64,000 nucleotides of DNA, taken from Pelagomonas calceolata. Taxonomy: Eukaryota; Sar; Pelagophyceae; Pelagomonadales; Pelagomonadaceae. The notes below the pieces were generated by a model, which saw only the letters and a program-made list of their open reading frames with translations, was not told the DNA's origin and searched no databases. The position numbers and the translations under genes are program-made. Location: positions 2,852,001 to 2,916,000 of the forward strand of contig CAKKNE010000003.1 of assembly GCA_918797485.1 (NCBI GenBank). The letters are read 5' to 3'. This document shows, one piece after another, positions 1 through 64,000 of the stretch; the first letter of the stretch is position 1; each line of letters begins with the position of its first letter.

Positions 1-1
1 A

Positions 2-754
2 ACCTTCAAGAAGCCCGCTCGTTTAGAATGCATGATGCAGGACTACCCTCAGTTACTACAAGGTGGTTCGGTGGGCTTCGTTACTTTATCCCGGAAAGCT
101 GTGCGCGAGTACGCCCCGGTCAAGAACTCTCCGGCAAGTGCGATCGATAAAGTGAAGCAGGGGCTGGACGCGCACTGCGCTTCTTCGGGTGAGGCCGACT
201 TCTACGCGCTTCACGGCGATTTTTTGCGTTGCGGTCGCGACGTCGTGATTGGTGGCAAAGAACCTGGCGTATACCGAGGTCTATCTATCGAAATGCCGCC
301 GCGCATTGTTCTCTCTCCCTCGTTCGCTTTGATTGAGGATGATGTCATCAGTAAAGTAAAGGGCGTCACTGTGAAACAAGGAGCTACTCTAGTGATCGAG
401 GGCGAAGGCTCGGTCGAGCTCGAGGATGTTATAGTAGAGGAGGGTTCTGCATTGCGCATTTCTACTGGTGAAGGGGTGGTGCTGCGCGTGCTGGGTTTGA
501 AAGTTGCGAACGCCGGGTATCGGGTCGAGGCTCCGGGTGTTACAAAAGCGGAGGTGATCCGAGGCTTCCGCATTGTGAGAAGGGACGAGACTCATCTGAA
601 ATTTGAGGAGCCGGGGTCCTACGCCGTCGCGCCTTTGGATTTGAGTAGTGACGACGAGGACGAAGACGACGCGTCGCGCCTTCCTCTAATACTCGGCGCG
701 GCGGCGGTGGCGGTTTTGGCTGTTCTGTTGATGCGGTATCGTAGGATAAGTTAG
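2..754 (+). CDS. UDP-sugar pyrophosphorylase, C-terminal part, with tail anchor (5' partial)
   Basis: The frame is open from base 2, so the gene starts upstream of the window. The opening residues FKKPARLECMMQDYP match the USP-family motif of UDP-sugar pyrophosphorylases, which make UDP-sugars from sugar-1-phosphates and UTP. After about residue 80 comes the C-terminal beta-helix domain (RIVLSPSFALIEDD, then repeated strands such as VKQGATLVIEG). The last 40 residues are unusual: an acidic run (DLSSDDEDEDDASR) followed by one hydrophobic segment (LPLILGAAAVAVLAVLLM) and RYRR. That looks like a C-terminal membrane anchor, whereas the family is normally soluble. The catalytic half is outside the window. 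Family call good; tail anchor inferred from composition. Confidence 0.8.
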   Translation, partial: TFKKPARLECMMQDYPQLLQGGSVGFVTLSRKAVREYAPVKNSPASAIDKVKQGLDAHCASSGEADFYALHGDFLRCGRDVVIGGKEPGVYRGLSIEMPPRIVLSPSFALIEDDVISKVKGVTVKQGATLVIEGEGSVELEDVIVEEGSALRISTGEGVVLRVLGLKVANAGYRVEAPGVTKAEVIRGFRIVRRDETHLKFEEPGSYAVAPLDLSSDDEDEDDASRLPLILGAAAVAVLAVLLMRYRRIS

Positions 755-865
755 ACTTACATTAGACTTGCGCGAATCGCGGCAGTATATATGAACAGGA
801 CATGTACAGGTGGTCGTATGCGTCAATATGTGCAGGGGTATGGACAGGGCATCAAGACCAGAGAA

Positions 866-1450
866 TCACTCCGCGATCTCGGGCGACGCCGCGGAGTTGT
901 CGGCGGCGACCTGCTCGATGAAGGGCAGGAACTTCCCGTTGAACGTGATGACGACCCGCTTCTCGCCCATCTTGCCGACGGTCCCGCCCACCGTCATGTA
1001 GAAGTCGATGGCCGACATGATGCCGTCGCCGAACTTCTCGTTGATCAGCAGCTTGATGGCGTTGCCGTAGTGCGTGATGGCCTCGTACGTCCGGTAGACG
1101 TTCGGTTCCTTGAGGATTTCCGGGTCCCAGCCGCGGAAGGGCGCCTTGCTGATGGTCTCGAGGTCGGCGGCGGAGATGCCGGGCACGGCCTTCTTGAGCT
1201 TGGGCAGCGTCTCCGGTTTCAATTGGGCCTGTCCTAACAAAAGTTGCGTCGTGTACGTGTTCGTGAAACCCAGCTCGTCGGCGATCTGGTCGAAGGTCTT
1301 GCCCGACTTCTCCTTGGCGCTCAAGAGGCGATCAGCCAAGTCGCCGATGGGCGGCTCGGCCATCAGACGCGTACTACGGATGGCCGCACGTGGCGCCAGC
1401 AGTGCGGCGACGGACGTGAACATCAGGGAGAGCGAGAAGAGGGGGGCCAT
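866..1450 (-). CDS. cynS: Cyanate hydratase (cyanase), probably plastid targeted
   Basis: 195 aa from the ATG at 1450; the frame extends a little upstream without another ATG. Cyanase converts cyanate and bicarbonate to ammonia and CO2. The N-terminal helix-turn-helix-like domain (about residues 36-95) is followed by the catalytic domain, with VYRTYEAI and GDGIMSAIDF. The catalytic triad is visible as R120, E123 and S146; the spacing equals that of the bacterial enzyme (R96, E99, S122), shifted by 24. The extra N-terminus has a hydrophobic stretch then SVAALLAPRAA, resembling a signal peptide plus secondary-plastid transit start, so plastid import is inferred. The gene is convergent with the USP gene. 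Confidence 0.93.
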   Translation of the reverse strand: MAPLFSLSLMFTSVAALLAPRAAIRSTRLMAEPPIGDLADRLLSAKEKSGKTFDQIADELGFTNTYTTQLLLGQAQLKPETLPKLKKAVPGISAADLETISKAPFRGWDPEILKEPNVYRTYEAITHYGNAIKLLINEKFGDGIMSAIDFYMTVGGTVGKMGEKRVVITFNGKFLPFIEQVAADNSAASPEIAE

Positions 1451-1786
1451 TTTCACTATATGTGCTGCTGCTGTGTGCAAGGGTTACGTACAAAGGGCTA
1501 TGCGACAGGAGTTTGGGCGTGTGGAACAATTGCACGGAGAGCGGCACTTGTGACAGCGATTTCGGGTTTTTCGTTGCACCACCGCCTCATCGCATACCGG
1601 CCCGCCCTCGGACGCATCGTAGATGCCCCGGGACGACTGGGCGTTTGCTTCGAATCGGCGCTTTCATGGCTGGGCCATCTCTTGGCTTGGCAAAAGAGGA
1701 TAAAGCCGCTCCGCCCGCGGCGTCGACGCAGCCCTCGGCACGAACGAAGCGGCAGCCCCAGCAAACGGGCTGCCCCGGCACCAGTC

Positions 1787-2686
1787 ATGGGGCTCCGCCT
1801 CCTCGCGGCAGCCCTCCTCACGGCCACAGCGCACGCGGCCTGCGAAGTATGCATGAAATACCTGGACGAGACCTGGGCGAACCGCAGCAAGTACCCATGC
1901 AATCAAACGTGGGCGGAGGCGCAAGGTTACGATGATTGTTCTCCACAAACATTAAGCTTTGAACAGGGAATGTACCTCGAAAGGACGTGCTCGGAGAACG
2001 AGGATTTGTGTCCGGAGCCCGCCGACCCCGAGCCGGCCTTTGAATTGGGCGCGCGCCTGGCCCCGGACACGGTCAACAGCGGGCGGAACTGGGTCGACAA
2101 GCACACGTACGCGGACGCGAACCAGGTCAGCCGGACGCTCTGTTTTACCGGGGCCGGGAACTACGCGCGGCAGCAGGCGTACTGCGACCTGGAGTGCAAA
2201 GCGAACCAAAAAACGAGGAAAGCCGTCGCCAAGGCGTCTGGCAGGGACGACGACGGCTACAATGAAGATTGCCGGGGCCCGTGGTACTGCAGCAAGATGG
2301 AGGTCTGCCACTTGTTCCACGACAAGACCGTGAACGACGAGGACAAGAGGGGCCCGAAGCGCAAGTGCATGACGGTCCGGTCCTGCGCGAACCACTCGCA
2401 GTGCTTTCCTACTGATTCGGACCAGGAGCGCATGCGCATCTCCTCGAACGCGTTCACGATCCGACCACGGAAAGTCGAGGACGGCTACTCGGAGTCGAAA
2501 TCCGCGTTGGGGACCCAAATTAGGGACCACGGCTTCACGATGCAGTACGGCGGCATGGAGCACACGACGCGGTGTTGTGTCAATAGAAACAACTTCCGGC
2601 CGACGATCGACACGCCGTGCAATAGCGGTGTTCGCGCTCGCTTGAGTCTGTCCGTCGCTGTAGTCGCGCTCGCGTGGTGGAGGTAA
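1787..2686 (+). CDS. Cysteine-rich secreted protein with hydrophobic C-terminus (GPI-type)
   Basis: 299 aa from the ATG at 1787, chosen because it gives a clean signal peptide (MGLRLLAAALLTATAHA). The open frame continues upstream, but that translation is Arg-rich and overlaps the cyanase promoter. The mature part has about twenty cysteines in short spacings (CEVCMKYL, CSENEDLC, CDLEC, CRGPWYC, RCCVN) and several N-x-S/T sites, typical of an extracellular disulfide-rich protein. The end (VRARLSLSVAVVALAWW) is a short hydrophobic tail after a small-residue stretch, as in GPI-anchor signals. I do not recognise the family. It is divergent from cyanase. Confidence 0.65.
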   Translation: MGLRLLAAALLTATAHAACEVCMKYLDETWANRSKYPCNQTWAEAQGYDDCSPQTLSFEQGMYLERTCSENEDLCPEPADPEPAFELGARLAPDTVNSGRNWVDKHTYADANQVSRTLCFTGAGNYARQQAYCDLECKANQKTRKAVAKASGRDDDGYNEDCRGPWYCSKMEVCHLFHDKTVNDEDKRGPKRKCMTVRSCANHSQCFPTDSDQERMRISSNAFTIRPRKVEDGYSESKSALGTQIRDHGFTMQYGGMEHTTRCCVNRNNFRPTIDTPCNSGVRARLSLSVAVVALAWWR

Positions 2687-2697
2687 TATATCTGTAC

Positions 2698-3787
2698 TTA
2701 TTCTGTGTAGACGTCGTTGAGGTACGCGACGATCGCCGCGCTTTCATAAAGCTCGGCGCCCGTGTTCGGGTCCCGGAGGAACGGGACCTGGAAACGGCCC
2801 ATTTCTTTCATCATGCGGTCCCGGTTCGGACTGCCGCGCGCGCACGGCACCTGTGTGGAAATCAACCAGTGCGTCGAGTGCTGCCACGCCATCGAGCAGG
2901 CGTCGCGACAATTTGATTTCTACACAGCACGGCACCATCACGTGCGGCAGCGTCAGCTCGACGAGAGTCTCGCGCACGGGTCGCACGAAGGGCGACGTCT
3001 CGTAGCCCCAGAGCTCGAGCGGCTTGCGCTCTTCGTTATCGGAACGCGCATCAGGCCGCCGCTGGCCGCCGGGGAGGCCCCGGACGATGGCCGCGAGCGT
3101 CGACGTGATGAGTTGGAACGGGCCGAAGGTCAGCGGCCACAGGGCCTTGGGATCGTAGGCGTCCTGTGCCGGGCCGTAGGTCTCGCGGAGATATTGGCAG
3201 ATGTCGTCGCTCTCGTACATGGCCACGTCGGCGTTTTCGTCGACCTGCGCGGGCACTGATCTACGCCATCGGCGCGACGCTCGGGACGGACGCCGGAGCC
3301 GGACCATGTATGGTACCATCGTTTTCCCTCCCGCAAACAACTCCTTCGCGAAGGCGCCGCCCCGCGCCCCGGGCACGGGCCGGTACTCAACTTCCAAATC
3401 CAGCAGACAGCACATCTCCCGGACCTTCCGGCAGAAGGGCGAGCTCTCGTACTCGTAGACTACTATGGGTTTTGAGGGTCGCGCCGCGGGCAGGACCGAG
3501 CTGTCGTCGCGAAACCGGACGGGTCCGAACGATAATGCATACTCGCCGGCGCCGGGCTCGCTTCCGAAGAGTTTGACGCCGCCGACCTCGGCAAAGCACG
3601 GCCGCCAGCCGAGGACGAAGGTGCCCGTCGCCAAGCGCACGGCTAATGCGGCAGCACCACTCAGCAGGTCCGGTATCTCGCTATCACCGATTTGCAGCGG
3701 TTTGGGCGTGGGTGCTTTGAAGCCGTCGGGCAGCTTGACGGGCGCAAGAGCTGCACAGCAGCCGATGAGTAGGAGTGCTCGCAGCAT
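2698..3787 (-). CDS. Tandem thioredoxin-fold glutathione S-transferase-like protein (2 introns)
   Basis: Exons are complement(2698..2850, 2936..3244, 3305..3787), 314 aa. Two GST N-terminal (thioredoxin-fold) modules occur in tandem: YEYESSPFCRKVREMCCLL near residue 112 and WGYETSPFVRPVRETL in the second half. Each has an S-P-F motif (C retained only in the first) and ends in an ESDDICQYL or ESAAIVAYL helix, as in plant and algal plastid GST-like proteins. The N-terminus (CCAALAPVKLP) suggests plastid import. Intron 1 (3245..3304) is a 60-bp decayed intron. Intron 2 is an introner with an exact 8-bp duplication, and splicing at the duplicated site restores MVPCARGSPNR, the expected family sequence. 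Glutathione- or thiol-dependent redox role inferred. Confidence 0.82.
2851..2927 (-). mobile_element. Introner element (77 bp) forming an intron of the GST-like gene
   Basis: The element is bounded by inverted repeats: CTGTGTGGAAATCAACC at one end and, inverted, CTGTGTAGAAATC at the other. It is flanked by a perfect 8-bp duplication, CACGGCAC (2843..2850 and 2928..2935). Read on the minus strand, the upstream duplication copy supplies the GT donor and the element's own CACAG end supplies the acceptor, so splicing exactly restores the target. The family is a non-autonomous DNA transposon that creates introns, known from pelagophytes. Internal sequence contains the GATGGCGTGG core. Its short length suggests an internal deletion. 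Confidence 0.9.
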
Positions 3788-3957
3788 GGTGTGCTGTCTG
3801 CAGCCGAGTAGTGAGGAGTGAGTGATGTGATATATGCAGCCTCAGTGGTGTGCGCGCTGTATGCAGCCGCAGTAGCGAGGAGTGAATGCGCGCAGCGTTG
3901 GACGATGCTTTATCACTCGTATACGCCTACGTGGTCAAAAAGGTCGGAGAGCGCTTT

Positions 3958-3979
3958 GCTAGCGGTGGTAAGACACTAG
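3958..3979 (-). promoter_or_regulatory. GCTAG-type upstream element, inverted orientation
   Basis: Reads CTAGTGTCTTACCACCGCTAGC on the minus strand. It lies between the divergent starts at 3787 and 4058, about 78 bp before the latter. Confidence 0.55.
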
Positions 3980-4057
3980 AAATCTCTGCAAGCAAGCTGA
4001 GGCTGCTGAGCAAGCTCAGGACAAGCTAGCGCAATAGCAGCGCTGCGCCCAACACAA

Positions 4058-4426
4058 ATGCTGCTCGCCCGCCTCGGCCGCTCGCTGCGCGGCGCGGCGC
4101 CGTGCCGCTGGGCGCGGACGCAATTTAGCATCAGTCTGGAGGAGTTCCCCGCGGAGCTCGCCGTCGCGCGATTAAACAGGAAAGTACAAAAAGCGGGCCT
4201 GATGATGAAGTGGCGGCGGCGGCAACGCGGTTTTATCAAGCCGTCGCGCGTCAAGTACGACGCGCGCCTCAAGCGCCAGTACAAGCTGAGCTACCGACGC
4301 GTCCAGGACGTGCTGACCTGGATCGAGATGGAGCGCATGCTTTCGGCCTCGCAGCGGAAGCAGCGGCGGCGCGCGTCGAAGGGGGCGGGGCCCGCGGTCC
4401 AGGGCGGCGGCGGTGGGCCGCCGTAA
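4058..4426 (+). CDS. Mitochondrial-type small ribosomal subunit protein bS21
   Basis: 122 aa. After an Arg/Ser-rich presequence (MLLARLGRSLRGAAP), the core LAVARLNRKVQKAGLMMKW then RRRQRGFIKPSRVKY follows the S21 pattern: a helix with spaced basic residues, the K-x-G turn, an R-R-R block and the F-x-K-P element before a basic helix. The bacterial protein is about 70 residues; the extra length is a basic and Gly/Pro-rich C-terminal extension. The presequence suggests mitochondrial import. It is divergent from the GST-like gene, sharing a 270-bp space with one GCTAG element. Confidence 0.72.
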   Translation: MLLARLGRSLRGAAPCRWARTQFSISLEEFPAELAVARLNRKVQKAGLMMKWRRRQRGFIKPSRVKYDARLKRQYKLSYRRVQDVLTWIEMERMLSASQRKQRRRASKGAGPAVQGGGGGPP

Positions 4427-4712
4427 GTTTATTGTGTGGTTTCTATTCCTGTTTGGTCGGAGGCCTAGCCTAGCCTCAATTTAACCGACGGGCTTGCGCG
4501 CGGTCTTGCGGACCCCTCCCCGCCTGTGCTAGTGTGTCTCTCGAGCTAGATAAAGTCAGCGCCTGAGATGTCAGAGCGGAGCGGATTTCGCGCCCCCTGG
4601 CCGCCCGTTTGAATGTTCGCCGCTGCCACGTGGCCATCAGACACCTGCCACCCCAGCCCGAAAAATAAATAACGCTAGCTGTGCCGAACCGGCTAAAAGC
4701 AGGTCCAGATGA
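4427..4712. other. Intergenic, no gene seen
   Basis: About 290 bp after the S21 gene. A GCTAG-like variant (GCTAGTGTGTCTCTCGAGCTAG, 4528..4549) and a lone GCTAGC near 4677 are present. No open frame was supportable. Confidence 0.5.
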
Positions 4713-5462
4713 GTGGTCCACTTTCAGCGTCCATTTCACGGAGCCGGCGCGCTAGACGGCGTAGCCCGACGACGCCACCGCGAGTTGAGGCCGCGCGCCG
4801 AGGCTGTGGCCGGAACGAGCCCTGGGGGATTTTTCAAACGCCGATCGGCAGGAGGGTCGTCCGCCAGATTTTTCACGCTGGACTGTCACGCGCGCCTCTG
4901 GACTGTCACGCGCGCCAACCACGCAGGCTTCTGGCAGGAGGCGCTCGCGAACCTCCAAAATACAATAGACGAGAAGGTCGAGGAGAGCGGCCTGCCGGAC
5001 AACCTCGCGGCGCTCCGCGACCGCGCGCTGAACACCGTCGACGCCGCGCGGGTGACGTGCCGGCGCGAGATAGAGGCCTTCCAGCGCGAGCAGGAGGAGC
5101 ATTTTAGTAGGCTCGACGCCGAGGCGGCAGCGGCCGCCGCGGACGCGGCCGACGCGGCGGCCGCGCAGCGCGCGGCCGCGGCGGCGCGAAGTGCCCTCGA
5201 CGCCATGGAGGCGCTGGCCGCGGAGCCGCCGTCGCCCTTACTTGACGAGCCTGCGCCGCCGCCACCACCAGAACCGCTCCACTCGCCGCCGACGGAGCGC
5301 CTCCTCGCGCGCCTCGCGGCCCTCAACCCGCTCGCCGACGCGCAGCCGCTCCCGCGAGCACAAAGCGAGGGCTCCGACTTGGTGGTCGTGGCGCACTCCG
5401 ACGCGGGCTCGTCCGTCGTCCTCGTCGACGCGGCCGACGCGGAAGACCCGCCACGACCATAG
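4713..5462 (+). CDS. Ala-rich coiled-coil protein of unknown function (start uncertain)
   Basis: The frame opens at a GTG, with no ATG until mid-protein, so a first exon or another start is likely. A CAG acceptor just before GFWQEALANLQNTI (about 4928) is one plausible exon boundary, and an ATG in another frame at 4709 could belong to exon 1. From there the protein is convincing: a helical N-part (NTIDEKVEESGLPDNLAAL), a long Ala/Glu coiled coil, a Pro-rich linker, and an acidic C-end (SDLVVVAHSDAGSSVVLVD). I do not recognise the family. A 20-bp tandem duplication lies at 4879..4916, upstream of the convincing part. Confidence 0.5.
   Translation: MVHFQRPFHGAGALDGVARRRHRELRPRAEAVAGTSPGGFFKRRSAGGSSARFFTLDCHARLWTVTRANHAGFWQEALANLQNTIDEKVEESGLPDNLAALRDRALNTVDAARVTCRREIEAFQREQEEHFSRLDAEAAAAAADAADAAAAQRAAAAARSALDAMEALAAEPPSPLLDEPAPPPPPEPLHSPPTERLLARLAALNPLADAQPLPRAQSEGSDLVVVAHSDAGSSVVLVDAADAEDPPRP
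4879..4918 (+). repeat. 20-bp tandem duplication
   Basis: TGGACTGTCACGCGCGCC occurs twice (4879..4896 and 4899..4916) with a 20-bp period. It lies in what is probably the 5' untranslated region or an intron of the Ala-rich gene. Confidence 0.8.
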
Positions 5463-5661
5463 CTTTCCTGTCCCCGAAGTATACGTCTCTGTTTTTCTCG
5501 TATGTACTCTGCCGTGCCACTGCGCACGCACTGCATGCCTTCCAAAACCCGCGTTGACCAAAGTACTAGCCACAAGGGCACTTTCGACCGCGCGGCGATG
5601 GCGTGCTGGTCGAGTCGACCCCCACGCCGTCGACGCGGCACACGATATACTAGCAACACAT

Positions 5662-6261
5662 TTACTCGTCGTCGGCCATCGGCGACGACTCGGCCTGCGC
5701 CGCCGGCGAGCACCTCTCATAGATGTAGCGGTAGATCTCCTGGAACTGCGGCACGAAGCGCATCTCGAGCTTCGCGCCGTCGCGCAACGAGATGACGAGG
5801 TCGCCGACGTCCTTCGACCCTCTGTAGACGAACTTCATACCCGCGATGTCGCTATAAACAATCTCCGTGAAGTCCTGGCCGCCGACGCCGGACTGGACGC
5901 TGATTCTTCTAGAAGTGATCTTGTACTTGACCCAGGCCTGGCGCGCCGCGGCCGCGGCGAACGGCACGATGCCGATGACCGTGAGCACGGACAGGCCCGG
6001 CACGATGAGCTCCGTTTTGGAGGGCGGGCCCTCGAAGAACAATGTTTCGGGCTCGAGGACGGCCTTTTCCGCGACCGGGGCGGCCACGGGCGCAGTCTCC
6101 TCGACGGCGACGGGCGCCTCGCCGTCGAGGTCGGCGAGCTCGTCTAACAAGCGACCGCGCGCCGCCAATGCTGTCGGTGCTTTCACCCGCAGTCGCGGTG
6201 CGACTAATGCCGCGCCGGTCGTCAGCGCGGCAGCAAGGATGGCATTGGTTACTCGAGGCAT
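5662..6261 (-). CDS. Plastid-targeted bacterial-type PH-domain protein
   Basis: 199 aa from the ATG at 6261. The N-terminus has a hydrophobic signal then AALVAPRLRVKAP, a plastid bipartite presequence pattern. A membrane segment follows (LSVLTVIGIVPFAAAA). The C-terminal half is a bPH_2/YdbS-like PH fold: YKITSRRISVQSGVGG, EIVYSDIAGMKFVYRG and DVGDLVISLRDG, matching the strand pattern of that family. Such proteins occur in plastids and cyanobacteria; the precise role is unknown. It is divergent from the prolyl hydroxylase gene, with a GCTAG element in the shared space. Confidence 0.75.
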   Translation of the reverse strand: MPRVTNAILAAALTTGAALVAPRLRVKAPTALAARGRLLDELADLDGEAPVAVEETAPVAAPVAEKAVLEPETLFFEGPPSKTELIVPGLSVLTVIGIVPFAAAAARQAWVKYKITSRRISVQSGVGGQDFTEIVYSDIAGMKFVYRGSKDVGDLVISLRDGAKLEMRFVPQFQEIYRYIYERCSPAAQAESSPMADDE

Positions 6262-6504
6262 CGTGTTTTTGTTGAGCTGGTCGTGAGACTGCAAGATTCG
6301 GATGCGCACGAGCTATATCGATGTCAATATCAATATTAAGCTGTGTTTTGTGCTGCACAGGGGCTCAGACGCGGAGCTGGTGATGACACAGACCGATGAT
6401 GAGCACAGAGGTGGGATGGTCTCGGGCTCACGACGCTAGCGCCCGACGCCAGCCGCTTGCCTTCTTTGTCTACACCTCTCGTCGCGGAACAAAGGGTCCA
6501 AGAG

Positions 6505-6529
6505 GCTAGCGTACTGTAAAGACACTAGC
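6505..6529 (-). promoter_or_regulatory. GCTAG-type upstream element, inverted orientation
   Basis: Lies between the divergent starts at 6261 and 6707, about 180 bp from the latter. Both ends carry GCTAG/CTAGC and the centre carries the inverted AGTGTCTTTAC core. Confidence 0.55.
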
Positions 6530-6706
6530 CAGCAATTTATCGAGGCAAAACGCAGCCAACGCCATACGCGGCGTTGTCTCACTGCTGCTGAACGCGAGAC
6601 TCGCAGGGAACGCTAAGCGTCACCGTCGGCCAGCTGCTAAAAGAAAACCGAGCGATAAAAAGCGCTCCAAGCCAGCCAAGCCAGGAAAGGAGGCTGGAAA
6701 AAAATC

Positions 6707-9091
6707 ATGCGGCGCCTCCTGATAGGCGTCGTGCTGGCCTCGGCCAGCGCCCTCTGGCCCTTCAGCTCTTCAGAAAAGCAGGACCCGCCGACGCCGCACC
6801 CCGACGCCGTGCCTGTCGCTCAGCAGACGGCGCTGCCGCGACTATCCAATTACGACGCTGTCGACGAAGCCTTCGCCGAGGGCGGCGCCTTGGTGGATGA
6901 GGGCGAGATTGTGTTAGATGTTGATACCGCATCCAAGGCCGCCGCCGGCTTTGTTTCAGGCGAGCAGTGGCCCTCGTACGTCGCCGCGACTGATGTAGAG
7001 CCCGCGGCCTTCGTGCTCAAAGGCACTAATTGGAGCGACCAGGCACCTGAATCAGTAGTCAAGGCCGCGCGCGTCGCCTCGCAAGCTTTGGAGAAGCGCA
7101 AAGAGGCGTTGACCAAAGCATTGGCCAAGAAACCGGGCCTTTCACAACTTGAGAAACGAACCTCAAAACCGAGGATTTTCGGCGAGGTCCACGTCGCTTT
7201 GCATGAAGCGTCGTCCAAAACCAAGCGGTGTTTCGCTGTAGGGGAAGGCGATCGGGACGTCGACGGCGTCGCGCTGACGGCTGTACATGCTATCTCCCTC
7301 TCCGGCGCACCGGTCACGGTGTCGTCCTTCGGCTCCAAGTCCCAACAGTGGCGCGCGGCCGAACTCGCACCGAGTGATGTGTTTATCGAGGGTGGAGCCC
7401 CACTACCCATCCTGACGAATGGCCGATTACAAGCTTCATCACACAAGGTAGTGACCGAAGAATCAAACGATATCCTCACAATAGCGGTGCTGTGGTACAT
7501 GGACGGTGACCTAGAACCGGTCAATACCGTAGAGTGGCAGACGACGGATGGCCCCATCATAAAAATCGACAAGTACGGCCCGCCCGCCTATCCCTCGAAC
7601 TTGCAAGAGTGCTCGACGCTGGAAGCGAGGTCGCTGAGGATACGAGCTCGATTAAATGGCGACTTCGGTTCAGCATATGTGGGGCATGCCACAAGACCTT
7701 GCGACTACGACACGTTTGACGACTTCCTGGAGGTGGCCTGCGAGAAGGCGTCTGTCGAAACTATTGGTCGTTCAGATCTAGCTGGGGATGCCACGGGATC
7801 TGCACTGTCGAAGGCCGACGAGGCCACGTGTTTGGCCGCGGACGGTGCGCGGGCGTTCGACGCGCGCGGGAATCGACTTAGAAGTATTGACGATTTGTTG
7901 AGATTAGCTCGTAGCCAACCGGGCGTCGTCGGCTACCCCGCCCACTTCATCACCAATGATAACTCATGGGACAGTCGCGCGGCCGCGGACGTGTGGGTCG
8001 TGCCTGCTACCGTACATTTCGTCTGGCCTACGGTGCGGACCGGCCACGTCACGAGAACGGAGCTACGCGATGAAATCACGGGAGCCGACGCCGGTCACAG
8101 CTCCGTCATCACGACTCTGTCCATGAGGCCGCAGGTCTTCCGCATCTCGCAGTTCATGTTGGAGCATGAATGTGAAGCAATTATTGAAAGGAACCGACCG
8201 AGAATAAAACCGTCCGAAGTTGGGTTGGTGGGTAGAGCGGGTGATCGGACGAGAACATCTACAAATGCGTGGGACACGTCGTCGCCGACGGCTCGCGACG
8301 TCATCGGAAGGGCTTTCCGGTTGTTGAAGATCGATGCTCAGCGCAAATTGGAAGATGGATTACAGGTTTTACATTATGATAAAACGCAGTGGTACAAGCC
8401 CCACGTCGACTACTTCACGCAGCGCAACGCGGGCGGGGGCGGCGCCGACGAGGATGCGTTTTCGAATGCGGTGCCCATCGAAAGGAATGGGACGAACCGC
8501 TTCGCGACGGTCTTCTTGTATTTGAACGATGCGGCGAAGGGCGGCGAGACGGTCTTTCCCTTGTCTGATACTCATTCAACCTACAACGGTGGTCGGTTGA
8601 CGACTCCTGGCACGAACCGCACGGTGGGCTTCATCAGGGATTCGGACGCGGCCTGGGTTTGTAATGGGGAGTCGGAGGCTCTTAGAGTTGTGCCCCGCAC
8701 CGGCGACAGTGTATTGTTCTATTCGCAACGCGGCGACGCGTCGCTCGACGGTTATTCGCTCCACGGCTCGTGCCCGATGATTGAAGGAGAAAAATGGGCC
8801 GCGAACTTGTGGGTCTGGAATCGGCCTCGGGACGAAATAGATAGGGCCAAGTCGAAAGCAAGGGGCTCGAACGGCCTGAGCGTCGTCTTCAAGAACACGG
8901 GTTCTGATGAAGTGGAGCTCTTCTGGGCCGACGGGAGCGACCTGGCGCTGCAGGGCAAGATCGCGCCGGGGCAATCCGTGGACGTGAACACGTACGCGTC
9001 GCACCGGTTCGTCGCCAAGGCCAAGGGTGTGGATTTGGGGTCCTACGTCATGAAAAGGGGCATGGACCCCGTCGTGCGGATCGGGGGGTAA
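6707..9091 (+). CDS. Secreted prolyl 4-hydroxylase fused to a VHL-beta-like domain
   Basis: 794 aa with a signal peptide (MRRLLIGVVLASASALW). Residues 1-460 are a large N-terminal region I do not recognise. Residues about 480-700 form a 2-oxoglutarate/Fe(II) prolyl 4-hydroxylase domain: H566-x-D568 in YKPHVDYF, distal H686 in YSLHGSCP, and K696 for 2-oxoglutarate in GEKWAANLWVW. The last 70 residues (VVFKNTGSDEVELFWADG, then GQSVDVNTYASHRFVAKA) match the von Hippel-Lindau beta-domain pattern (strand, W-x-D, L-x-P-G, N-T-Y-x-x-H). That places an enzyme making hydroxyproline and a fold that can bind hydroxyproline in one chain. Secretory-pathway location inferred. Confidence 0.88.
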   Translation: MRRLLIGVVLASASALWPFSSSEKQDPPTPHPDAVPVAQQTALPRLSNYDAVDEAFAEGGALVDEGEIVLDVDTASKAAAGFVSGEQWPSYVAATDVEPAAFVLKGTNWSDQAPESVVKAARVASQALEKRKEALTKALAKKPGLSQLEKRTSKPRIFGEVHVALHEASSKTKRCFAVGEGDRDVDGVALTAVHAISLSGAPVTVSSFGSKSQQWRAAELAPSDVFIEGGAPLPILTNGRLQASSHKVVTEESNDILTIAVLWYMDGDLEPVNTVEWQTTDGPIIKIDKYGPPAYPSNLQECSTLEARSLRIRARLNGDFGSAYVGHATRPCDYDTFDDFLEVACEKASVETIGRSDLAGDATGSALSKADEATCLAADGARAFDARGNRLRSIDDLLRLARSQPGVVGYPAHFITNDNSWDSRAAADVWVVPATVHFVWPTVRTGHVTRTELRDEITGADAGHSSVITTLSMRPQVFRISQFMLEHECEAIIERNRPRIKPSEVGLVGRAGDRTRTSTNAWDTSSPTARDVIGRAFRLLKIDAQRKLEDGLQVLHYDKTQWYKPHVDYFTQRNAGGGGADEDAFSNAVPIERNGTNRFATVFLYLNDAAKGGETVFPLSDTHSTYNGGRLTTPGTNRTVGFIRDSDAAWVCNGESEALRVVPRTGDSVLFYSQRGDASLDGYSLHGSCPMIEGEKWAANLWVWNRPRDEIDRAKSKARGSNGLSVVFKNTGSDEVELFWADGSDLALQGKIAPGQSVDVNTYASHRFVAKAKGVDLGSYVMKRGMDPVVRIGG

Positions 9092-9152
9092 GTGGAAATT
9101 GTGTGAAGCTACAGTGCCTACGCGTAGCGGGCAAAGCGCTCAAGCCCGTATT

Positions 9153-9174
9153 GCTAGTGTCTTAGCACGCTAGC
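9153..9174 (+). promoter_or_regulatory. GCTAG-type upstream element
   Basis: GCTAGTGTCTTAGCACGCTAGC, about 175 bp before the ATG at 9349 and 60 bp after the hydroxylase stop. Confidence 0.6.
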
Positions 9175-9348
9175 TCGCGCTGCCGGCGCCAACTCAAAAA
9201 GTCGCGCCACACACACCACCTCACAAGTGAGTGGCCGCAAGCCGCACGCCATCGCTGCGCATTTCACATCTCACAGCCATCGCCAAGGTCTTACAGCAAA
9301 CGCGCGACGACAAACGCAAAACCCCCAGCGCGCCAAGCAGCACAAAGC

Positions 9349-10080
9349 ATGCCTAAGCCGGCAAAGAAGGCCAAGACCACCAAAAAAGACGTCGCGCTGC
9401 TGGAAGATACACTAAGAGAAGCGCCCTTCGTCCCCGACGAGGGCCCCGGCGACTCCTTACTCGCGCTGCCCGGCGGCACGCGGAGCCGCGGCGTGTCCCC
9501 CGGCGCCTTCGCCGCGATCAAGGCGGCCCTCGAGCAGTGCGCCGAGGAGGTCGGCGCCGACTTCGGGCCCGAGGAGCGCCAGTGGATCAATCGGATTCGA
9601 GACGGCGCTCTTAGAAGGCTCGAGCCGGACGTCGCCGCCGCTAGGCGAGAAGCGAAGCGCAGGCTGCTCGCCGAGCTCGCGCAGGAGGCCGCCGAGGAGC
9701 GGGCGAAACTCGCGGAGCTGCGTTTGCAAACGGCTCGAGCGCGCGACGAGGTCGCCGCATGCCGCGCGGTCGCCGCCGCGCGCATCATGGCGGGCGCCGA
9801 CATTCCATCAACACCGGCCGTGCCGCCGGTGACGCCCGAGGAGAAGCAGACCTTCGATCGCGACTGCGACGCCGTCGAGAAGGCGTACGACGACTGCGCG
9901 GCGGGCGTGCCGCGGATCCGCGACCTGATCGCGTCCAGCGAAGAGGAGCTCGCGCGGCGGCGGCGCGGCGAGGCGCCGCTGCCGCCGCCGCCTCAACTCA
10001 AGCCGCCGGCGGAGCGCCTCGCGGACCACCTGAGCCGCGAGGAGACGCTCGCGGACTTCGTCGCCGACGGGGAGGACTGA
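9349..10080 (+). CDS. Coiled-coil protein of unknown function
   Basis: 243 aa. It begins with a Lys-rich, nuclear-signal-like stretch (MPKPAKKAKTTKK). A helical domain includes EERQWINRIRDGALRRLEPD, followed by a strong coiled coil (about residues 98-145) rich in E-R-A-K-L heptads. A second helical region (about 165-210) and a Pro-rich linker lead to an acidic C-terminus (FVADGED). I do not recognise the family. A nuclear or cytoskeletal structural role is possible, but only composition supports that. Confidence 0.65.
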   Translation: MPKPAKKAKTTKKDVALLEDTLREAPFVPDEGPGDSLLALPGGTRSRGVSPGAFAAIKAALEQCAEEVGADFGPEERQWINRIRDGALRRLEPDVAAARREAKRRLLAELAQEAAEERAKLAELRLQTARARDEVAACRAVAAARIMAGADIPSTPAVPPVTPEEKQTFDRDCDAVEKAYDDCAAGVPRIRDLIASSEEELARRRRGEAPLPPPPQLKPPAERLADHLSREETLADFVADGED

Positions 10081-10115
10081 CCATCTAAGGTCGCGTGTGT
10101 TGCATTCGGTGCTTG

Positions 10116-10360
10116 TTATTCTTGCTTTGTTACGCCTGCCCCGGCGACGACGGACGGCGTCTCGCGGGCGGCGAGCGCGACTCGCCAGTTTTTTAGATCT
10201 TTCTCAATCCCCTTTGTGGTCGGGTGCGCGCCGCCGAGCACGCGCCGCGCGATCCGTTCCAATTCTTCGAGCGCCGTCACGCTCTCGCGGAGATCGTCGA
10301 GCGTGTCGTTGTCGTTCCAGGAGAGCGACCGCGCGTACGCAAGCGATAAATGAGATCCGG
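10116..10360 (-). pseudogene. Fragment of a kinesin-light-chain-like TPR gene
   Basis: On the minus strand, ending at the TAA at 10118..10116, one frame reads TLDDLRESVTALEELER then IARRVLGGAHPTTKGIEKD and ends ARETPS. It closely resembles the C-terminus of the TPR protein at 18949..19542 (SLDDLHEAVTTLEETERTA, ARRVMGGTHPLTMGIEGA, AHETPP). No start codon, zinc finger or earlier TPRs are present, so this looks like the broken-off end of a member of an expanded family. It abuts another fragment on the opposite strand at about 10380. Confidence 0.6.
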
Positions 10361-10382
10361 CGACGACCTGGGGCGGACCAGT

Positions 10383-10660
10383 TGCCCATCCTTATCATCA
10401 CGGCGATCGGTAAGCCCGGTCACGAGGCGACGCAATGGGTCGTCGACGAGCTCGTGAAAAGACTGCCCGCAGGCGTCGTCGCCACGCAGGGCGCCGTCAC
10501 CGGCGCGGTCGGGCGCGAGGTCGCCGCGGCGGCCGAGCTGGGAGTCCTCCGCGGAGCCGCACACGCTGTACTAGTCACGGGCTCGACGTTCTCGGAGGTG
10601 GCGATGCGCTGGCGCACGCAGTCCAACCAGTCCGCGCCCGTCGTCGTGAGATTGAGTTAA
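10383..10660 (+). pseudogene. Possible C-terminal glycosyltransferase fragment
   Basis: The frame ends with GAAHAVLVTGSTFSEVAMRW, reminiscent of the C-terminal acceptor-side motif of fucosyltransferase-like enzymes (helix, then S-T-F-S-x-x-A). The start is not recognisable: upstream in-frame sequence overlaps the TPR fragment on the other strand. It could be a last exon of an unseen gene or a relic. The resemblance is weak. Confidence 0.3.
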
Positions 10661-10758
10661 TAAGAGGCACAGGTGTTTCTTAGCACACACAGGGCACATT
10701 CAACGCAACGGGGGGAGGGGATCGCAGCCGTGGGGGAGGGGCGCGCGGCACAGTATGT

Positions 10759-12831
10759 TCAATCATCCAGAGCGGGGCGCCACGACCGCCGCGCCACTCT
10801 TTCAGACTTCTGCTCGTCGTACGTGTCGAAGTTGTGGGCGTCGCCATCGTTCTGGACCTTGACGTCGACCGGCGGCTTGAGCTTGCCCTCCAGTAAATCG
10901 TCCCACCCAAAGCCCGAGAACCACCGATGCTTCTTGATCGCACCGACGCCCTGGCGCCCATTACCTAAGCGCTTGGACTGGCACAACTTTAAGAGCTTGC
11001 GGACCACATCATTGAGATAACGGCCGAAATGCGAGGGAAAGGCCATATTAGCTGAAAGGATCTTCTCGTAGACGTCCATCGGGTCGTCAGCATAAAACGG
11101 AGGCACTCCAGCCACTAACTCATATATCAGAACACCTAGCGCCCAATAATCGACAGCCTTATCATGGCCCTCATTCAAAATAACTTCCGGGGCTAAGTAA
11201 TCAGGAGTACCACACAGGGTCCACGTCTTTCCGGGGACCACCTTGGCCAGGCCGAGGTCGACGAGCTTGACGTAGCCTCGGTTGTCTAGCACTAAGTTTT
11301 CCGGTTTTAAGTCTCGGTAGGCGACCTTCTTGGCGTGCATGTGCTCGAAAGCCAGCACGACACCAGCCGCGTAGAATTTAGCTGAAGGCTCGTCAAATCT
11401 ACCAGCACGTCGTAAATGAGAAAACAACTCACCTCCGATGAGTAGTTCAAGTAAGAAGTACACGTCGTAGTCATCTTGGAACGCACACACGAGCTTGAGA
11501 ATGAAGGGGTGGTCGAGCATCATCAGTATTTCTCGCTCCATCAACACGTGTTCCTGGAGATTGTTCTCGCAGATCGCGTGCTTGGCCTGCGACTTGAGGG
11601 CATAGTGTCGCCCGGACGCTTCATGGCACGCCAATGCTACCGTACCGAAGGCGCCGTGTCCTAACGTTCTTATCACTGTTAGATCCTTAAGTCCAATCTG
11701 GGCCGCGTCGCGCTTCGTTAAGTCAACCTCCACTTCTTCCGACGAACCACTTGAGATGAGAGCATCAATGTCACCTAACAACGCGACAAAGTCTTCCCGA
11801 TCAACAGCTAGTACCTTGGCTCCAGTTCTTCCCGCGGTTATGGTGGCGTTTCTCTTGTCATCCCTAATAAGAGCGACTTCGCCGAAGTAGCGACCTCTAC
11901 CCAACGTATTGACCTTACTATTATCGACGTAGACATCGACATCACCGTCCGCGATCACGAAGAAGGTATGGCCTTCGTCGCCCTGGACGATCACGTTCTG
12001 GCCCGCAGGGACCACATCTTCGTCCATGGCATCCGCGAGTTTCGTCATCTGCTGGTCCGTGATGCAGTGTTTGAGCGGGCGCTTCTTCGTGCCCTCTGAA
12101 TTGATCAACTCCACTTCAGCTAACAAAGCTTTATATTCATCACTCCGTTGCTTCGCGTGCGAAGCCAGTACTAAGCGATATTCAGATCTCTCAATCTTCC
12201 ACAATATGACGGGCGTGCGAGCCACGATCGTCGCCGCTCTGGGGGTGTTGTACATCAGTGCCAGCTCACCGAACCCCGAACCGGGCCCCGGAGACGCGAC
12301 AGCTTTGGACGTTCCTTTGATGAAGGCGTCACACACACCGTCCTCGACCACATAGAAGGTAGCCCCTTCGTCGCCCTGTTTGATAATCGTACTACCCTTC
12401 GTAAATTGGACTTTCTCGAACTGTCCTAACAATTCTTCTTTCTCCTCCGGGCGGCACCGCTTGAAGAGGGGGTTCGACGACAGGCACCGCGCAATGGCTT
12501 CTCGCACCAAAGGCGCCTTGTAGACCGCTGCTTTTTTGGGAGCGTTCAAATCAATTTTGTCATTAACTTTCTTGTTGTCCATCTTCGCGGTGACGCACGC
12601 GAGCGCGAGTTGTCGTAAGCGCGCGAGCTCGGCCTTGACCTCGGACGGCGTCCTCAAATCGTCGGCGTTGGACCAGGCCTCGGTATCTTGCACGTCGAAG
12701 GCCGCGTGGACCTGCGTCGCGTCGCGTCGTCCTGGCGTCGAAGGCCGAAAGCGTCGTCGCGTCGACGGCGTGCGGCCCCCACGCCATCGCCGCGACCGTC
12801 GCTTCGATGGCGTGAGGTGAGCGCTGTCCAT
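10759..12831 (-). CDS. Cyclic-nucleotide-dependent protein kinase (PKG-like, AGC family); first exon uncertain
   Basis: Clear coding runs from VHAAFDVQDTEAWSNAD (about 12711) to 10759. Two cyclic-nucleotide-binding domains occur: FGELALMYNTPRAATIVA, and YFGEVALIRDDKRNATITA. A Ser/Thr kinase domain follows, with YRDLKPENLVL, KLVDLGLAK, TLCGTPDYLAPEVI and an AGC C-tail (HRWFSGFGWDDLLEGKL). Oddities: DLG replaces the usual DFG, and both phosphate cassettes lack the Thr/Ser that favours cGMP, so the ligand may not be cGMP. The first 45 residues of the longest frame are Arg-rich repeats and are probably intron: an acceptor (GACGCAG/GTCC) lies at 12712 and introner-core sequence just upstream. Confidence 0.88.
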   Translation of the reverse strand: MDSAHLTPSKRRSRRWRGGRTPSTRRRFRPSTPGRRDATQVHAAFDVQDTEAWSNADDLRTPSEVKAELARLRQLALACVTAKMDNKKVNDKIDLNAPKKAAVYKAPLVREAIARCLSSNPLFKRCRPEEKEELLGQFEKVQFTKGSTIIKQGDEGATFYVVEDGVCDAFIKGTSKAVASPGPGSGFGELALMYNTPRAATIVARTPVILWKIERSEYRLVLASHAKQRSDEYKALLAEVELINSEGTKKRPLKHCITDQQMTKLADAMDEDVVPAGQNVIVQGDEGHTFFVIADGDVDVYVDNSKVNTLGRGRYFGEVALIRDDKRNATITAGRTGAKVLAVDREDFVALLGDIDALISSGSSEEVEVDLTKRDAAQIGLKDLTVIRTLGHGAFGTVALACHEASGRHYALKSQAKHAICENNLQEHVLMEREILMMLDHPFILKLVCAFQDDYDVYFLLELLIGGELFSHLRRAGRFDEPSAKFYAAGVVLAFEHMHAKKVAYRDLKPENLVLDNRGYVKLVDLGLAKVVPGKTWTLCGTPDYLAPEVILNEGHDKAVDYWALGVLIYELVAGVPPFYADDPMDVYEKILSANMAFPSHFGRYLNDVVRKLLKLCQSKRLGNGRQGVGAIKKHRWFSGFGWDDLLEGKLKPPVDVKVQNDGDAHNFDTYDEQKSERVARRSWRPALDD
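12712..12830 (-). mobile_element. Decayed introner in the 5' part of the kinase gene
   Basis: Contains repeated core units (ACGCCATCGCCGCGACC and GATGGCGTGAG, both orientations) like those inside the intact introners. On the minus strand it ends in GACGCAG/GTCC, a fitting acceptor. Terminal repeats and duplication are not recognisable, and the donor end is unknown. Confidence 0.45.
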
Positions 12832-13391
12832 ACGCCGTCGCCGCGACGCGGAGAGATGAGACGAGAGTGGCGGCGGCGGACGCGCCTTGTGTGTGCGTCG
12901 CGCGACGGCGGCGCGCGGCGCGCCGTCGTGGTTGGGTCGGGACGCCGGTTCTCATACCTTCTGCTTCATGTCCGACGGGACGCTCGCGCCTGCGACGCGC
13001 GTAGCGAGGTGTTGGGGCTGCAATGTATGGGGGTGGGCGCGCGGGCGCGCGGCGGCTGCCCTTTTTTGGACAAGCGGGGCGCGCGGGGCGGCGGCGCCTC
13101 TGGACGAAGTTATGGCTCACCTCCGCCCATGGTCGTCGCGTTGCGAGCACGTAAAGGCAGCCTCTGCGGCGTTCACTCATGAGCCTTGTAGCTGCGGCTC
13201 GCCGGCGCCCCGCCTTGGTTCGGGCGTCGCGCCCGTCGCCACCTCTACAAGGTGCTCGTCGGAGGCGCTGTACGGCTCCGGCGCCGCGGGTGTTGCTTTT
13301 CGGCCCGCGCCGCTGCATCGCGGCTCCGCCCACTAGCCCTAGCACCGTAACAGATACAACGCCCCCCTCCACGCCATCGACGCACAGTTAC
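12831..13391. other. Intergenic or 5' exon region of the kinase gene, nothing certain
   Basis: About 560 bp, very GC-rich. Any true first exon of the kinase should lie here on the minus strand, but I cannot place it. The long frames here translate to Arg-rich sequence. Confidence 0.4.
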
Positions 13392-14465
13392 CTAGTCCTT
13401 AGCCGCCAGCCCCGCGTTCACCGCGTCCAACGCCTCTCGATGTAAAGCCGGCGCGCCCGACGCGACGATGCCCTCGACGCTCGCGTCTAAGTATGTTCCC
13501 AATCCGACGTCGATGGGCCTACCCTTCAGGTCGGTGATGGCGCCGCCCGCCTCCTCCACCACGCATTTGGCCGCAGCAAAGTCCCAGACGCGCTCGACGT
13601 AGCCCGGCCGCGGCAGCCTCGTAAAAAGATCGCCGCGGCCGCCCGCCAGCAAGGCGTGCTTCGCCTGGCTGTCGAGGCGCACCGGCTCACTTTTTAGTTT
13701 GAGGGTTCGGGCCGCTCTCTCAGAAGCGCCGTGGTCCGAATGCGAGGCCGCGACGCCCTCGATCAACAGACCGTCGGTCCACGATGCACGTTGTGTGGTA
13801 GTTAACGGCGTCCAGTCATCCTCGGCGTAAGGAGTCATAAAACAACCGGCGCCGCGCGCCGCCGCCACCACGACCCCGTCGCCATCACTTCCCTCACGTA
13901 AGCTCCCGTCCCTTTCGAGATTTGGGCACCCTAACACACCAACGACCGCTTCTCGTTCATAATCTCCCTCATAAACGTCGATCAATGAGAGCGCCGTGCA
14001 GTACTGCGCGCCTCTCAGGAACCCTTTCGTCCCATCGATGGGGTCCAGGACCCACCATCTTTTGGAGTTTGGTCGGCGCGTGTCCACGATGTTGCAGAGC
14101 TCCTCGACGGACACATCAGCAGCTGCCGCCGCGGCCTCTATACACCTACGCTCGCCCCGCTCCAGCAGATCCGCCGCGCTCTCCTCGGCCACGAAGCCGT
14201 CGTCCGGAAATAATGATGATAGCGCATCGATGACGACGCACTGGGCAGCCACGTCCGCCACCGTCACCGGGGAGGCGTCGTCCTTGGTCGCACTTTCGAC
14301 GTTGGCGAGGTCCCTTTGTAATTTTGTCGTGATCTGTGCGGCTCGTCGTACTGCTGCCACGGCGGCTGTCAGTTCTTTGGAATAGGCGTGCGCGGGGAAG
14401 GTGGTGAGGCTCCTCGCATGGCGCACGAGTTCCAGCAGCATGAGTACGCGTTGGTATCGGCGCAT
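13392..14465 (-). CDS. 3'(2'),5'-bisphosphate nucleotidase, inositol monophosphatase superfamily
   Basis: 357 aa. The Li+-sensitive, Mg2+-dependent phosphatase motifs are complete: SPVTVADVAAQ, FVAEES (metal-binding Glu), WVLDPIDGTKGFLRG (DPIDGT) and VWDFAAAKCVVEEAGG (WDxAA). The DPIDGTKGFLRG form and the insertions are typical of the SAL1/HAL2 branch, which removes 3'-phosphoadenosine 5'-phosphate during sulfate assimilation. Length fits that family. The N-terminus (MRRYQRVLMLLELVRHARS) could be an organelle presequence. It is divergent from the F-box/kelch-like gene. Confidence 0.9.
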   Translation of the reverse strand: MRRYQRVLMLLELVRHARSLTTFPAHAYSKELTAAVAAVRRAAQITTKLQRDLANVESATKDDASPVTVADVAAQCVVIDALSSLFPDDGFVAEESAADLLERGERRCIEAAAAAADVSVEELCNIVDTRRPNSKRWWVLDPIDGTKGFLRGAQYCTALSLIDVYEGDYEREAVVGVLGCPNLERDGSLREGSDGDGVVVAAARGAGCFMTPYAEDDWTPLTTTQRASWTDGLLIEGVAASHSDHGASERAARTLKLKSEPVRLDSQAKHALLAGGRGDLFTRLPRPGYVERVWDFAAAKCVVEEAGGAITDLKGRPIDVGLGTYLDASVEGIVASGAPALHREALDAVNAGLAAKD

Positions 14466-14551
14466 CAGGCGGCACCAATGCGGTCACGGGAGACTGCGCG
14501 GATACGATTTGAGCTGTGGTTGTTGCATGCGGCCATTGCGCTCGGTTCTGT

Positions 14552-14575
14552 GCTAGTGCCTTACATGCCGCTAGC
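14552..14575 (+). promoter_or_regulatory. GCTAG-type upstream element
   Basis: GCTAGTGCCTTACATGCCGC then TAGC, between the divergent starts at 14465 and 14621. One base differs in the TGTCTTAC core. Confidence 0.55.
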
Positions 14576-14620
14576 TCCTCTGTGTTTTGCACGAGACGAC
14601 CCCAGCACTGCGCCAGCGCT

Positions 14621-15871
14621 ATGGCCGCTAGTCTTGAGGAGCTCAGAGGCCTTGGCGCCAGAGCCGGCCCGCGTTTTGTCGAGCCGCGACGCGGAATGGT
14701 CAAAGCTATGGCGCGGAGAGCCAAAATGTCGCACCTCGGAGCGTTTCAGATCCTACCGGAGCACGTCGTACTTTCGTGTCTTGCGCGGGTACCGCGCGAA
14801 GACCACGACGCCGTCGCGGATTGCTCGACCGGCTTTCGAGCATTGATGCGCAGCGAGCGCTTCGTCAAGGCGCGGCGCGCCGAGGACATCACGGAGGAGA
14901 CGTTCGTTGCTGTCACGCGCGACTGTGGCTTGCTGGCCCTGGTGTCCGGGCGAATGTGGCGGCGCCTGGCTCCGATGCCACCGGAAATGCGCATCGACTT
15001 AGACAGCGATATTAGGTTCTGGGGTTCGGGTATCACGGTCATTGGTACCGAGCTCTTTATCGCCGGCGGCGTGAGATCAGATGGCAGCTGTGCTGTGGCC
15101 GTGCACGACGCCGTTGACGATTCTTGGTTCAGCATGCAGCTGCCGCCTTCGTGCCCTATAAATTTCTTCGCACTCGGCTGCGCGGGCCGTCTCTTTGGCG
15201 GCGCATTCAAAGAGCACCCTTATGGTACTATGGCCCCGGCCCAGAACAGCATCCTTTTCTGGTCTTGGGATGCGAACTCTCAGGAATGGGTCGAGCTCCC
15301 TTCGATGCCGCAGTCGATGGGGTTGAGCTACCGCGTCTATGGGGATAATTTGGACTCATTGATCACGGTCGCCGCGGAAGGTGAAATTTTCATCTGCGAC
15401 CGTTATCTCTCCCACTTTTGTGTGTTCGACGTTCTTTCGGAGACGTGGAGGCGCGTCGACATTCCTTTAGCAGCTCGGTACCTTGATCAATACAGCCCGA
15501 GCCTCTTTTACCACAGGGGCCTCGTCCACGTGCTGCGTCATCGTAGCCCTATTCCCCGACGCCTGGGTTACGGTAATGACCACATGGCCTACGACACGAT
15601 TAGCGAAGTGTGGGTTAGCATTAATGGAGGCTTGCCGAGACATACGGCACGCGGCCCGAAATACGTGCTCGGGGTGGTCAACCACAACGGCCCGGACGAT
15701 TACTTAATGCAGTTAGAGAAAGGAGAGAGAGGCGCGTCGTCTTGTAGCGTACACTTCTACGTGCGGCGGGACAATAGTTTCGGGCATGACGTAGCAGCCT
15801 GGAAGAAACCGATCAATCTCCCGATCCGCTACGACGCCTTCGATCAGGTCGCCTCCGTCGCCATGCCCTGA
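14621..15871 (+). CDS. F-box/kelch-like protein
   Basis: 416 aa from the ATG at 14621 (MAASLEELRGLG); a second candidate is 14726. An F-box-like helical motif appears at LPEHVVLSCLARVPREDHDA. Kelch-like blades follow: WRRLAPMPPEM, LFIAGGVRSDGSCAVAVHD, EWVELPSMPQSMGLSYRVYG, TWRRVDIPL, and WVSINGGLPRHTARGPKY. This architecture usually makes SCF ubiquitin-ligase substrate adaptors. The blades are divergent, so the repeat count is unclear. Confidence 0.75.
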   Translation: MAASLEELRGLGARAGPRFVEPRRGMVKAMARRAKMSHLGAFQILPEHVVLSCLARVPREDHDAVADCSTGFRALMRSERFVKARRAEDITEETFVAVTRDCGLLALVSGRMWRRLAPMPPEMRIDLDSDIRFWGSGITVIGTELFIAGGVRSDGSCAVAVHDAVDDSWFSMQLPPSCPINFFALGCAGRLFGGAFKEHPYGTMAPAQNSILFWSWDANSQEWVELPSMPQSMGLSYRVYGDNLDSLITVAAEGEIFICDRYLSHFCVFDVLSETWRRVDIPLAARYLDQYSPSLFYHRGLVHVLRHRSPIPRRLGYGNDHMAYDTISEVWVSINGGLPRHTARGPKYVLGVVNHNGPDDYLMQLEKGERGASSCSVHFYVRRDNSFGHDVAAWKKPINLPIRYDAFDQVASVAMP

Positions 15872-15911
15872 GTAAAGTATGTGAGTTCCTAGATTTACTA
15901 CTGCGCCGAAC

Positions 15912-16646
15912 CTACACCTCGCACGACTCCAAGTAAGGCGCCGACACCTTGCGGAAGGTCACGTCCATGGCGACCTCCGCGAGCTCGTCGAGCGGCTTCA
16001 CGATGAACGGGATCATCGCGAGGCCGCACGCGGTCGGCAGCGCCGAGATCACGCCGCTCTGGTCCACGCCTGATGCATCTAACAGAGCGACGACAATCGC
16101 CACCAGCTGATGAATGGTATACCCCGGCAGCGCGACGGAAGCCGCGAGCTGCCAGATCAGGGCATCCACACCTTCGATGGCAGCACAAGTGTTTATGTTG
16201 TCACCCGCGTACTTGGTCCCATCTAAGACTTTCTTCGTCTTATCAATAGTGTCCGCGATGACGTACGTGATCGCGACCGCATACGAGAAGGGCACGCACC
16301 AGCCCGGTGTTAATGGGGCGAAGGCCTCGCCGACTTCGTTCGCGTAGCCCGCATATCGTAATGCGGTATCCCTATAGATGTCCACCTCCCCCTCCTCGAC
16401 GGGGTCATTCGTCAATACTTCGCCGTTGTTGCCTAACAGCGCGCCTTCGAGTTTTGTGCCCTCCGGTTCTCTCCCGAGCAGGAACGCGCCGGTGCCCACA
16501 AAGCACGTGGGGATCGCCGCGTAGCCGGCGCACTGCTCGAGGACGACCGCGTCGATGGCGTGCAATTTTGTCGTTGTCCGTCGTGTCACCGGTGCGACTA
16601 ACGCCTCGGCAGTGGCGAGCAGCAGGAGAGTGCGTCGTCTGATCAT
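15912..16646 (-). CDS. Mitochondrial fission process protein 1-like (MTFP1/MTP18)
   Basis: 244 aa from the ATG at 16646, chosen because it begins a plausible presequence (MIRRRTLLLLATAEALVAP); the longer frame is not supported. The family signature DIYRDTALRYAGYANEVGEAF is followed by FSYAVAITYVIADTI, an amphipathic region and two hydrophobic segments (LPGYTIHQLVAIVVALL, LPTACGLAMIPFIVKPLDE). In animals MTFP1 sits in the inner mitochondrial membrane and promotes fission. The ALVAP motif after the signal-like start resembles secondary-plastid targeting, so location is open. Confidence 0.8.
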   Translation of the reverse strand: MIRRRTLLLLATAEALVAPVTRRTTTKLHAIDAVVLEQCAGYAAIPTCFVGTGAFLLGREPEGTKLEGALLGNNGEVLTNDPVEEGEVDIYRDTALRYAGYANEVGEAFAPLTPGWCVPFSYAVAITYVIADTIDKTKKVLDGTKYAGDNINTCAAIEGVDALIWQLAASVALPGYTIHQLVAIVVALLDASGVDQSGVISALPTACGLAMIPFIVKPLDELAEVAMDVTFRKVSAPYLESCEV

Positions 16647-17235
16647 AGTGACGCGTGAATCGGTGAGTGGCGATTTGGGTCCACCGTTGCCTATAGGACG
16701 TATGGAAGCCTTGGCTAGCTTTGAGTGCAACGAGAGTGCGTATTTGGCAGCGGGGCGTGCAACAAAAGACAGGCGTGGCGCATTTTGATTCGGGTTTTGT
16801 CCGATGTTCGAATTACCTCTATCTCGTCGGAAACACGGATGCAAGACGAATTTGGACAGCTCGCGTGCCAAAAAACGGAGTTTCAGAGAGCTGCTCTCTT
16901 TGGTGATGAGGCTGCTGCAGGTTGGCAAACACACCGATCTGAAGCTCCACCAACACTCTGAGCAGCGCACGAGTCGCATTAATCACTCAAAGAAGCGCTG
17001 CCGCAAAAGCCGTCTGCTCTCTCGCAGAGCATACAGCACAAAAAACACAGCAAGCCCAGCAGCGTCCAGCAAACACGACGTCGACGCGGCGAAGACGACA
17101 CAACCAGATAGGGACAACAGAACTTATTGAATGTTGAGGAATTCTGCAGTGGAATCTCATTAGCTGAGCCGACACACAAAACACAAGCCGACGCGCGGCT
17201 CGAGCGAGACGCGACATAACACAGTTCACACAGGC
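16647..17235. other. Intergenic between divergent genes, no gene seen
   Basis: About 590 bp separate MTFP1 and the FGGY kinase. A lone GGCTAGC occurs near 16714. It is less GC-rich than its flanks. Several short frames exist, none with family resemblance. Confidence 0.5.
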
Positions 17236-18825
17236 ATGAGTGATTTAGTCATCGGCGTCGACGTCGGCACGGGAAGCGCACGAGCGGGCGTCTTCGACCT
17301 CGCAGGAAAGCGCCTAGGCAGCGCGACGCGGAACATCAAGACCTGGACGTATAACGGAGGTGACTTTGTCGAGCAGTCCTCGGAAAATATTTGGAGGAGC
17401 TGTTCGGAAGCCGTCAAGGAAGCTTTGGGGGATATCGCTAAAGATAGAGTCGTCGGCATCAGTTTTGATGCAACGTGTTCGTTGGTCGTGTTAGATAGCT
17501 CTGGGGAACCTCTATCCGTCTCCGACGAACAAGACTCGGCAAATGAGAGGAATATCATCGTGTGGATGGACCACCGCTCGGAACAGGAAGCGAGAGCTGT
17601 CAATGAAAAAGGCCACTCGGCATTAAACACTGTGGGCGGTGTCATCAGCCCAGAGATGGAGATCCCCAAGATCATGTGGCTTTCCAAACACAAGCCCGCA
17701 TGTGCACGGGGGAAATTATTTGATTTAGCTGATTACCTGACGTGGAGGGCTTCTGGCGTTAATGTGAGATCTTTATGTACGTTAGTCTGCAAGTGGAACC
17801 TCGACGCGGATAGTAACGGTGCGCGGTGGAACGACGACTTTTTGGCGAGTGTGGGGTTGTCATCCTTACGAGCGCAGTGCGACATCGGTGGTGAGTTCAA
17901 GGCGCCCGGTTCCGAGTTAGGAACGCTAACTCAAAAAGCATCTTCAGACTTGGGACTCAGTACGACAGTCAAGGTGGGCGTCGGCATTATTGATGCGCAC
18001 GCGGGCGGAATCGGGTGCGTCGGGGCGTCACAACACCCCATGGAAGGTAGATTGGCACTGATAGCCGGGACGTCGGCCTGCCACATGTGCTCGACCGAAC
18101 AGCCGTGCTTCGCTAAGGGTGTGTGGGGCCCCTACTGGGGGGCCATGGTCCCCGGCTACTACCTGAACGAAGGCGGCATCTCGGCCGCGGGTCAATTGTT
18201 AGACTTCTTAGTGCAGAATCATGCGGCATATGCTCAAATACCGGCGGACCAGAACGACTACGCTTACCTAAATAACCACTTGGCGACGATGGGTCCCTCC
18301 GTGGCTTTGCTCGCGCGGCACGTCCACGTCGACCCCGACTTTCGAGGGAATAGAGCGCCTCTGGCCGATCCGTCTAGACTAGGTTCTGTGGTGGGGTTGT
18401 CCTGCGACAACTCGATGGACGCTCTGGCTGTTTTGTATTTAGCAGCAGTACAATCAATAGCCTACCAGACGCGACATATCGTCGACCAACTCGTCGATTC
18501 AGGGAGAGCGCCGATCACGGAGGTGTTGATTACAGGAGGATTAGCGAAGAATCCGGTCTTCGTCCAGACTGTTGCTGATGCTCTACATGTGAATGTAGTA
18601 CTGCCCGAGGAAGAGGAGGCCGTGATGTTGGGGGCGGCCGTGCTGGGCGCGACGGGCGCCGGCAAATTTAAAGATGTGGAGACGGCGATGGCGGCGATGA
18701 CGCGGCCCGGCTCTACCATCAAACCGGACGCGTCTCTAGCAGCCTTCCACGACGCGAAGTACGCGTGTTATCGGAAGCTGTCGGCGGCGCAGAGTGAGTT
18801 GAGGGGGCTGATGGGGGCGGTGTAA
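17236..18825 (+). CDS. FGGY-family carbohydrate (ribulose-type) kinase
   Basis: 529 aa. The first phosphate loop is GVDVGTGSARAGVFD. The family motif WMDHRSEQEA, the LALIAGTSACHMCSTE block and the second nucleotide-binding region LITGGLAKNPVFVQTVADAL are all present, and length is typical. Closest pattern is the FGGY/YDR109C branch, which phosphorylates D-ribulose as a metabolite-repair activity. No targeting peptide is obvious, so cytosolic. Substrate is inferred from the subfamily. Confidence 0.92.
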   Translation: MSDLVIGVDVGTGSARAGVFDLAGKRLGSATRNIKTWTYNGGDFVEQSSENIWRSCSEAVKEALGDIAKDRVVGISFDATCSLVVLDSSGEPLSVSDEQDSANERNIIVWMDHRSEQEARAVNEKGHSALNTVGGVISPEMEIPKIMWLSKHKPACARGKLFDLADYLTWRASGVNVRSLCTLVCKWNLDADSNGARWNDDFLASVGLSSLRAQCDIGGEFKAPGSELGTLTQKASSDLGLSTTVKVGVGIIDAHAGGIGCVGASQHPMEGRLALIAGTSACHMCSTEQPCFAKGVWGPYWGAMVPGYYLNEGGISAAGQLLDFLVQNHAAYAQIPADQNDYAYLNNHLATMGPSVALLARHVHVDPDFRGNRAPLADPSRLGSVVGLSCDNSMDALAVLYLAAVQSIAYQTRHIVDQLVDSGRAPITEVLITGGLAKNPVFVQTVADALHVNVVLPEEEEAVMLGAAVLGATGAGKFKDVETAMAAMTRPGSTIKPDASLAAFHDAKYACYRKLSAAQSELRGLMGAV

Positions 18826-18948
18826 GGCTGCGTTTTGATCGCGTGGTCGCGTAGAGCGTTCGCGTGTTTTTTGTGCGTTGAAAAAATCGGGTTTTGCAAG
18901 CCGATCAAGCCGCCGCGCAAAGCCCAATAGCTCGCCGCAAAACGCAAG

Positions 18949-19542
18949 ATGATCCTCACAAACTGCGCCGCCTGCGCCGCCCCACTGGCCCACAACGCGC
19001 CGCGTTGCGTTAGATGTTGGACCCGCTACTGTGATTCCACTTGCCAGCATGGCGCATCGGAAAGCAGCATTCTCGTCGTGCAGACCAATCTCGCGGGCAC
19101 CTATAGATCACTTGGGAGACTTGAAGACTGCATACGTACGCAGGGAGACGTATACTCTGGAACATTGAAGCTATATGGCGAGGAAAGTAGAGAAACCCTA
19201 GGAGACGCCTGCAACTACGCGAATGCCCTTTGCGGTCTAAAGCGCTACGCAGAAGCCAGGTCACTGTTGCGCAAAACGATTCCCGTGGCGCGACGTGTTC
19301 TTGGCGAGAATCATGATCTCACGCTCAGGATGCGGTGGATTTACGCGATGGCGCTCTACGAGGACTCCGCCGCCTCACTCGACGATCTACACGAGGCCGT
19401 GACGACGCTCGAGGAGACGGAGCGGACCGCGCGGCGCGTGATGGGTGGCACGCACCCGCTCACAATGGGGATTGAAGGGGCTCTGCGAGAGGCGTGGGCA
19501 TTGCTCCGCGCCCACGAAACGCCGCCCGCCGGGGATAAATAA
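18949..19542 (+). CDS. Short MYND-finger/TPR (kinesin-light-chain-like) protein
   Basis: 197 aa. The N-terminus CAACAAPLAHNAPRCVRC, YCDSTCQ is the first part of a MYND-type zinc finger, but its last ligands (usually H-x3-C) are missing; the sequence jumps into TPRs (TNLAGTYRSLGRLEDCIR, ANALCGLKRYAEARSLLRK). The end is the family-specific C-cap repeated in the fragment at 10116..10360. This looks like a shortened member of an expanded protein-interaction family. The zinc finger is probably not functional. Confidence 0.75.
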   Translation: MILTNCAACAAPLAHNAPRCVRCWTRYCDSTCQHGASESSILVVQTNLAGTYRSLGRLEDCIRTQGDVYSGTLKLYGEESRETLGDACNYANALCGLKRYAEARSLLRKTIPVARRVLGENHDLTLRMRWIYAMALYEDSAASLDDLHEAVTTLEETERTARRVMGGTHPLTMGIEGALREAWALLRAHETPPAGDK

Positions 19543-19566
19543 TCAACGATCAATATTACACATAGC

Positions 19567-21159
19567 CTACGCCATCTTCGCCTTGCGCCGCACCAACCGC
19601 AACCCACAAACCACCAAGCAAAGCCCCAACAAAAACACCCCAAAGCAACAAACGGCAAAATGCGCGTGCGCCTTGCGGACGTCGCGCCGCTGCCAGTCCC
19701 GAATACTATCCACCGATTTAGCTAACTGAGCTAAAGTGTTCACCAAGGCGACGACCTCGTTCCTCTGGAGGACACCATAGCCCAACACGTCGCCCTCCAT
19801 CAATAATATCTTGAGCGCCGTGCCCAACCCGAGCACCTGGAGCTTGCCCCACAGCCGACACTTCTCGCAGGACACGCAGTCCATGATCGTCGACACGTTT
19901 CTAAATCTTTGGACGAACTGCGCCCGCAATTCCTCGACGGACTCTCGCGCCAGTGCCCGTTCCAAAGGCGACATACCCGGCCGGTCGGGAGCCTTGAATA
20001 GTAAGCTCTCGTCGAAAGCCGCTCGCGCCGCTTGCGCGGCTTCACACGTATCGTCCTCCTTGCTGAAGGGATCCGAACGACTGGCGACGAGTCGCCGGAT
20101 CATCTTCGCCGTTTCCACGTCATCTGCAGCATCACCAGTATCAAAAGCGTAGTTCTCGAGCTCCGGTCCCGCTCTCGTGACTGCTCGTAATACGAATAAA
20201 TAGGCGAAGTACAGGTTCTGCAACCTGTCTTCATGGGCCCCGACCCTGTTAAGAAATATAGCGTCGTTCGACAGCGCGTGGCAGACCTTGTCATCTACCG
20301 CGCAGCGCGCTACTGTAGCGCCAATAAAGGCCTGCCATCTTCGACGTAGCGACGCCGGCGCACTCATCACGACCTCCCAGAAGGTGAAGGGCGAGACCGC
20401 GATGTGTGTTGATATGGAAGCTTGTAGACCACTAATCAGCTTGTAGAAGACTCTACGTTCCAAGCATTGGCCACTGTGCTTGGGTTCCTCGGACCGCCAC
20501 GCTAACAAAAGCTGTTCCTTGGGAGGCGTCCTCTCCAGGTCGAAGCAGTTCTCTTCATATATAGATCGCCAAATTCTATGAGCTTGTTCGCCGTCGTAGC
20601 CCGTGTAGCCCTCGGGATTCCTTAATAGGTCAACGTAGTTCATCTGCTCGTCGTCGCCCTGGTCGATCCAAACCTCGTCGCCGCCCTGCTCTTGCCATGT
20701 ATCCGAGTCTTCTTGCCGATCTACTACCTGTAACTCCGAAGAACAGAGGAAGCCCGGCGTCGCTTCGTCCTTGGGCTGCTTCCAGGCGGATCGGTTCCGA
20801 TCCTCCTCGACCCATTTCGACGGCGCCTCCTCGTCGGTGCAGACGCGCACGGCGCAGCTTTCCCGCGCACATTGCCCGTCGTCGGGCCAGTATTTGCAAG
20901 GTCGATCCAAAGCTACTTTAAAGTAGCGGAAGAAGCGACGTTGAGTAAGATTCCTCAACAAAGGTCCGAAGACCTCCGACGTCGCCGCATCCACCACGTC
21001 GAAACTGCACGCGCACGTGTCGACGTCGCCAGCCCTCGGAGCCATCTCGCAGTAGCCCATGGCGGCTCTGCTCCAGGTGTCTCTTAGTGAATGGAGGGGC
21101 GACGCGCGTGCTGCGGTGACTGTGAGGAGAGCGATGAGCGCTTTGCGCCGGCGCGCCAT
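19567..21159 (-). CDS. ERO1: ER oxidoreductin-1 (ERO1) with C-terminal membrane anchor
   Basis: 530 aa from the ATG at 21159, which starts the signal peptide MARRRKALIALLTVTAARAS. ERO1 reoxidises protein disulfide isomerase using FAD and O2. The shuttle pair C-x4-C is in RESCAVRVCTDEE. The active CxxCxxC is in DCVSCEKCRLWGKLQ, followed by the helix LGLGTALKILL typical of the family. FAD-contact regions (VEEDRNRSAWK, HRIWRSIYEENCF) are recognisable. Unlike animal enzymes, it ends with a long hydrophobic segment (FAVCCFGVFLLGLCLVVCGL) plus basic residues, suggesting direct membrane anchoring. The gene runs toward the TPR gene, with 25 bp between the stops. Confidence 0.95.
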   Translation of the reverse strand: MARRRKALIALLTVTAARASPLHSLRDTWSRAAMGYCEMAPRAGDVDTCACSFDVVDAATSEVFGPLLRNLTQRRFFRYFKVALDRPCKYWPDDGQCARESCAVRVCTDEEAPSKWVEEDRNRSAWKQPKDEATPGFLCSSELQVVDRQEDSDTWQEQGGDEVWIDQGDDEQMNYVDLLRNPEGYTGYDGEQAHRIWRSIYEENCFDLERTPPKEQLLLAWRSEEPKHSGQCLERRVFYKLISGLQASISTHIAVSPFTFWEVVMSAPASLRRRWQAFIGATVARCAVDDKVCHALSNDAIFLNRVGAHEDRLQNLYFAYLFVLRAVTRAGPELENYAFDTGDAADDVETAKMIRRLVASRSDPFSKEDDTCEAAQAARAAFDESLLFKAPDRPGMSPLERALARESVEELRAQFVQRFRNVSTIMDCVSCEKCRLWGKLQVLGLGTALKILLMEGDVLGYGVLQRNEVVALVNTLAQLAKSVDSIRDWQRRDVRKAHAHFAVCCFGVFLLGLCLVVCGLRLVRRKAKMA

Positions 21160-21330
21160 GGTGTGGCTGTGGCTGCTTGTTTTGTTTTCGGGGCGCGCCG
21201 ATGGCGTTGCTGTCTTGCTGAGCGCTCGGTTAGCGTCGTCTGGCAGCGATGCGAACGTATGCGCTAGCGGCAATCAGTTATACCGAGCGGTATGGCTCTG
21301 GAGCGACACGCGGAAGCTACTCGACGAATT

Positions 21331-21354
21331 CCTAGCGGCCGGTAACATACTAGC
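21331..21354 (-). promoter_or_regulatory. GCTAG-type upstream element, inverted orientation
   Basis: On the minus strand it reads GCTAGTATGTTACC then GGCCGCTAGG. It is about 170 bp upstream of the ERO1 start. Confidence 0.55.
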
Positions 21355-21470
21355 ATACGGGAGGGGTACGGGGGACCCCGCGACGTAACTAGCCTGAGCC
21401 TGACGTCCCACACCCACGCCACCGCGCGGCGTTTGCCGCGTTTCCCCCGCCCACGAGTCCCGGAAACTCC

Positions 21471-22916
21471 TTACTCGCCCGCGGCGGCCTCGCCGACGCC
21501 AGATAAATCAGACTCGTTCGCCCCGAAGCAGATGCCCAAACAAGCGGCGCGAAAATCACCTTTCAAACTCTTCTCGAAGCGCCCCTGCAGGGGCTTGTCC
21601 GGGAACAGCTCGTCGTGGCGCTTCGCAATTTTAAAAACGAAGTTCTTGTCGTGGCGGCCCAAGACCCTTGATAAAGCCTTCTCGTCGACGCCGTCGAAGC
21701 CACCTCCTAAAAATCCTGCTTTCAGCGCGTGGTCGATGACGATCGCGCCGTAGGTCACGGGCTCGTGCAGCCTCGATAGCAACAGCATCCTGAGGTTGCT
21801 TCGGCCGTTCTCGCTCTCCCACATACTATCAAAACGTTTGTCTGTCCTAACCTTCTCGACGACGTCCTCGCCTCCATAAAGTTCGGCGTACTTCTTCTTC
21901 AGCGCTCGGATATCCGCCGCGGACGCCTCGGGCAGAAACCCTTCCAAAGGGGCGACGCAGTCCTCGGAATCCGGCTCCAGTCCATCATGGATGGAGGTAG
22001 CGTACATCTCGATGACGTCGTTGTCCTCCGGCTTGTCGCCTTCTCGTCGCGTGGGAATGGCGTCCACAAATGCTAACAATAACTCAGAGTACTTGCCCGA
22101 CGTGTCGCCGTCGACGGCGCTCCGCAGGTCCTTCCCGTACTTCTCCTTGAAGTTGTCTGAGGCATATTTCAGTTCAAAGGCCGACCGTGTCCCGAGCACC
22201 TCGATGAGCTGCCCGTCGTTCGTGCCCCAGCCCGCCATGCTGTCGTGCAGGAACTCCACATCCAAATCCTCGGAAGGTGTCAAGAGACACCTCACGAGGT
22301 ACGGCAAAGGCGAGTCCCAGAGGAACCCAGACAGCTCCGACTTGAGCACGGGCAACAACGCCTTGCCGTGCTTCGCCTCGTACTCCTGCGCGATACCTAG
22401 GAGTTGCTCCTTGGATCGCGCCGTCAAGACATCGAGCAGCATCCGTTCGTTCGTGCCCCACCCAGCAATAGCTCGTTCGATCCGTTCCACGTCGCGCCCG
22501 CAGTTGAAGGCGTTGATCTGCCTAATGTCACAAGCTAACAACTGGTGCATCTTGCCCAGCTTCAACCCCTCGGCGACGGCCTGGAAGTACTGGCCCTTGA
22601 GCTCCTCGACCTCCTGGCTCTTCTGCGCGATCTCCGCGTCGAGCTGGGCATTCTCCTGCTCGATCTGCGCGTTCTCGCCCTCGTAGTAGGCGTTCTGCTC
22701 GTTGTGGGCGGTCAGCTCCGCCTCCAGCCCGGCGATGGCCGCGCGGAGCGCCGCCTCCTCCGGATCGACGGCGGGCTCGGGCTCGGCGGCGGGCGTCTCG
22801 GGCGCGGGCTGGCCGAGGAGCTCGGCCTTCTTGGCCTCGAAGTCCGCCTCCGTAATAATACCATCGTCCAAGAGCTGCTTCGTGTCGCGCAGGGCTTGTA
22901 CTGTGGCCGGGTCCAT
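21471..22916 (-). CDS. Annexin-like protein with N-terminal SHOCT-like motif and coiled coil
   Basis: 481 aa. Residues about 7-35 (RDTKQLLDDGIITEADFEAK) match the SHOCT oligomerisation motif. A coiled coil follows (about 50-105). Then come annexin-type repeats, clearest in ERIERAIAGWGTNERMLLDV and HDSMAGWGTNDGQLIEVLG, with the G-x-G-T calcium loop and the LDVLTARSKEQLLGIAQEY helix; later repeats are more divergent. Annexins bind phospholipid membranes in a Ca2+-dependent way. A second annexin-like gene lies 1.6 kb away on the other strand; the two share the N-terminal coiled-coil layout, suggesting related origin. Confidence 0.8.
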   Translation of the reverse strand: MDPATVQALRDTKQLLDDGIITEADFEAKKAELLGQPAPETPAAEPEPAVDPEEAALRAAIAGLEAELTAHNEQNAYYEGENAQIEQENAQLDAEIAQKSQEVEELKGQYFQAVAEGLKLGKMHQLLACDIRQINAFNCGRDVERIERAIAGWGTNERMLLDVLTARSKEQLLGIAQEYEAKHGKALLPVLKSELSGFLWDSPLPYLVRCLLTPSEDLDVEFLHDSMAGWGTNDGQLIEVLGTRSAFELKYASDNFKEKYGKDLRSAVDGDTSGKYSELLLAFVDAIPTRREGDKPEDNDVIEMYATSIHDGLEPDSEDCVAPLEGFLPEASAADIRALKKKYAELYGGEDVVEKVRTDKRFDSMWESENGRSNLRMLLLSRLHEPVTYGAIVIDHALKAGFLGGGFDGVDEKALSRVLGRHDKNFVFKIAKRHDELFPDKPLQGRFEKSLKGDFRAACLGICFGANESDLSGVGEAAAGE

Positions 22917-23290
22917 CCTGGATGCCGGTTGCTCCGTCGATCAATGCGGTGGCGTGGGGTGCGGCTCCGTCCGAGCGAGGAGGGCTCCCTCCGTAGACGC
23001 TGCCGCCCAGTCCTGGCCGTGGCGGCGGGCCTGGGGCTGCCGGAGATGGGCACGCAAGCCTGGCGCTGGGAGATGCTTGGATTTTGGAATTCGCGCGAGA
23101 CGCGCGCATGCGTCGTCGCGGAGGGGTCGGGTCCGGCGACGGATCGCGGGAGCCTTTGGAGCGGACGCTCGAGGCTCTCCGTGCGGGCACAACACAAGAG
23201 AGGCTCTGCCCAAGCAAGGAAACAGTGCGCCGCAGCACGCCAGTCGCCAAGAGAGGCTGCCCACAACAAGGAAACAGTGGCAGTCTAGCC

Positions 23291-24205
23291 ATGCACCTCT
23301 CCCCGGAGTTCACCCAGGACAGCGCCCTGGCCGCGGCCGTCGGAGGCATGGGCATCGGCGCCGTGGCGACGATCTTCGCGCAGACGAACCAGCGCCTCCT
23401 GCCGTCGGCCACGCCGGACGCCGAGGTCTGGACCGGCATGGTGGCCGGCGCCTTCGCGTTGGTGTCGAACCCGTTCTTCGCCCTCGTCGACGACGCGTCT
23501 TTTGAGGGAGATTCATTACGGGGCCTGGGCCTCGTGAGACTCGGCGTCGCTGGGTTGTTAGTGGGGGCGGGTTCAAAAATGGGTGCGGGCTGCACCTGCG
23601 GCAACGGCATCCAGGGCCTGGCCTGTTTCTCCAAGGCGAGCTTTGGATTCGTCCTGGTGTTCATGGCCACGGGGGGCCTCGCCGCGTACCTGGTGGGAAA
23701 CGACTTCGCGCCAGCGGCATCATCAGGGTTCTCGTGGCCGCTCGCGCGCGCCGTCGCGAGTGTCGCCGTCGCCCAGTTCTTCACGCGGACGAACAAAAAA
23801 GTGAGCAACGTGTTGGGGGGCTGCGGCTTCGCCGCGTCGCTCGTGCTTGCGGCGATGGTGAAACCGTCGAAGATCGAGGGTTTCCTGCACTTCTCGGCGG
23901 CGCGGGGCTGGGACCCGTCGCTGGCCTTCGTCATGGGCGGCGCGCTGCTCGTCGTTGGTGTGGCGTGGCGCGTCCTCGGGCTCGTGGACCTGCCGCCGAT
24001 GCGGGCCTACGCGGGCCGGCCGCTCGACGCGAAGACGCTCGTCGGCGGCGCGTGTTTTGGCGCGGGCTGGGGCCTCGGCGGGCTGTGCCCGGGCCCCGGC
24101 GTCGTGAGCGTCGGGACGGGCTCACTCCCGGCCGCGGTGTGGCTCGGGGCGATGGTCGCCGGCCGCGGCCTCGCGAGTACGGCCCCCGCCGCGAAGGCGA
24201 GCTAG
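23291..24205 (+). CDS. YeeE/YedE-family thiosulfate (sulfur) transporter
   Basis: 304 aa from the ATG at 23291. About nine hydrophobic segments are visible. The conserved cysteine motifs are GSKMGAGCTCGNGIQGLACF in the first half and GLGGLCPGPGVVSVG in the second, with a further Cys in GGACFGAG; these form the thiosulfate path in the bacterial transporter. Two pseudo-symmetric halves are joined in one chain. Plasma or organelle membrane location is not evident. The family is mostly bacterial, so ancient transfer is possible. It lies between the two annexin-like genes. Confidence 0.88.
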   Translation: MHLSPEFTQDSALAAAVGGMGIGAVATIFAQTNQRLLPSATPDAEVWTGMVAGAFALVSNPFFALVDDASFEGDSLRGLGLVRLGVAGLLVGAGSKMGAGCTCGNGIQGLACFSKASFGFVLVFMATGGLAAYLVGNDFAPAASSGFSWPLARAVASVAVAQFFTRTNKKVSNVLGGCGFAASLVLAAMVKPSKIEGFLHFSAARGWDPSLAFVMGGALLVVGVAWRVLGLVDLPPMRAYAGRPLDAKTLVGGACFGAGWGLGGLCPGPGVVSVGTGSLPAAVWLGAMVAGRGLASTAPAAKAS

Positions 24206-24481
24206 GGAGTAAATTTACGCGCGGCCCGAGTCGCATTGGTGGCAGCGGTACCGGAGGAGTCTCCCACGGCTACTCGCAAGTAACAGACGCTTCCGCGCCC
24301 CGCACCTTCAGCGCCTTGAAACTTGGGGAGAGCGGGCTGCCCTTTGCTCCCCGGGCGCGGGTCGACGCGTCGTGGGCTTCGCTTCGGGCTGCCGCGAGAC
24401 AGTCCAGCAGCCAGAGCGCACGACAGCCCCTTCAAGGACGCCTCGTGGGCTTAACTTTGGGCTGCTTAAAAGGCTGGAACC

Positions 24482-26155
24482 ATGGGCTGCATCTCGAGCG
24501 CGCCCGTCGAGCCCGAGGGCGACGAGTTCGAGGGCGACCCCCTCGCCGACCTCAAAAGGAGGAAGCGCGATTTAGAGCAGGAAGTCAAGGGCGCCCAGGA
24601 GTACGGCCAGGCGCTGCTCGCGTCGCAGGCCGAGCTCTTGCAAGCCCAAGCGCAGAAGGAAGCAGACAGGAAGAAGTACTATCGGGAGCACGCCTTCCTG
24701 TGGCGGGCCGTCGAAGTCTGTCAACGAAGATGGTCCGACGCCGATCACATGGTCGGCTGCGACGAGCACGCTCTGGAAGTCTATAAGCGCCACGTGATCC
24801 ATACGGACTACAAGGAGATTGTCGAGGCCTGCAAGGGCATGGGCTGCGATGAAAAACGCATCTCCAAAGTCACGAACGCGCGGACGCGGCACCAGCTGCA
24901 GGACATGCAGAATCTCGTGGAAGCGGAAAGCGGCGTGTCGATCTTCAAGATGATCCGCGGCGAGTCCTGGTCCTTCTGGACGCAGTTAGATGACGGGCTG
25001 TCGGACTTTGCGCGCTTGTGCACGTGGCGCATGATGCCCGACGCGCGGCAGACGGCCTACTTTTTACAGAGGAAGATGGGCGGCTTCTTCTCCGATCCCG
25101 CGGCGCTGTGTGAGATTTTATCTACTCGGACCAATGAAGAACTGCGAGCCGCGGCCCAAGTCTACGAGAAGGACACGGGCAAGTCGCTGAGCGACGCGTT
25201 GAAGCACGCGACGGGCGGCACGTTGTACACGGGCGACTACGGGAAGTGGATCGCGCGCCTCGCCGAATTTGACCGCGAGGAGGGCTGGGCCGGGAGTCCG
25301 CAGCAACTCGAGGACGAGGCCCATCGCCTGTACAAGGCCTGCGAGGCGAATCTGATTTCGACCGACGAAGGGCCCTTCCTCGAAATCCTGGCCAAGGCGT
25401 CGCCGGAGCACATCGCGTACCTCGAACAGGCCTACGAGAACCACCCCAAGACGAAGCGGTCGCTGAGAAAGACGCTCGAGAAGGGTCTCAGTGGGAACTT
25501 CCGGACGGCTCTACTCGCGCACTGCACGCCGAAATGGGAGTTCCTCGCCCATAGATTACACGTCGCTACAAAAGTCGAAGATTTGGTAGACACGGGCACG
25601 GACGAGGAGATCATTTGTAGAATTCTGGCCTCTTGCAGCAAGAACGACATCTTCTACAACCTCATCCCGACCTACGACCAAATGTACGCCGAAAAAGATA
25701 AAAAGGACTTTCAAGCCATGATGAAGAGCGAGTGCAGCGGCGACTTCCTCCAGGCGATCCAGGACGTGACTACATCTTACCCTCCGTGCGGTCATCTGTT
25801 AGAACCCGAACGGGCCACCTACGAGGGCACGACGGACGAAACGCGGGATTTGGCCTACCAGGCTCTACAAATGACGTACAACTACGAGACGGCCGGGGAA
25901 CTAGGTGCGCGCTACGACGCGCTGGTCGAGGCGACGGCGTGGGATTTGCCGTTTCCCACGGAGGGTATCGATTCGGCGTTGTGCCCGGTCCCCGACACGG
26001 AGCCGGGCTACTCCGCCCAGCAGTACATGTTCAACACGCCCGTCGGCGCGGGGGCCGTCCCGAATTCCGTCGTTGAGAAAGTTATGCAGGCGCCGCCGGT
26101 GCCCATCGACAACCTCATTGTGAGGTCCCAGCCCTACACGACGGAGGGCTGGTAG
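24482..26155 (+). CDS. Annexin-like protein with acylation-type N-terminus
   Basis: 557 aa. It begins MGCISS, a typical N-myristoylation (G2) plus palmitoylation (C3) site, so membrane attachment is likely. A coiled coil follows (about 25-65), then four annexin-type repeats, e.g. YKEIVEACKGMGCDEKRISK, FSDPAALCEILSTRTNEEL and VDTGTDEEIICRILASCSKN. The G-x-G-T loop is changed to GMGC and DTGT, so Ca2+ binding may be weak. The Tyr/Pro-rich C-terminus (GYSAQQYMFNTPV) is unlike standard annexins. Confidence 0.75.
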   Translation: MGCISSAPVEPEGDEFEGDPLADLKRRKRDLEQEVKGAQEYGQALLASQAELLQAQAQKEADRKKYYREHAFLWRAVEVCQRRWSDADHMVGCDEHALEVYKRHVIHTDYKEIVEACKGMGCDEKRISKVTNARTRHQLQDMQNLVEAESGVSIFKMIRGESWSFWTQLDDGLSDFARLCTWRMMPDARQTAYFLQRKMGGFFSDPAALCEILSTRTNEELRAAAQVYEKDTGKSLSDALKHATGGTLYTGDYGKWIARLAEFDREEGWAGSPQQLEDEAHRLYKACEANLISTDEGPFLEILAKASPEHIAYLEQAYENHPKTKRSLRKTLEKGLSGNFRTALLAHCTPKWEFLAHRLHVATKVEDLVDTGTDEEIICRILASCSKNDIFYNLIPTYDQMYAEKDKKDFQAMMKSECSGDFLQAIQDVTTSYPPCGHLLEPERATYEGTTDETRDLAYQALQMTYNYETAGELGARYDALVEATAWDLPFPTEGIDSALCPVPDTEPGYSAQQYMFNTPVGAGAVPNSVVEKVMQAPPVPIDNLIVRSQPYTTEGW

Positions 26156-26183
26156 TCTACTAAATACATTTACCGCCAAAGCA

Positions 26184-27197
26184 TCAGACCACGAACGTGT
26201 CCCCCGCGACCTGGATCACGCGGTGGTGCGTCTCGCCCGCGAGCGGCACCGGCCGCAGGAGGTGGGCCGTCGACGGTTTTACGGGCGTCGCCGGCCCGTC
26301 GGAGTCGAAGGACACCTCCGAGGCGCGCGACTCGGCGCGCATGAGGTAGGCCGGCTGCGGGGCCGGCTGCGTCGCGAGGTCCAGCGCGAGCTCGCCCGGG
26401 TCGACGGGCGCCGGCTTTAGGGGAGGCGGCGTCCGCGGCGAGCGCGGCCGCGCCGCCAGGTCCAACGCCTCGCGCAGCGCGGCGATGGTCTCGTCGCGCT
26501 CCTCGAGCTCCGTCTCGAGTTGGGCGATGGCCCGGCCGCGCTCCGTGCCCATGAGGCACCGTAGCTTCTTCTCGGCCGCCTCGAGGCGCTCTAACACTTC
26601 ATTATGTACCTTCGCATCCACGGTGTCATCCAGGGCGACGTCTTCCATGTTGTTCTCGAGCTCCTCAATACGTTGTCGGTAGAGCTCGCACTTCTCCCGC
26701 AGCCGCTCGCGCTCGCCGAGGGCCTCCAGCGCCTCGGCCCGGCCCGCCGCCTTCGCTGCGCTGATAGCCTCCTCGAGTCTGTTCGAGCCGACCCAGTCAC
26801 CGTCGCTCGCGTCCTCCTCGACGGGCGCGCCGAGGCGGTCGAGCGCGGCGTCTAATCTATCATCGACCTGCCGCCGCTCATGATCGGCGTCGCGCGCGGC
26901 GGCCGCGGCCGCGGCGGCGGCCTTCAAAGCAGCTCTGAGCTCCGCGGCGCTCGCCGTCTCCTGCGTAGACGCCTCGACGCACCGGCCGAGGCGCGCGTCG
27001 ACGACTAGACTCAGCTCGCGCCGCGCCGCGCGCAGCTGCTGGGCCTCGCCCCAGGCGCTCGTCGTCCGTTGGAGCGGCGGCGGCTGCGCCGGGCGGCCGC
27101 CGAGGACGCCCTCGAGGAACGCCTCCTCCGTCTGCTGCAGGGGGTGCGGGCTGAGCGTGTCCTCCTCGAAGCCGCCGACGCCCGAACCGCCGCCCAT
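26184..27197 (-). CDS. Coiled-coil protein of unknown function
   Basis: 337 aa from the ATG at 27197 (MGGGSGVGG, possibly myristoylated). The frame remains open upstream to 27338 but without an ATG; that stretch (SPAFTTLPREG) looks plastid-signal-like, so an upstream exon cannot be excluded. Coiled coils run through about residues 70-130 and 165-260 (GERERLREKCELYRQRIEEL, LETELEERDETIAALREAL). The C-end is Pro-rich with a conserved-looking ETHHRVIQVAGDTFVV. It converges with the annexin-like gene. Family not recognised. Confidence 0.6.
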   Translation of the reverse strand: MGGGSGVGGFEEDTLSPHPLQQTEEAFLEGVLGGRPAQPPPLQRTTSAWGEAQQLRAARRELSLVVDARLGRCVEASTQETASAAELRAALKAAAAAAAAARDADHERRQVDDRLDAALDRLGAPVEEDASDGDWVGSNRLEEAISAAKAAGRAEALEALGERERLREKCELYRQRIEELENNMEDVALDDTVDAKVHNEVLERLEAAEKKLRCLMGTERGRAIAQLETELEERDETIAALREALDLAARPRSPRTPPPLKPAPVDPGELALDLATQPAPQPAYLMRAESRASEVSFDSDGPATPVKPSTAHLLRPVPLAGETHHRVIQVAGDTFVV

Positions 27198-27393
27198 GAT
27201 GGCCGCGCGCTGTGAGCGCACCGCGGCGACGCGTCGGCTGCCCAAGTGCCCCTCCCTAGGTAAAGTTGTAAACGCCGGCGATGGCGTCGGGCGCAGCAAA
27301 ACTGTGAGCAGCAACGCCAAGTGAATTTGCGAAAGCAACTCACGCAGCGGTGCCGTAACACGACGATTTGACGCAACAGCTTGCCTTTGCCTT

Positions 27394-27417
27394 GCTAGTG
27401 TCTTTATAGACGCTAGC
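27394..27417 (+). promoter_or_regulatory. GCTAG-type upstream element
   Basis: GCTAGTGTCTTTATAGACGC then TAGC, in the 830-bp space between the divergent starts at 27197 and 28025. Confidence 0.55.
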
Positions 27418-28024
27418 TATCGCTGCACGGCAAAAATTCATTTACAAGCCGTTGATTTCCGCATGGCTGGCGACGGCGCGCTCGACGCGCACGCGTTTGT
27501 GTCATAGCCAGTGTCCGCGGCCGCGGCCGCGAAGCGAGTGTGCTTTGTTTTTGTTTTTTTTAGATATCATAGATAGACGGTTCACGAATTTATTATTATT
27601 ATTCTACTACTGGTCGTCTTCCGTCTTATAAGATGGGCACGTCGGCTGGCGCAATACTAGGGGGCATCCTCGTCTCCCGGGTCCCAGTCAGAAGGCGGCG
27701 GACAAAGGTGAACGGTCCACCTCGGTAGACTGGCCATCGACTCACACAATTTTTATAGCTTCAGGGATTTGACGCGTTAACGCCGGTTGGAGAAATGATG
27801 ATTTTATTAGATACACCCGAGTCGGTAGGACGGTCTACGGTCTACACTGGAGCGCAGAGTAACCCGACTTGCAGGCGAAGCTAGTGTGTCTGGTCGCTAG
27901 GTCCCGGCTTTTTTTGGCGCAGCGAAGCCACCGAAGAGGACCACCTGCAGATCAAAATTCGTCACTGTTCGTTGCGAACGACTCCTACAAAAAAGATCCG
28001 CACGCTGCTGCGGTACCGTCAGCA
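27418..28024. other. Intergenic, no gene seen
   Basis: About 600 bp upstream of the membrane-protein gene, with a T-rich tract and a TTATTATTATT stretch (about 27545-27605), unusually AT-rich for this window. No coding support. Confidence 0.5.
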
Positions 28025-30032
28025 ATGTACTCTCTAAGGGAGGCGACATTAGCAATGCTGGTCTGGTCGCTTTGCGTCGGCAGCGCGATGGCCAAGTACG
28101 GGGGCCTTGGCATCTTCGTACAACATGGTATGAACAGGACTTCATACGTGTCGCGCCTCGTGGCGGCCATGCCGTGGACGGCGTTCACGGCCATGTGCGC
28201 GCTCGTCGGGGGCCACATGCTGTCCATAAAGACGTGGGCGTCGCAGCGCGACCGCGGCGTGTCCACCGTGGCGCGCGACTTCAGCATGAGCACCGGGGCG
28301 CTCACGACGGACTTAAACGACCTCAAAGAGCGCTGGACGAAGCGCGGCGTGTTAGGTTGGGCCGCGCGCCAGACTGTCTTTTTGTTATTACACTCGGGAG
28401 CCATCCTCTACAATTTCACCCCGGGACCGCTCGTCGACACCTTCGGCGGGGCGGTCGTGGACTTCCTCTTCGCGTGCCTCATGTCCGCGATTGTGTTACA
28501 CGTTCAAGGCGAGATCACCCTCAAGCGGCGGAAGACGTACGCCGCGGCGTGCTTCCACGGCTGCGTGATCCTCCTGACCATGACGTTCGGCTTCATATAC
28601 TTCGACCTGAACCACCAGCCGGTTGTGAACGCCCTCGCTGTGGCAGTGGTGAGAGCGGTGATGCACGGGGACTTGATCGAGTTCAAGATCACGGTGATCT
28701 GCTGCTTCGTGGAGATGAAGCGGGTCTCGACGTGGATCTACAACGCCGCCGTCTACCTCCCTCGCTTCAAGGCCGTCGCTAGAGTGATCGTGCCCGAGTC
28801 GCAAGTAAACGACGACGACGACGACGACGACGACGATGCAGGCGCAAGTATCAGCAGTGTTGTCATTGGCGGCGTTGTCGGCGGCGGCGACGGCCGAATT
28901 ACCTTCAGCTCCAATACCTTAGACCGCCTCGCCACCCAAGGCCGCGTGGGCGAGAACAAGGCTCGCGAGATCGTCTGGGACTCGGAGCAGAGCAAGAAGG
29001 ACGTCGCACACGCAATCTCTTTGAAGGGTTCGTTGCCTCCGTGGCTCCAGCCCGAAACCTTTAGCCAGGCCGGCCTCCTCCGCGCGCTCAACACGAAGTA
29101 CGCCAAGTGCGAGCGCCGCGCGGCCTTGCTTTTGCAGGAGAGCCCGCAAACCGACCTCGTCGTGCGCGCGAGCGGGCGGCGCGCGCTCGTCTTCCGCCTC
29201 CGGGAGCCGCGCCTGAACGTCAAGTTAGCTCCGTTAATTGTTGTGGACGACGTGCCGAATTATGTTCCCGAAATGCACAGCATGGACGCGGCGCGCTTCT
29301 TGGCGCACTACTGCTGCATACGGACGACGTCGATGTTTCTCTTGTTGGCTTTGGTCCACGCCATGCGCGAGGACTACGACTCCGAGCTGCCGCCGTGCAT
29401 CAGCGGCGGCTGCTGGGAATTAGATAGGTTCCGGTTCTCGGAGCGGGAGGTGAAGGACCTGCCCGACTTCGTACGGCGCTACAAGCAATTTATTGACGTC
29501 TGGTGGCCAGCAGTGTCCAAATCAAACGGAGTCCGCGCCGCAACGCGACGGCTCTTCGAGCGGAAGCGCCGCGGGTGTGACGTGCTGCGCGTCGATGACG
29601 TGGCGCCACGTCTCCGCGGGGGCGCGGCCCTGCGACGCCGCGCGTGCTGGAGTCGCGGGAACTGCGCCACGAGGAAAGAAGACCGCGCGCGCGACGGCCC
29701 TTCGACGCCGATCGGAACGGTCACTTGGATGTACGCACAGGTGGCCCGCCCTCATCATCGGCCTCCCCTACGAGGTGGCCTTGTTCCAAGCGAGCGCTGT
29801 TGACGGCCGCTACGTCCTCGTCGAGGGCTCTCTGGCCTCGCGGCGCGGCAGCACGGACGTCGAGCTCCCGGCCTTCCCGGTGCAGGTGACGCCGTACGAC
29901 GCCTACTCCGCGTACACCGCCTCCACCGTCCCCGCCGCCGAGCGCGCCCTCAACATCGAGGCCTTCCGCGAGTGCCTCGTGGAGCGTTCGGACGCCGAGC
30001 TCATCAATGGCGTGCGCGAGCACTTCGCGTGA
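28025..30032 (+). CDS. Multi-pass membrane protein of unknown function (1 introner intron)
   Basis: Exons 28025..29502 and 29741..30032, 589 aa. It starts with a signal-like segment (LREATLAMLVWSLCVGSAMA) and has about four more hydrophobic segments in the first 230 residues. A run of nine Asp (about residues 261-269) follows, then a soluble C-terminal half (RLNVKLAPLIVVDDVPNYVP, LPPCISGGCWELDRF). Splicing the introner at its duplication joins QFIDVW to PALIIGLPYEVALFQAS in frame. I do not recognise the family. Confidence 0.65.
29511..29740 (+). mobile_element. Introner element (230 bp) forming an intron
   Basis: Left end CAGTGTCCAAATCAAAC and right end (inverted) CTGTGCGTACATCCAAG are diverged copies of the CTGTGTGGAAATCAACC terminal repeat. 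Flanks are GTGGCCAG (29503..29510) and GTGGCCCG (29741..29748), 7 of 8 identical. The donor GT comes from the left duplication copy and the acceptor CACAG from the element end, exactly as in the GST-like gene. Confidence 0.85.
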
Positions 30033-30113
30033 GTGATCCCGGGGCATATTGTGGTAAGGTGAGATGAGTGGCAGCCAGTATGCCTGCCAGTTAGGGCAGC
30101 CTCATTTGTAATT

Positions 30114-30137
30114 GCTAGTGTCTTACCTGCCGCTAGC
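30114..30137 (+). promoter_or_regulatory. GCTAG-type upstream element
   Basis: GCTAGTGTCTTACCTGCCGC then TAGC; 227 bp before the ATG at 30364. Confidence 0.6.
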
Positions 30138-30363
30138 TCGCTTGCAGGCGCAGCGGCGCACTGCGTGCATTCAAGCCCACAGCAGTCGCGGAGGACAGCA
30201 ATTGCTGTCTTTGGTGCGGACGCGCTGTGGCGGACATCGCTGCCCAGGTCTACACACTAAGACAGTGTAACTAAACTCTCGTTTTGGGACGACTGCGGAA
30301 CAATGTGGACCACCCACACAATGCTGCGGCAGCGCTACGGCTCCTAAAACTGCGTACACCACG

Positions 30364-31623
30364 ATGCCGCAGCAGCAGCAGCAGCGCGTCTGCACGCCGA
30401 TGGTCGTGGTGGCCTTCGTCATCGGCTGCCAGGTCGCCGTCATGGTCATGCACGCGGGCCGGCACGACGCGCACGTCGCGCGCGAGGGGGCGTCGTGGCG
30501 GCCGAGCGACTTCGCGGCGCCGGCCGTGCCGCTGCCGACGGAGCGCAGCGCAGCTGACAGCACACAACAAAAGACGACGCTCTCGGCCGCCGAGGAGGAA
30601 TTAATACAAGGATTACCGACGGCCGCCGAGCGCGCCGAAGCTAGGAAGATTTTTGAGGAGCGGCTCCAGGGCCCGCTCGCGTTTGGGAACGCCCTCGAGA
30701 GCAGCGTCGAGGACGACGACGAGGCCGATTCTATACCAGACTTTTATGGGAAGCCGGCGATTTTGGGATTGGAAAGATGTGCTGCATTTCGAGAAACAAC
30801 ATCAGAATTCAGAAGGGCGGCGACGGCCGGTCTGTTCAACACGGGTACCAACTTACTAACAAACCTCGTGAGGAAGAATTGCGTCGTGGACAAGGCGTGC
30901 CCCGAGAAAATGCCTCAAAAGCAGAAGATGGCCATGATGGCGCGCGGCGAGTGCATTGGCTACCCCTTCCAGGTGCCCTGGGGCAAGCACAACCCTTTGC
31001 ACTTTCGCGGGCGGCACGTCGTTGATAGATTGGATCATTTCAACATTTCTGAAGTTTTACCAGCGGTCTTGGTGAAAGACCCGCTGACCTGGGCGCGGAG
31101 CATGTGCCGCACGCCCTACGCGGCTAGATTCGGTAGAGGTAGTTGTTGTCCTTCGCCCTTGGATCCGAATCGCTTACGTGCTATGAGGAACGTGACCGTC
31201 AATTTTAAAAAAGGATTCCCCATGGAACGGTACGCCCATTTGCTGGATTTTTGGAATTCCTGGTACGCTCAGTACTACAATACTGCGATCCCGCGGCTGA
31301 TCGTGCGGTACGAAGACTTACTCTTCGCTCCGAAGCGCACGGTGCGCGCCGTCTGCGAGTGCGTCGGCGGCAAATTGAGGAGGGACTTCGACTCGTTTTC
31401 GGATGCGGCCAAATTCGGGCGGGGCCACGGGGGCGGCGACGGCACGGGCCGGGCCTCGGCTCTTTCGAGGTACGCGTCGGAGGCGACGCGCTACGCGAAT
31501 TTGGATGAGAATGATTTGGCCTTTTATACGAAAAGCGCCCATCCGGACCTCGTGGACCGGTTTCATTATGAAGCGGACGATGCGAGGCGGCGCGCGGTCG
31601 ATTCCAAGGCGTGCCCTAGTTAA
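30364..31623 (+). CDS. Golgi-type sulfotransferase-like protein
   Basis: 419 aa, type II membrane topology (VCTPMVVVAFVIGCQVAVM near residue 10). The PAPS-binding pattern is visible: AGLFNTGTNLLTNLV as a variant 5'-phosphosulfate loop, LVKDPLTWARSMCRTPY as the 3'-phosphate strand-helix, and RLIVRYEDLLFAPKRTV as the later family motif. It probably transfers sulfate to glycans in the Golgi. Many stramenopile genes have this GTN-type loop. Acceptor unknown. A GCTAG element precedes it. Confidence 0.72.
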   Translation: MPQQQQQRVCTPMVVVAFVIGCQVAVMVMHAGRHDAHVAREGASWRPSDFAAPAVPLPTERSAADSTQQKTTLSAAEEELIQGLPTAAERAEARKIFEERLQGPLAFGNALESSVEDDDEADSIPDFYGKPAILGLERCAAFRETTSEFRRAATAGLFNTGTNLLTNLVRKNCVVDKACPEKMPQKQKMAMMARGECIGYPFQVPWGKHNPLHFRGRHVVDRLDHFNISEVLPAVLVKDPLTWARSMCRTPYAARFGRGSCCPSPLDPNRLRAMRNVTVNFKKGFPMERYAHLLDFWNSWYAQYYNTAIPRLIVRYEDLLFAPKRTVRAVCECVGGKLRRDFDSFSDAAKFGRGHGGGDGTGRASALSRYASEATRYANLDENDLAFYTKSAHPDLVDRFHYEADDARRRAVDSKACPS

Positions 31624-31705
31624 CCTTATTTTGTTTTTATCGATTGGTTCGTGCGTGGACTTGGCCTTGCCGGAGGCATCGACTAATGTGTAGACTCAGT
31701 CTTAG

Positions 31706-32322
31706 TCACCATATCTGAGGCGGGGAGGAGAGAGGAGGAGGAGAAGGAATGGCCCCGCGGAGTGCAGGCGCATCTTTCGCCGGGTAGAATCGTTGTAGCG
31801 AGTCTTGAGCTTCATCGGCCAGGTCGACGACCCAGACCTTCTTGCCGCTCTCTACACTACTTCTTCTTAACTTGGAACCGCCCGTCGAGTAGAGGCCTGT
31901 GTGGACATCGAATGTCAGGCGCCCCGCCACCGACGCGACGTCGTCCCCGTGACCGCGTCAGCTCGATGGCGTGGAGACTTTACGCTATCGATGCGACGTT
32001 GTCCCCGTAAACATAACTCACTGGTTGATTTCCACACAGGCACAGGCAGTCCCGATACGGGTCGTAGACAGGCCCAATGCCAAGGCAATTGCCTGCAAAA
32101 CAAGAATCGGGCTAAGGTACGGATGAGCTGGAGGTTTGCCTCGTCGGGACCTCCTCCGAGCCGTGGCTGACACCTGGTAAGAGCTAGAAGCGAAACAAAA
32201 ATGTGGGTGGTACTATACTGTATAGAGTATAGTACCCCTAAAAGTATGTTGCCTCTTGCTCTGACTGCTTCCTTGAGCGCTGCAAACGCACCGCCCAGGG
32301 CCAGACGAACTGACAGGACCAT
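31706..32322 (-). other. Uncertain gene remnant around an introner
   Basis: Minus-strand frames flank an introner. Upstream is a hydrophobic, Ala-rich stretch (LSVRLALGGAFAALKEAV); downstream lies GLYSTGGSKLRRSS then GKKVWVVDLADEAQDSLQRF. The second piece looks coding, but I cannot join them with a confident GT donor or recognise a family. A 217-bp piece before it (31624..31705) is the sulfotransferase 3' region and the AGGAGG-rich tract. Confidence 0.3.
31897..32039 (-). mobile_element. Introner element (143 bp)
   Basis: Terminal repeats CTGTGTGGACATCGAATG and (inverted) CTGTGTGGAAATCAACC, flanked by GTAGAGGC and GCACAGGC (6 of 8). Internal GATGGCGTGG core and the TAACTCACTGGTTGATTTCC end are nearly identical to the copy at 36193..36369. 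No confidently spliced host gene is seen here. Confidence 0.8.
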
Positions 32323-32472
32323 CTCAAAAATATCCTTGCTCGACGCGAGGCCGGTCGACCTGCACTAATGGCTGCGCGTCGGAGCCGCCGCGAGACGTCG
32401 CGCACGTCCAATTCAAATCCAGTAATTCGACACTAACGGGGACCCCGGTGGGTGGCTATTGTAAATATAATA

Positions 32473-33513
32473 TTAATCAGACCACGCGACGAAGGACTCG
32501 ATGCACATGCACGTGTCTGCCAAGCTCATGTCACGGGGGAAGTCCTCCCCGTTCTGCGAGTCGTAGAACACGAAGCGTACGTCAACCTCCGTCTCCTCAG
32601 AAAGGTCTGTTTCGCCCGTCCAGTCGACGTTCCAGATGATGCGAAGTTCTGGGTCTGCGTACTCAAAAGCACTAGAGTAATGCATCTTCCACGCCAGCGC
32701 CTTATTTCTCGGGTCTCGTGCAATTGGCAACCAGTCAAATTCGATTACGGGTCTGTCATCATCGTCGTAGTTGTCCGTCATGACCCCACCCTCATATAAC
32801 AAGGCGAAGTGCAACCTATTCCCGACTTGACGGGAAGCCATGACTTTTGCCCGCACATCGTTAAGTTGGCTCCGATCCGTGACCGCTCCACCTGGTACCG
32901 AAAATATATACCTCCCTGTGTTGTCGCCATCGGCATCCAGCACACCGGTTCCGGCGTGGAGCTCACCCCCATTGTGAGTGAGCGAGAGCATCAGCTGATA
33001 CTCAGCGAGAGTACATTGTGGCTGCGGCGGCCAGTCACTTAAGTAATCCAGGTTTTGTTGGTGGGCGCACCGAAACACTCTGATGAGGTCGCGTGGCGGT
33101 TGCGCAGCAATCGGTGCACTTGGTGCGACCGTGCGCAACAGAGGATAGTAATCCAGCGCGAGCCCTTGTAAGAGCAGCTGCGGCAGGTTCGCGTGGGCGT
33201 CGCGGAACGCGCGGCAGGTCACGGCGCAGTTGAAGAGCGCTCGGAAGCCCACAAAGGAGATGATGGTCTGGAACACCTCGGGCGGGAGCCCGGCGATGCC
33301 GTCGCGCAAGACGGGCTCCGCATCCGCGGCCGCGTGCGCGTTCGCGTCGTGTCCGGCGGCGGCCGCGAACGACTGGAAGGCCCGAAGCGCGTCGGCCTGG
33401 AGCGCTAAGCGAGCTCCGGCGCGAGTTGCTGGGCTGGCATCCCGCAATGCCAAGGCTGCATCTCGTAGCAATGCGACGAGGGGTGCGATCGCGGTTGCAT
33501 CGCTCTGCGCCAT
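32473..33513 (-). CDS. F-box protein of unknown specificity
   Basis: 346 aa. The F-box is clear: GIAGLPPEVFQTIISFVGFR then CAVTCRAFRDA (about residues 73-110), which binds SKP1 in SCF ubiquitin ligases. The C-terminal domain (about 165-340) contains WLPIARDPRNKALAWKMHY, LRIIWNVDWTGETDLSEET and DVRFVFYDSQNGEDF. It looks like an all-beta substrate domain but I cannot name it. The N-terminus is Ala-rich and helical. Confidence 0.8.
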   Translation of the reverse strand: MAQSDATAIAPLVALLRDAALALRDASPATRAGARLALQADALRAFQSFAAAAGHDANAHAAADAEPVLRDGIAGLPPEVFQTIISFVGFRALFNCAVTCRAFRDAHANLPQLLLQGLALDYYPLLRTVAPSAPIAAQPPRDLIRVFRCAHQQNLDYLSDWPPQPQCTLAEYQLMLSLTHNGGELHAGTGVLDADGDNTGRYIFSVPGGAVTDRSQLNDVRAKVMASRQVGNRLHFALLYEGGVMTDNYDDDDRPVIEFDWLPIARDPRNKALAWKMHYSSAFEYADPELRIIWNVDWTGETDLSEETEVDVRFVFYDSQNGEDFPRDMSLADTCMCIESFVAWSD

Positions 33514-34267
33514 GCTTTTTGGTCACGATCGAAGCAGGAGTCGGCTTAGTTCGATCTGTGTGGTGCGATTGCGCTGCTTTTGCTTGGCTCGAGCTGGGGC
33601 TAGTAGGTCTATGACGCTAGGTGAGTGGCAAAAATATCCTTGCCTCCACCGTCGCGCGCGGCGTCCCCTCACCCCAAAAACTATACGTGGGCCCTCTCAC
33701 AGCCCGCGCTGAGCCTCCCTGAAACTTACAGGCCGCGCGAGGTCGCCTCCAGACAAAACCAGACATTTTTCCACACAATTGATTCAGACGTGGGCTTTGC
33801 GCGCGGCGGGCGGAACGCCGCGCGTCGCCTGCCTCTGAATACCCCGACGTAACCCCGGCAACCCCGCAGGCACCAAACCGGCCCGCTGCGCCCTACCGGT
33901 CCCACGTGCGCCAAGTACCGACGATCCAGCAAGCCGCGCATCCTCCTCCAGGGCACTCCTAGAAATGAAGACGAGGTCAAGGCGAAGCCCCCCTCCTCTT
34001 ATGAGTGGAGCGGCCAGCCCAAAATTTCCTCCTTCTTCTCGGCGAAGAAGTAGGCGTGCAAGTAGGCGCCGGGCCGCGCTCGAGTGCTCGCCCTCCCCAG
34101 GCCTCCGCAAGGCGGACCCCGAAACCTAAATTAGCGTTTCTTCTTATCTTAATCGTACTACCCCCAATCACGCAGAGCCCTTCGAGGCCGACACGCATCC
34201 GATGCGGCCACCCGGCGCCGAAGAAGCCTCAGGGCGCACGGCCGCCCCGTCGACCGCAGTGGGAACT
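33514..34267. other. Intergenic, no gene supported
   Basis: Several overlapping open frames on both strands give Arg/Pro-rich translations with no family pattern. A TATGACGCTAGG near 33610 resembles half of the GCTAG element, about 95 bp upstream of the F-box start. Confidence 0.45.
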
Positions 34268-34432
34268 CCTCCAGTGAGCCGACGCCCGAGCCCACGACGT
34301 CGCCGACGCCCGAGCCCATGACGTCGCCGACGCCTGCGCCGACCTCCAGTGAGCCGACGCCTTCGCCGACCTCCAGTGAGCCGACGCCGGAGCCCACGAC
34401 GTCGCCGACGCCTGTGCCGACCTCCAGCGACC
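34268..34432 (+). repeat. Pro-Thr-Ser-Glu repeat array, relic of an extracellular-protein gene
   Basis: One frame reads SSSEPTPEPTTSP, TPEPMTSPTPAP, TSSEPTPSPTSSEP and so on, in units of about 12-36 bp (GTGAGCCGACGCC...). Such PT repeats are typical of secreted wall or matrix proteins in these algae. The frame becomes Arg-rich immediately after 34432 and no start or signal peptide is visible upstream, so I treat it as a gene relic or an unplaced exon. Confidence 0.5.
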
Positions 34433-35216
34433 GGCGTCTGCGTCGTTCTCGTGCGTCTTGCGCGCGGCGTCCAGAGGCTCCTGAGTCGCGTCGACCCGCA
34501 GCGCATGGACGGCCTCGAGGGACGGCCGGAGAGCAACTGCGCCGCTCGCGACGGCGTCGATCATGCTCTACATTACATGCGGTGCGTGCTCGCGCACCGG
34601 AAGCGTGCGAAGCATATCACGAAGTGCAGCGGCGACGCGGGGGCGGCGACGCCGCACCCGTCGCCCAGCCGCTCTCTCGCCGAACCACGGCGCGCACACG
34701 GTCGGAGAGGACTGGGCATGCTGTGCGCAGTGGCCTCGAAGCGCCTCTCGCGCCGCGCTCGCGCTGCTCGCGAAGACCGCTCGACGGCCAGCGCTCGCGC
34801 GTGCCGCCGCCACCGCACCAGCGCAGCCAGCGACGATGCCAAGCGCCACCGCTCGCTGGGGCTCGAACCGCGTACAAAGCGCACCGCACTATGCCTGGAG
34901 CACCCGGGCACAATGCCACGGCTCGCAGCCGTCATCGTTCACGTCGTTCACAGCGACGCATCGATGCGCCGCACGAATCCGCCCAGGAGAGCAGGTGTTG
35001 CAGCAGCATGGCAGCAGACTGCTGCCGGGCGAGAGCCGCAGGCACGGGACGGCTCGACCTGAAGGTCCAAAATGGCACCGTTCCAGAACTCCAAATTCGG
35101 TGGGGTGTTGTTATCTGGGGATCTCAGTTCAGTCCGTCACAGTCCCTCGAGGCTGAGCTACTGGCTAGACATACTAGATTACAGCCAGGAGTAACCCGTT
35201 ATACGAATATCGGCCT
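34433..35216. other. Gene-poor stretch, no supported gene
   Basis: Three overlapping plus-strand frames and several minus-strand frames, all Arg/Ala-rich and mutually exclusive. None shows a family pattern. It may be the decayed remainder of the PT-repeat gene. Confidence 0.4.
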
Positions 35217-35218
35217 TG

Positions 35219-35286
35219 GTAATTACCAGTAATTACAGGGTAATTACAGGTAATTACCAGGTAATTACCGGGTAATTACCTTACCG
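35219..35286. repeat. Array of palindromic GGTAATTACC-like units
   Basis: Six copies of TAATTAC in 68 bp, most within GGTAATTACC or a one-base variant, spaced about 11-12 bp (close to one helical turn). GGTAATTACC is its own reverse complement. Strikingly AT-rich against the surrounding GC-rich DNA. Confidence 0.85.
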
Positions 35287-36042
35287 GAACTTAACCTGGT
35301 AACTCGCCGCTCTACTATATGCAGGGCAACACCCACTCCCAGTTTGGGCTTGGCATGGTCGTCCAGCCAAAAATCGCATCCGAGGCGTATCTCGGGATCC
35401 CCTCGCCGTCGCACAATCACCGGTAGCAGTGACGTGACCCGTCTAGGCCTCGCCTCAATCGTCGACACGCGCTTCGGCGACCCCAACGAGCCGCTCCCGT
35501 AGCGCGGCCGCCAGTGGGCGGGCCTCGACGAGAGTGACGACGACGAAGACGATGACGACGACTGAGCCGCTCCTGGAAATCACGCTTTCTACACACCACT
35601 TACATACATGTGCTCATGGCTTGCCAAAGCTCTCGACGATGTCAAGTCATCGCGGCGGCGGCGGCGACGGACGCGCTTTCAACTTGTATCGGCTCGAATT
35701 CCCTGTGCTGTGGCTCGACGATGTCAAGGCATCTCGGTGACACGTACTGCTCCTTCAATCCACACCCACAATCTCCACTCATCTTGGGACGAAGTGTGCA
35801 CTTCCTCGGGGGTCTTCCTTTACTCAATGAATGAATCTAAGCTGCTGACCAAGGCGGTCTCGGCGCTTGTCTTTCGCAGGTTTACGACAGCGGCGGCGGC
35901 GGCGACGTCCTCCTAGCATCGTACAACGACGCCGCCGAAGAGTAGGAGCGGCGACGACCGGACGGCGCCGGCGGCGACGGCGAAAACAACGAATAAATAA
36001 TAGCCTTCTTACAATATACAAGTGGGGGGGGAATATGATGAT
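35287..36042. other. Gene-poor stretch, no supported gene
   Basis: Contains a GACGAC-rich acidic-codon tract (about 35530-35565) and CGG/GGC repeats (35640-35970). The duplicated phrase TCGACGATGTCAAG occurs at about 35633 and 35713. No convincing gene. Confidence 0.4.
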
Positions 36043-37164
36043 CTACCGCGAGTAGGCGACGCTCCGGTCGCGCTTTACCAACTTGCGCGGCTCGACGTCC
36101 GTCGCGAAGAGCTCCTCGTTCTCGCGCGCGACCTTCGCCATCGTCGCGTTGAGGTCGGCCGCGCCGATGTGGATCTTCCAGGACTCGTGGACCTGTGTGG
36201 AAATCAAATTTCGAGCGCCCCACGCCACCGACGCGACGTGCTTTCCGGTAGCTGCGTCTGCGCGATGGCGTGGCGATTCCACGCCATCGAGGCGACGTTG
36301 TCTCTGTGGCCGCGTCGGCTCGATGGCGTGGAGGTTCATAACCTAACTCACTGGTTGATTTCCACACAGACGTGGACGTTCTTCTTGCGCAGGAGGTTGT
36401 GGACGGCGAGGCCCCGCGCGGCGGCCTCGAGCTCGTAGGCCGAGGGCGCGCGCGGGTTCGGCAGGCGCATGCCGACGGCCTTGAGTTGGGACGGTAATAA
36501 GGACGCCTTCTTCGCGTTGCAGGCCGTGCAGGCACACACGGTGTTCTCCCACGTCGACGAGCCGCCGTAGGCGCGCGGCACGACGTGGTCGCACGTGAGC
36601 AGCGACGGCGGGAAGGAGTCCTTGCAGTACTGGCAGCGGTAGCCGTCGCGCAGCATCATCAATCTTTTACTAAACTTGGGCGCCTTCTCGGCGCCGCGCT
36701 TCTCGTAGTTGCGGAGGACCACCACTGAAGGTATGGCGAACGAGGCCGACGCCGACCGCACGCGCACGTCGTAGGAGCTCACGACGTGGACGCGCTCCTG
36801 CCAGGCGGCCTTGACGGCGTCCTGCCACGACCAGACGCTGAGCCTGCGGCGCGTCGACGGCGTGATTAGTGCGCGTATATAAGTTTCTGACGCGGGGGCC
36901 GCGCGGGAGGTACGACAGGGGCTGCCAGTCCGCGTTCAGCACGAGGCAGGTGTGGCCCTGGAGCTGCGACAGGCGCCGCGCGTGGCCGTCGACCTTCTCC
37001 GGCGGCGTCGAAGGCATGCGCTGGGCCTGCTGCTGCTTTCGCGCGGCCCGGCGGCGCGCGAGGCCGCGCGCGAGGGGCTTCTGAGTCCCGAACGTCGTCC
37101 GTGGGATCAGGCCTCGCGCGGCGCCGACGAGGAGGCCCGTGATCGCCATCTGTTTCACTTTCAT
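36043..37164 (-). CDS. HNH endonuclease-domain protein (2 introns)
   Basis: Exons complement(36043..36192, 36378..36843, 36905..37164), 291 aa. The HNH domain is complete: DGYRCQYCKDSFPPSLLTC, DHVVPRAYGG, NTVCACTACNAKK, with both CxxC zinc pairs and the D-H catalytic pair. The preceding LVLNADWQPLSYLP/LSVWSWQDAVKAAW matches the N-terminal part of the plastid/cyanobacterial HNH family. Intron 1 (61 bp) needs a GC donor to keep this conserved phase; intron 2 is an introner. The N-terminus is basic and presequence-like, so organelle location is likely. A DNA-repair or homing-like nuclease role is possible. Confidence 0.85.
36193..36369 (-). mobile_element. Introner element (177 bp) in the HNH gene
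   Basis: Near-perfect inverted ends (CTGTGTGGAAATCAAAT and CTGTGTGGAAATCAACC). Flanking copies TCGTGGAC (36185..36192) and ACGTGGAC (36370..36377) agree at 7 of 8. On the gene strand the donor is GTCCAC within the duplication and the acceptor is CACAG. Splicing gives KKN/VHESWKIH. Three GATGGCGTGG-type core units lie inside. Confidence 0.9.
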
Positions 37165-37567
37165 GGCGTCGCGAACAAAAATCTGAGGCTGTGAGAGTGG
37201 ACAAGTTCGCAGGCGAATCGAGCGGCCTTACGCTTCGTGGCTGCGTAGGCGCGAACTATGCGAGAGGACCGCCTGTTCGCAGTCCCCCGGCCGTTATTAT
37301 GGCTGTCGCGAGCGGCAAAATTCGAGATTTGGCCCGCGCTGGATGCGATGACCTGGCCCTAACGTTCGGCCCTTTCTGGACGTTTGACGACTCTCCATGA
37401 CGCGTATTGAGGCCTCGACATCGGGGAAAGAGGCTTAGAATTCAAATTCTGTTTCGACGCGGGTTTTCTCAGGCCTAATAAGCTGCGCCGCAGCGTACAC
37501 AGCATCGCACGCACGCTGCGCACCTGTTTCGCAGCCTCCGTAGCCCACCGCACCACACTGCAACAAG
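37165..37567. other. Intergenic between divergent genes, no gene seen
   Basis: About 400 bp shared by the HNH gene and the gene at 37568. No clear GCTAG element is present here, an exception in this window. Confidence 0.5.
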
Positions 37568-38383
37568 ATGTCCAGCTTCTCCACGGTCCTCACAAGGCTG
37601 GGCCTCGATGAACACAGCCCATTGCTCGCCTCAGGAATAGCGCAGGACTTGGTTGATGGGAAGCGCACCATCGCTATTCATGACTACGCGCTGCCGGATT
37701 GGTGTAAGGACGTCGATATCGCCGTCGTCGTGAAGAATGACGACGACGCGGGTCTGATCGTGGGCGTCGTGCGCTTCGGCGAGGACATCGACTACGCCAG
37801 CGACGACGCTTCGTTCACGCGGGACGCGGCCTTGCACGGCACTACTGAAAATCTAGGACGGGGCTGGGTCGTCCGTGCTGCGCGGCGGTGCGAGCACTGT
37901 AACACAAAACTCAAACCAAAATACAGGGACTTTTTTGAGGCCGTCGCGGACACGGAGGGCCCTTCATTCGTCATTCTGCACCCGATCTACGGGAAGATCG
38001 CGTCCGTGGCCATCGATCACATTATCAAACGATTGCCCTCATTGCCAGTCCCGTCCGGCTCTAAGCAAGGTTACCTCGGCGCGTCGGTGCCCGCCGTGCT
38101 CGCGGCGTGCCCGCTGAACGTCGTCAAGGCGTCGGCAGTCTGCGCCGAGGGCGTTTTTAAAGCTGCGGACGGCGTCGCGACGGCGCCGATATCGCGGGCC
38201 GACCTGATGAAAGGGTTCCTCGTGCACAGCGACGAGGACGGGAAGCCGATCGCGAAGGGCGGGCCCCTGCGCTTAGCCTTCCCGGACGGCGTCGCGGTGC
38301 AGAGCGCGATCTGCGGCACGGCGAAGCCGCCGGACCTAAAAGACTGCGTCAGCCTCGAGCTGCGCGACGAGGTCCAGAGCTAA
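37568..38383 (+). CDS. Conserved-looking protein of unknown function
   Basis: 271 aa, well-behaved composition without low complexity. Features: CEHCNTKLKPKYRDFFEA (a CxxC pair), HPIYGKIASVAIDHIIKRLP, and a C-terminal domain RADLMKGFLVHSDEDG, KGGPLRLAFPDGVAVQSAICG. The GGPLRLAFP phrase faintly recalls molybdopterin-binding oxidoreductases, but the cofactor ligands are not visible, so I do not assign it. No targeting signal or membrane segment. Confidence 0.6.
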   Translation: MSSFSTVLTRLGLDEHSPLLASGIAQDLVDGKRTIAIHDYALPDWCKDVDIAVVVKNDDDAGLIVGVVRFGEDIDYASDDASFTRDAALHGTTENLGRGWVVRAARRCEHCNTKLKPKYRDFFEAVADTEGPSFVILHPIYGKIASVAIDHIIKRLPSLPVPSGSKQGYLGASVPAVLAACPLNVVKASAVCAEGVFKAADGVATAPISRADLMKGFLVHSDEDGKPIAKGGPLRLAFPDGVAVQSAICGTAKPPDLKDCVSLELRDEVQS

Positions 38384-38666
38384 TTGTTTGTTTTTTATGA
38401 TGTCGCGTCGACGGGGCGTCTAGGGGCCCGCGTTTGTAAAACGCGGTACGCGCGTCGAGGGCCGAAAACTTCGAGTGAAAAACCGGAGGCCTCACCAGCG
38501 GCTCGGGGCGCCCCCCGGCGCCTGAAGGGAAGCCTGGAGCTCTCCCTTAAGGTTGAGGAACTTTCGAGACACCCGCACGCAGCGAGATTGCAGGCTCTTG
38601 GAAGAGGCTGCCCTCGCGTGCCCAGCCATCGAAGTTTTCGCTGCCCGGCGCGTGGGAGGCTGCGGT

Positions 38667-39788
38667 ATGGCGGACGGCTTAGGCGTCGCCCTGTACCAGC
38701 TCCTCGCGAGCTCCCGCGGGTCGCGCGTCGTGGTGGCGTCTGTAAAAGATTACGAAGTGTGTTTTGATTGCAGAAAGGACCTTGCATGCCACCGCGACTG
38801 ATACGAGAAGTCGGGGCCGCGGGAGGGCTCGCGCGTCCGCGTGAGCTGGCGCGACGTCCCAGGAGATGATGACGACGACGTCGCCCCCGGTCTTCATGAC
38901 GCGACCGAATCAGACGATGATGCGGTTGCCGACCCGACCGGGGCGCGTCTCGCCGTGACCCTCGAAAACCTTGATGCTGCGTGCGAGATGCTTCGAGCTC
39001 AACCGCCGACCGAGCTGGAGATCGACTTCGAAGGGTACATTTGTCTTGATGAGTACAACCGCAAGTACGCGGAGAAACTCGAGCGTCCACGCGCCGAGGC
39101 GGCGGGGGCAGCGTCCGAGGCGTGGGTCCTGGGCGACTCGCTGGCCCGGCTGCGCGACGCGATGCTGCCGCGGCTGACCCGGGTTTCCTTGGCGGGGGCG
39201 GACCGACTGCCCGTCGCCATGCTCCGCGTCGCCTTTCCCCTCGATGGAGACGGCCTCGCCGCCCCGGCTCCCTACGACGACGGCAGCGGCTCGTTGCTGT
39301 CCATCGACTTCGCGCCCGGGTCCCCTGCCCGCGACGGCATCGAATCGTACGACTACTGCGATTATCCCCCTTCCATGTATGGCGGAGCAGGCGAAGATTT
39401 TGTTCGCGGCTCCGTGTGGGCCGCGGACCACAGCGCCCGGGGGGAATCAACCGTCCGCGAAAGGTTTCTCCGCCTCTGGAATTTCTTCCCCGCGGCCGCG
39501 CGCGTCCGCATGGACCTCCGCCGGTGGAACGCGTATCGGGGCCGCGACGCCGACCTCCACGACTTCGCGAAGCTGTTCCTGTGCGACCTCGACGGACGTG
39601 CCGTCGAGGTCGCCGGGGTGTGGGCGCACGACGGCTGGTACAAGAGTGTCCTTGTCCTGCACGACGGTTGGGCGAGCGTCGGACCGGAGGGCAATATGCA
39701 ATACCCACTCTTGGAACCACACGGCACGAAGGGACTCGAGGCCAAACGCGAGCAGGTGCATATATGGGGCCCCACATGGGGCCGATGA
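38667..39788 (+). CDS. Acidic protein of unknown function (1 short intron)
   Basis: Proposed exons 38667..38741 and 38811..39788, 350 aa. The downstream frame begins at a GTG with no early ATG, while the same frame upstream starts at an ATG (MADGLGVALYQLLASSRGS). They are separated by an in-frame TGA, which a 69-bp intron with a good donor (GTAAAAG) removes in phase. The second exon has an acidic stretch (DVPGDDDDDVAPG), VTLENLDAACEMLRAQPPTE, a helical LRDAMLPRLTRVSLAGADRL and WAHDGWYKSVLVLHDGW. Family not recognised. Confidence 0.55.
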
Positions 39789-39974
39789 CCGCGGAGATAC
39801 TAGAAGATACCACTGGGGAATCCCGGATTAATAACTGCCTCCCACGGTCCTAGTTGTCCATAACACACTACGAATCGTATTAATGTACGCCGTGCCCCTA
39901 AAACGCAGCCCCCGCGGCGGGCCGCGGCTAGGCGGCCTAGCTCTTAAGCAAGCAACCTCAAAATATTTCAAATT

Positions 39975-39998
39975 GCTAGTATCTTACAAGCCGCTAGG
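39975..39998 (+). promoter_or_regulatory. GCTAG-type upstream element
   Basis: GCTAGTATCTTACAAGCCGC then TAGG, about 230 bp before the ATG at 40229. Confidence 0.6.
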
Positions 39999-40228
39999 TA
40001 TTATAGGGAGGCCCGAGGGTGACCTGCGAGCTCCTGCGCGCGTGCGGCGCGGGCGCAGCTCTGGACTCGCTTGCGTCTGCAGCCAGCGCAGCGCTGCGCT
40101 TGACCTACAGCACACGCGCCACAGCTGCGGCATAAAAAGCTTTTGGCGCTAAATACCCCAGCGCTGCGGATAACCCAGCGCTGCGCATACGGACCGCGTA
40201 GAACAGATAAGGACCGCGTAGCAACGAC

Positions 40229-43200
40229 ATGGATCTCGACGACATCCAGGACGGCGAGGTCTACGCCGTGGAGGAGAGCAAGCACGACGACGGCACGACG
40301 GCGCGCCTCTCCGTCGAGGCCGACGGCGCGATCGTCGCGCACCTCCGCGTGCCCGAGGGTTGTGTACAAGGCGACCCGATCCCGATCGTCATCGACACAA
40401 CACAATTAGGCGACCCGCATGGCGGCGTCAAACATGTGGGAGACTACCCCTGCCCCGACGACGTGAAGCCGGGCGAGGTCCTGCCGATCCTGATCAAGGA
40501 GGGCGACGGTCGAGGGATGCCGCCGCCGCCGCCGGAGGGATTCGAGCCGGAGAAGGACGTCGTGTTCGTGACCGTGCCCGCGGGCTGTAGAGAAGGAGAC
40601 GACATTCCCATTTTGGAGAACGGCGTCGAGACGGGATTAGTTGTTAAATGTCCACCGGGCAAGAAGCCTGGGGACGTCGTCGGCGTCAAGGTCACGGAGG
40701 AGGATCGAAAGCGCATGAAGGAGGGCGCCCAGCAGAACGGGAAGCGCCTTGATGAATTACAGGAGATCTGCCACGCGTTGCCGGTCTGTCTGGACTTTGG
40801 AGGGAAAGACGTTGCTGATTTGCTCGCGGAAGAGGCCTACTACCGGGAACAGGCGGAACGGACCGCCTCGATCGCCAACGCCGCGAAACATCAACGGGAG
40901 CGCTTCGAGGCGGCGCTCGCGGCCGCGCGGAAGGGCGTCAAGGAAGATAAAGAAGACAAAAAGAAGAAGGAAAAGCGCCTCAAGCAGGCCAAAGAGCGCC
41001 AAGACACGCGTCGGAAATTGGAGGCGAAATTAGCCAAGGCTAGGAGGGATGGTGATGCCCGAGAGGTCGAGAAGTACGCTCGGCTCGTCGAGGCTTGCAA
41101 GGAGAAAGTGATCGAGGAGAAGGTCTCTGCCGATCTGATCCGGCGGAGCGACTGGGAGGACGAGGCCAATCAAAGAACAGCCGTGGAGAAGCGGCTCGAG
41201 AAGTACCGCAAGGCCGTCGAGACCGCCGTCGAGAAGAGCGAAAAGGAGAAGGACCAGGCCAAGGCCCAGAAGTGCGAGGCCTGGCTCGCGAAGCACGATG
41301 AAGATTCGAAGAGTTATGTGTTCAAGGAAGATGAAGTGGTGCAAGCGAGGTATCGAGGCCGGGAAGCTTATGTCGAGGCTCGGGTTGTCAAAGTGCGCAA
41401 AGATAACAAGGGTACGTATACGTATGATTTAGAATTTGCCGACGTGGATGATGAGGATGCGAAAACGTTAGATGTCGACCAGGCCGAGAAACTCGCGACG
41501 CGGGCCAAGCAGGATCACGACGCAAAATATTTAGTAGCCCACAAGACCTCGGAAAAGGCTAAAAGAGCCGCTGATGATATTACGAAGCTCGTGAACAAAC
41601 TCTACAGAAGGAGAGCTCTACAACTGCACCCCGATCGGTGCGGCGGCGGCGAGGAGGCTCGTCTACGGTTCGAAAAGTTTCAGATATCGTCGGCCGTGCT
41701 CAAGGACCAAGAAAAAAGGTTGTTGTACGTCGGCGAGATGACGAGAGCGAGGGATACGGCTCTACGCGAGGATATCGACCAGGATCTGGAAGAGTCTGAA
41801 CGATACGGGAAGTGGCACGACGCTTGGTTGGCCAAGCACAAGGCGTCGCTCGGCTTGGAGGGCGACGCCGAGAAGGTCGCCCAGAAGCCTTTGCGGTTGG
41901 AGGCCGAGGAGGCGCTGCGGACGCCGGCGAAGGTGCAAATCGTGTCCAAGGTGCCCGGCAAGGATTGCCTGACAGTGACTGGCGAGGTCTCCGCATTATC
42001 AGTCTTAGCGGAGCAGTTCGTGGCGGCCGAGTGTCGGGTCGAGCAGAGTTGGGGCTACGGCGGTTTCGACAAGGCGCCTATGACGCAATCCATAAAATTG
42101 GAGCCTTCTCATGGAAGACATGTGGCGCAAGTGACGTTCAACAGTCTAACGTTCGGCGGCTGGGAGCTGAAGTGGCGCGTCGCGGTGGACAAGAACGGCC
42201 ACCAGTCCTGGTCGCCCTGGAGTGCGGGGAGTGCCGTCGACGTCATCGACCCTAGAGCTGATGAGAAGGACGCGAAGAGAAAAAAGGCCTCCGAGAAGTG
42301 CGCTTATGAAGCCTCTTCCTTAGAATCCCTACTCAAAGAGGCCCAGGGGTGGTCGACTTTACAGCAAGAGGCCCTGAAGCCGAACGTCGATTCGCTGGAG
42401 CGGGCCATTTCGCGGTGCGCGCAATTGTGTCGCGTGGCTTCTAGAGAGGCTTCCGTGCCGGCTAAACGCGTCGTGGCGAAGGCCATGGAGCTCCACAGCT
42501 CGTTAGAAGCTCGATTGATGAGAAGGGAGCAGCGGAGCGAACGGCGGCAGTTCGCGCACCTCGTGAGGCGCCGAGTCTGGAGCGGGGCCTTCGGCGCCTG
42601 GATTTCTACGGTCACCAAGGATGATTTAACAAGAGAAAACGGCGACGTCAATCGCTTGTTCCAGTCGCTGATCGGGACGGAGAAGAAGTCGCTAGTCGCT
42701 GCGAATTGGGCGTCGGACGACGTGCTCGACGCCGCTGCTACTAGGTCTGATCTATTCTCGAAGAAGAACGTCGAGGCGCTGAAGAAGTGCGCCCAGCAAC
42801 TCAGAGACAAGAGGAGAAGTGAAGAAGATAAAGAGCGCCAGCGTGAAATAGCGAAGGCCCGCGCGGCCAAGATGAAACAGCGCGCGGCGCCACAACAAGA
42901 CGACGACGACGACTTCGACGATGCGGCCTGGGACCAGTTCATGGCCGCGACGGCGCCGGAGCCGGCGCCGGCCGCCCTGCCGGCGGCCCCGCAATTCGTC
43001 TCTCAAGATTCTTCAGTATCAATCAAGGACCTCGAGTGCCCCATCACCTACGAGTTTTTTAAGGATCCGGTGACGCTCGAGGGCGACGGCATTGTGTATG
43101 AGCGCAGCGCCATCGAGCAGTGGCTGCGGGGGGGCCACATGACGTCACCCATCACGAACGTCACCTTAGGCGCGGGCCAGACGCGCCTCATCCCGAACGA

Positions 43201-43558
43201 GGCCGTTCGCCTGCGCGCGGAGGCGGCGCGGGCGCGGCAGGCCCAGGCGCCTCCCTCTCCCGTCAGAACCCACGTGCCAGTCACGATGCCGGCGGTCGTG
43301 TCGCCGCCGACGCCGCCGGCGCCGGCGCCGGCGCTGCCCACGAACGGCCACGGGCCGCTCCAGCCGTGCCTCGCCGAGTTTGTTGCGTCCTTAGGATTAT
43401 CTGATCATGCTCTGGCGACGCTCGTCGAGCAGCTCGCCACGGCCGAGATCTTCGATCTGGAGACGGCCAAGTTCCTCGAGGCTGCCGAGTGGCGCGACGT
43501 GGGCCTCAAGGTCGAGACGCGCAAGAGGTTGCTCGCGCGCCTCGAGGCGACGGCCTAG
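40229..43558 (+). CDS. Multidomain J-domain/Tudor-like/U-box/SAM protein
   Basis: 1109 aa, one exon. In order: two N-terminal beta repeats (VPEGCVQGDPIPIVI; VPAGCREGDDIPI; CPPGKKPGDVVGV); a long charged coiled coil (about 190-340); a Tudor-like barrel (FKEDEVVQARYRGREAYVEA, about 364-415); a J-domain helix pair with HPD at 467-469 (RALQLHPDRCGG); a beta domain near 580-690 (WELKWRVAVDKNGHQSWSPW); a second helical region; a U-box (about 930-1000; LECPITYEFFKDPV, C937); and a C-terminal SAM domain (LAEFVASLGLSDHALATLVE). A U-box E3 with an Hsp70-recruiting J-domain suggests chaperone-linked ubiquitination, inferred. The beta-repeat names are uncertain. Confidence 0.88.
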   Translation: MDLDDIQDGEVYAVEESKHDDGTTARLSVEADGAIVAHLRVPEGCVQGDPIPIVIDTTQLGDPHGGVKHVGDYPCPDDVKPGEVLPILIKEGDGRGMPPPPPEGFEPEKDVVFVTVPAGCREGDDIPILENGVETGLVVKCPPGKKPGDVVGVKVTEEDRKRMKEGAQQNGKRLDELQEICHALPVCLDFGGKDVADLLAEEAYYREQAERTASIANAAKHQRERFEAALAAARKGVKEDKEDKKKKEKRLKQAKERQDTRRKLEAKLAKARRDGDAREVEKYARLVEACKEKVIEEKVSADLIRRSDWEDEANQRTAVEKRLEKYRKAVETAVEKSEKEKDQAKAQKCEAWLAKHDEDSKSYVFKEDEVVQARYRGREAYVEARVVKVRKDNKGTYTYDLEFADVDDEDAKTLDVDQAEKLATRAKQDHDAKYLVAHKTSEKAKRAADDITKLVNKLYRRRALQLHPDRCGGGEEARLRFEKFQISSAVLKDQEKRLLYVGEMTRARDTALREDIDQDLEESERYGKWHDAWLAKHKASLGLEGDAEKVAQKPLRLEAEEALRTPAKVQIVSKVPGKDCLTVTGEVSALSVLAEQFVAAECRVEQSWGYGGFDKAPMTQSIKLEPSHGRHVAQVTFNSLTFGGWELKWRVAVDKNGHQSWSPWSAGSAVDVIDPRADEKDAKRKKASEKCAYEASSLESLLKEAQGWSTLQQEALKPNVDSLERAISRCAQLCRVASREASVPAKRVVAKAMELHSSLEARLMRREQRSERRQFAHLVRRRVWSGAFGAWISTVTKDDLTRENGDVNRLFQSLIGTEKKSLVAANWASDDVLDAAATRSDLFSKKNVEALKKCAQQLRDKRRSEEDKERQREIAKARAAKMKQRAAPQQDDDDDFDDAAWDQFMAATAPEPAPAALPAAPQFVSQDSSVSIKDLECPITYEFFKDPVTLEGDGIVYERSAIEQWLRGGHMTSPITNVTLGAGQTRLIPNEAVRLRAEAARARQAQAPPSPVRTHVPVTMPAVVSPPTPPAPAPALPTNGHGPLQPCLAEFVASLGLSDHALATLVEQLATAEIFDLETAKFLEAAEWRDVGLKVETRKRLLARLEATA

Positions 43559-43648
43559 CTTATAACTATGTGCTAATGAACTCACACGAGGCTTATCACA
43601 GTGCTCAGGCGCCCTTCGACGGAAGTGTCGGCGGCGGCGGCGCATTGC

Positions 43649-44932
43649 TCAGGCGTCCGTCGGCGGCGGCACTTGCGGCGGCGGCGCCGTCGCATCGGCC
43701 GGCGCGGGCGGCGGCGCGGCCTCGAGGGCTGCGACGCGCGCGGCGCGCACGGCGGCCGGCGACGACGCGGCCGCGCCGCCGAGGGCGCTCCCCTCGTCGC
43801 GCGGCCGCTTCCGCGACTCCGCGAGGGACTCGGCGACCGCGGCGAGCGTCTCGAACGGGCGCGGCACCGGCGGGGCGTACGTAACTAAGCGCACGTCGAG
43901 GGGGTAGTCCACCGAAGCCAGAGCTTTTTCGATGGCGCGCGCGATCCACGAGAGGCCGTTGCCGAAGACGCCGCCGCCGACGGCCGTCAGAAACACCTTG
44001 GACGCGTGGGGCCGGTCCGGGTGGTCGAGCGCGTTTAGCGCGGAGGCGATGAGCGCCGCCTCGTAGGACGCCTCCAGGACCAGCGAGGCGAAGGCCTTCC
44101 AGAGGCCGCTGCCGTTTCCTGAATAGGCGACGGAACAGGCCGAGGCGAAGATCTGCGTGACGACGTGGTCGGTATCCCTCAACTGGTCGCGGCCCCAGTT
44201 CTGGGAGGTGACCTGGCAGTCCGTCTGGAGGCCGATGCGCAGGAGCGCCTTGACCGCGTCGCGGCCCGCTTCATCTAAACTCGCGACCTTCTCCGTTAGC
44301 GCCCGCAGCGCGGCGTCGTCGGCCATCGTGTAGCCGCCCCGGACGTCGAAGCGGCCGCCGAGCGGCCCTAGATGCGTGAGGACGTCGCGGAGGTTCTCGA
44401 TCTGTGAATCTCTGGTCTGCGGCGCGCCATTCAACCCAAAATAGTTCCGGTAGATCGTCGAGGCGCCGCAGGCGATGGCGCAGCAGGGGCCCTGCGTCTT
44501 GTCCCAGGCGTAGCCCGTGACGCCGTCCTCGGGCGTGACCGAAGGGCCCACGAACTCGAGGCAGTTGAATTGGCTCGCGACCTGGAACGTCGCGCCCGGG
44601 AACTCGCCGTGCAGGGCGCCCGCGTCGCCGATGACATTGGAGAAGGACGGTGGTTTTTTTTCGTAGGTCCGTGCTTTGAGTTGATTTCTTAGTTCGCCGA
44701 GGGACGGCGTCGTGAACGCGCCGGCCTTGTAGCGCTGGTTTAAGGCGGGCGCGACGAGGTCCGTGCCTTCGGCGGTGACGAGCGCTCTTACATCATTCGC
44801 GTCGCGCTCTCTGAAACCCACAAGGCGCTCGAACCAGTCCGACATGATGCTGCGGGTCTCTGGTGTGGCCTCACCGGTGGCGCGCGCAGGTCTAGCAGGC
44901 AATTTAACACTGCGGGACGAACAGGCTCCCAT
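43649..44932 (-). CDS. Macro-like ADP-ribose-associated protein with acylation-type N-terminus
   Basis: 427 aa. It begins MGACSS, suitable for myristoylation and palmitoylation; a second ATG at 44843 (MSDWFERLV) would lack it. The body has NVIGDAGALHGEFPGATFQV, ASQFNCLEFVGP, GYAWDKTQGPCCAIACGAST and VFLTAVGGGVFGNGLSWI. The last resembles the phosphate-loop pattern of macro domains (G-x-G-V-F-G). The C-terminal 75 residues are Pro/Ala-rich. The macro assignment is an inference from these loops and from the adjacent PARP gene. Confidence 0.6.
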   Translation of the reverse strand: MGACSSRSVKLPARPARATGEATPETRSIMSDWFERLVGFRERDANDVRALVTAEGTDLVAPALNQRYKAGAFTTPSLGELRNQLKARTYEKKPPSFSNVIGDAGALHGEFPGATFQVASQFNCLEFVGPSVTPEDGVTGYAWDKTQGPCCAIACGASTIYRNYFGLNGAPQTRDSQIENLRDVLTHLGPLGGRFDVRGGYTMADDAALRALTEKVASLDEAGRDAVKALLRIGLQTDCQVTSQNWGRDQLRDTDHVVTQIFASACSVAYSGNGSGLWKAFASLVLEASYEAALIASALNALDHPDRPHASKVFLTAVGGGVFGNGLSWIARAIEKALASVDYPLDVRLVTYAPPVPRPFETLAAVAESLAESRKRPRDEGSALGGAAASSPAAVRAARVAALEAAPPPAPADATAPPPQVPPPTDA

Positions 44933-44974
44933 CAGCTGCGCTGCGGGTGTTTGTTATGTCCAAAAGCTGCTCTT

Positions 44975-44997
44975 GCTAGTGTCTTACAGCCGCTAGC
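44975..44997 (+). promoter_or_regulatory. GCTAG-type upstream element
   Basis: GCTAGTGTCTTACAGCCGC then TAGC, in the 253-bp space between the divergent macro-like and PARP genes. Confidence 0.65.
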
Positions 44998-45185
44998 CAT
45001 TTAGCTCGGCCCGGCTGCGTTTCGGATTTATTCCGCCGTATACGTGGCCCCTCGTGCTGCCACACGCTGCTCGCAGCGCCCTCGACCTCTGCGCCACCCG
45101 TCGGGTCGCGTGGCGCCCGCAAAGCTCCGGCACAGACCGGTCCCCTGAACACGCCAGTTTTTACTCGCAGCGCCAGGGAAGAACC

Positions 45186-46563
45186 ATGGCCACGGAGTCG
45201 CAGCCGATCGACATTGACGACGAAAGCGACGTCGTGGACCTCTGCGACAAGTCGTCCGAGGACGACGACGACTCGGTCGTGGACCTGACGGCGGCGTCGC
45301 CGGCCTCACCGAAGCGGCGGCGGTCCGTGATCGACGTCGACGACGAGGCCGTCGCGCGACAGTTGGAGTTAGAAGAGCAGCGCGCGGCGAAGCGCCGCAA
45401 GAAGGCCGAGGAGCGCGACGCGCGGATCGCGCGCAAGCTCGCGGCCGAGGAGAAGCGCAAGGCCGAGGAGAAGAAACGCGCCGACGCCATCAAGCGCAAG
45501 AACGCCGCCGAGCGCGCCGCGAAAGAGAAACGCAAGAGCGTCGACACGGAGGAGCTCGCGTCGACGCCGACGGGCCTCGCCGCGATCGTCACCGAGTACA
45601 CGCGCGACTCGAAGAAGTGGGCCGTGGGTTTGGAGCTGAAAAACGCGTGCGCGAATTTTGATTTGGCGGTCAAGTTCTTCGAGAAGCACGCGGCCATGCT
45701 CGCGCGCGCGCCCTGCCCGCGGAGCGGCCGGAACAAGGGCACGCGCGCCACGCCTTTAGCGATTGTGTATCATGGGACGTCGCGGTCGAACTTCCGGGCG
45801 ATCATGGAGGGCAATCTAAAGGTGCCCGACGGGCGGACCGTGAGACATGTCACCGACGACGGTTTTTTTGGGCGCGGAATCTACACGACGACGGACCCTC
45901 GACTGGCGTTTGCCTACGCCAAGGACGCGATTGTGTTTGCCTGCTTAGCGCTGCCGGGGCGCCAGTACAAGGCCACGCAGAAGCGCGACCGGGGCGTGCC
46001 GAAGAAAGCTGGGTATGACTCGCACCTGGGCTACGTTTTGCGCGGTGTCCGAGAGGTGGCATTCAACAAACCGCGCGTCGCAAACGAGTCGCGTCGATGG
46101 CGTCACTCAATACCCCACGCAGGAGGGCGACGGCGCGCCCCAGCTCGTGTTTTTTGACACGGACCAGGTGCTGCCGTGCTACCTCGTCGACCAGCGGAAC
46201 CACACGCGGGCGCACGCCGCCCTGGAGCGTGCCGTGAAAGTGGTGGCGGAAAAAACGGGGAACGCGCGGCCGTCCGACGGCATCCCGAAGAACCGGTCGG
46301 GACGTCGGGCGATGCCCGCGCCCGGCGCCTACGCCGCCGGCGCCGGCGCGCCGGTCGCGCCGGGCGGCGCGGTGCCGCCGACGGGCGGCGTGATGCCGCC
46401 CGGCCTCGCCGCGTACATATCGATGATCACGGGCGGCGGCGGCGGCTACGGAGGAGGACCGCCTCCGGGCTACGGCCCGCCTCCAGGCTACGGCCCGCCG
46501 CCGGGCTACGGTCCGCCGCCGGGCTATTTCGGCGGCGGCGGGTACGGGGGCGCCGACTACTAA
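45186..46563 (+). CDS. PARP-domain protein with N-terminal SUMO-interacting motifs (1 intron)
   Basis: Exons 45186..46046 and 46123..46563 (433 aa); a donor at 46056 is equally in frame. Residues about 13-35 contain two VVDL motifs next to acidic/Ser runs (DVVDLCDKSSEDDDD; SVVDLTAAS), classic SUMO-interacting motifs. A basic coiled coil follows, then a PARP catalytic fold: VYHGTSRSNFRAIMEG (H of the H-Y-x triad), FGRGIYTTTDPRLAFAYA (Y), and after the intron GAPQLVFFDTDQVLPCYLV. The C-terminus is a GYGPPP repeat. It probably ADP-ribosylates SUMO-linked nuclear targets; mono- versus poly-activity cannot be read. Confidence 0.82.
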
Positions 46564-46628
46564 GTGCTTGTTATTGTTAGTCCGTGTGACGGGGGGCGCC
46601 GACTACTAAATTCTTGTATTGTTAGTCC
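46546..46628 (+). repeat. Tandem duplication spanning the PARP stop codon
   Basis: Two copies (46546..46583 and about 46592..46628) of GGGGGCGCCGACTACTAA followed by a TTGTTATTGTTAGTCC-like end, offset by 46 bp. The first holds the last codons, the stop and the start of the 3' untranslated region. Confidence 0.85.
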
Positions 46629-46637
46629 TTCGGGGCT

Positions 46638-48299
46638 CTACGTCGGCGCGAGGCCCCCGAGGAGCTCGTCGAGCCGCGCCGCCTCGGCGGGGTGTTCGCC
46701 ACAAACACTCGCTTCGAGCGCCGCCACCGTACAACAACCGAGCGCGTCGCCGACAACGACGCGGCGGCCGTCTCCGGAAAAAGCGACGGATGTCAACGCG
46801 CCCGCCGACAGCTGCTCCGCGGCGCCGACGATTTGTCCCGACGCGGCCGTCCAGAGCCGCACGCACCCGTCGGACGCCGCCGTGCACAGTAACGCGGCTC
46901 TGGACGGCGACCACGCTATTGATGCCACGTAGCCGTGCGCGCCGTGGTCCAGGGGCGCGCCCAGCGGTGTACTGCCAACTCGCAATCTACAAGTCCAGTC
47001 GACCGACGCCGACGCGAGCAGATGCCTCCTTAATCCGAGCGTGTCGCTGGAAGCAGCCGCACCTTTCCGCGACGCCGGGTGCGCCGCGAGACACGTGACG
47101 CGGCCGCGGTGCGTGCCCAATGCGGCGCACGGTTCGCTGCCGCCGAACGTCGCCATTGATACGGAACCGGCTTCGCAGCCGACGTACGCCGTACTATCGT
47201 CGGCGAAGTCGGCGCAGGACACCGCGATCCCGAGCTGCCGCTTCTCGAGGGGCCTTTCCAAGTTTCCCGGCGCCCACAGACAACAAACGCCGTCGCTCGA
47301 CCCCGTCAATACAGTACCGTCGTCTCGCACAGATAAAGCGCAGATCGATGATGCATGAGGCGCGTGCCGGTCCAAGGGTGATCTGGCGACGCAGTTCTGC
47401 GTCCTACCATCAAACAGCAGGAGTTGCCCCGACGCCGCGCCACCTAACACCAGAGAAGGGTGCCGTGGGTCGCAGGCGATGGAGGTGACGCCGGCCTCGC
47501 ATCTGAATTGAGAATCGGGCGCTTTCGTGGAGGCGAGGGACCAGACGCACACACACCCCTCTTCTCCGACGTCGCCGTCAAACTCAGATGTAGAGGATGC
47601 ATACGAAGCGACAAAGGCCTCGGGCCGCTCTCTTATCACAGAGACGCCCGTGCACGCCGCCTCGAAGGGCATCGTAAAGGTCGTCCGTCCAGATGAAGGG
47701 AAGTTGGCACCGGCGCTCACATCGGTCTCGACGCTCACCGGCGCGAAAAGAGCGTCGAAGACGTCGCGCTCGCCCAGGCACTTCTCGACGAGCCTTGCTC
47801 GTGATGATAGCGACGAGAGGTCCACGGGTCTTTTCTCGACTTTGCGAATGTCCGCCGTTGCCTTGCGCGCGCTGTCTGAAGATGAATTGCTCCGGTTTTT
47901 CAGCGCCCGTTCCGAATTTTCCTTCTCCAGTCGTGCCTGGGCCGCGGCGGCCTCGTCAACATCTTCATGTGTCTCGGTCTGCGTCGCGGCCGCGAGCACG
48001 TCCACAATTTTTCTTTCGTATCGAGGCGACGTCGACGCGCGGGACGCGGCCGGCGGCGGCGGCGGCGGCAGCTGCGTGCCATTTGGGGTGGAAACTGGTG
48101 CTGCTGGCGCCGGCGCCTCGGACTTCTGCGAGAGCAGGCCGTCGACGTACGACCGCAGGTTCGCGGCCGCGGACGCGGCGCTCTTTTGGGAGGTGGCGGC
48201 CTGGCGCGCGCGCTCGGCCTTCTGCGCCTTGAGGGCCTCGATGCGGCGGCGCTTCTCCTCGAGGGCCTGGCGCCGCGCGACGAGCTCGTCCGAGGGCAT
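46638..48299 (-). CDS. Cytoplasmic dynein intermediate chain
   Basis: 553 aa. The N-terminal helix RQALEEKRRRIEALKAQKAE is the p150/dynactin-binding coiled coil of this family. A Ser/Pro-rich linker follows, then a WD40 domain from about residue 190: GCVCVWSLASTKAPDSQFRC, SLVLGGAASGQLLLFDGRT, TGSSDGVCCLWAPGN, LLASASVDWTCRLRVG, CTAASDGCVRLWTAASG. The order and spacing fit dynein intermediate chains, which scaffold cargo and light chains. Its presence suggests retained dynein function. It converges with the PARP gene (75 bp apart). Confidence 0.85.
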   Translation of the reverse strand: MPSDELVARRQALEEKRRRIEALKAQKAERARQAATSQKSAASAAANLRSYVDGLLSQKSEAPAPAAPVSTPNGTQLPPPPPPAASRASTSPRYERKIVDVLAAATQTETHEDVDEAAAAQARLEKENSERALKNRSNSSSDSARKATADIRKVEKRPVDLSSLSSRARLVEKCLGERDVFDALFAPVSVETDVSAGANFPSSGRTTFTMPFEAACTGVSVIRERPEAFVASYASSTSEFDGDVGEEGCVCVWSLASTKAPDSQFRCEAGVTSIACDPRHPSLVLGGAASGQLLLFDGRTQNCVARSPLDRHAPHASSICALSVRDDGTVLTGSSDGVCCLWAPGNLERPLEKRQLGIAVSCADFADDSTAYVGCEAGSVSMATFGGSEPCAALGTHRGRVTCLAAHPASRKGAAASSDTLGLRRHLLASASVDWTCRLRVGSTPLGAPLDHGAHGYVASIAWSPSRAALLCTAASDGCVRLWTAASGQIVGAAEQLSAGALTSVAFSGDGRRVVVGDALGCCTVAALEASVCGEHPAEAARLDELLGGLAPT

Positions 48300-48443
48300 T
48301 TTCAGTTTTGAGCTTGCTTTGAATTTGAGCCCTTGGCGAGCCGCGCCGGGCTGCGCTGTGATATATGCTCGTCCGAGCGATGCTCAGATTCAACTGTGTG
48401 GCACTCCTGCTGCCTTAAACACGCGGCGCGCGCTTGCTGATTT

Positions 48444-48465
48444 CCTAGTGTCTTACAGCGCTAGC
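48444..48465 (+). promoter_or_regulatory. GCTAG-type upstream element
   Basis: CCTAGTGTCTTACAGCGCTAGC, between the divergent starts at 48299 and 48572 (105 bp from the latter). Confidence 0.6.
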
Positions 48466-48571
48466 TAGACTGCCAAAGCCCGGGCGTCGACGGCGTAGGT
48501 TGGCTGGGCAGCCCCAAAAGCCCAGGCACCGGTCCTCCCACGTGAGCGCACCGCGCGGACCGCGAGCGACC

Positions 48572-49516
48572 ATGTCCCAGGCCGCCAACAACCAGTGCTG
48601 TGGGAGCAACAAGCGCTGCTCGGGCACGGCCGTTGTGGTCTGCGCCAGCATTGCCACGATCAGCATGACTATTTGCGCGCTCTTCACGTTCGACATACCG
48701 CTCTACGCGTGGTTCGGATGGATCAATGTGATTATGAACGTCACAGTCCTCGTCACGGCGTCGATTTTCGTCTGCCAGTGTTGTGGCGAGGAGGGCTGCA
48801 AGCCGCATCTGGTCCAAGGCATTATGATGGCTTATTGTGTCCTAGCCGTAATCAGCTTCATCGTCTGCGCGTCGGGCGCCGACGCCGCGATCCGCCACAA
48901 CTGCGAGGACACGATCAAGTGCGACTCGGCGGAGCCGTGGACTGGAGTTTCCTGGGACGACGACTGCGGCCAGAAGACCTCGCGGTTCCAGCTCTGTACG
49001 AACCCGGACACCGGGGGCGGGCACCTCTACTACTCGAAGTGGGGCGACGACTGCGACGACGGCGGGGGCAGCGACGACCAATGCCGCGCCTTCGCGACGG
49101 AAAAGGACTGCTGGAACTACTGCAACCCTCACGACGACGACATGGACGCGACTGATCAGTGCGACGGCGTCGGCGACCCGGATCGCTGCAACGACGGCTC
49201 GTCGATCCACGCCCACGCCCACCTCCTCGCCTTCTGGAGCTCCATCGCGATCGCGCTGCTCCTCGTGCCGAGCGTCATCTGGACGTTCTGCCTCTTCCAG
49301 CCGGACCCTCCCAAACCTAGTGAGCCGCCCACCGTACAAGCCGTCGAGATGGCGACGGTCCAGGTCCGCGCCGCACACGCCGCCGCGCCTTCTGTCGTCC
49401 TGCAGGCCGCGCCGCAGCCCCAGGTCATCTACGCGCCGCAGCCGCAGACGGGCCAGGTCATCTACGCGCAGGAGGAGCCCGTGAAGGGGTCTAGTGAAGG
49501 GGGCGTAGTCCTATAA
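48572..49516 (+). CDS. Four-transmembrane protein with large cysteine-rich loop (tetraspanin-like topology)
   Basis: 314 aa from the ATG at 48572. Hydrophobic segments: TAVVVCASIATISMTICALF, WINVIMNVTVLVTASIFVC, MMAYCVLAVISFIVCASG, and LLAFWSSIAIALLLVPSVIW. A loop of about 90 residues between the third and fourth is rich in Cys and Asp (CDDGGGSDDQC, DCWNYCNPHDDD). The cytoplasmic tail is Pro/Gln-rich with VIYAPQPQTG repeats. The topology resembles tetraspanins, but the CCG motif sits between segments 2 and 3 (QCCGEEGC) rather than in the large loop. Family not certain. Confidence 0.7.
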   Translation: MSQAANNQCCGSNKRCSGTAVVVCASIATISMTICALFTFDIPLYAWFGWINVIMNVTVLVTASIFVCQCCGEEGCKPHLVQGIMMAYCVLAVISFIVCASGADAAIRHNCEDTIKCDSAEPWTGVSWDDDCGQKTSRFQLCTNPDTGGGHLYYSKWGDDCDDGGGSDDQCRAFATEKDCWNYCNPHDDDMDATDQCDGVGDPDRCNDGSSIHAHAHLLAFWSSIAIALLLVPSVIWTFCLFQPDPPKPSEPPTVQAVEMATVQVRAAHAAAPSVVLQAAPQPQVIYAPQPQTGQVIYAQEEPVKGSSEGGVVL

Positions 49517-49538
49517 TTAATTCAAAACTTAAGTGACG

Positions 49539-50915
49539 TCACTCGTCGAGGCGGATGTCCCCGAGCTCCTCGCCGATCGCCTCGTAGCCCGCCAGCGGAG
49601 TGTACGCCTCGTCCGGCGGGATGGGCGACTCGTCGAACAGGTCCGGCCGCCGCTCGCGCAGGCACGCGTCGATGCGTTTGATTGCATCCAGCCCGCCGGC
49701 CATGATTGATACAACGCGGACGCGGCCCGCCGCTAATTTGTCAACGTCGTTGTCCGGCAGCGGCAGCTCGGGGTTCACCCTGATTAAGGTGGTGGCCACG
49801 GCATCGACGTTGCGAAACACGTGCTCCGACTCGTGCCTGACCGTGGTCACGTTGCCGCCGGCGCCGACCTCGAGGATCACAACCCTTAATGGATTTGATG
49901 CAGAGCGCGTCTCCGTCGCGAGCCAGCGCACCGCCGCCGTCCACTCGCGGTAGCGCCGGTCCTGCAAGGCCGAGTCGACCCAGTCGTTATCCTCGAACAT
50001 GAGGATGGCCGGCCGCGCGCGGCCGCCGCAGCGCGGGCAGATTGGCCAATTTTTGTCGAACGTTTTTGAGCGATCATTCAGCGGAGGCGGCATGTGCTGG
50101 AGCGTGGTGGACGGGTCCCTCGTCTCACCGCCCGTGTGGCCGATCGTTGCTTTATCATCCACATCCGTTTTCGCGGCCAGTGATGACGCGCGGGTGCCGT
50201 CCTCCGCCAGCATCGTTTCTGTGGAGACGGCGTAGGGCGCCAGATCTGATGGAGCGCGCCACACGCTCCGCGAGCACTTCTTCGACATGTACAACACCTT
50301 CTCACCTTCTTCATCCTCGACAACAACTCGCCGCCCGCCGCACTGATACAACTCGACATTGCCGTGGCATTCCCGGATCTCGCCCGCGTCGAGCACATCA
50401 TAGAAATGCGCGTCGACGTTCGATGTGTAGGAGAAGAAGGCGCCCGGCGGTGTGACGTGATCATTCGACCACGCCTCCTCCTCATTTTTTAAATCCTCCA
50501 GTGATGATTGCTTCTCCTGCTCCGCAACCCTCAAACCGATCACGTCCGCCACGTCAGAAGTAGAAAACATCGCATCCCGCCATTTTTTAACGATGCCATA
50601 CCCGTCGTGGGGCCTCGTCTGCCGGTAGTCGTTGAAGCACAGGCCCCAGAAGCCCCAGAATAATTCGGGTTCGTCGCGCAGCCACGACGGCACGCACAGT
50701 TCTCTATATGTAAGATCTCTTTCAGCATATGCTTTGACGTTCGCGATGTCCCTGTATACAGCTAAGCCACTTTCAGCGGACCAGCCGGCGCCCGTCGCGA
50801 GCAATAATACATCAGCATCCAGGATCGCGTCGGCCGCCTCGGAGCAGGCCTGCGGCACGTTCTTTCGCAGCTCGTCCGCCTCTTCTCTTTCTGGTTTCGT
50901 GGGCTGGGCGCCCAT
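49539..50915 (-). CDS. Sirtuin-like (SIR2) NAD-dependent deacylase
   Basis: 458 aa. NAD-binding motifs: LLLATGAGWSAESGLAVYRD (G-A-G-x-S), FSYTSNVDAHFYDV (T-x-N-x-D), and catalytic His in RECHGNVELYQCGG. The zinc module is split: Cys in YQCGG, then about 100 residues before CPRCGGRARPAILMFEDND. Compared with ordinary sirtuins (about 270-residue core) it is longer, with insertions before the His and inside the zinc module. NAD-dependent protein deacylation is the likely activity. It is near the PARP and macro-like genes, which also use ADP-ribose chemistry. Confidence 0.85.
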   Translation of the reverse strand: MGAQPTKPEREEADELRKNVPQACSEAADAILDADVLLLATGAGWSAESGLAVYRDIANVKAYAERDLTYRELCVPSWLRDEPELFWGFWGLCFNDYRQTRPHDGYGIVKKWRDAMFSTSDVADVIGLRVAEQEKQSSLEDLKNEEEAWSNDHVTPPGAFFSYTSNVDAHFYDVLDAGEIRECHGNVELYQCGGRRVVVEDEEGEKVLYMSKKCSRSVWRAPSDLAPYAVSTETMLAEDGTRASSLAAKTDVDDKATIGHTGGETRDPSTTLQHMPPPLNDRSKTFDKNWPICPRCGGRARPAILMFEDNDWVDSALQDRRYREWTAAVRWLATETRSASNPLRVVILEVGAGGNVTTVRHESEHVFRNVDAVATTLIRVNPELPLPDNDVDKLAAGRVRVVSIMAGGLDAIKRIDACLRERRPDLFDESPIPPDEAYTPLAGYEAIGEELGDIRLDE

Positions 50916-51136
50916 GCTTCGTTGTTACAGTGGAGTGAGACTCGCCGACACTAGGGCGAACGCGACAGATTCGGTGCGTGATACTTTGTGCTTGGTGTTT
51001 TGTGTTTTGTGTGCCGGCTCGCTGCGATTGCGCAGCGATGTCGTGCGAGCTATGACGGTCTATTTATGCTGATATTCCGCAGCGCTGGCTCACATTACCC
51101 GGTTTTTTTGTATAAGTTGGGGGGCGACGATTGCGT

Positions 51137-51160
51137 GCTAGTGTCTTACGTGACGCTAGC
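51137..51160 (+). promoter_or_regulatory. GCTAG-type upstream element
   Basis: GCTAGTGTCTTACGTGACGC then TAGC, between the divergent starts at 50915 and 51401. Confidence 0.6.
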
Positions 51161-51229
51161 TTTGGCACCGAGCGTGGATAGCGTGTATAGGTGCATGTAA
51201 GCATTGTATAGGCAAGCTATAGCTTTCTG

Positions 51230-51395
51230 CACGCTGCCGCAGCGATCCCCTGTACGCTGCCGCACCATACGGGCAGTGCAGCGCTCATCACTGCAGCTGG
51301 CTGCAGCAGCCGTCGACGAGCCGCAGCGATCGACGCGGTTCCGTGGCGATAGACGAGCCGCCGCAGCGGTCGACGAGCTGCCGCAGCGATCGACA
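51230..51395 (+). repeat. Degenerate GCCGCAGCGATCGACGAG repeats
   Basis: Four or more imperfect copies of CTGCCGCAGCGATCGAC-type units just upstream of the SDR start, all in the same orientation. Confidence 0.55.
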
Positions 51396-51400
51396 CAAAG

Positions 51401-52255
51401 ATGCGCAGAAGCGCGCGCTGGGCGCTCGGCATTCTCGGCGAGCTGCTGTCGAACGCGAAGCCGGGGCGGCGCTACGCCGGCCCGCCTATGACAACGAACG
51501 GCGGCGGCCGCGCGTTGGTCACTGGCGGCACCGGTGGGATTGGGGAGGAGGTGTGCCGCGGCCTCGCGGCACGCGGCTACGACGTCCTCGTGGGCGCTCG
51601 CGACCCAGCAAAGGGAGAAGCCGTCGCCGCACGGCTGCGCGAGGAATTTCCGGGTGCGCACAAGTGCGCCGTCTGTGACCTCAATGAAGGCGACGCGGCG
51701 CTGCCGAGGGGCGTCAACTTGCTGGTGAACAACGCCGGAGTCATGGGCGCCGCCACCGATGAGACGATGCGCGTCAATTTATTAGCGCCGGCGCGGCTGA
51801 CCCTCGGGCTCCGCGCCCGGAACCGGAAGCTGAGAGTCGTCAACGTGGCGTCGTCCTCGCACCTGCGCGCGAGGGCCTGCCCCGTGGCTCGCATGCTCGA
51901 CGACCGGCGACGGGACAAGTCCCTGAGTGCCTATGCGGCCTCCAAGCTAGGTCTCCTGCAGTTCACGGCAGCGCTGCGCAACAATGGCGTCGACGCGCGG
52001 GCATGTCATCCCGGACTCGTGTGGACACCCATGCTCAAGGGCTTCTTCCCGGCGCCCGTGCGCGCGGTGCTTCCGCGGCGCCTCTTCAAGACCCCCGCCG
52101 AGGGCGCGGCGACGGTGCTCCTCGCCTGCGTCGACGACGAAGCGGGCACGTACTACATGGATAGCGGGGACCGGCCGGCGGCCGCATCGCCCGAGTGCTC
52201 CGCGACGGGCGCGCTCGTCGACGAGCTGGGCGCACTAGGACTCAACATTAGGTGA
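51401..52255 (+). CDS. Short-chain dehydrogenase/reductase (retinol-dehydrogenase-like)
   Basis: 284 aa. The Rossmann loop is LVTGGTGGIGEEVCRGLAAR, NADP preference suggested by GARDPAKGE. NNAGVMGA, catalytic Ser region VNVASSSHL and Y-x-x-x-K in LSAYAASKLGLLQ are intact. An N-terminal extension of about 28 residues may be a presequence. The post-catalytic CHPGLVWTPML fits the RDH-like branch. Substrate unknown. Its stop overlaps the tail of the convergent pseudouridine synthase gene by 8 bp. Confidence 0.9.
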   Translation: MRRSARWALGILGELLSNAKPGRRYAGPPMTTNGGGRALVTGGTGGIGEEVCRGLAARGYDVLVGARDPAKGEAVAARLREEFPGAHKCAVCDLNEGDAALPRGVNLLVNNAGVMGAATDETMRVNLLAPARLTLGLRARNRKLRVVNVASSSHLRARACPVARMLDDRRRDKSLSAYAASKLGLLQFTAALRNNGVDARACHPGLVWTPMLKGFFPAPVRAVLPRRLFKTPAEGAATVLLACVDDEAGTYYMDSGDRPAAASPECSATGALVDELGALGLNIR

Positions 52256-53033
52256 TTAGGCTCCTCGCCCAGGCGTCGTCGGCGAGCGCCTCGCACGCGC
52301 CCTCGGCGAGCTCGCCGAGCAACACGTCGCCGAACCGCTCGCGCCGCAGGCCGACGACGGGCGCGCCGACGTTGGCGAGCATCCGCCGCACCATGCGGTG
52401 TTTTCCCTCGCGCACGACGAGTCTCACCGTGACGCGGTCGTCGTCGGCGACCCGCGCCTCCAGCACGTCGCCGACGTGTACTCCGAGCGTCGTCTGCACG
52501 CCGGCCGCGAGGCGGTCGCGCAGGAACGCCTCCGGCGTCCGCGCGAGCGCGGCGTCGGCGCCGGCGGCGACCTCGCACGTGGCCACGTACTCCTTCTCGA
52601 CGGCCGCCCGCGGCGAGAGCAGCTTGTGCGTGAGGGCGCCGTCGGACGAGAAGAGGAGGAGGCCCGACGTGTCCGCGTCGAGGCGGCCCACGGGGTGCGC
52701 CTTGCGCGGCGCCACGGCCGCGAGGTCGGGCCGGCCGCGGTCGTCGCTCAGCGTGCTGTGCACCCCAATGGGCTTGTGGTACACCCAGAGCAGCGGCAGC
52801 GGTTCAACTAGAACGTCGTCGACCGTCACGCGCGCGTCCGCGGGGACCTTCGCCGCGGCTCGCTTCGCGACGACGCCGTCGACGGCGACGCGCCCCTGCT
52901 TGACGAGCTGGCTGCAGGCGGCGCGGCTCGCGGCGACGGATGCGTCGTTGAGGAACTTGTCCAGGCGTACGCTGCTGCTCGTCGAGAGCGCTCTCGCTGT
53001 AGTTGTCGCGCATGCGACGAGGAGCAGGCGCAT
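52248..53033 (-). CDS. Organellar pseudouridine synthase, RsuA/RluB family
   Basis: 261 aa. An N-terminal S4 RNA-binding domain (VRLDKFLNDASVAASRAACS, LVKQGRVAVDG) is followed by the synthase domain with catalytic Asp in HPVGRLDADTSGLLLFSSDG, then VEKEYVATCEV and GKHRMVRRMLANVGAPV. All family blocks are present. The N-terminus MRLLLVACATTTARALSTSS is a mitochondrial or plastid presequence, so organellar rRNA is the likely substrate. Confidence 0.93.
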   Translation of the reverse strand: MRLLLVACATTTARALSTSSSVRLDKFLNDASVAASRAACSQLVKQGRVAVDGVVAKRAAAKVPADARVTVDDVLVEPLPLLWVYHKPIGVHSTLSDDRGRPDLAAVAPRKAHPVGRLDADTSGLLLFSSDGALTHKLLSPRAAVEKEYVATCEVAAGADAALARTPEAFLRDRLAAGVQTTLGVHVGDVLEARVADDDRVTVRLVVREGKHRMVRRMLANVGAPVVGLRRERFGDVLLGELAEGACEALADDAWARSLIT

Positions 53034-53162
53034 ATGGGCTTGGGCTCTGTGTACAATGGCTAAGACATCGTTGAACTTTGTTTGCGGCGTTGCTGCTGTG
53101 ATATCTCAATGCCTAATACTGTCATACGCTGCACACAGCGTCTCGGGGCCATATTTTTGGTA

Positions 53163-53185
53163 GCTAGCGGCATGTAAGACACTAG
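53163..53185 (-). promoter_or_regulatory. GCTAG-type upstream element, inverted orientation
   Basis: Minus strand reads CTAGTGTCTTACATGCCGC then TAGC. It sits between the divergent starts at 53033 and 53339. Confidence 0.6.
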
Positions 53186-53338
53186 TTTTCTCCAGGCCTT
53201 CCACTGTATCGATTGATAACCTGCATTGTGGTCGAGAAGGCTCGGCACCCAAGGTCTCTCGTAGTCCACTCGTCGACAGCAGATCACTAGTTGGCCACCA
53301 TAGTTTTACTGGGGGGTCCAAAACACCAAAAAAACACC

Positions 53339-54114
53339 ATGGGCCAGTACGAGAAGGATAAGAAGGAGCTGCTCGAGAAGATCGAACAACTAGAACACAA
53401 GCTGAAAAAAGCTAAGCAGAGCGGCGACAAGGACGACGTCGACAAGTACTCGCGCAAGCTCGCCGATAGGCGCGCGAAACTCGCGTCGGACGGGTGCCGC
53501 CTGACGTCGGTCATGGACTGTCGGCGCCGGCGTCGCGGGGCCTTCGCATCGCGGCGATCGCCGCGAGACCGATCTTTCGCGCAGGCTGCCATTCCGGTAC
53601 CGGTTTGGACCTACCGTTCACCTACGTGCAGGGGCGCGGCTGGTCCGTCGACAGCCTCCCGGCCTTCTCGCCCGGCGACGTCCAGATGTTCAGTGGTTGT
53701 AGAGATGATCAGACGTCGGCGGATGTAGTGGCGGGCGGGCAGGCCGGCGGCGCGATGACGAACGCGTTCCTCGCCGTGCTCGACAACGCGCGGCACGACC
53801 TCAAGTACCACGAGCTCATGGACGCCTTGCACCGCGAACTCCGCCGCAAGCGCATGAGCCAGAAGCCCCAGCTCTCGTCGTCGCAACGCTTCGACCTGCG
53901 GGACCGCGTCTTCTGCCTCACCGACGGCTTCGTGCCGAACGGCAACGCGAACCTCGGCCGGCCGCCGCGCCAGCCGGGCCACCGCCCGCACCGCAAGCAC
54001 GGGCAGGCCATGGGCGGCATGAACCTCGAGGACTTCCTCGCCGGCGGCGGCGGCGGCATGGCCATGGCGGCGATGGGCGGGCTCCTGCTCTCCATGGCGT
54101 TAGGGGACCACTAG
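53339..54114 (+). CDS. Metacaspase lacking the His half of p20, with N-terminal coiled coil (1 intron)
   Basis: Exons 53339..53519 and 53585..54114, 236 aa. Splicing the 65-bp intron restores SVMDCCHSGTGLDLPFTY, the metacaspase catalytic-Cys motif (C62). The p10 part follows: FSGCRDDQTSADV, AGGAMTNAFLAVLDN, LHRELRRKRMSQKPQLSSS. The usual first half of p20, carrying the catalytic His (Y-S-G-H-G), is absent. In its place is a charged coiled coil (ELLEKIEQLEHKLKKAK). The C-tail is Gly/Met-rich. So this is either a pseudo-protease or incomplete at the 5' end, though I see no His-coding exon upstream. Confidence 0.82.
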
Positions 54115-54145
54115 GCAGGTCCGTGTAGTTAGATACTTCGAGTAC

Positions 54146-54928
54146 TTAGACGTCCCCCTTCCACGACACGGCGAGGTCGCCCGCGCCGACGCGCGGCTTG
54201 TTGAAGCCGGACGCCCCCAGCAGCGCCGCCGAGTCGTCGGGCACGCAGGAGATCTGGAGCGACGACTTGCCCCGCTGCAGCGCGCCCGACAGGTTGATGT
54301 TCGTGGCCGGCACTCGCGCGGCGAGGCCGGCGTCGCAGTCGGCGTCGTTCCCCAGTCTCTTGGCCGTCGCCGCCGATAATTCTAGAACGAGCTTGCGCAG
54401 CACGGCAAATACAGAAGCGCGCTGCTGCGCCGCGGCGATCGTCGCGTCGCGCGCCGCGGCGCTGGCCCTGCTGACGGCCAATAAGGCCGCCTCGAGCTCC
54501 CGCTCGTCCTCGTCGTAGGTCCACTCGGCGCGCGACGCGGCCTCGGCGAGCGCCGTGAATTCCTCGCGTGCTTTGATCAGCGCGTCGTACTCGCCTCCGA
54601 GCTTCGCACGGCGGAAGGCCTGCACGGCCGCGGCCCTTGCTGTTCTCAACTGTTTGGCGTAGATGCTCCTCAATAAAGCATCTAATCGTTTTTCGACGTC
54701 GCGCACCGCCTTGGCGTCGCCGCCACTCTCTTTTACTCTTGCCTCGGCCGCGGCGCAGAGGGCGTCGGCCTTTGCTCCTAAATCGGGCACGCAGGCGCCG
54801 CCGTCGACGTGCGCCCTCAGGGAAGCGATCTCGTCGAGCGCGGGGCGGAGGGCGGCGTACTGGGCGGAGCCCGGGGCCTTGGCGGCGTCACTCGCGCAGA
54901 GCGCGGCTGCGGCGAGGAGGAGGCGCAT
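54146..54928 (-). CDS. Secreted or lumenal helical protein of unknown function
   Basis: 260 aa from the ATG at 54928, which starts a signal peptide (MRLLLAAAALCASDAAKA); the longer frame is unlikely. The mature part is helical: LRPALDEIASLRAHVDGGAC, VEKRLDALLRSIYAKQLRTA, and REEFTALAEAASRAEWTYDE. The end is beta-like (NINLSGALQRGKSSLQISCV). The Y-D-A-x-x-K-A-R pattern with W-T-Y resembles proteins seen in other stramenopiles, but I cannot name it. It is convergent with the metacaspase (31 bp apart). Confidence 0.65.
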   Translation of the reverse strand: MRLLLAAAALCASDAAKAPGSAQYAALRPALDEIASLRAHVDGGACVPDLGAKADALCAAAEARVKESGGDAKAVRDVEKRLDALLRSIYAKQLRTARAAAVQAFRRAKLGGEYDALIKAREEFTALAEAASRAEWTYDEDERELEAALLAVSRASAAARDATIAAAQQRASVFAVLRKLVLELSAATAKRLGNDADCDAGLAARVPATNINLSGALQRGKSSLQISCVPDDSAALLGASGFNKPRVGAGDLAVSWKGDV

Positions 54929-55172
54929 GCTTGCTTGCCAACGATTGGTGCTCGTTCGGCGTCTGTGCAACGCGGCGTTTGCGGCAGCAGTCTCGGTGAT
55001 GCTGCAGGGCTTGCTGTGCCAGCGATGGTGAGTTTGCACGGCACCGCGATTTCTTTGCAAGCCTCGTTGCCACAGCGTCTTGGTGATGCAGTAGGGCCCT
55101 TCGTGACGGAGTAGCAGTGGCTAGCGAGTTAGCAGCGGCGGCCTGAGGCAAGCTCAAGGACGAGGGCTGAGC

Positions 55173-55195
55173 GCTAGTGTCTTACGACTGCTAGC
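55173..55195 (+). promoter_or_regulatory. GCTAG-type upstream element
   Basis: GCTAGTGTCTTACGACTGC then TAGC, between the divergent starts at 54928 and 55370 (175 bp from the latter). Confidence 0.6.
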
Positions 55196-55369
55196 TGCAT
55201 GCCGCTCAGCGTGCTACGCGCCGGCGTGACCTCGCGAGACCCGCATCGGTCATTTTCTGTGCCGTGCCAGCGATTCGTATCGTTGCGGCACGCTCCAGGC
55301 ACAGTGCTCTCCGGATGTGCTCTTGTGCTCTCACAGCCTAAAAGCCGCAGCGACAAAGCGCAGCGACAA

Positions 55370-56455
55370 ATGTTGTTACGCGTCGCGGCGCTGCTCGCCG
55401 CGGTTGCTGCGAAATTACCCTGGCAGAATACCGACTCACCGCGCGCGGCCGCGCGCCGCGCCTTCTCGACGCTCCAGGACGGCTGGTCCGCGACCTACGT
55501 GCCATCCAAGAACGCATCATTTATCCCGAGGACAAAGGCATCGGAGACCTGGTTCTCCGTCGTGGCCGCGACGGACGCCGAGGAATTGAGGCTCCTGCCT
55601 CATTTGTTAAAACACTACGCCTGGATTCCGCCGTCCCGGTTTGTGGTCGTCCTCCACGCGCCGAAACGGACGGCAACTTATAGAGAAATGGCGCATCATG
55701 TCGAAGCGTTTGGAGCCATGGGCCACGTCCGCTGGGCGTCGCCCTACTCCGGCGCGCACAAGGAAGCCGTGAGACGTTTTGCGTTTGCGCGGTTGCTGCA
55801 AAGCAAACAGATGAAATTCGGGGACTGGGTCGTCCACGCGGACTCCGATGAATTCGTGGTCTTTCCTGATAGATCTTTTGAGGAGGTGCTGTCGCGAGCC
55901 GGAAAAGCCGACGTGGTTGGTGGTATGTGGACCGATAGGGTCGCGGACCAGGGGGCGTTGGCACCCATACCAGAACAAGATCTGTGGGAGGCGTTCCCGC
56001 TGAACTGCGCGTTTCGGAGAAAACCGAAGGTCGTGGCCTACAAGTTGCCGCGCCTGGTCACGGACGGCGCGCACGCGCCGCTTGGGAAGGATGCGGTCTT
56101 CGCTTCCGATAGAGGAATAGTGTACCACTTCAAGTGGCATTCGCATGTCTTGGAGCGATTGAAGGAGCGCGTCGAGGTTAAAAAACGGCCGCGCCAATTC
56201 GGCGGGCGGGGGAAACAAGGAGCGGCGCATTTGGTGGAGGCCCTGCGCGCCTATTTAGTTGATCACGACGGCATTTGCGTCTCATGCAAAGACATGCGCG
56301 CCGTCTGCTGCCGCGCGCCGTGCGACGTTGATTCGTTGCGGCCCTACGAGGCGTTCCTGCGGACGGACCCGTCGAAGCCTCATTATTTCGCGTTTGGCAT
56401 CTTGTTGCTGTTGTGTGGTTGTTGTTACGCGTACCTTCGGCGTCGCGCTGCGTAA
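55370..56455 (+). CDS. Glycosyltransferase-like protein (DUF23/GT92-like or Glyco_tranf_2_4) with C-terminal membrane segment
   Basis: 361 aa from the ATG at 55370, beginning a signal peptide (LLRVAALLAAVAAKLPW). The catalytic core shows SVVAATDAEELRLLPHLLKH, SRFVVVLHAPKRTATY, and the D-x-D metal site in WVVHADSDEFVVFPD, then YHFKWHSHVLERLKER. These blocks fit family-2-fold enzymes that handle extracellular glycans. A hydrophobic segment ends the chain (FAFGILLLLCGCCYAYL), so it may be a Golgi or surface membrane enzyme. Sugar specificity unknown. Confidence 0.78.
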   Translation: MLLRVAALLAAVAAKLPWQNTDSPRAAARRAFSTLQDGWSATYVPSKNASFIPRTKASETWFSVVAATDAEELRLLPHLLKHYAWIPPSRFVVVLHAPKRTATYREMAHHVEAFGAMGHVRWASPYSGAHKEAVRRFAFARLLQSKQMKFGDWVVHADSDEFVVFPDRSFEEVLSRAGKADVVGGMWTDRVADQGALAPIPEQDLWEAFPLNCAFRRKPKVVAYKLPRLVTDGAHAPLGKDAVFASDRGIVYHFKWHSHVLERLKERVEVKKRPRQFGGRGKQGAAHLVEALRAYLVDHDGICVSCKDMRAVCCRAPCDVDSLRPYEAFLRTDPSKPHYFAFGILLLLCGCCYAYLRRRAA

Positions 56456-56685
56456 GTTGGTTGTGCCTTTTGAGGGTTGTTTGGATATGCAAGAGTACTC
56501 CATTTATCCCCCCCGCCCTGCTCTGCCGCGGCTGACCGGCGTATGACTGGCACCTCAAGTTCGTTGGCCCACCACCGCGGAGCAGGGCTCTCGCATTTGT
56601 TTTGGCGCATCGACCAGCTCCCGCTGCCATAAACACCACGCAAGGTGCCGCACAGCTCACTGGACGTCGACAGCAAACAGTAATC

Positions 56686-57318
56686 ATGAAGCTTGCTCTT
56701 GCCTTCCTTGGCGCGACGGCCGTCGCGTTCACGGCCCCGCAGACGACGTCGACGCGCGCCGCCACGCAGCTATGCGCGTACGTACCGTCGGGCATGGACC
56801 CCGCCGCCTACGCGGCCCTCAAGAAGAAGGAGGCCGCCGCGTCGAAGAAGTCGGACCGCAAGGCCTACAAGTCCCGATCGTTCAACTCCTTCGTCGAAGC
56901 GATGGAGAAGGGCGAGGCCACGCACCTCTTCGCCGTCGACCCGCGCAAGATCAAGTCCGGCGAAGTGCCCATCGAGGAGGTGCCGTACATGCAGCGACGC
57001 GGTGGTTCGTGGGACGGGTCCGACCTCAAGGGCGCCGCGCTCCGCCGCGCGAAGAAGAAGCAGTCGCAGGGCATGTACACGGCCGGCAAGTGGCTCGACT
57101 CGGACCGCGAGTACGAGAAGAACGGGCCGGGCGTGATGTCGTTCTTCACGCAGTTCAACGGCGGCAAGCAGGACAAGGTCGAGGACCGCGCGAGGCAGAA
57201 CGGCATCTCGCAGGACGCGCAGCTCTGGCGCGACGCCGGCGCGCTGTCGGCGAAGCAGGCCTCGAAGATCAAGGCGTCGAAGCTCGGCGAGGAGAAGAAG
57301 TTCTTCGGCCTGTTCTAG
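56686..57318 (+). CDS. Plastid-targeted protein conserved-looking, unknown function
   Basis: 210 aa from the ATG at 56686. MKLALAFLGATAVAFTAPQT is a textbook secondary-plastid presequence: signal peptide then the A-F-x-A-P motif. The mature part is very basic and Lys-rich, with FNSFVEAMEKGEATHLFAVD, KIKSGEVPIEEVPYMQRRGG, and a Lys-rich end finishing in FFGLF. The SFNSFVEAMEKGEAxHLFAVD block looks like a conserved stromal or thylakoid-associated protein of diatoms and relatives, but its role is unknown. Confidence 0.78.
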   Translation: MKLALAFLGATAVAFTAPQTTSTRAATQLCAYVPSGMDPAAYAALKKKEAAASKKSDRKAYKSRSFNSFVEAMEKGEATHLFAVDPRKIKSGEVPIEEVPYMQRRGGSWDGSDLKGAALRRAKKKQSQGMYTAGKWLDSDREYEKNGPGVMSFFTQFNGGKQDKVEDRARQNGISQDAQLWRDAGALSAKQASKIKASKLGEEKKFFGLF

Positions 57319-57396
57319 GTCCCCCGGTCTGTACCCTGTTGTGTGTGTCGCGCATCGGAATCATAAATATAGTGAAAACTTAACTTACACGAATCT

Positions 57397-58419
57397 CTAA
57401 GCGGCGCAGACGCCCGTCACGCCACCGTGGCCGCCTCTGGTAAACACGATGAAGTCCGCGACCGTATCCAAAGACGGGTCGTCCCAGACGTCCACGAGCG
57501 ACCTCCTTAAAAACGACGGCCCGTCCATCGGCACGCAGACCACGACCCGAAACTCGTCTCTATCTAAGGGCTCGAAGGGCCCGCCCGACTCGGTATACTT
57601 CTCGACGTGGTCGACGACGCCTAGGAAGTGTTGCACGTGGAAGGCGCCACAGACCAACATGATCGCGTCGCGCGTGTTCGTCTTGAGGAAGTCGAGGCAC
57701 GAGTGCGCCATCGCCGCGTCCCACAGGCACTGGGCCGCCACCACATTCTTCGACCGGAGGCCGACCATCTGTAGGCGCTCCGCGTAGGCCTCGGAGAGCG
57801 GCGTGTGGTGGTAGGGGAGCGGTGGTAGTTTTGCGACGTCATCACCAGAAATGGTGTCTAGAGCACTCACACCTTGTTTCGCCACTAAGCGCGCGTGCCT
57901 TCTCGGCGCGTTCGCCGCGACGATCGGGCCGCCCAGGGCCCGGGCCAAAAACGCCAGCGGCCCGTAGCGCTTCGTATCACCCTCGCCTCAAAATAACTTT
58001 GCCACGTCGTTCGACCGACCGGACGCGAAGGACTCGGCGTCGCGCCGCGCGTCCGCGTCGACGAACTCTAGAGCTAATGCTACTCTTCTACGGGAGTCGC
58101 GCTGGCGCCGCGCCATACCATCGTAGACGGACCGTTCCACATCTTGAGCTTTCGCATCGTCGTGGTGCTCGCCGAACATGACGAGCTTGCGCGAAGGGTC
58201 CGCGAGGTCCTCGATCATCTCCTCCAGGTTGATGCGTTTCAAGGGTTCGCCGGCGACTTGTCTTTCTAAAACAATCACATCTCTCTCCAACTCTCGGACG
58301 GGCGTCACCCTTCGCTGCGGCTTCTCGACGACGTCGCAGCGCGTCGTGTACTGGCCCGCGGCGGCGGCGGACGCGACCAAGCCCGTCGAGACGTTGAGGC
58401 GCACGGCGGCGCGCAGCAT
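57397..58419 (-). CDS. ChaN/Tiki-like haem-binding-fold protein with in-frame TGA
   Basis: One frame from the ATG at 58419 to 57397 (341 codons), interrupted by a single TGA at 57988..57990. Upstream: LVMFGEHHDDAKAQDVERSV and RRVALALEFVDADARRDAES; downstream: GGPIVAANAPRRHARLVAKQ, AIMLVCGAFHVQHFLGVVDH. These are the G-E-x-H and later H motifs of the ChaN (DUF399) fold. The TGA falls at a position where relatives often have Trp (KLF-x-GEGDTKRYG). A 36-bp intron could also remove it, but that is very short. I cannot tell Sec, nonsense or tiny intron apart. The N-terminus is presequence-like. Confidence 0.7.
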
Positions 58420-59130
58420 CGTTTCGCTTTCTCGCCGCGCACGCGGTCTCAACGGGTCCGCGCGCGGCGTAGCACGTGGGGATCCTTTGTTCGCAAGGCT
58501 GGAATCGCCAACTGAGCCGGATTTCGCCGTGCACGCTTCTCCCGCTACAAGCTGCGTATAGATGCGCTACGCGCACAGCGTGGCGCGCGGATACGACCGC
58601 CGTGCAGCAACTACAGGCGCTCTGATGTGTCTGCCTGCGGGCATGATGGACTCGTGCCGCGCAAAATCGAAGGTACGGCAAACGTGGTAAAGGAACGAAT
58701 GGAACATAGACGCATCGCCCGCGACGCGTGGCGTGCGCGATTGGAGGCAGGATGGGGGAGAGACAACCAGCAAAACACCACAGCTCCCTCGCGACGCAAG
58801 CGTCGGCTTTCGGGACGGAAGGAGTCCTCGAGCGTTCCTGTTCTCGCGCGGTGGCCGTGGGCACGCGCAGACACAGGCCGCTCGCTTTGGCAATTGGCAA
58901 GCGGCGGCAGCGTTCCTCCCTGCTCTGTTTTATCGCTTCCGTGTGCCGCTTTCGAGCCGCTTTTTTTTGGCGGTCCGGGCAGCATATCGGTTTCGCTGCG
59001 TCACAGTGCGTACAAAGCACACATAACCTCAAAGCACAGCCGAGCTTCGAAGACTGCTGCGCAAAGAATAAAAGCGGATATTTGCGGATCCGCGCTACCG
59101 CCGTCAAGGAACGAATAGAAGCAGTGACCA
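58420..59130. other. Intergenic, no gene seen
   Basis: About 700 bp between the divergent ChaN-like and cytochrome c genes. Overlapping frames on both strands give Arg/Ser-rich, unrelated translations. No GCTAG element found. Confidence 0.5.
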
Positions 59131-59540
59131 ATGGGCAAGGGCGACAAGGGCGCGAAGATCTTTAAGACCAAGCGCGGCCGCGGCGCCGTAACCGCTTACG
59201 AGCAGTCTTCTGCACGCACTGATACGCGCGTCGATGGCGCCGCCGTTAATCTCCGAACGCGCGCAGGTGCAGCCAGTGCCACACGATCGAGGCCGGCGGC
59301 GCGCACAAGCAGGGCCCGAACCTCCACGGCGTCTTCGGGCGCGCGGCCGGCACGGCGCCGGGCTTCGGCTTCAGCGGCGCCGTGTCCGGGAGCGGCGTGA
59401 CGTGGGACGACGAGACGATGGACAAGTGGCTCACGAACCCCAAGAAATTCATCAAGGGCACGAAGATGGTGTTTGCCGGCATCAAGAAGGACAAGGAGCG
59501 GGCGCCGCTGCTCAAGTACCTCAAGGAGGCGTCGGCGTAG
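59131..59540 (+). CDS. Cytochrome c (1 GC-AG intron)
   Basis: Exons 59131..59171 and 59267..59540, 104 aa. Mature-type start [14 protein letters not shown], then [20 protein letters not shown] (haem Cys15, Cys18, His19), [29 protein letters not shown] with the axial Met in GTKM. Keeping CSQCH in frame requires a donor that begins GC (AA/GCGCGGCC); no GT donor fits the phase. It carries electrons between complexes III and IV in the mitochondrial intermembrane space. The 95-bp intron contains a GTCGATGGCG core like the introners. Confidence 0.93.
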
Positions 59541-59732
59541 TGAGTGGGGTAAATAAGATTATTTTGTAACTTTTCATGTTAGACGACGCCCCTAGCGTGT
59601 GATAAGAATCCGCAGAGCGGAAATTAAGCTCTGAACTTCACTATTCGGAGGTCAGTCGGAGAGGTCTGTTTTCAAAAGCCATCCGCCTAGGCCTGTATAC
59701 ATGCATACTATATTTATGTATATATATTGATT

Positions 59733-59754
59733 CCTAGTATGTCCATACGCTAGC
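59733..59754 (+). promoter_or_regulatory. GCTAG-type upstream element, diverged
   Basis: CCTAGTATGTCCATACGC then TAGC, 62 bp before the ATG at 59816. The core is altered. Confidence 0.45.
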
Positions 59755-59815
59755 TCACTAGGTCTTGCGGCTCGCCAAAGTACACCAGCGATTGACGGTG
59801 TCTTCTACCGTCCAA

Positions 59816-60423
59816 ATGGTACATCATATCAGCTCCAGTCCAGTTTTCATACACATTCGACGGAACCGGAGCCGACGGCCGGCGCGGCTACGCCGCCTGG
59901 CCCGGCGCGCGCGGCCCCGGAGTTCGCGGTCCCGCGTCGCCTTCTCCGACGCGGACCTCGCATCGGCGGCGGACGCGGACGCGGCGGCGGCGCTGGCATC
60001 GCACGCTCCCGCGGACGCGGCGGCGCCCGCGGCCGGCCTCGAGCGCGAGAGTTGCGATACGACGCAGGGCGACACCGACGTAGACGTCGCCTCGCAACTC
60101 TCGCGCCTCTCGGTCGCTGGGGCCGAGGCGGAGCCCCGCAGCCCCCGGTCGCCGCGAACGCCGAAGGACGCGTGCGTCGTCTGCTGGGAGCGGCGCCGCG
60201 AGGTGGCCTGCTACCCTTGCATGTGCGTCGCGGCGTCCCGGAGATTTCCGCTGATACTTCACTTGACACCTCGATTGCGCGGAGACACGCCATCGCCGCG
60301 GTCGTCTCAATGTCTGATCCGCGCAGGCACGTCTGCCTCTGCGCGGCGTGCGCCGGCGCGGCGGACGCCTGTCCCATGTGCCGGCGGCCCGTCGAGGACG
60401 TGTTCCGCGTGTTCCTGTCTTGA
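59816..60423 (+). CDS. RING-finger protein (1 intron)
   Basis: Exons 59816..60222 and 60327..60423, 167 aa from the first ATG. An Ala/Arg/Asp-rich N-part leads to a C-terminal RING of the C3HC4 type: DACVVCWERRREVACYPCM, then HVCLCAACAGAADACPMCRR. Splicing the 104-bp intron is what brings C-x-H into register. Such C-terminal RINGs (IAP/MUL1-like) are ubiquitin E3 ligases. The intron contains ACGCCATCGCCGCG, a decayed introner core. Substrate unknown. Confidence 0.82.
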
Positions 60424-60498
60424 TTTCTTCATCATCATCGTCGTCGTCGGCGTTCCGCGGCTCTTATCTATATATGAAGCATCTTCTAAGCATCTTCT

Positions 60499-60520
60499 GC
60501 TAGTGTATCGACATACTAGG
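60499..60520 (+). promoter_or_regulatory. GCTAG-type upstream element, diverged and near-palindromic
   Basis: GCTAGTGTATCGACATACTA then GG, 115 bp before the SelO start. Confidence 0.45.
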
Positions 60521-60634
60521 CTTAAAGGAGCTTTGGTAAGCCAGCTGCACTTCAGGCAAGGCTGCTGGCGGACGAGCGGCGATAATAAGAGCGTTGCCGC
60601 GTTGCCAAGGCTGCTGTGACGAGCGCTGCAACGG

Positions 60635-62646
60635 ATGCGCGCGCCGCAGCTCGTCTACACCGCGACGGCCTGTGCAGCACTGCGGGCCGCGGCGGTGCGA
60701 CGGCTGAGGCCGACGCGCCGCCTCATCAACATGCGGGGCCTCGACGCCTTTGCCGCCGCCGCCGACGCGAGCTGGACGCGAGCATTGAACGCCGACCCCG
60801 AATCCAAGCAGCACGAGCCGAACAAGAGCTCGCGGCGCGTGAAGAGCGGCCACTACGTCCCCGTCGTGCCCACTGCTTTACAATCGCCGGAGCTCAAATT
60901 GCATTCGAAAGAACTCTGCGAGGAACTAGGCTTGGCGGAGGCCGACGTCAAAGACGAGCGCTTCGCGCGCTTCTTCTCGGGTGATGTGGATGCGCTGAGC
61001 CTGGGCGCGACGTGGGCGACGCCCTACGCGCTGAGCATCATGGTGCCGACTCAGCGTGAAATGAACTTGAACCTGACGCGGTCGCGGCGATGGCGTCCTC
61101 GCGATGCCACCTCGCGTCGATGTCGTCTTCACGATCACATGAGAGTCGACGCGTCGCGTGGATGTATGACGGCGTCCGTGCCACACAGGGCGAGCCGCAG
61201 ACGCGCAACTGCCCCTTCGGCACGGGCGAGGGCTACGGCGACGGGCGGGCCGTGTCGCTCGGCGAGGTTGTTGTAGATGACAAGCGGTGGGAGCTCCAGC
61301 TGAAGGGCGGCGGGCGGACACCGTTCTGCCGGGGCGCGGATGGCAGGGCCGTTTTGAGATCTTCTCTCAGAGAATTTTTAGCGTCGGAGGCGATGCATTT
61401 TCTCAGAGTGCCTACTACAAGAGCTTTGTCGTTGGTCGTATCGCGGACGGAAACGACGAAGCGGCCGTGGTACTCGGGCGCGCGCGACGACGCCGTGCCC
61501 GCTCCGAGTATAAGCGAGGACGACCCTCGCTTGGCCAAGTTCCCGCCACAAGTCCGGAAGCAGCTCATCAGACAATTGATGAGGCAGGGCGGCGACGATC
61601 CCGACGTGATGATCGAAGAAAGCTGCGCCATTACCTGCAGGGTGGCTCCTTCTTTCTCGCGAGTGGGCCACGTCGACTTGTTTTCCAGAAGGGCGCGCCA
61701 GGACGCCATGCGGATGACTGAGTATGAGAAGATCGTGCAGCACGTCATCGCGCGGGAGTACCCGGAATTACTTGGTGAGGACGCTACTAGATTGCCCCAA
61801 GTCGACGACTTAAAACCGGTCGCCCTGAAGTTCGCCGAAGCGTCTCGAGAGAAACTCGCGTCCCTCGCGGCGAACTGGCTGCGCGTCGGCTTCTGCCAGG
61901 GCAACTTCAACGCCGACAACTGCTTAGTTGGAGGAAGGACCATGGACTACGGCCCCTTCGGCTTCCTGGATCAATATGATCCTTCCTTCGCGAAATGGGT
62001 GGGGTCTGGCGACCACTTCGCCTTCGCCAATCAACCTGGCGCTGCTTTAGCGAACTGGGGGACCCTTGTGAGAAGCTTGGCCCCGTTGTTCGATGACCCG
62101 GCGCCTTTACAAGCTTTGCTAGATGATGCGCACGGTTATTTTCAAGCCGCGGTCGACGATTGTTATAGACGCAAGCTGGGCTTTCCTGATGGTGTGGATG
62201 CTTCTGATAAACCCAAGTCGTTGTGGCGGCGGCTCGAGCCTCAATTAAGGGGCCTGGACTACACGATCTTTTTCCGGGAACTGATGAACTGCGTCGAGGG
62301 CGGCGACGCGTCTGTACTAGAGAAAGCGTGCTACGAGCCGCTGACGGAGGAGAAGCGGTCGTTCTTGAATGAATGGTTAAATGACTGGCGTTCCGCATTG
62401 GGAGACACGGCGGGTGTCGCGGAGCGCATGCGTCGCGAGAACCCCAAACATATATTGAGGGAGTGGATGCTCGTCGAGGCGTATGATGCCGCCGGCGCGG
62501 GCGACTGGTCCGTGGCCGAGGAGCTCCACGAATTGATCAGAGAGCCGTACGCTGATAGGGCGCAACTGGACAAAAAGTACTACCGGCGGGCGCCCGATGC
62601 AGCTTTACGGCGGCCGGGGACGGCCTGGATGACCTGATCCTCGTAG
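60635..62646 (+). CDS. SELENOO: SelO protein adenylyltransferase (AMPylase), selenocysteine-containing (1 intron)
   Basis: Exons 60635..61042 and 61189..62646; reading TGA at 62635..62637 as Sec gives 621 aa ending T-U-S-S before TAG. SelO is a mitochondrial pseudokinase that transfers AMP to protein Ser/Thr/Tyr. Family motifs: TPYALSIM/GEPQTRNCPFGT, GYGDGRAVSLGE, LQLKGGGRTPF, LRSSLREFLASEAMHFL, FNADNCLVGGRTMDYGPFGF. In known SelO proteins Sec (or Cys) is the third residue from the end, followed by S-S, exactly as here (Sec619 of 621). The N-terminus is basic and presequence-like. The intron is an eroded introner; splicing restores the conserved IM/GEPQ junction. Confidence 0.9.
61043..61188 (+). 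mobile_element. Eroded introner forming the SelO intron
   Basis: Near the 5' end, CAGCGTGAAATGAAC is a diverged copy of CTGTGTGGAAATCAAC. The 3' end GTGCCACACAG keeps the CACAG acceptor. GATGGCGT and GTCGATG cores lie inside. No clear 8-bp duplication remains. Confidence 0.6.
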
Positions 62647-62667
62647 GTCCCCGTTTGCGTTCTCCAC

Positions 62668-62728
62668 CCCCGCGTGATATATGACGTCGATGCGCGCTTC
62701 GTTGGCGCGTATTGGCCGAGCCGCGGGG
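62668..62728 (+). promoter_or_regulatory. SECIS-like stem-loop in the SelO 3' UTR
   Basis: It starts 21 bp after the TAG. Lower helix 62668..62674 with 62722..62728 (7 bp); internal loop; AUGAC (62681..62685) facing CGAG (62717..62720), giving tandem sheared G-A/A-G pairs; upper helix 62686..62697 with 62705..62716 (12 bp, three G-U). This is the core layout of a eukaryotic SECIS. The apical loop UUCGUUG lacks the usual AA (or CC), so it is a candidate, not a proven element. Confidence 0.6.
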
Positions 62729-62747
62729 TTTCGGGAACGCACCGTGC

Positions 62748-62760
62748 TCCTAGTGTCTTA
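62748..62760 (+). promoter_or_regulatory. Half GCTAG-type element
   Basis: CTCCTAGTGTCTTA without the right half, in the convergent space between SelO and the 5-formyl-THF cyclo-ligase gene. Confidence 0.3.
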
Positions 62761-62835
62761 AGGGAGCGTTCGTGTTTTATGTTGTTTCGTCGCGGCGATG
62801 GCGTCTACTTGGTAGTGTTTTCGCGAGGAATTTAC

Positions 62836-63450
62836 TTAATCAGGCGCGAGCACGACGTCCAGCACCCGGTCGTGCGCCTCGCGCGGCACGCGCTCGGAGG
62901 ACGGAAGCACCTGCGCGCCCAGGCACACGCCGACGGTCGCCGGCCGCGCGACCGCGGCGGCGTCGGCCGCCGCGTCGGCGCGCGCGAGCCAGTTGTCGTA
63001 GAAGCCCGCGCCGTGGCCGAGGCGGCCGTTGTCGCAGTCGAAGGCCACGCCTGGCACGACGACGAGGTCCACGCGCGCGTCGAGCGCGTCCTCCCGACTA
63101 TCGTCGCGCGGCGGCTCGGCGATGCCCCAGTTCGAGCGGGGAAACGCGTCAATGTCCGCCATGGAGAAGGCCTCGACCATGGCCATGTCCCGCGCCTTGA
63201 CGTCCTCGACGCGGGGCAGGAAGACGCGCTTGTTGGCCGCGAAGGCGGCCTCGAGGATGGGCGCCGTGTCAAGTTCGCCGGGCATGCTGCAGAAGGCGCA
63301 GACCTTCGTGGCGCTTTTCCAATTGTCCCGCGCGAAGAGGCGCTGGGCGACGCGGGCGCTCTCGCTCTGGATTTGAGTAGCTGGCAACGCAGCACAGACT
63401 GCCTTGATGGACCGGCGCAAGGCCTTTTTTGCGGCCAGGATTTCGACCAT
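62836..63450 (-). CDS. 5-formyltetrahydrofolate cyclo-ligase
   Basis: 204 aa. It converts 5-formyl-THF to 5,10-methenyl-THF with ATP, recycling folate. The N-terminal basic helix (AAKKALRRSIKAV) is the ATP-phosphate element, CSMPGELDTAPILEAAFAAN the substrate region, and DLVVVPGVAFDCDNGRLGHG followed by GAGFYD the family signature. Length is typical. No strong targeting peptide. It converges with SelO. Confidence 0.93.
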   Translation of the reverse strand: MVEILAAKKALRRSIKAVCAALPATQIQSESARVAQRLFARDNWKSATKVCAFCSMPGELDTAPILEAAFAANKRVFLPRVEDVKARDMAMVEAFSMADIDAFPRSNWGIAEPPRDDSREDALDARVDLVVVPGVAFDCDNGRLGHGAGFYDNWLARADAAADAAAVARPATVGVCLGAQVLPSSERVPREAHDRVLDVVLAPD

Positions 63451-63627
63451 ATTGAGCTATTACAGCTGCACGGCACTTTTGCACAGCTACACTGGCTTGA
63501 GTGTGAACGCTCGTCCAGGCGTCGCAGCGATGGCGTGCTGTTCTCTGTGCTATCTGAGGCGCCTCTGCCAGCACGGCTGACCTTCGACGGCCGCCGTAAC
63601 TCGTGCTTTTGCCGCTGGCAAGTGCTT

Positions 63628-63651
63628 GCTAGTGTCTTACAACACGCTAGG
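63628..63651 (+). promoter_or_regulatory. GCTAG-type upstream element
   Basis: GCTAGTGTCTTACAACACGC then TAGG, midway (about 175 bp each side) between the divergent starts at 63450 and 63825. Confidence 0.65.
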
Positions 63652-63824
63652 TGCGGAGCGGACACCCGACGCGTGTACGCGGCACACACATCGCTGCACG
63701 ACGCGTGCTGCTATACACTCCTTCGGACTGGTGACTCGCGCTGTTCGACTCTTTGGGCATCCATCGACACCCAGCAGCTCGGTTACACGTGTAGACTGCC
63801 AGGTGTCGTTGCTCGGCGTCGCAG

Positions 63825-64000
63825 ATGCTGCTGATGCGCCGCGCAACGCGCCTGCAGCGGCGCCACCGCGCGTTCCTCGGCACCCTCGCCCTGGCCCAAG
63901 CGCGCGCCCGGCCAAACATCGTCGTATCCCCGGCGGACGGCCAACGCGTCGTCGCGCTGGACGGCAGTGCGAGCCTCACGCTGCGCCTCAGCACGCGACG
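63825..64000 (+). CDS. Start of an unidentified gene (3' partial)
   Basis: An ATG at 63825 opens a frame that runs off the window: MLLMRRATRLQRRHRAFL, then TLALAQARARPNIVVSPADG and LDGSASLTLRLSTR. The basic-hydrophobic start and the V-V-S-P-A-D-G-Q stretch suggest a signal-bearing protein with a beta-sandwich onset. Too short to assign. The position relative to the GCTAG element supports it being a real start. Confidence 0.5.
   Translation, partial: MLLMRRATRLQRRHRAFLGTLALAQARARPNIVVSPADGQRVVALDGSASLTLRLSTR

Follow-up and report, generated by a model that had tools for sequence, protein, structure and literature searches.

The window examined here, a stretch of 64,000 nucleotides of Pelagomonas calceolata (C3:2852001-2916000), holds a gene of the SelO family whose reading frame runs into a TGA, two serine codons, a TAG and then a hairpin of SECIS type. 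This arrangement raises the question whether the TGA is a stop codon or is decoded as selenocysteine (Sec), and, if the latter, whether a hairpin with an aberrant apical loop can be the element responsible. The genome searched comprises 32,445,274 bases in 8 contigs; it has been published as six nuclear contigs (32.4 Mb) plus one plastid and one mitochondrial contig, in a paper whose main text contains no occurrence of 'selen' (PMC9481584). The pelagophyte Aureococcus anophagefferens, with a reported 82 selenoprotein genes in 33 families (PMC7539508), offers a parallel as a member of the same group with a large selenoproteome.

The gene is laid out as follows (coordinates within the window):

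60635-61042, plus strand: SelO exon 1, an open frame of 136 codons in phase 0 with a putative start codon
61043-61188, plus strand: predicted SelO intron (GT...AG), with the ends GTGCCG...CACACAG
61189-62646, plus strand: SelO exon 2, carrying PF02696, with the TGA as codon 619, the TAG as stop and the end AWMT-U-SS-stop
62635-62637, plus strand: TGA, read as the putative Sec619, the third-last residue; it stands where bacterial SelO has the Cys of C-S-S and corresponds to the U in the U-S-S of the paralog
62644-62646, plus strand: TAG, the putative true stop, read from the sequence; TAG is likewise the first stop after the domain in 9 of the 12 other selenoprotein frames used as reference

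The exon 2 frame matched the Pfam SelO family (PF02696) with 226.4 bits against a cut-off of 22.8 (E 8.2e-67 over 61090-62637), the best E-value against solved SelO structures was 2.7e-49, and the NCBIfam SelO/YdiU models also matched, with scores under their curated cut-offs. By sequence the gene is a SelO / YdiU, a member of the protein adenylyltransferase family with that activity predicted. Exon 1 alone gave no Pfam match at E 0.001 and resembles, by eye, the N-terminus of SelO2, the second SelO of the genome. The two exons would join in frame to give 621 residues with codon 619 as the single in-frame TGA.

The 3' end reads ATG-ACC-TGA-TCC-TCG-TAG, and the first-pass annotation, which had noticed the TGA-TCC-TCG-TAG followed by a SECIS-like hairpin, was exact to the base (62635-62646). 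It had also likened this end to the C-S-S of Cys-type SelO proteins. A genome scan for SelO relatives gave 93 confirmed loci, from which 80 bacterial ones were kept; all 80 end in C-S-S, the stop following directly in 79, whereas the sole exception (L070) has nine further residues. The window gene thereby shows the Cys/Sec-Ser-Ser tail of SelO / YdiU, its TGA corresponding to the Cys when counted from the protein end and not by residue-by-residue alignment, the preceding tail residues being different. Viral contigs gave no match to the SelO patterns. SelO2, located on contig C1 and 43% identical to the window SelO over 458 aligned positions, ends in ATG-TCG-TGA-TCG-TCG-TGA, that is, U-S-S-stop. 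The SELENOO of animals ends in U-S-S as well. Among algae, Ostreococcus tauri and Porphyra haitanensis have been reported to possess a Sec-containing SelO (PMC2375036), which resembles the present case in that the SECIS lies on the same transcript. The apparent stop at 62635-62637 almost certainly codes for selenocysteine.

The genome contains machinery for such decoding, as judged from a search that covered tRNA-Sec, SepSecS and SBP2-like proteins. Two copies of tRNA-Sec scored above the Rfam cut-off, one SepSecS gene was found (E 1.6e-111), and a 760-residue frame encodes an L7Ae protein, a 183-residue piece of which has SECISBP2 as its best solved relative (7zjw, E 4.9e-17), with ribosomal L7a behind it (E 0.0011). 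Matches to several protein families included genes whose searched domain contains a single in-frame TGA: GPx (4 of 5 matches), Rdx (2 of 3), thioredoxin/PDI (2 of 42, one of them used), MsrA (2 of 11) and AhpC/TSA (3 of 13). From these families 12 non-SelO loci with one in-frame TGA were chosen as a reference set, and up to 700 nt after each stop were scanned for RTGA, a helix and NGA, only the RTGA and the GA being fixed. One strong hairpin of this form was present in every reference locus, with an additional weak one in L055. Its core started 20-50 nt past the stop codon in 11 of the 12; in the twelfth, an MsrA locus (L054), it apparently lies at 390, because an intron intervenes, and by a hand count it is 21 nt past the stop via the second exon (L048). 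In 11 of the 12 hairpins the TGA is followed by C and the GA preceded by C, although the scan did not impose either. A covariance model, R1, was built from 11 reference hairpins, with SelO excluded and L008 omitted for its long stem. In its alignment all 11 helix pairs vary on both sides, and 87.6% of the cells are paired, versus 55.3% in shuffles; this covariation is partly circular, since the scan had selected stable hairpins.

The hairpin behind the window SelO, its unpaired segments read off directly, consists of:

62668-62674, plus strand: SECIS helix I, 5' strand, CCCCGCG (7/7 pairs with 62722-62728)
62675-62680, plus strand: 5' internal loop, UGAUAU
62681-62685, plus strand: SECIS core, 5' side, AUGAC (AUGA 62681-62684, C 62685)
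62686-62697, plus strand: SECIS helix II, 5' strand (12/12 pairs with 62705-62716, G-U counted)
62698-62704, plus strand: apical loop UUCGUUG, containing neither AA nor CC
62705-62716, plus strand: SECIS helix II, 3' strand (12/12 pairs with 62686-62697)
62717-62720, plus strand: SECIS core, 3' side, CGAG
62721, plus strand: single 3'-side C between core and helix I
62722-62728, plus strand: SECIS helix I, 3' strand, CGCGGGG (7/7 pairs with 62668-62674)

The lower helix begins 21 nt past the TAG, and each element described in the first-pass annotation (7-bp lower helix, AUGA facing CGAG, 12-bp upper helix, UUCGUUG loop) can be read off as claimed. The hairpin has the non-Watson-Crick UGA/GA quartet between two helices that is expected of a eukaryotic SECIS, as AUGA/CGAG, together with a helix II of 12 pairs, several of them G-U and A-U, and a lower helix of 7; AA (or CC) at 10-13 nt past the quartet is absent. 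With its quartet, two helices and internal loop it resembles the eukaryotic type I SECIS, which has no mini-stem (PMC11227280), and it differs from that type in lacking the apical AA and in belonging to a genome with a near-constant C after the UGA and before the GA. SelO2 has a hairpin of the form ATGAC...CGAG at the same distance after its stop (34 nt), supported by position, core and folding, with no significant model score. The gap from UGA to AUGA is only 43 nt in both SelO genes; this spacing may be specific to the lineage, because the minimum distance between UGA and SECIS in mammals is longer.

We consider it about 92% probable that the window SelO is a Sec protein of 621 residues ending in Sec619-Ser-Ser, its UGA being decoded by means of the SECIS at 62668-62728 with a free apical loop. 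The first-pass proposal of a selenoprotein gains support from a TGA where the bacterial relatives have Cys, from the U-S-S of SelO2 and from a hairpin shared with other selenoprotein genes. Both the insertion of Sec at this UGA and the recognition of the hairpin by SBP2 are what the sequence would predict. As in other eukaryotes, the kink-turn core (UGAC/CGA) would recruit SBP2 and eEFSec, a role of the core that is established for mammals; directed by the hairpin, whose apical loop could vary freely, Sec-tRNA-Sec would then decode the UGA, and Sec would be added third from the end, followed by Ser-Ser and the TAG.

The apical loop requires a comparison of its own. One published search pattern demands NTGA followed, at 10-13 nt, by AA or CC (PMC2375036); the SelO of Pelagomonas has neither of these two dinucleotides. 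Vertebrate SECIS elements carry AA in almost all cases and CC in mammalian SelM and SelO, the exact role of these bases being described as not known (PMC3316567). The present gene is thus a further SelO that departs from AA, but the CC of mammalian SelO is an exception confined to two genes, whereas Pelagomonas SelO has UUCGUUG in a genome where AA is missing from nearly all hairpins collected. For this collection the genome was searched for TGACGGC-N20..34-GCCCGA without inspection of the loop, which yielded 84 matches, versus 34 for the reversed pattern. Twenty of the 84 were kept by eye for a good helix (3 already known, 17 new), and 64 were set aside unfolded; on a second look at least one of the latter, at C2:2707894, appears equally good. 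All 17 new hairpins matched R1 with at least 23.4 bits, L169 over 30 nt only, a result that the shared pattern favors for all of them. Upstream of 8 of the 17 a Pfam redox or selenoprotein domain has a TGA at the active position known for it: thioredoxin reductase ending in GCUG, glutaredoxin, Sep15/SelM, AhpC-TSA_2, SelK ending in GGUG, rhodanese (UGSG), DsbA and deiodinase (SUPP). The remaining 9 comprise 6 loci without a Pfam match and 3 with a SAM, MJ1316 or AAA_26 domain.

Together with the 12 reference and 2 SelO hairpins this gives 31 SECIS-like hairpins. At 10-13 nt past the quartet, 2 of them have AA, which the fold leaves unpaired in 1, 12 have CC, left unpaired in 4, and 17, the window SelO included, have neither; among the 14 hairpins not chosen by the pattern the corresponding numbers are 1, 7 and 6. 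The 29 hairpins without AA at the usual place include those of GPx, TrxR, SelK and a SelT-like gene. The loops contain 65 C, 60 U, 32 A and 22 G. In contrast to the loop, the core is RUGAC on the 5' side in 30 hairpins (AUGAU in one) and CGAN on the 3' side in 30 (GGAU in one), TGAC and CGA having been imposed in 17 of the 31. The first-pass annotation was therefore right that the SelO loop lacks AA and CC, and a change peculiar to SelO is ruled out, AA being absent from 29 of the 31 hairpins and CC from 17 of these as well.

These counts bear directly on the best-surviving alternative, namely that the Sec-SelO is real but its SECIS is decaying after loss of the apical AA, decoding being weak or gone. 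Besides the loop itself, a helix II with several G-U and A-U pairs would fit such a history, and decay seems to occur in this genome, because one of its Cys-type PDI genes has an apparent left-over SECIS. Against this stand the intact core and both intact helices of SelO and the same absence of AA behind genes such as GPx and TrxR, and we regard decay as very improbable. The other selenoprotein genes examined share a relaxed design, in which the core sits on a helix of some 10 or more pairs, the loop is rich in pyrimidines and AA is mostly absent, so that SelO has a loop of the kind usual in this species. From these sequences SelO looks like an ordinary kind of selenoprotein gene with a genome-wide, relaxed-loop variant of the SECIS. 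That the SECIS elements of Pelagomonas have given up the apical AA/CC throughout the genome, while keeping a C-flanked UGAC/CGA core on a helix of at least 10 pairs, is a broader claim to which we give slightly better than even odds; the loss perhaps extends to pelagophytes at large. The open literature searched, taken apart from Gobler 2013, SECISearch3 and supplementary files, yielded no AA-less pelagophyte SECIS.

A second alternative, that the TGA is a true stop and both the Ser-Ser-TAG and the hairpin are products of chance in a GC-rich 3' UTR, has to be weighed against the statistics of the hairpin. GC-rich hairpins are common here, and the plain folding energy of the SelO hairpin is unremarkable (z -1.56; 18 of 200 shuffles equally good). 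When the 190-nt 3' region was shuffled with its dinucleotides preserved, the score of the hairpin was reached in 4 of 3000 cases with a free quartet and in 1 of 3000 with TGAC/CGA required, and on both strands of the window 13 places with a loose quartet, or 4 with TGAC/CGA, score as well, that of SelO included. R1 gave its top score in the 64-kb window, 23.4 bits (E 0.0033), to the SelO hairpin (62675-62725), the next matches having 20.5 and 20.1 bits, and among the 148,943 bases of 45 control loci it gave two matches of at least 23.4 bits, namely L048, the MsrA hairpin again, and L026, the Cys-type PDI (next 19.1 bits). At E up to 1 it did not match the hairpins of SelO2 or of L008, a clear GPx. 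Rfam SECIS_1 (RF00031) did not reach E 10 at the SelO hairpin, in any of 12 other selenoprotein loci tested (E-values multiplied over 4227 families) or anywhere in the genome; being blind to 12 of 12 such loci, it was dropped as a test. A later model of 28 hairpins, R2, ranked SelO third in the window (16.0 bits, E 0.14), below two other places with 52720 first, and gave the SelO2 hairpin 4.9 bits (E 5.3) with filters off. Because 17 of its 28 rows had been picked through a fixed GGC...GCC, one of them (L169) matched over 30 nt only, R2 rewards a feature that SelO does not have, and it was set aside in favor of R1.

A descriptor that sets no base preferences in the helix asks for TGAC/CGA, an upper helix of 11 or more with one mismatch allowed and a lower one of 5 or more, limits set after the SelO hairpin had been seen. 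It recovered 8 of the 13 selenoprotein loci with no additional match in them, missing L008, L022, L047, L054 and SelO2. It matched two places in the 128,000 strand-bases of the window, SelO and 38896, and none in the 291,280 strand-bases of 44 control loci. Further window matches were rejected as SECIS elements: 47089 lies opposite the ORF of a WD40 protein, 5052 lies inside an ORF, and 29066 on the minus strand has, by eye, no selenoprotein-like frame. Apart from the hairpin, two Ser codons and a stop would follow a TGA by chance about 4 times in 10,000 (6/64 x 6/64 x 3/64, equal codons assumed), yet they do so in both paralogs, and the C-S-S end is invariant among the bacterial relatives kept. 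A chance origin accordingly ranks a shade below decay and is most unlikely.

That Sec is inserted through another SECIS further downstream, the hairpin at 62668-62728 being incidental, would suit a UGA-to-core distance that is short by mammalian limits, but it is scarcely credible, given that no second candidate passed the filters in the 700 nt after the stop, that the neighboring gene, which encodes a 5-FTHF cyclo-ligase and is convergent with SelO, has its end at 62836, and that the 43-nt spacing recurs in SelO2.

If the genome-wide reading of a relaxed loop is correct, this alga decodes its entire selenoproteome without a feature regarded as almost invariable among eukaryotes, and its machinery must either have lost the component that reads the apical bases or have put another in its place. 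Selenoprotein genes mostly lacking AA would then constitute a natural test in which loops, SBP2 and ribosome parts can be set against the animal system. The usual tools would overlook selenoprotein genes in such algae: the AA/CC rule, by its wording, skips 17 of the 31 hairpins, and Rfam SECIS_1 detects none in the 12 loci tested.

Several minor observations were made on individual loci. In the window, the second descriptor match (38896-38933, plus strand) reads ATGAC...CGAC with a 12-bp helix (one mismatch allowed) and an 8-bp lower helix; it lies within an ORF, the frame upstream reads ...CHRD-TGA-YEK, and it could be a coincidence of coding sequence or an unrecognized selenoprotein. The Cys-type PDI (L026:2093-2145, plus strand; contig C3 near 3787346; CGHC, TTDEL-TGA) has its SECIS-like hairpin about 34 nt past the stop with 29.6 bits in R1, perhaps a relic of a change from Sec to Cys. 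In L154 and L167 the stop TGA apparently lies within or overlaps the RTGA of the SECIS core, which resembles the overlap of stop and core reported in Lokiarchaeia (PMC11227280). The MJ1316-domain gene L164 ends in TGA-TAG and has a hairpin closely similar to that of the SelS-like L166, pointing either to a copied 3' UTR or to a protein ending in Sec. The AAA_26 protein L168, with the C-terminus ...KEKC-U-Gly-Gly-Gly-TGA followed by a SECIS-like hairpin, is a possible selenoprotein, although to our knowledge AAA_26 is not a selenoprotein family. Finally, L157, L159 and L160, all without a Pfam match, end in U-G-stop shortly before a SECIS-like hairpin.
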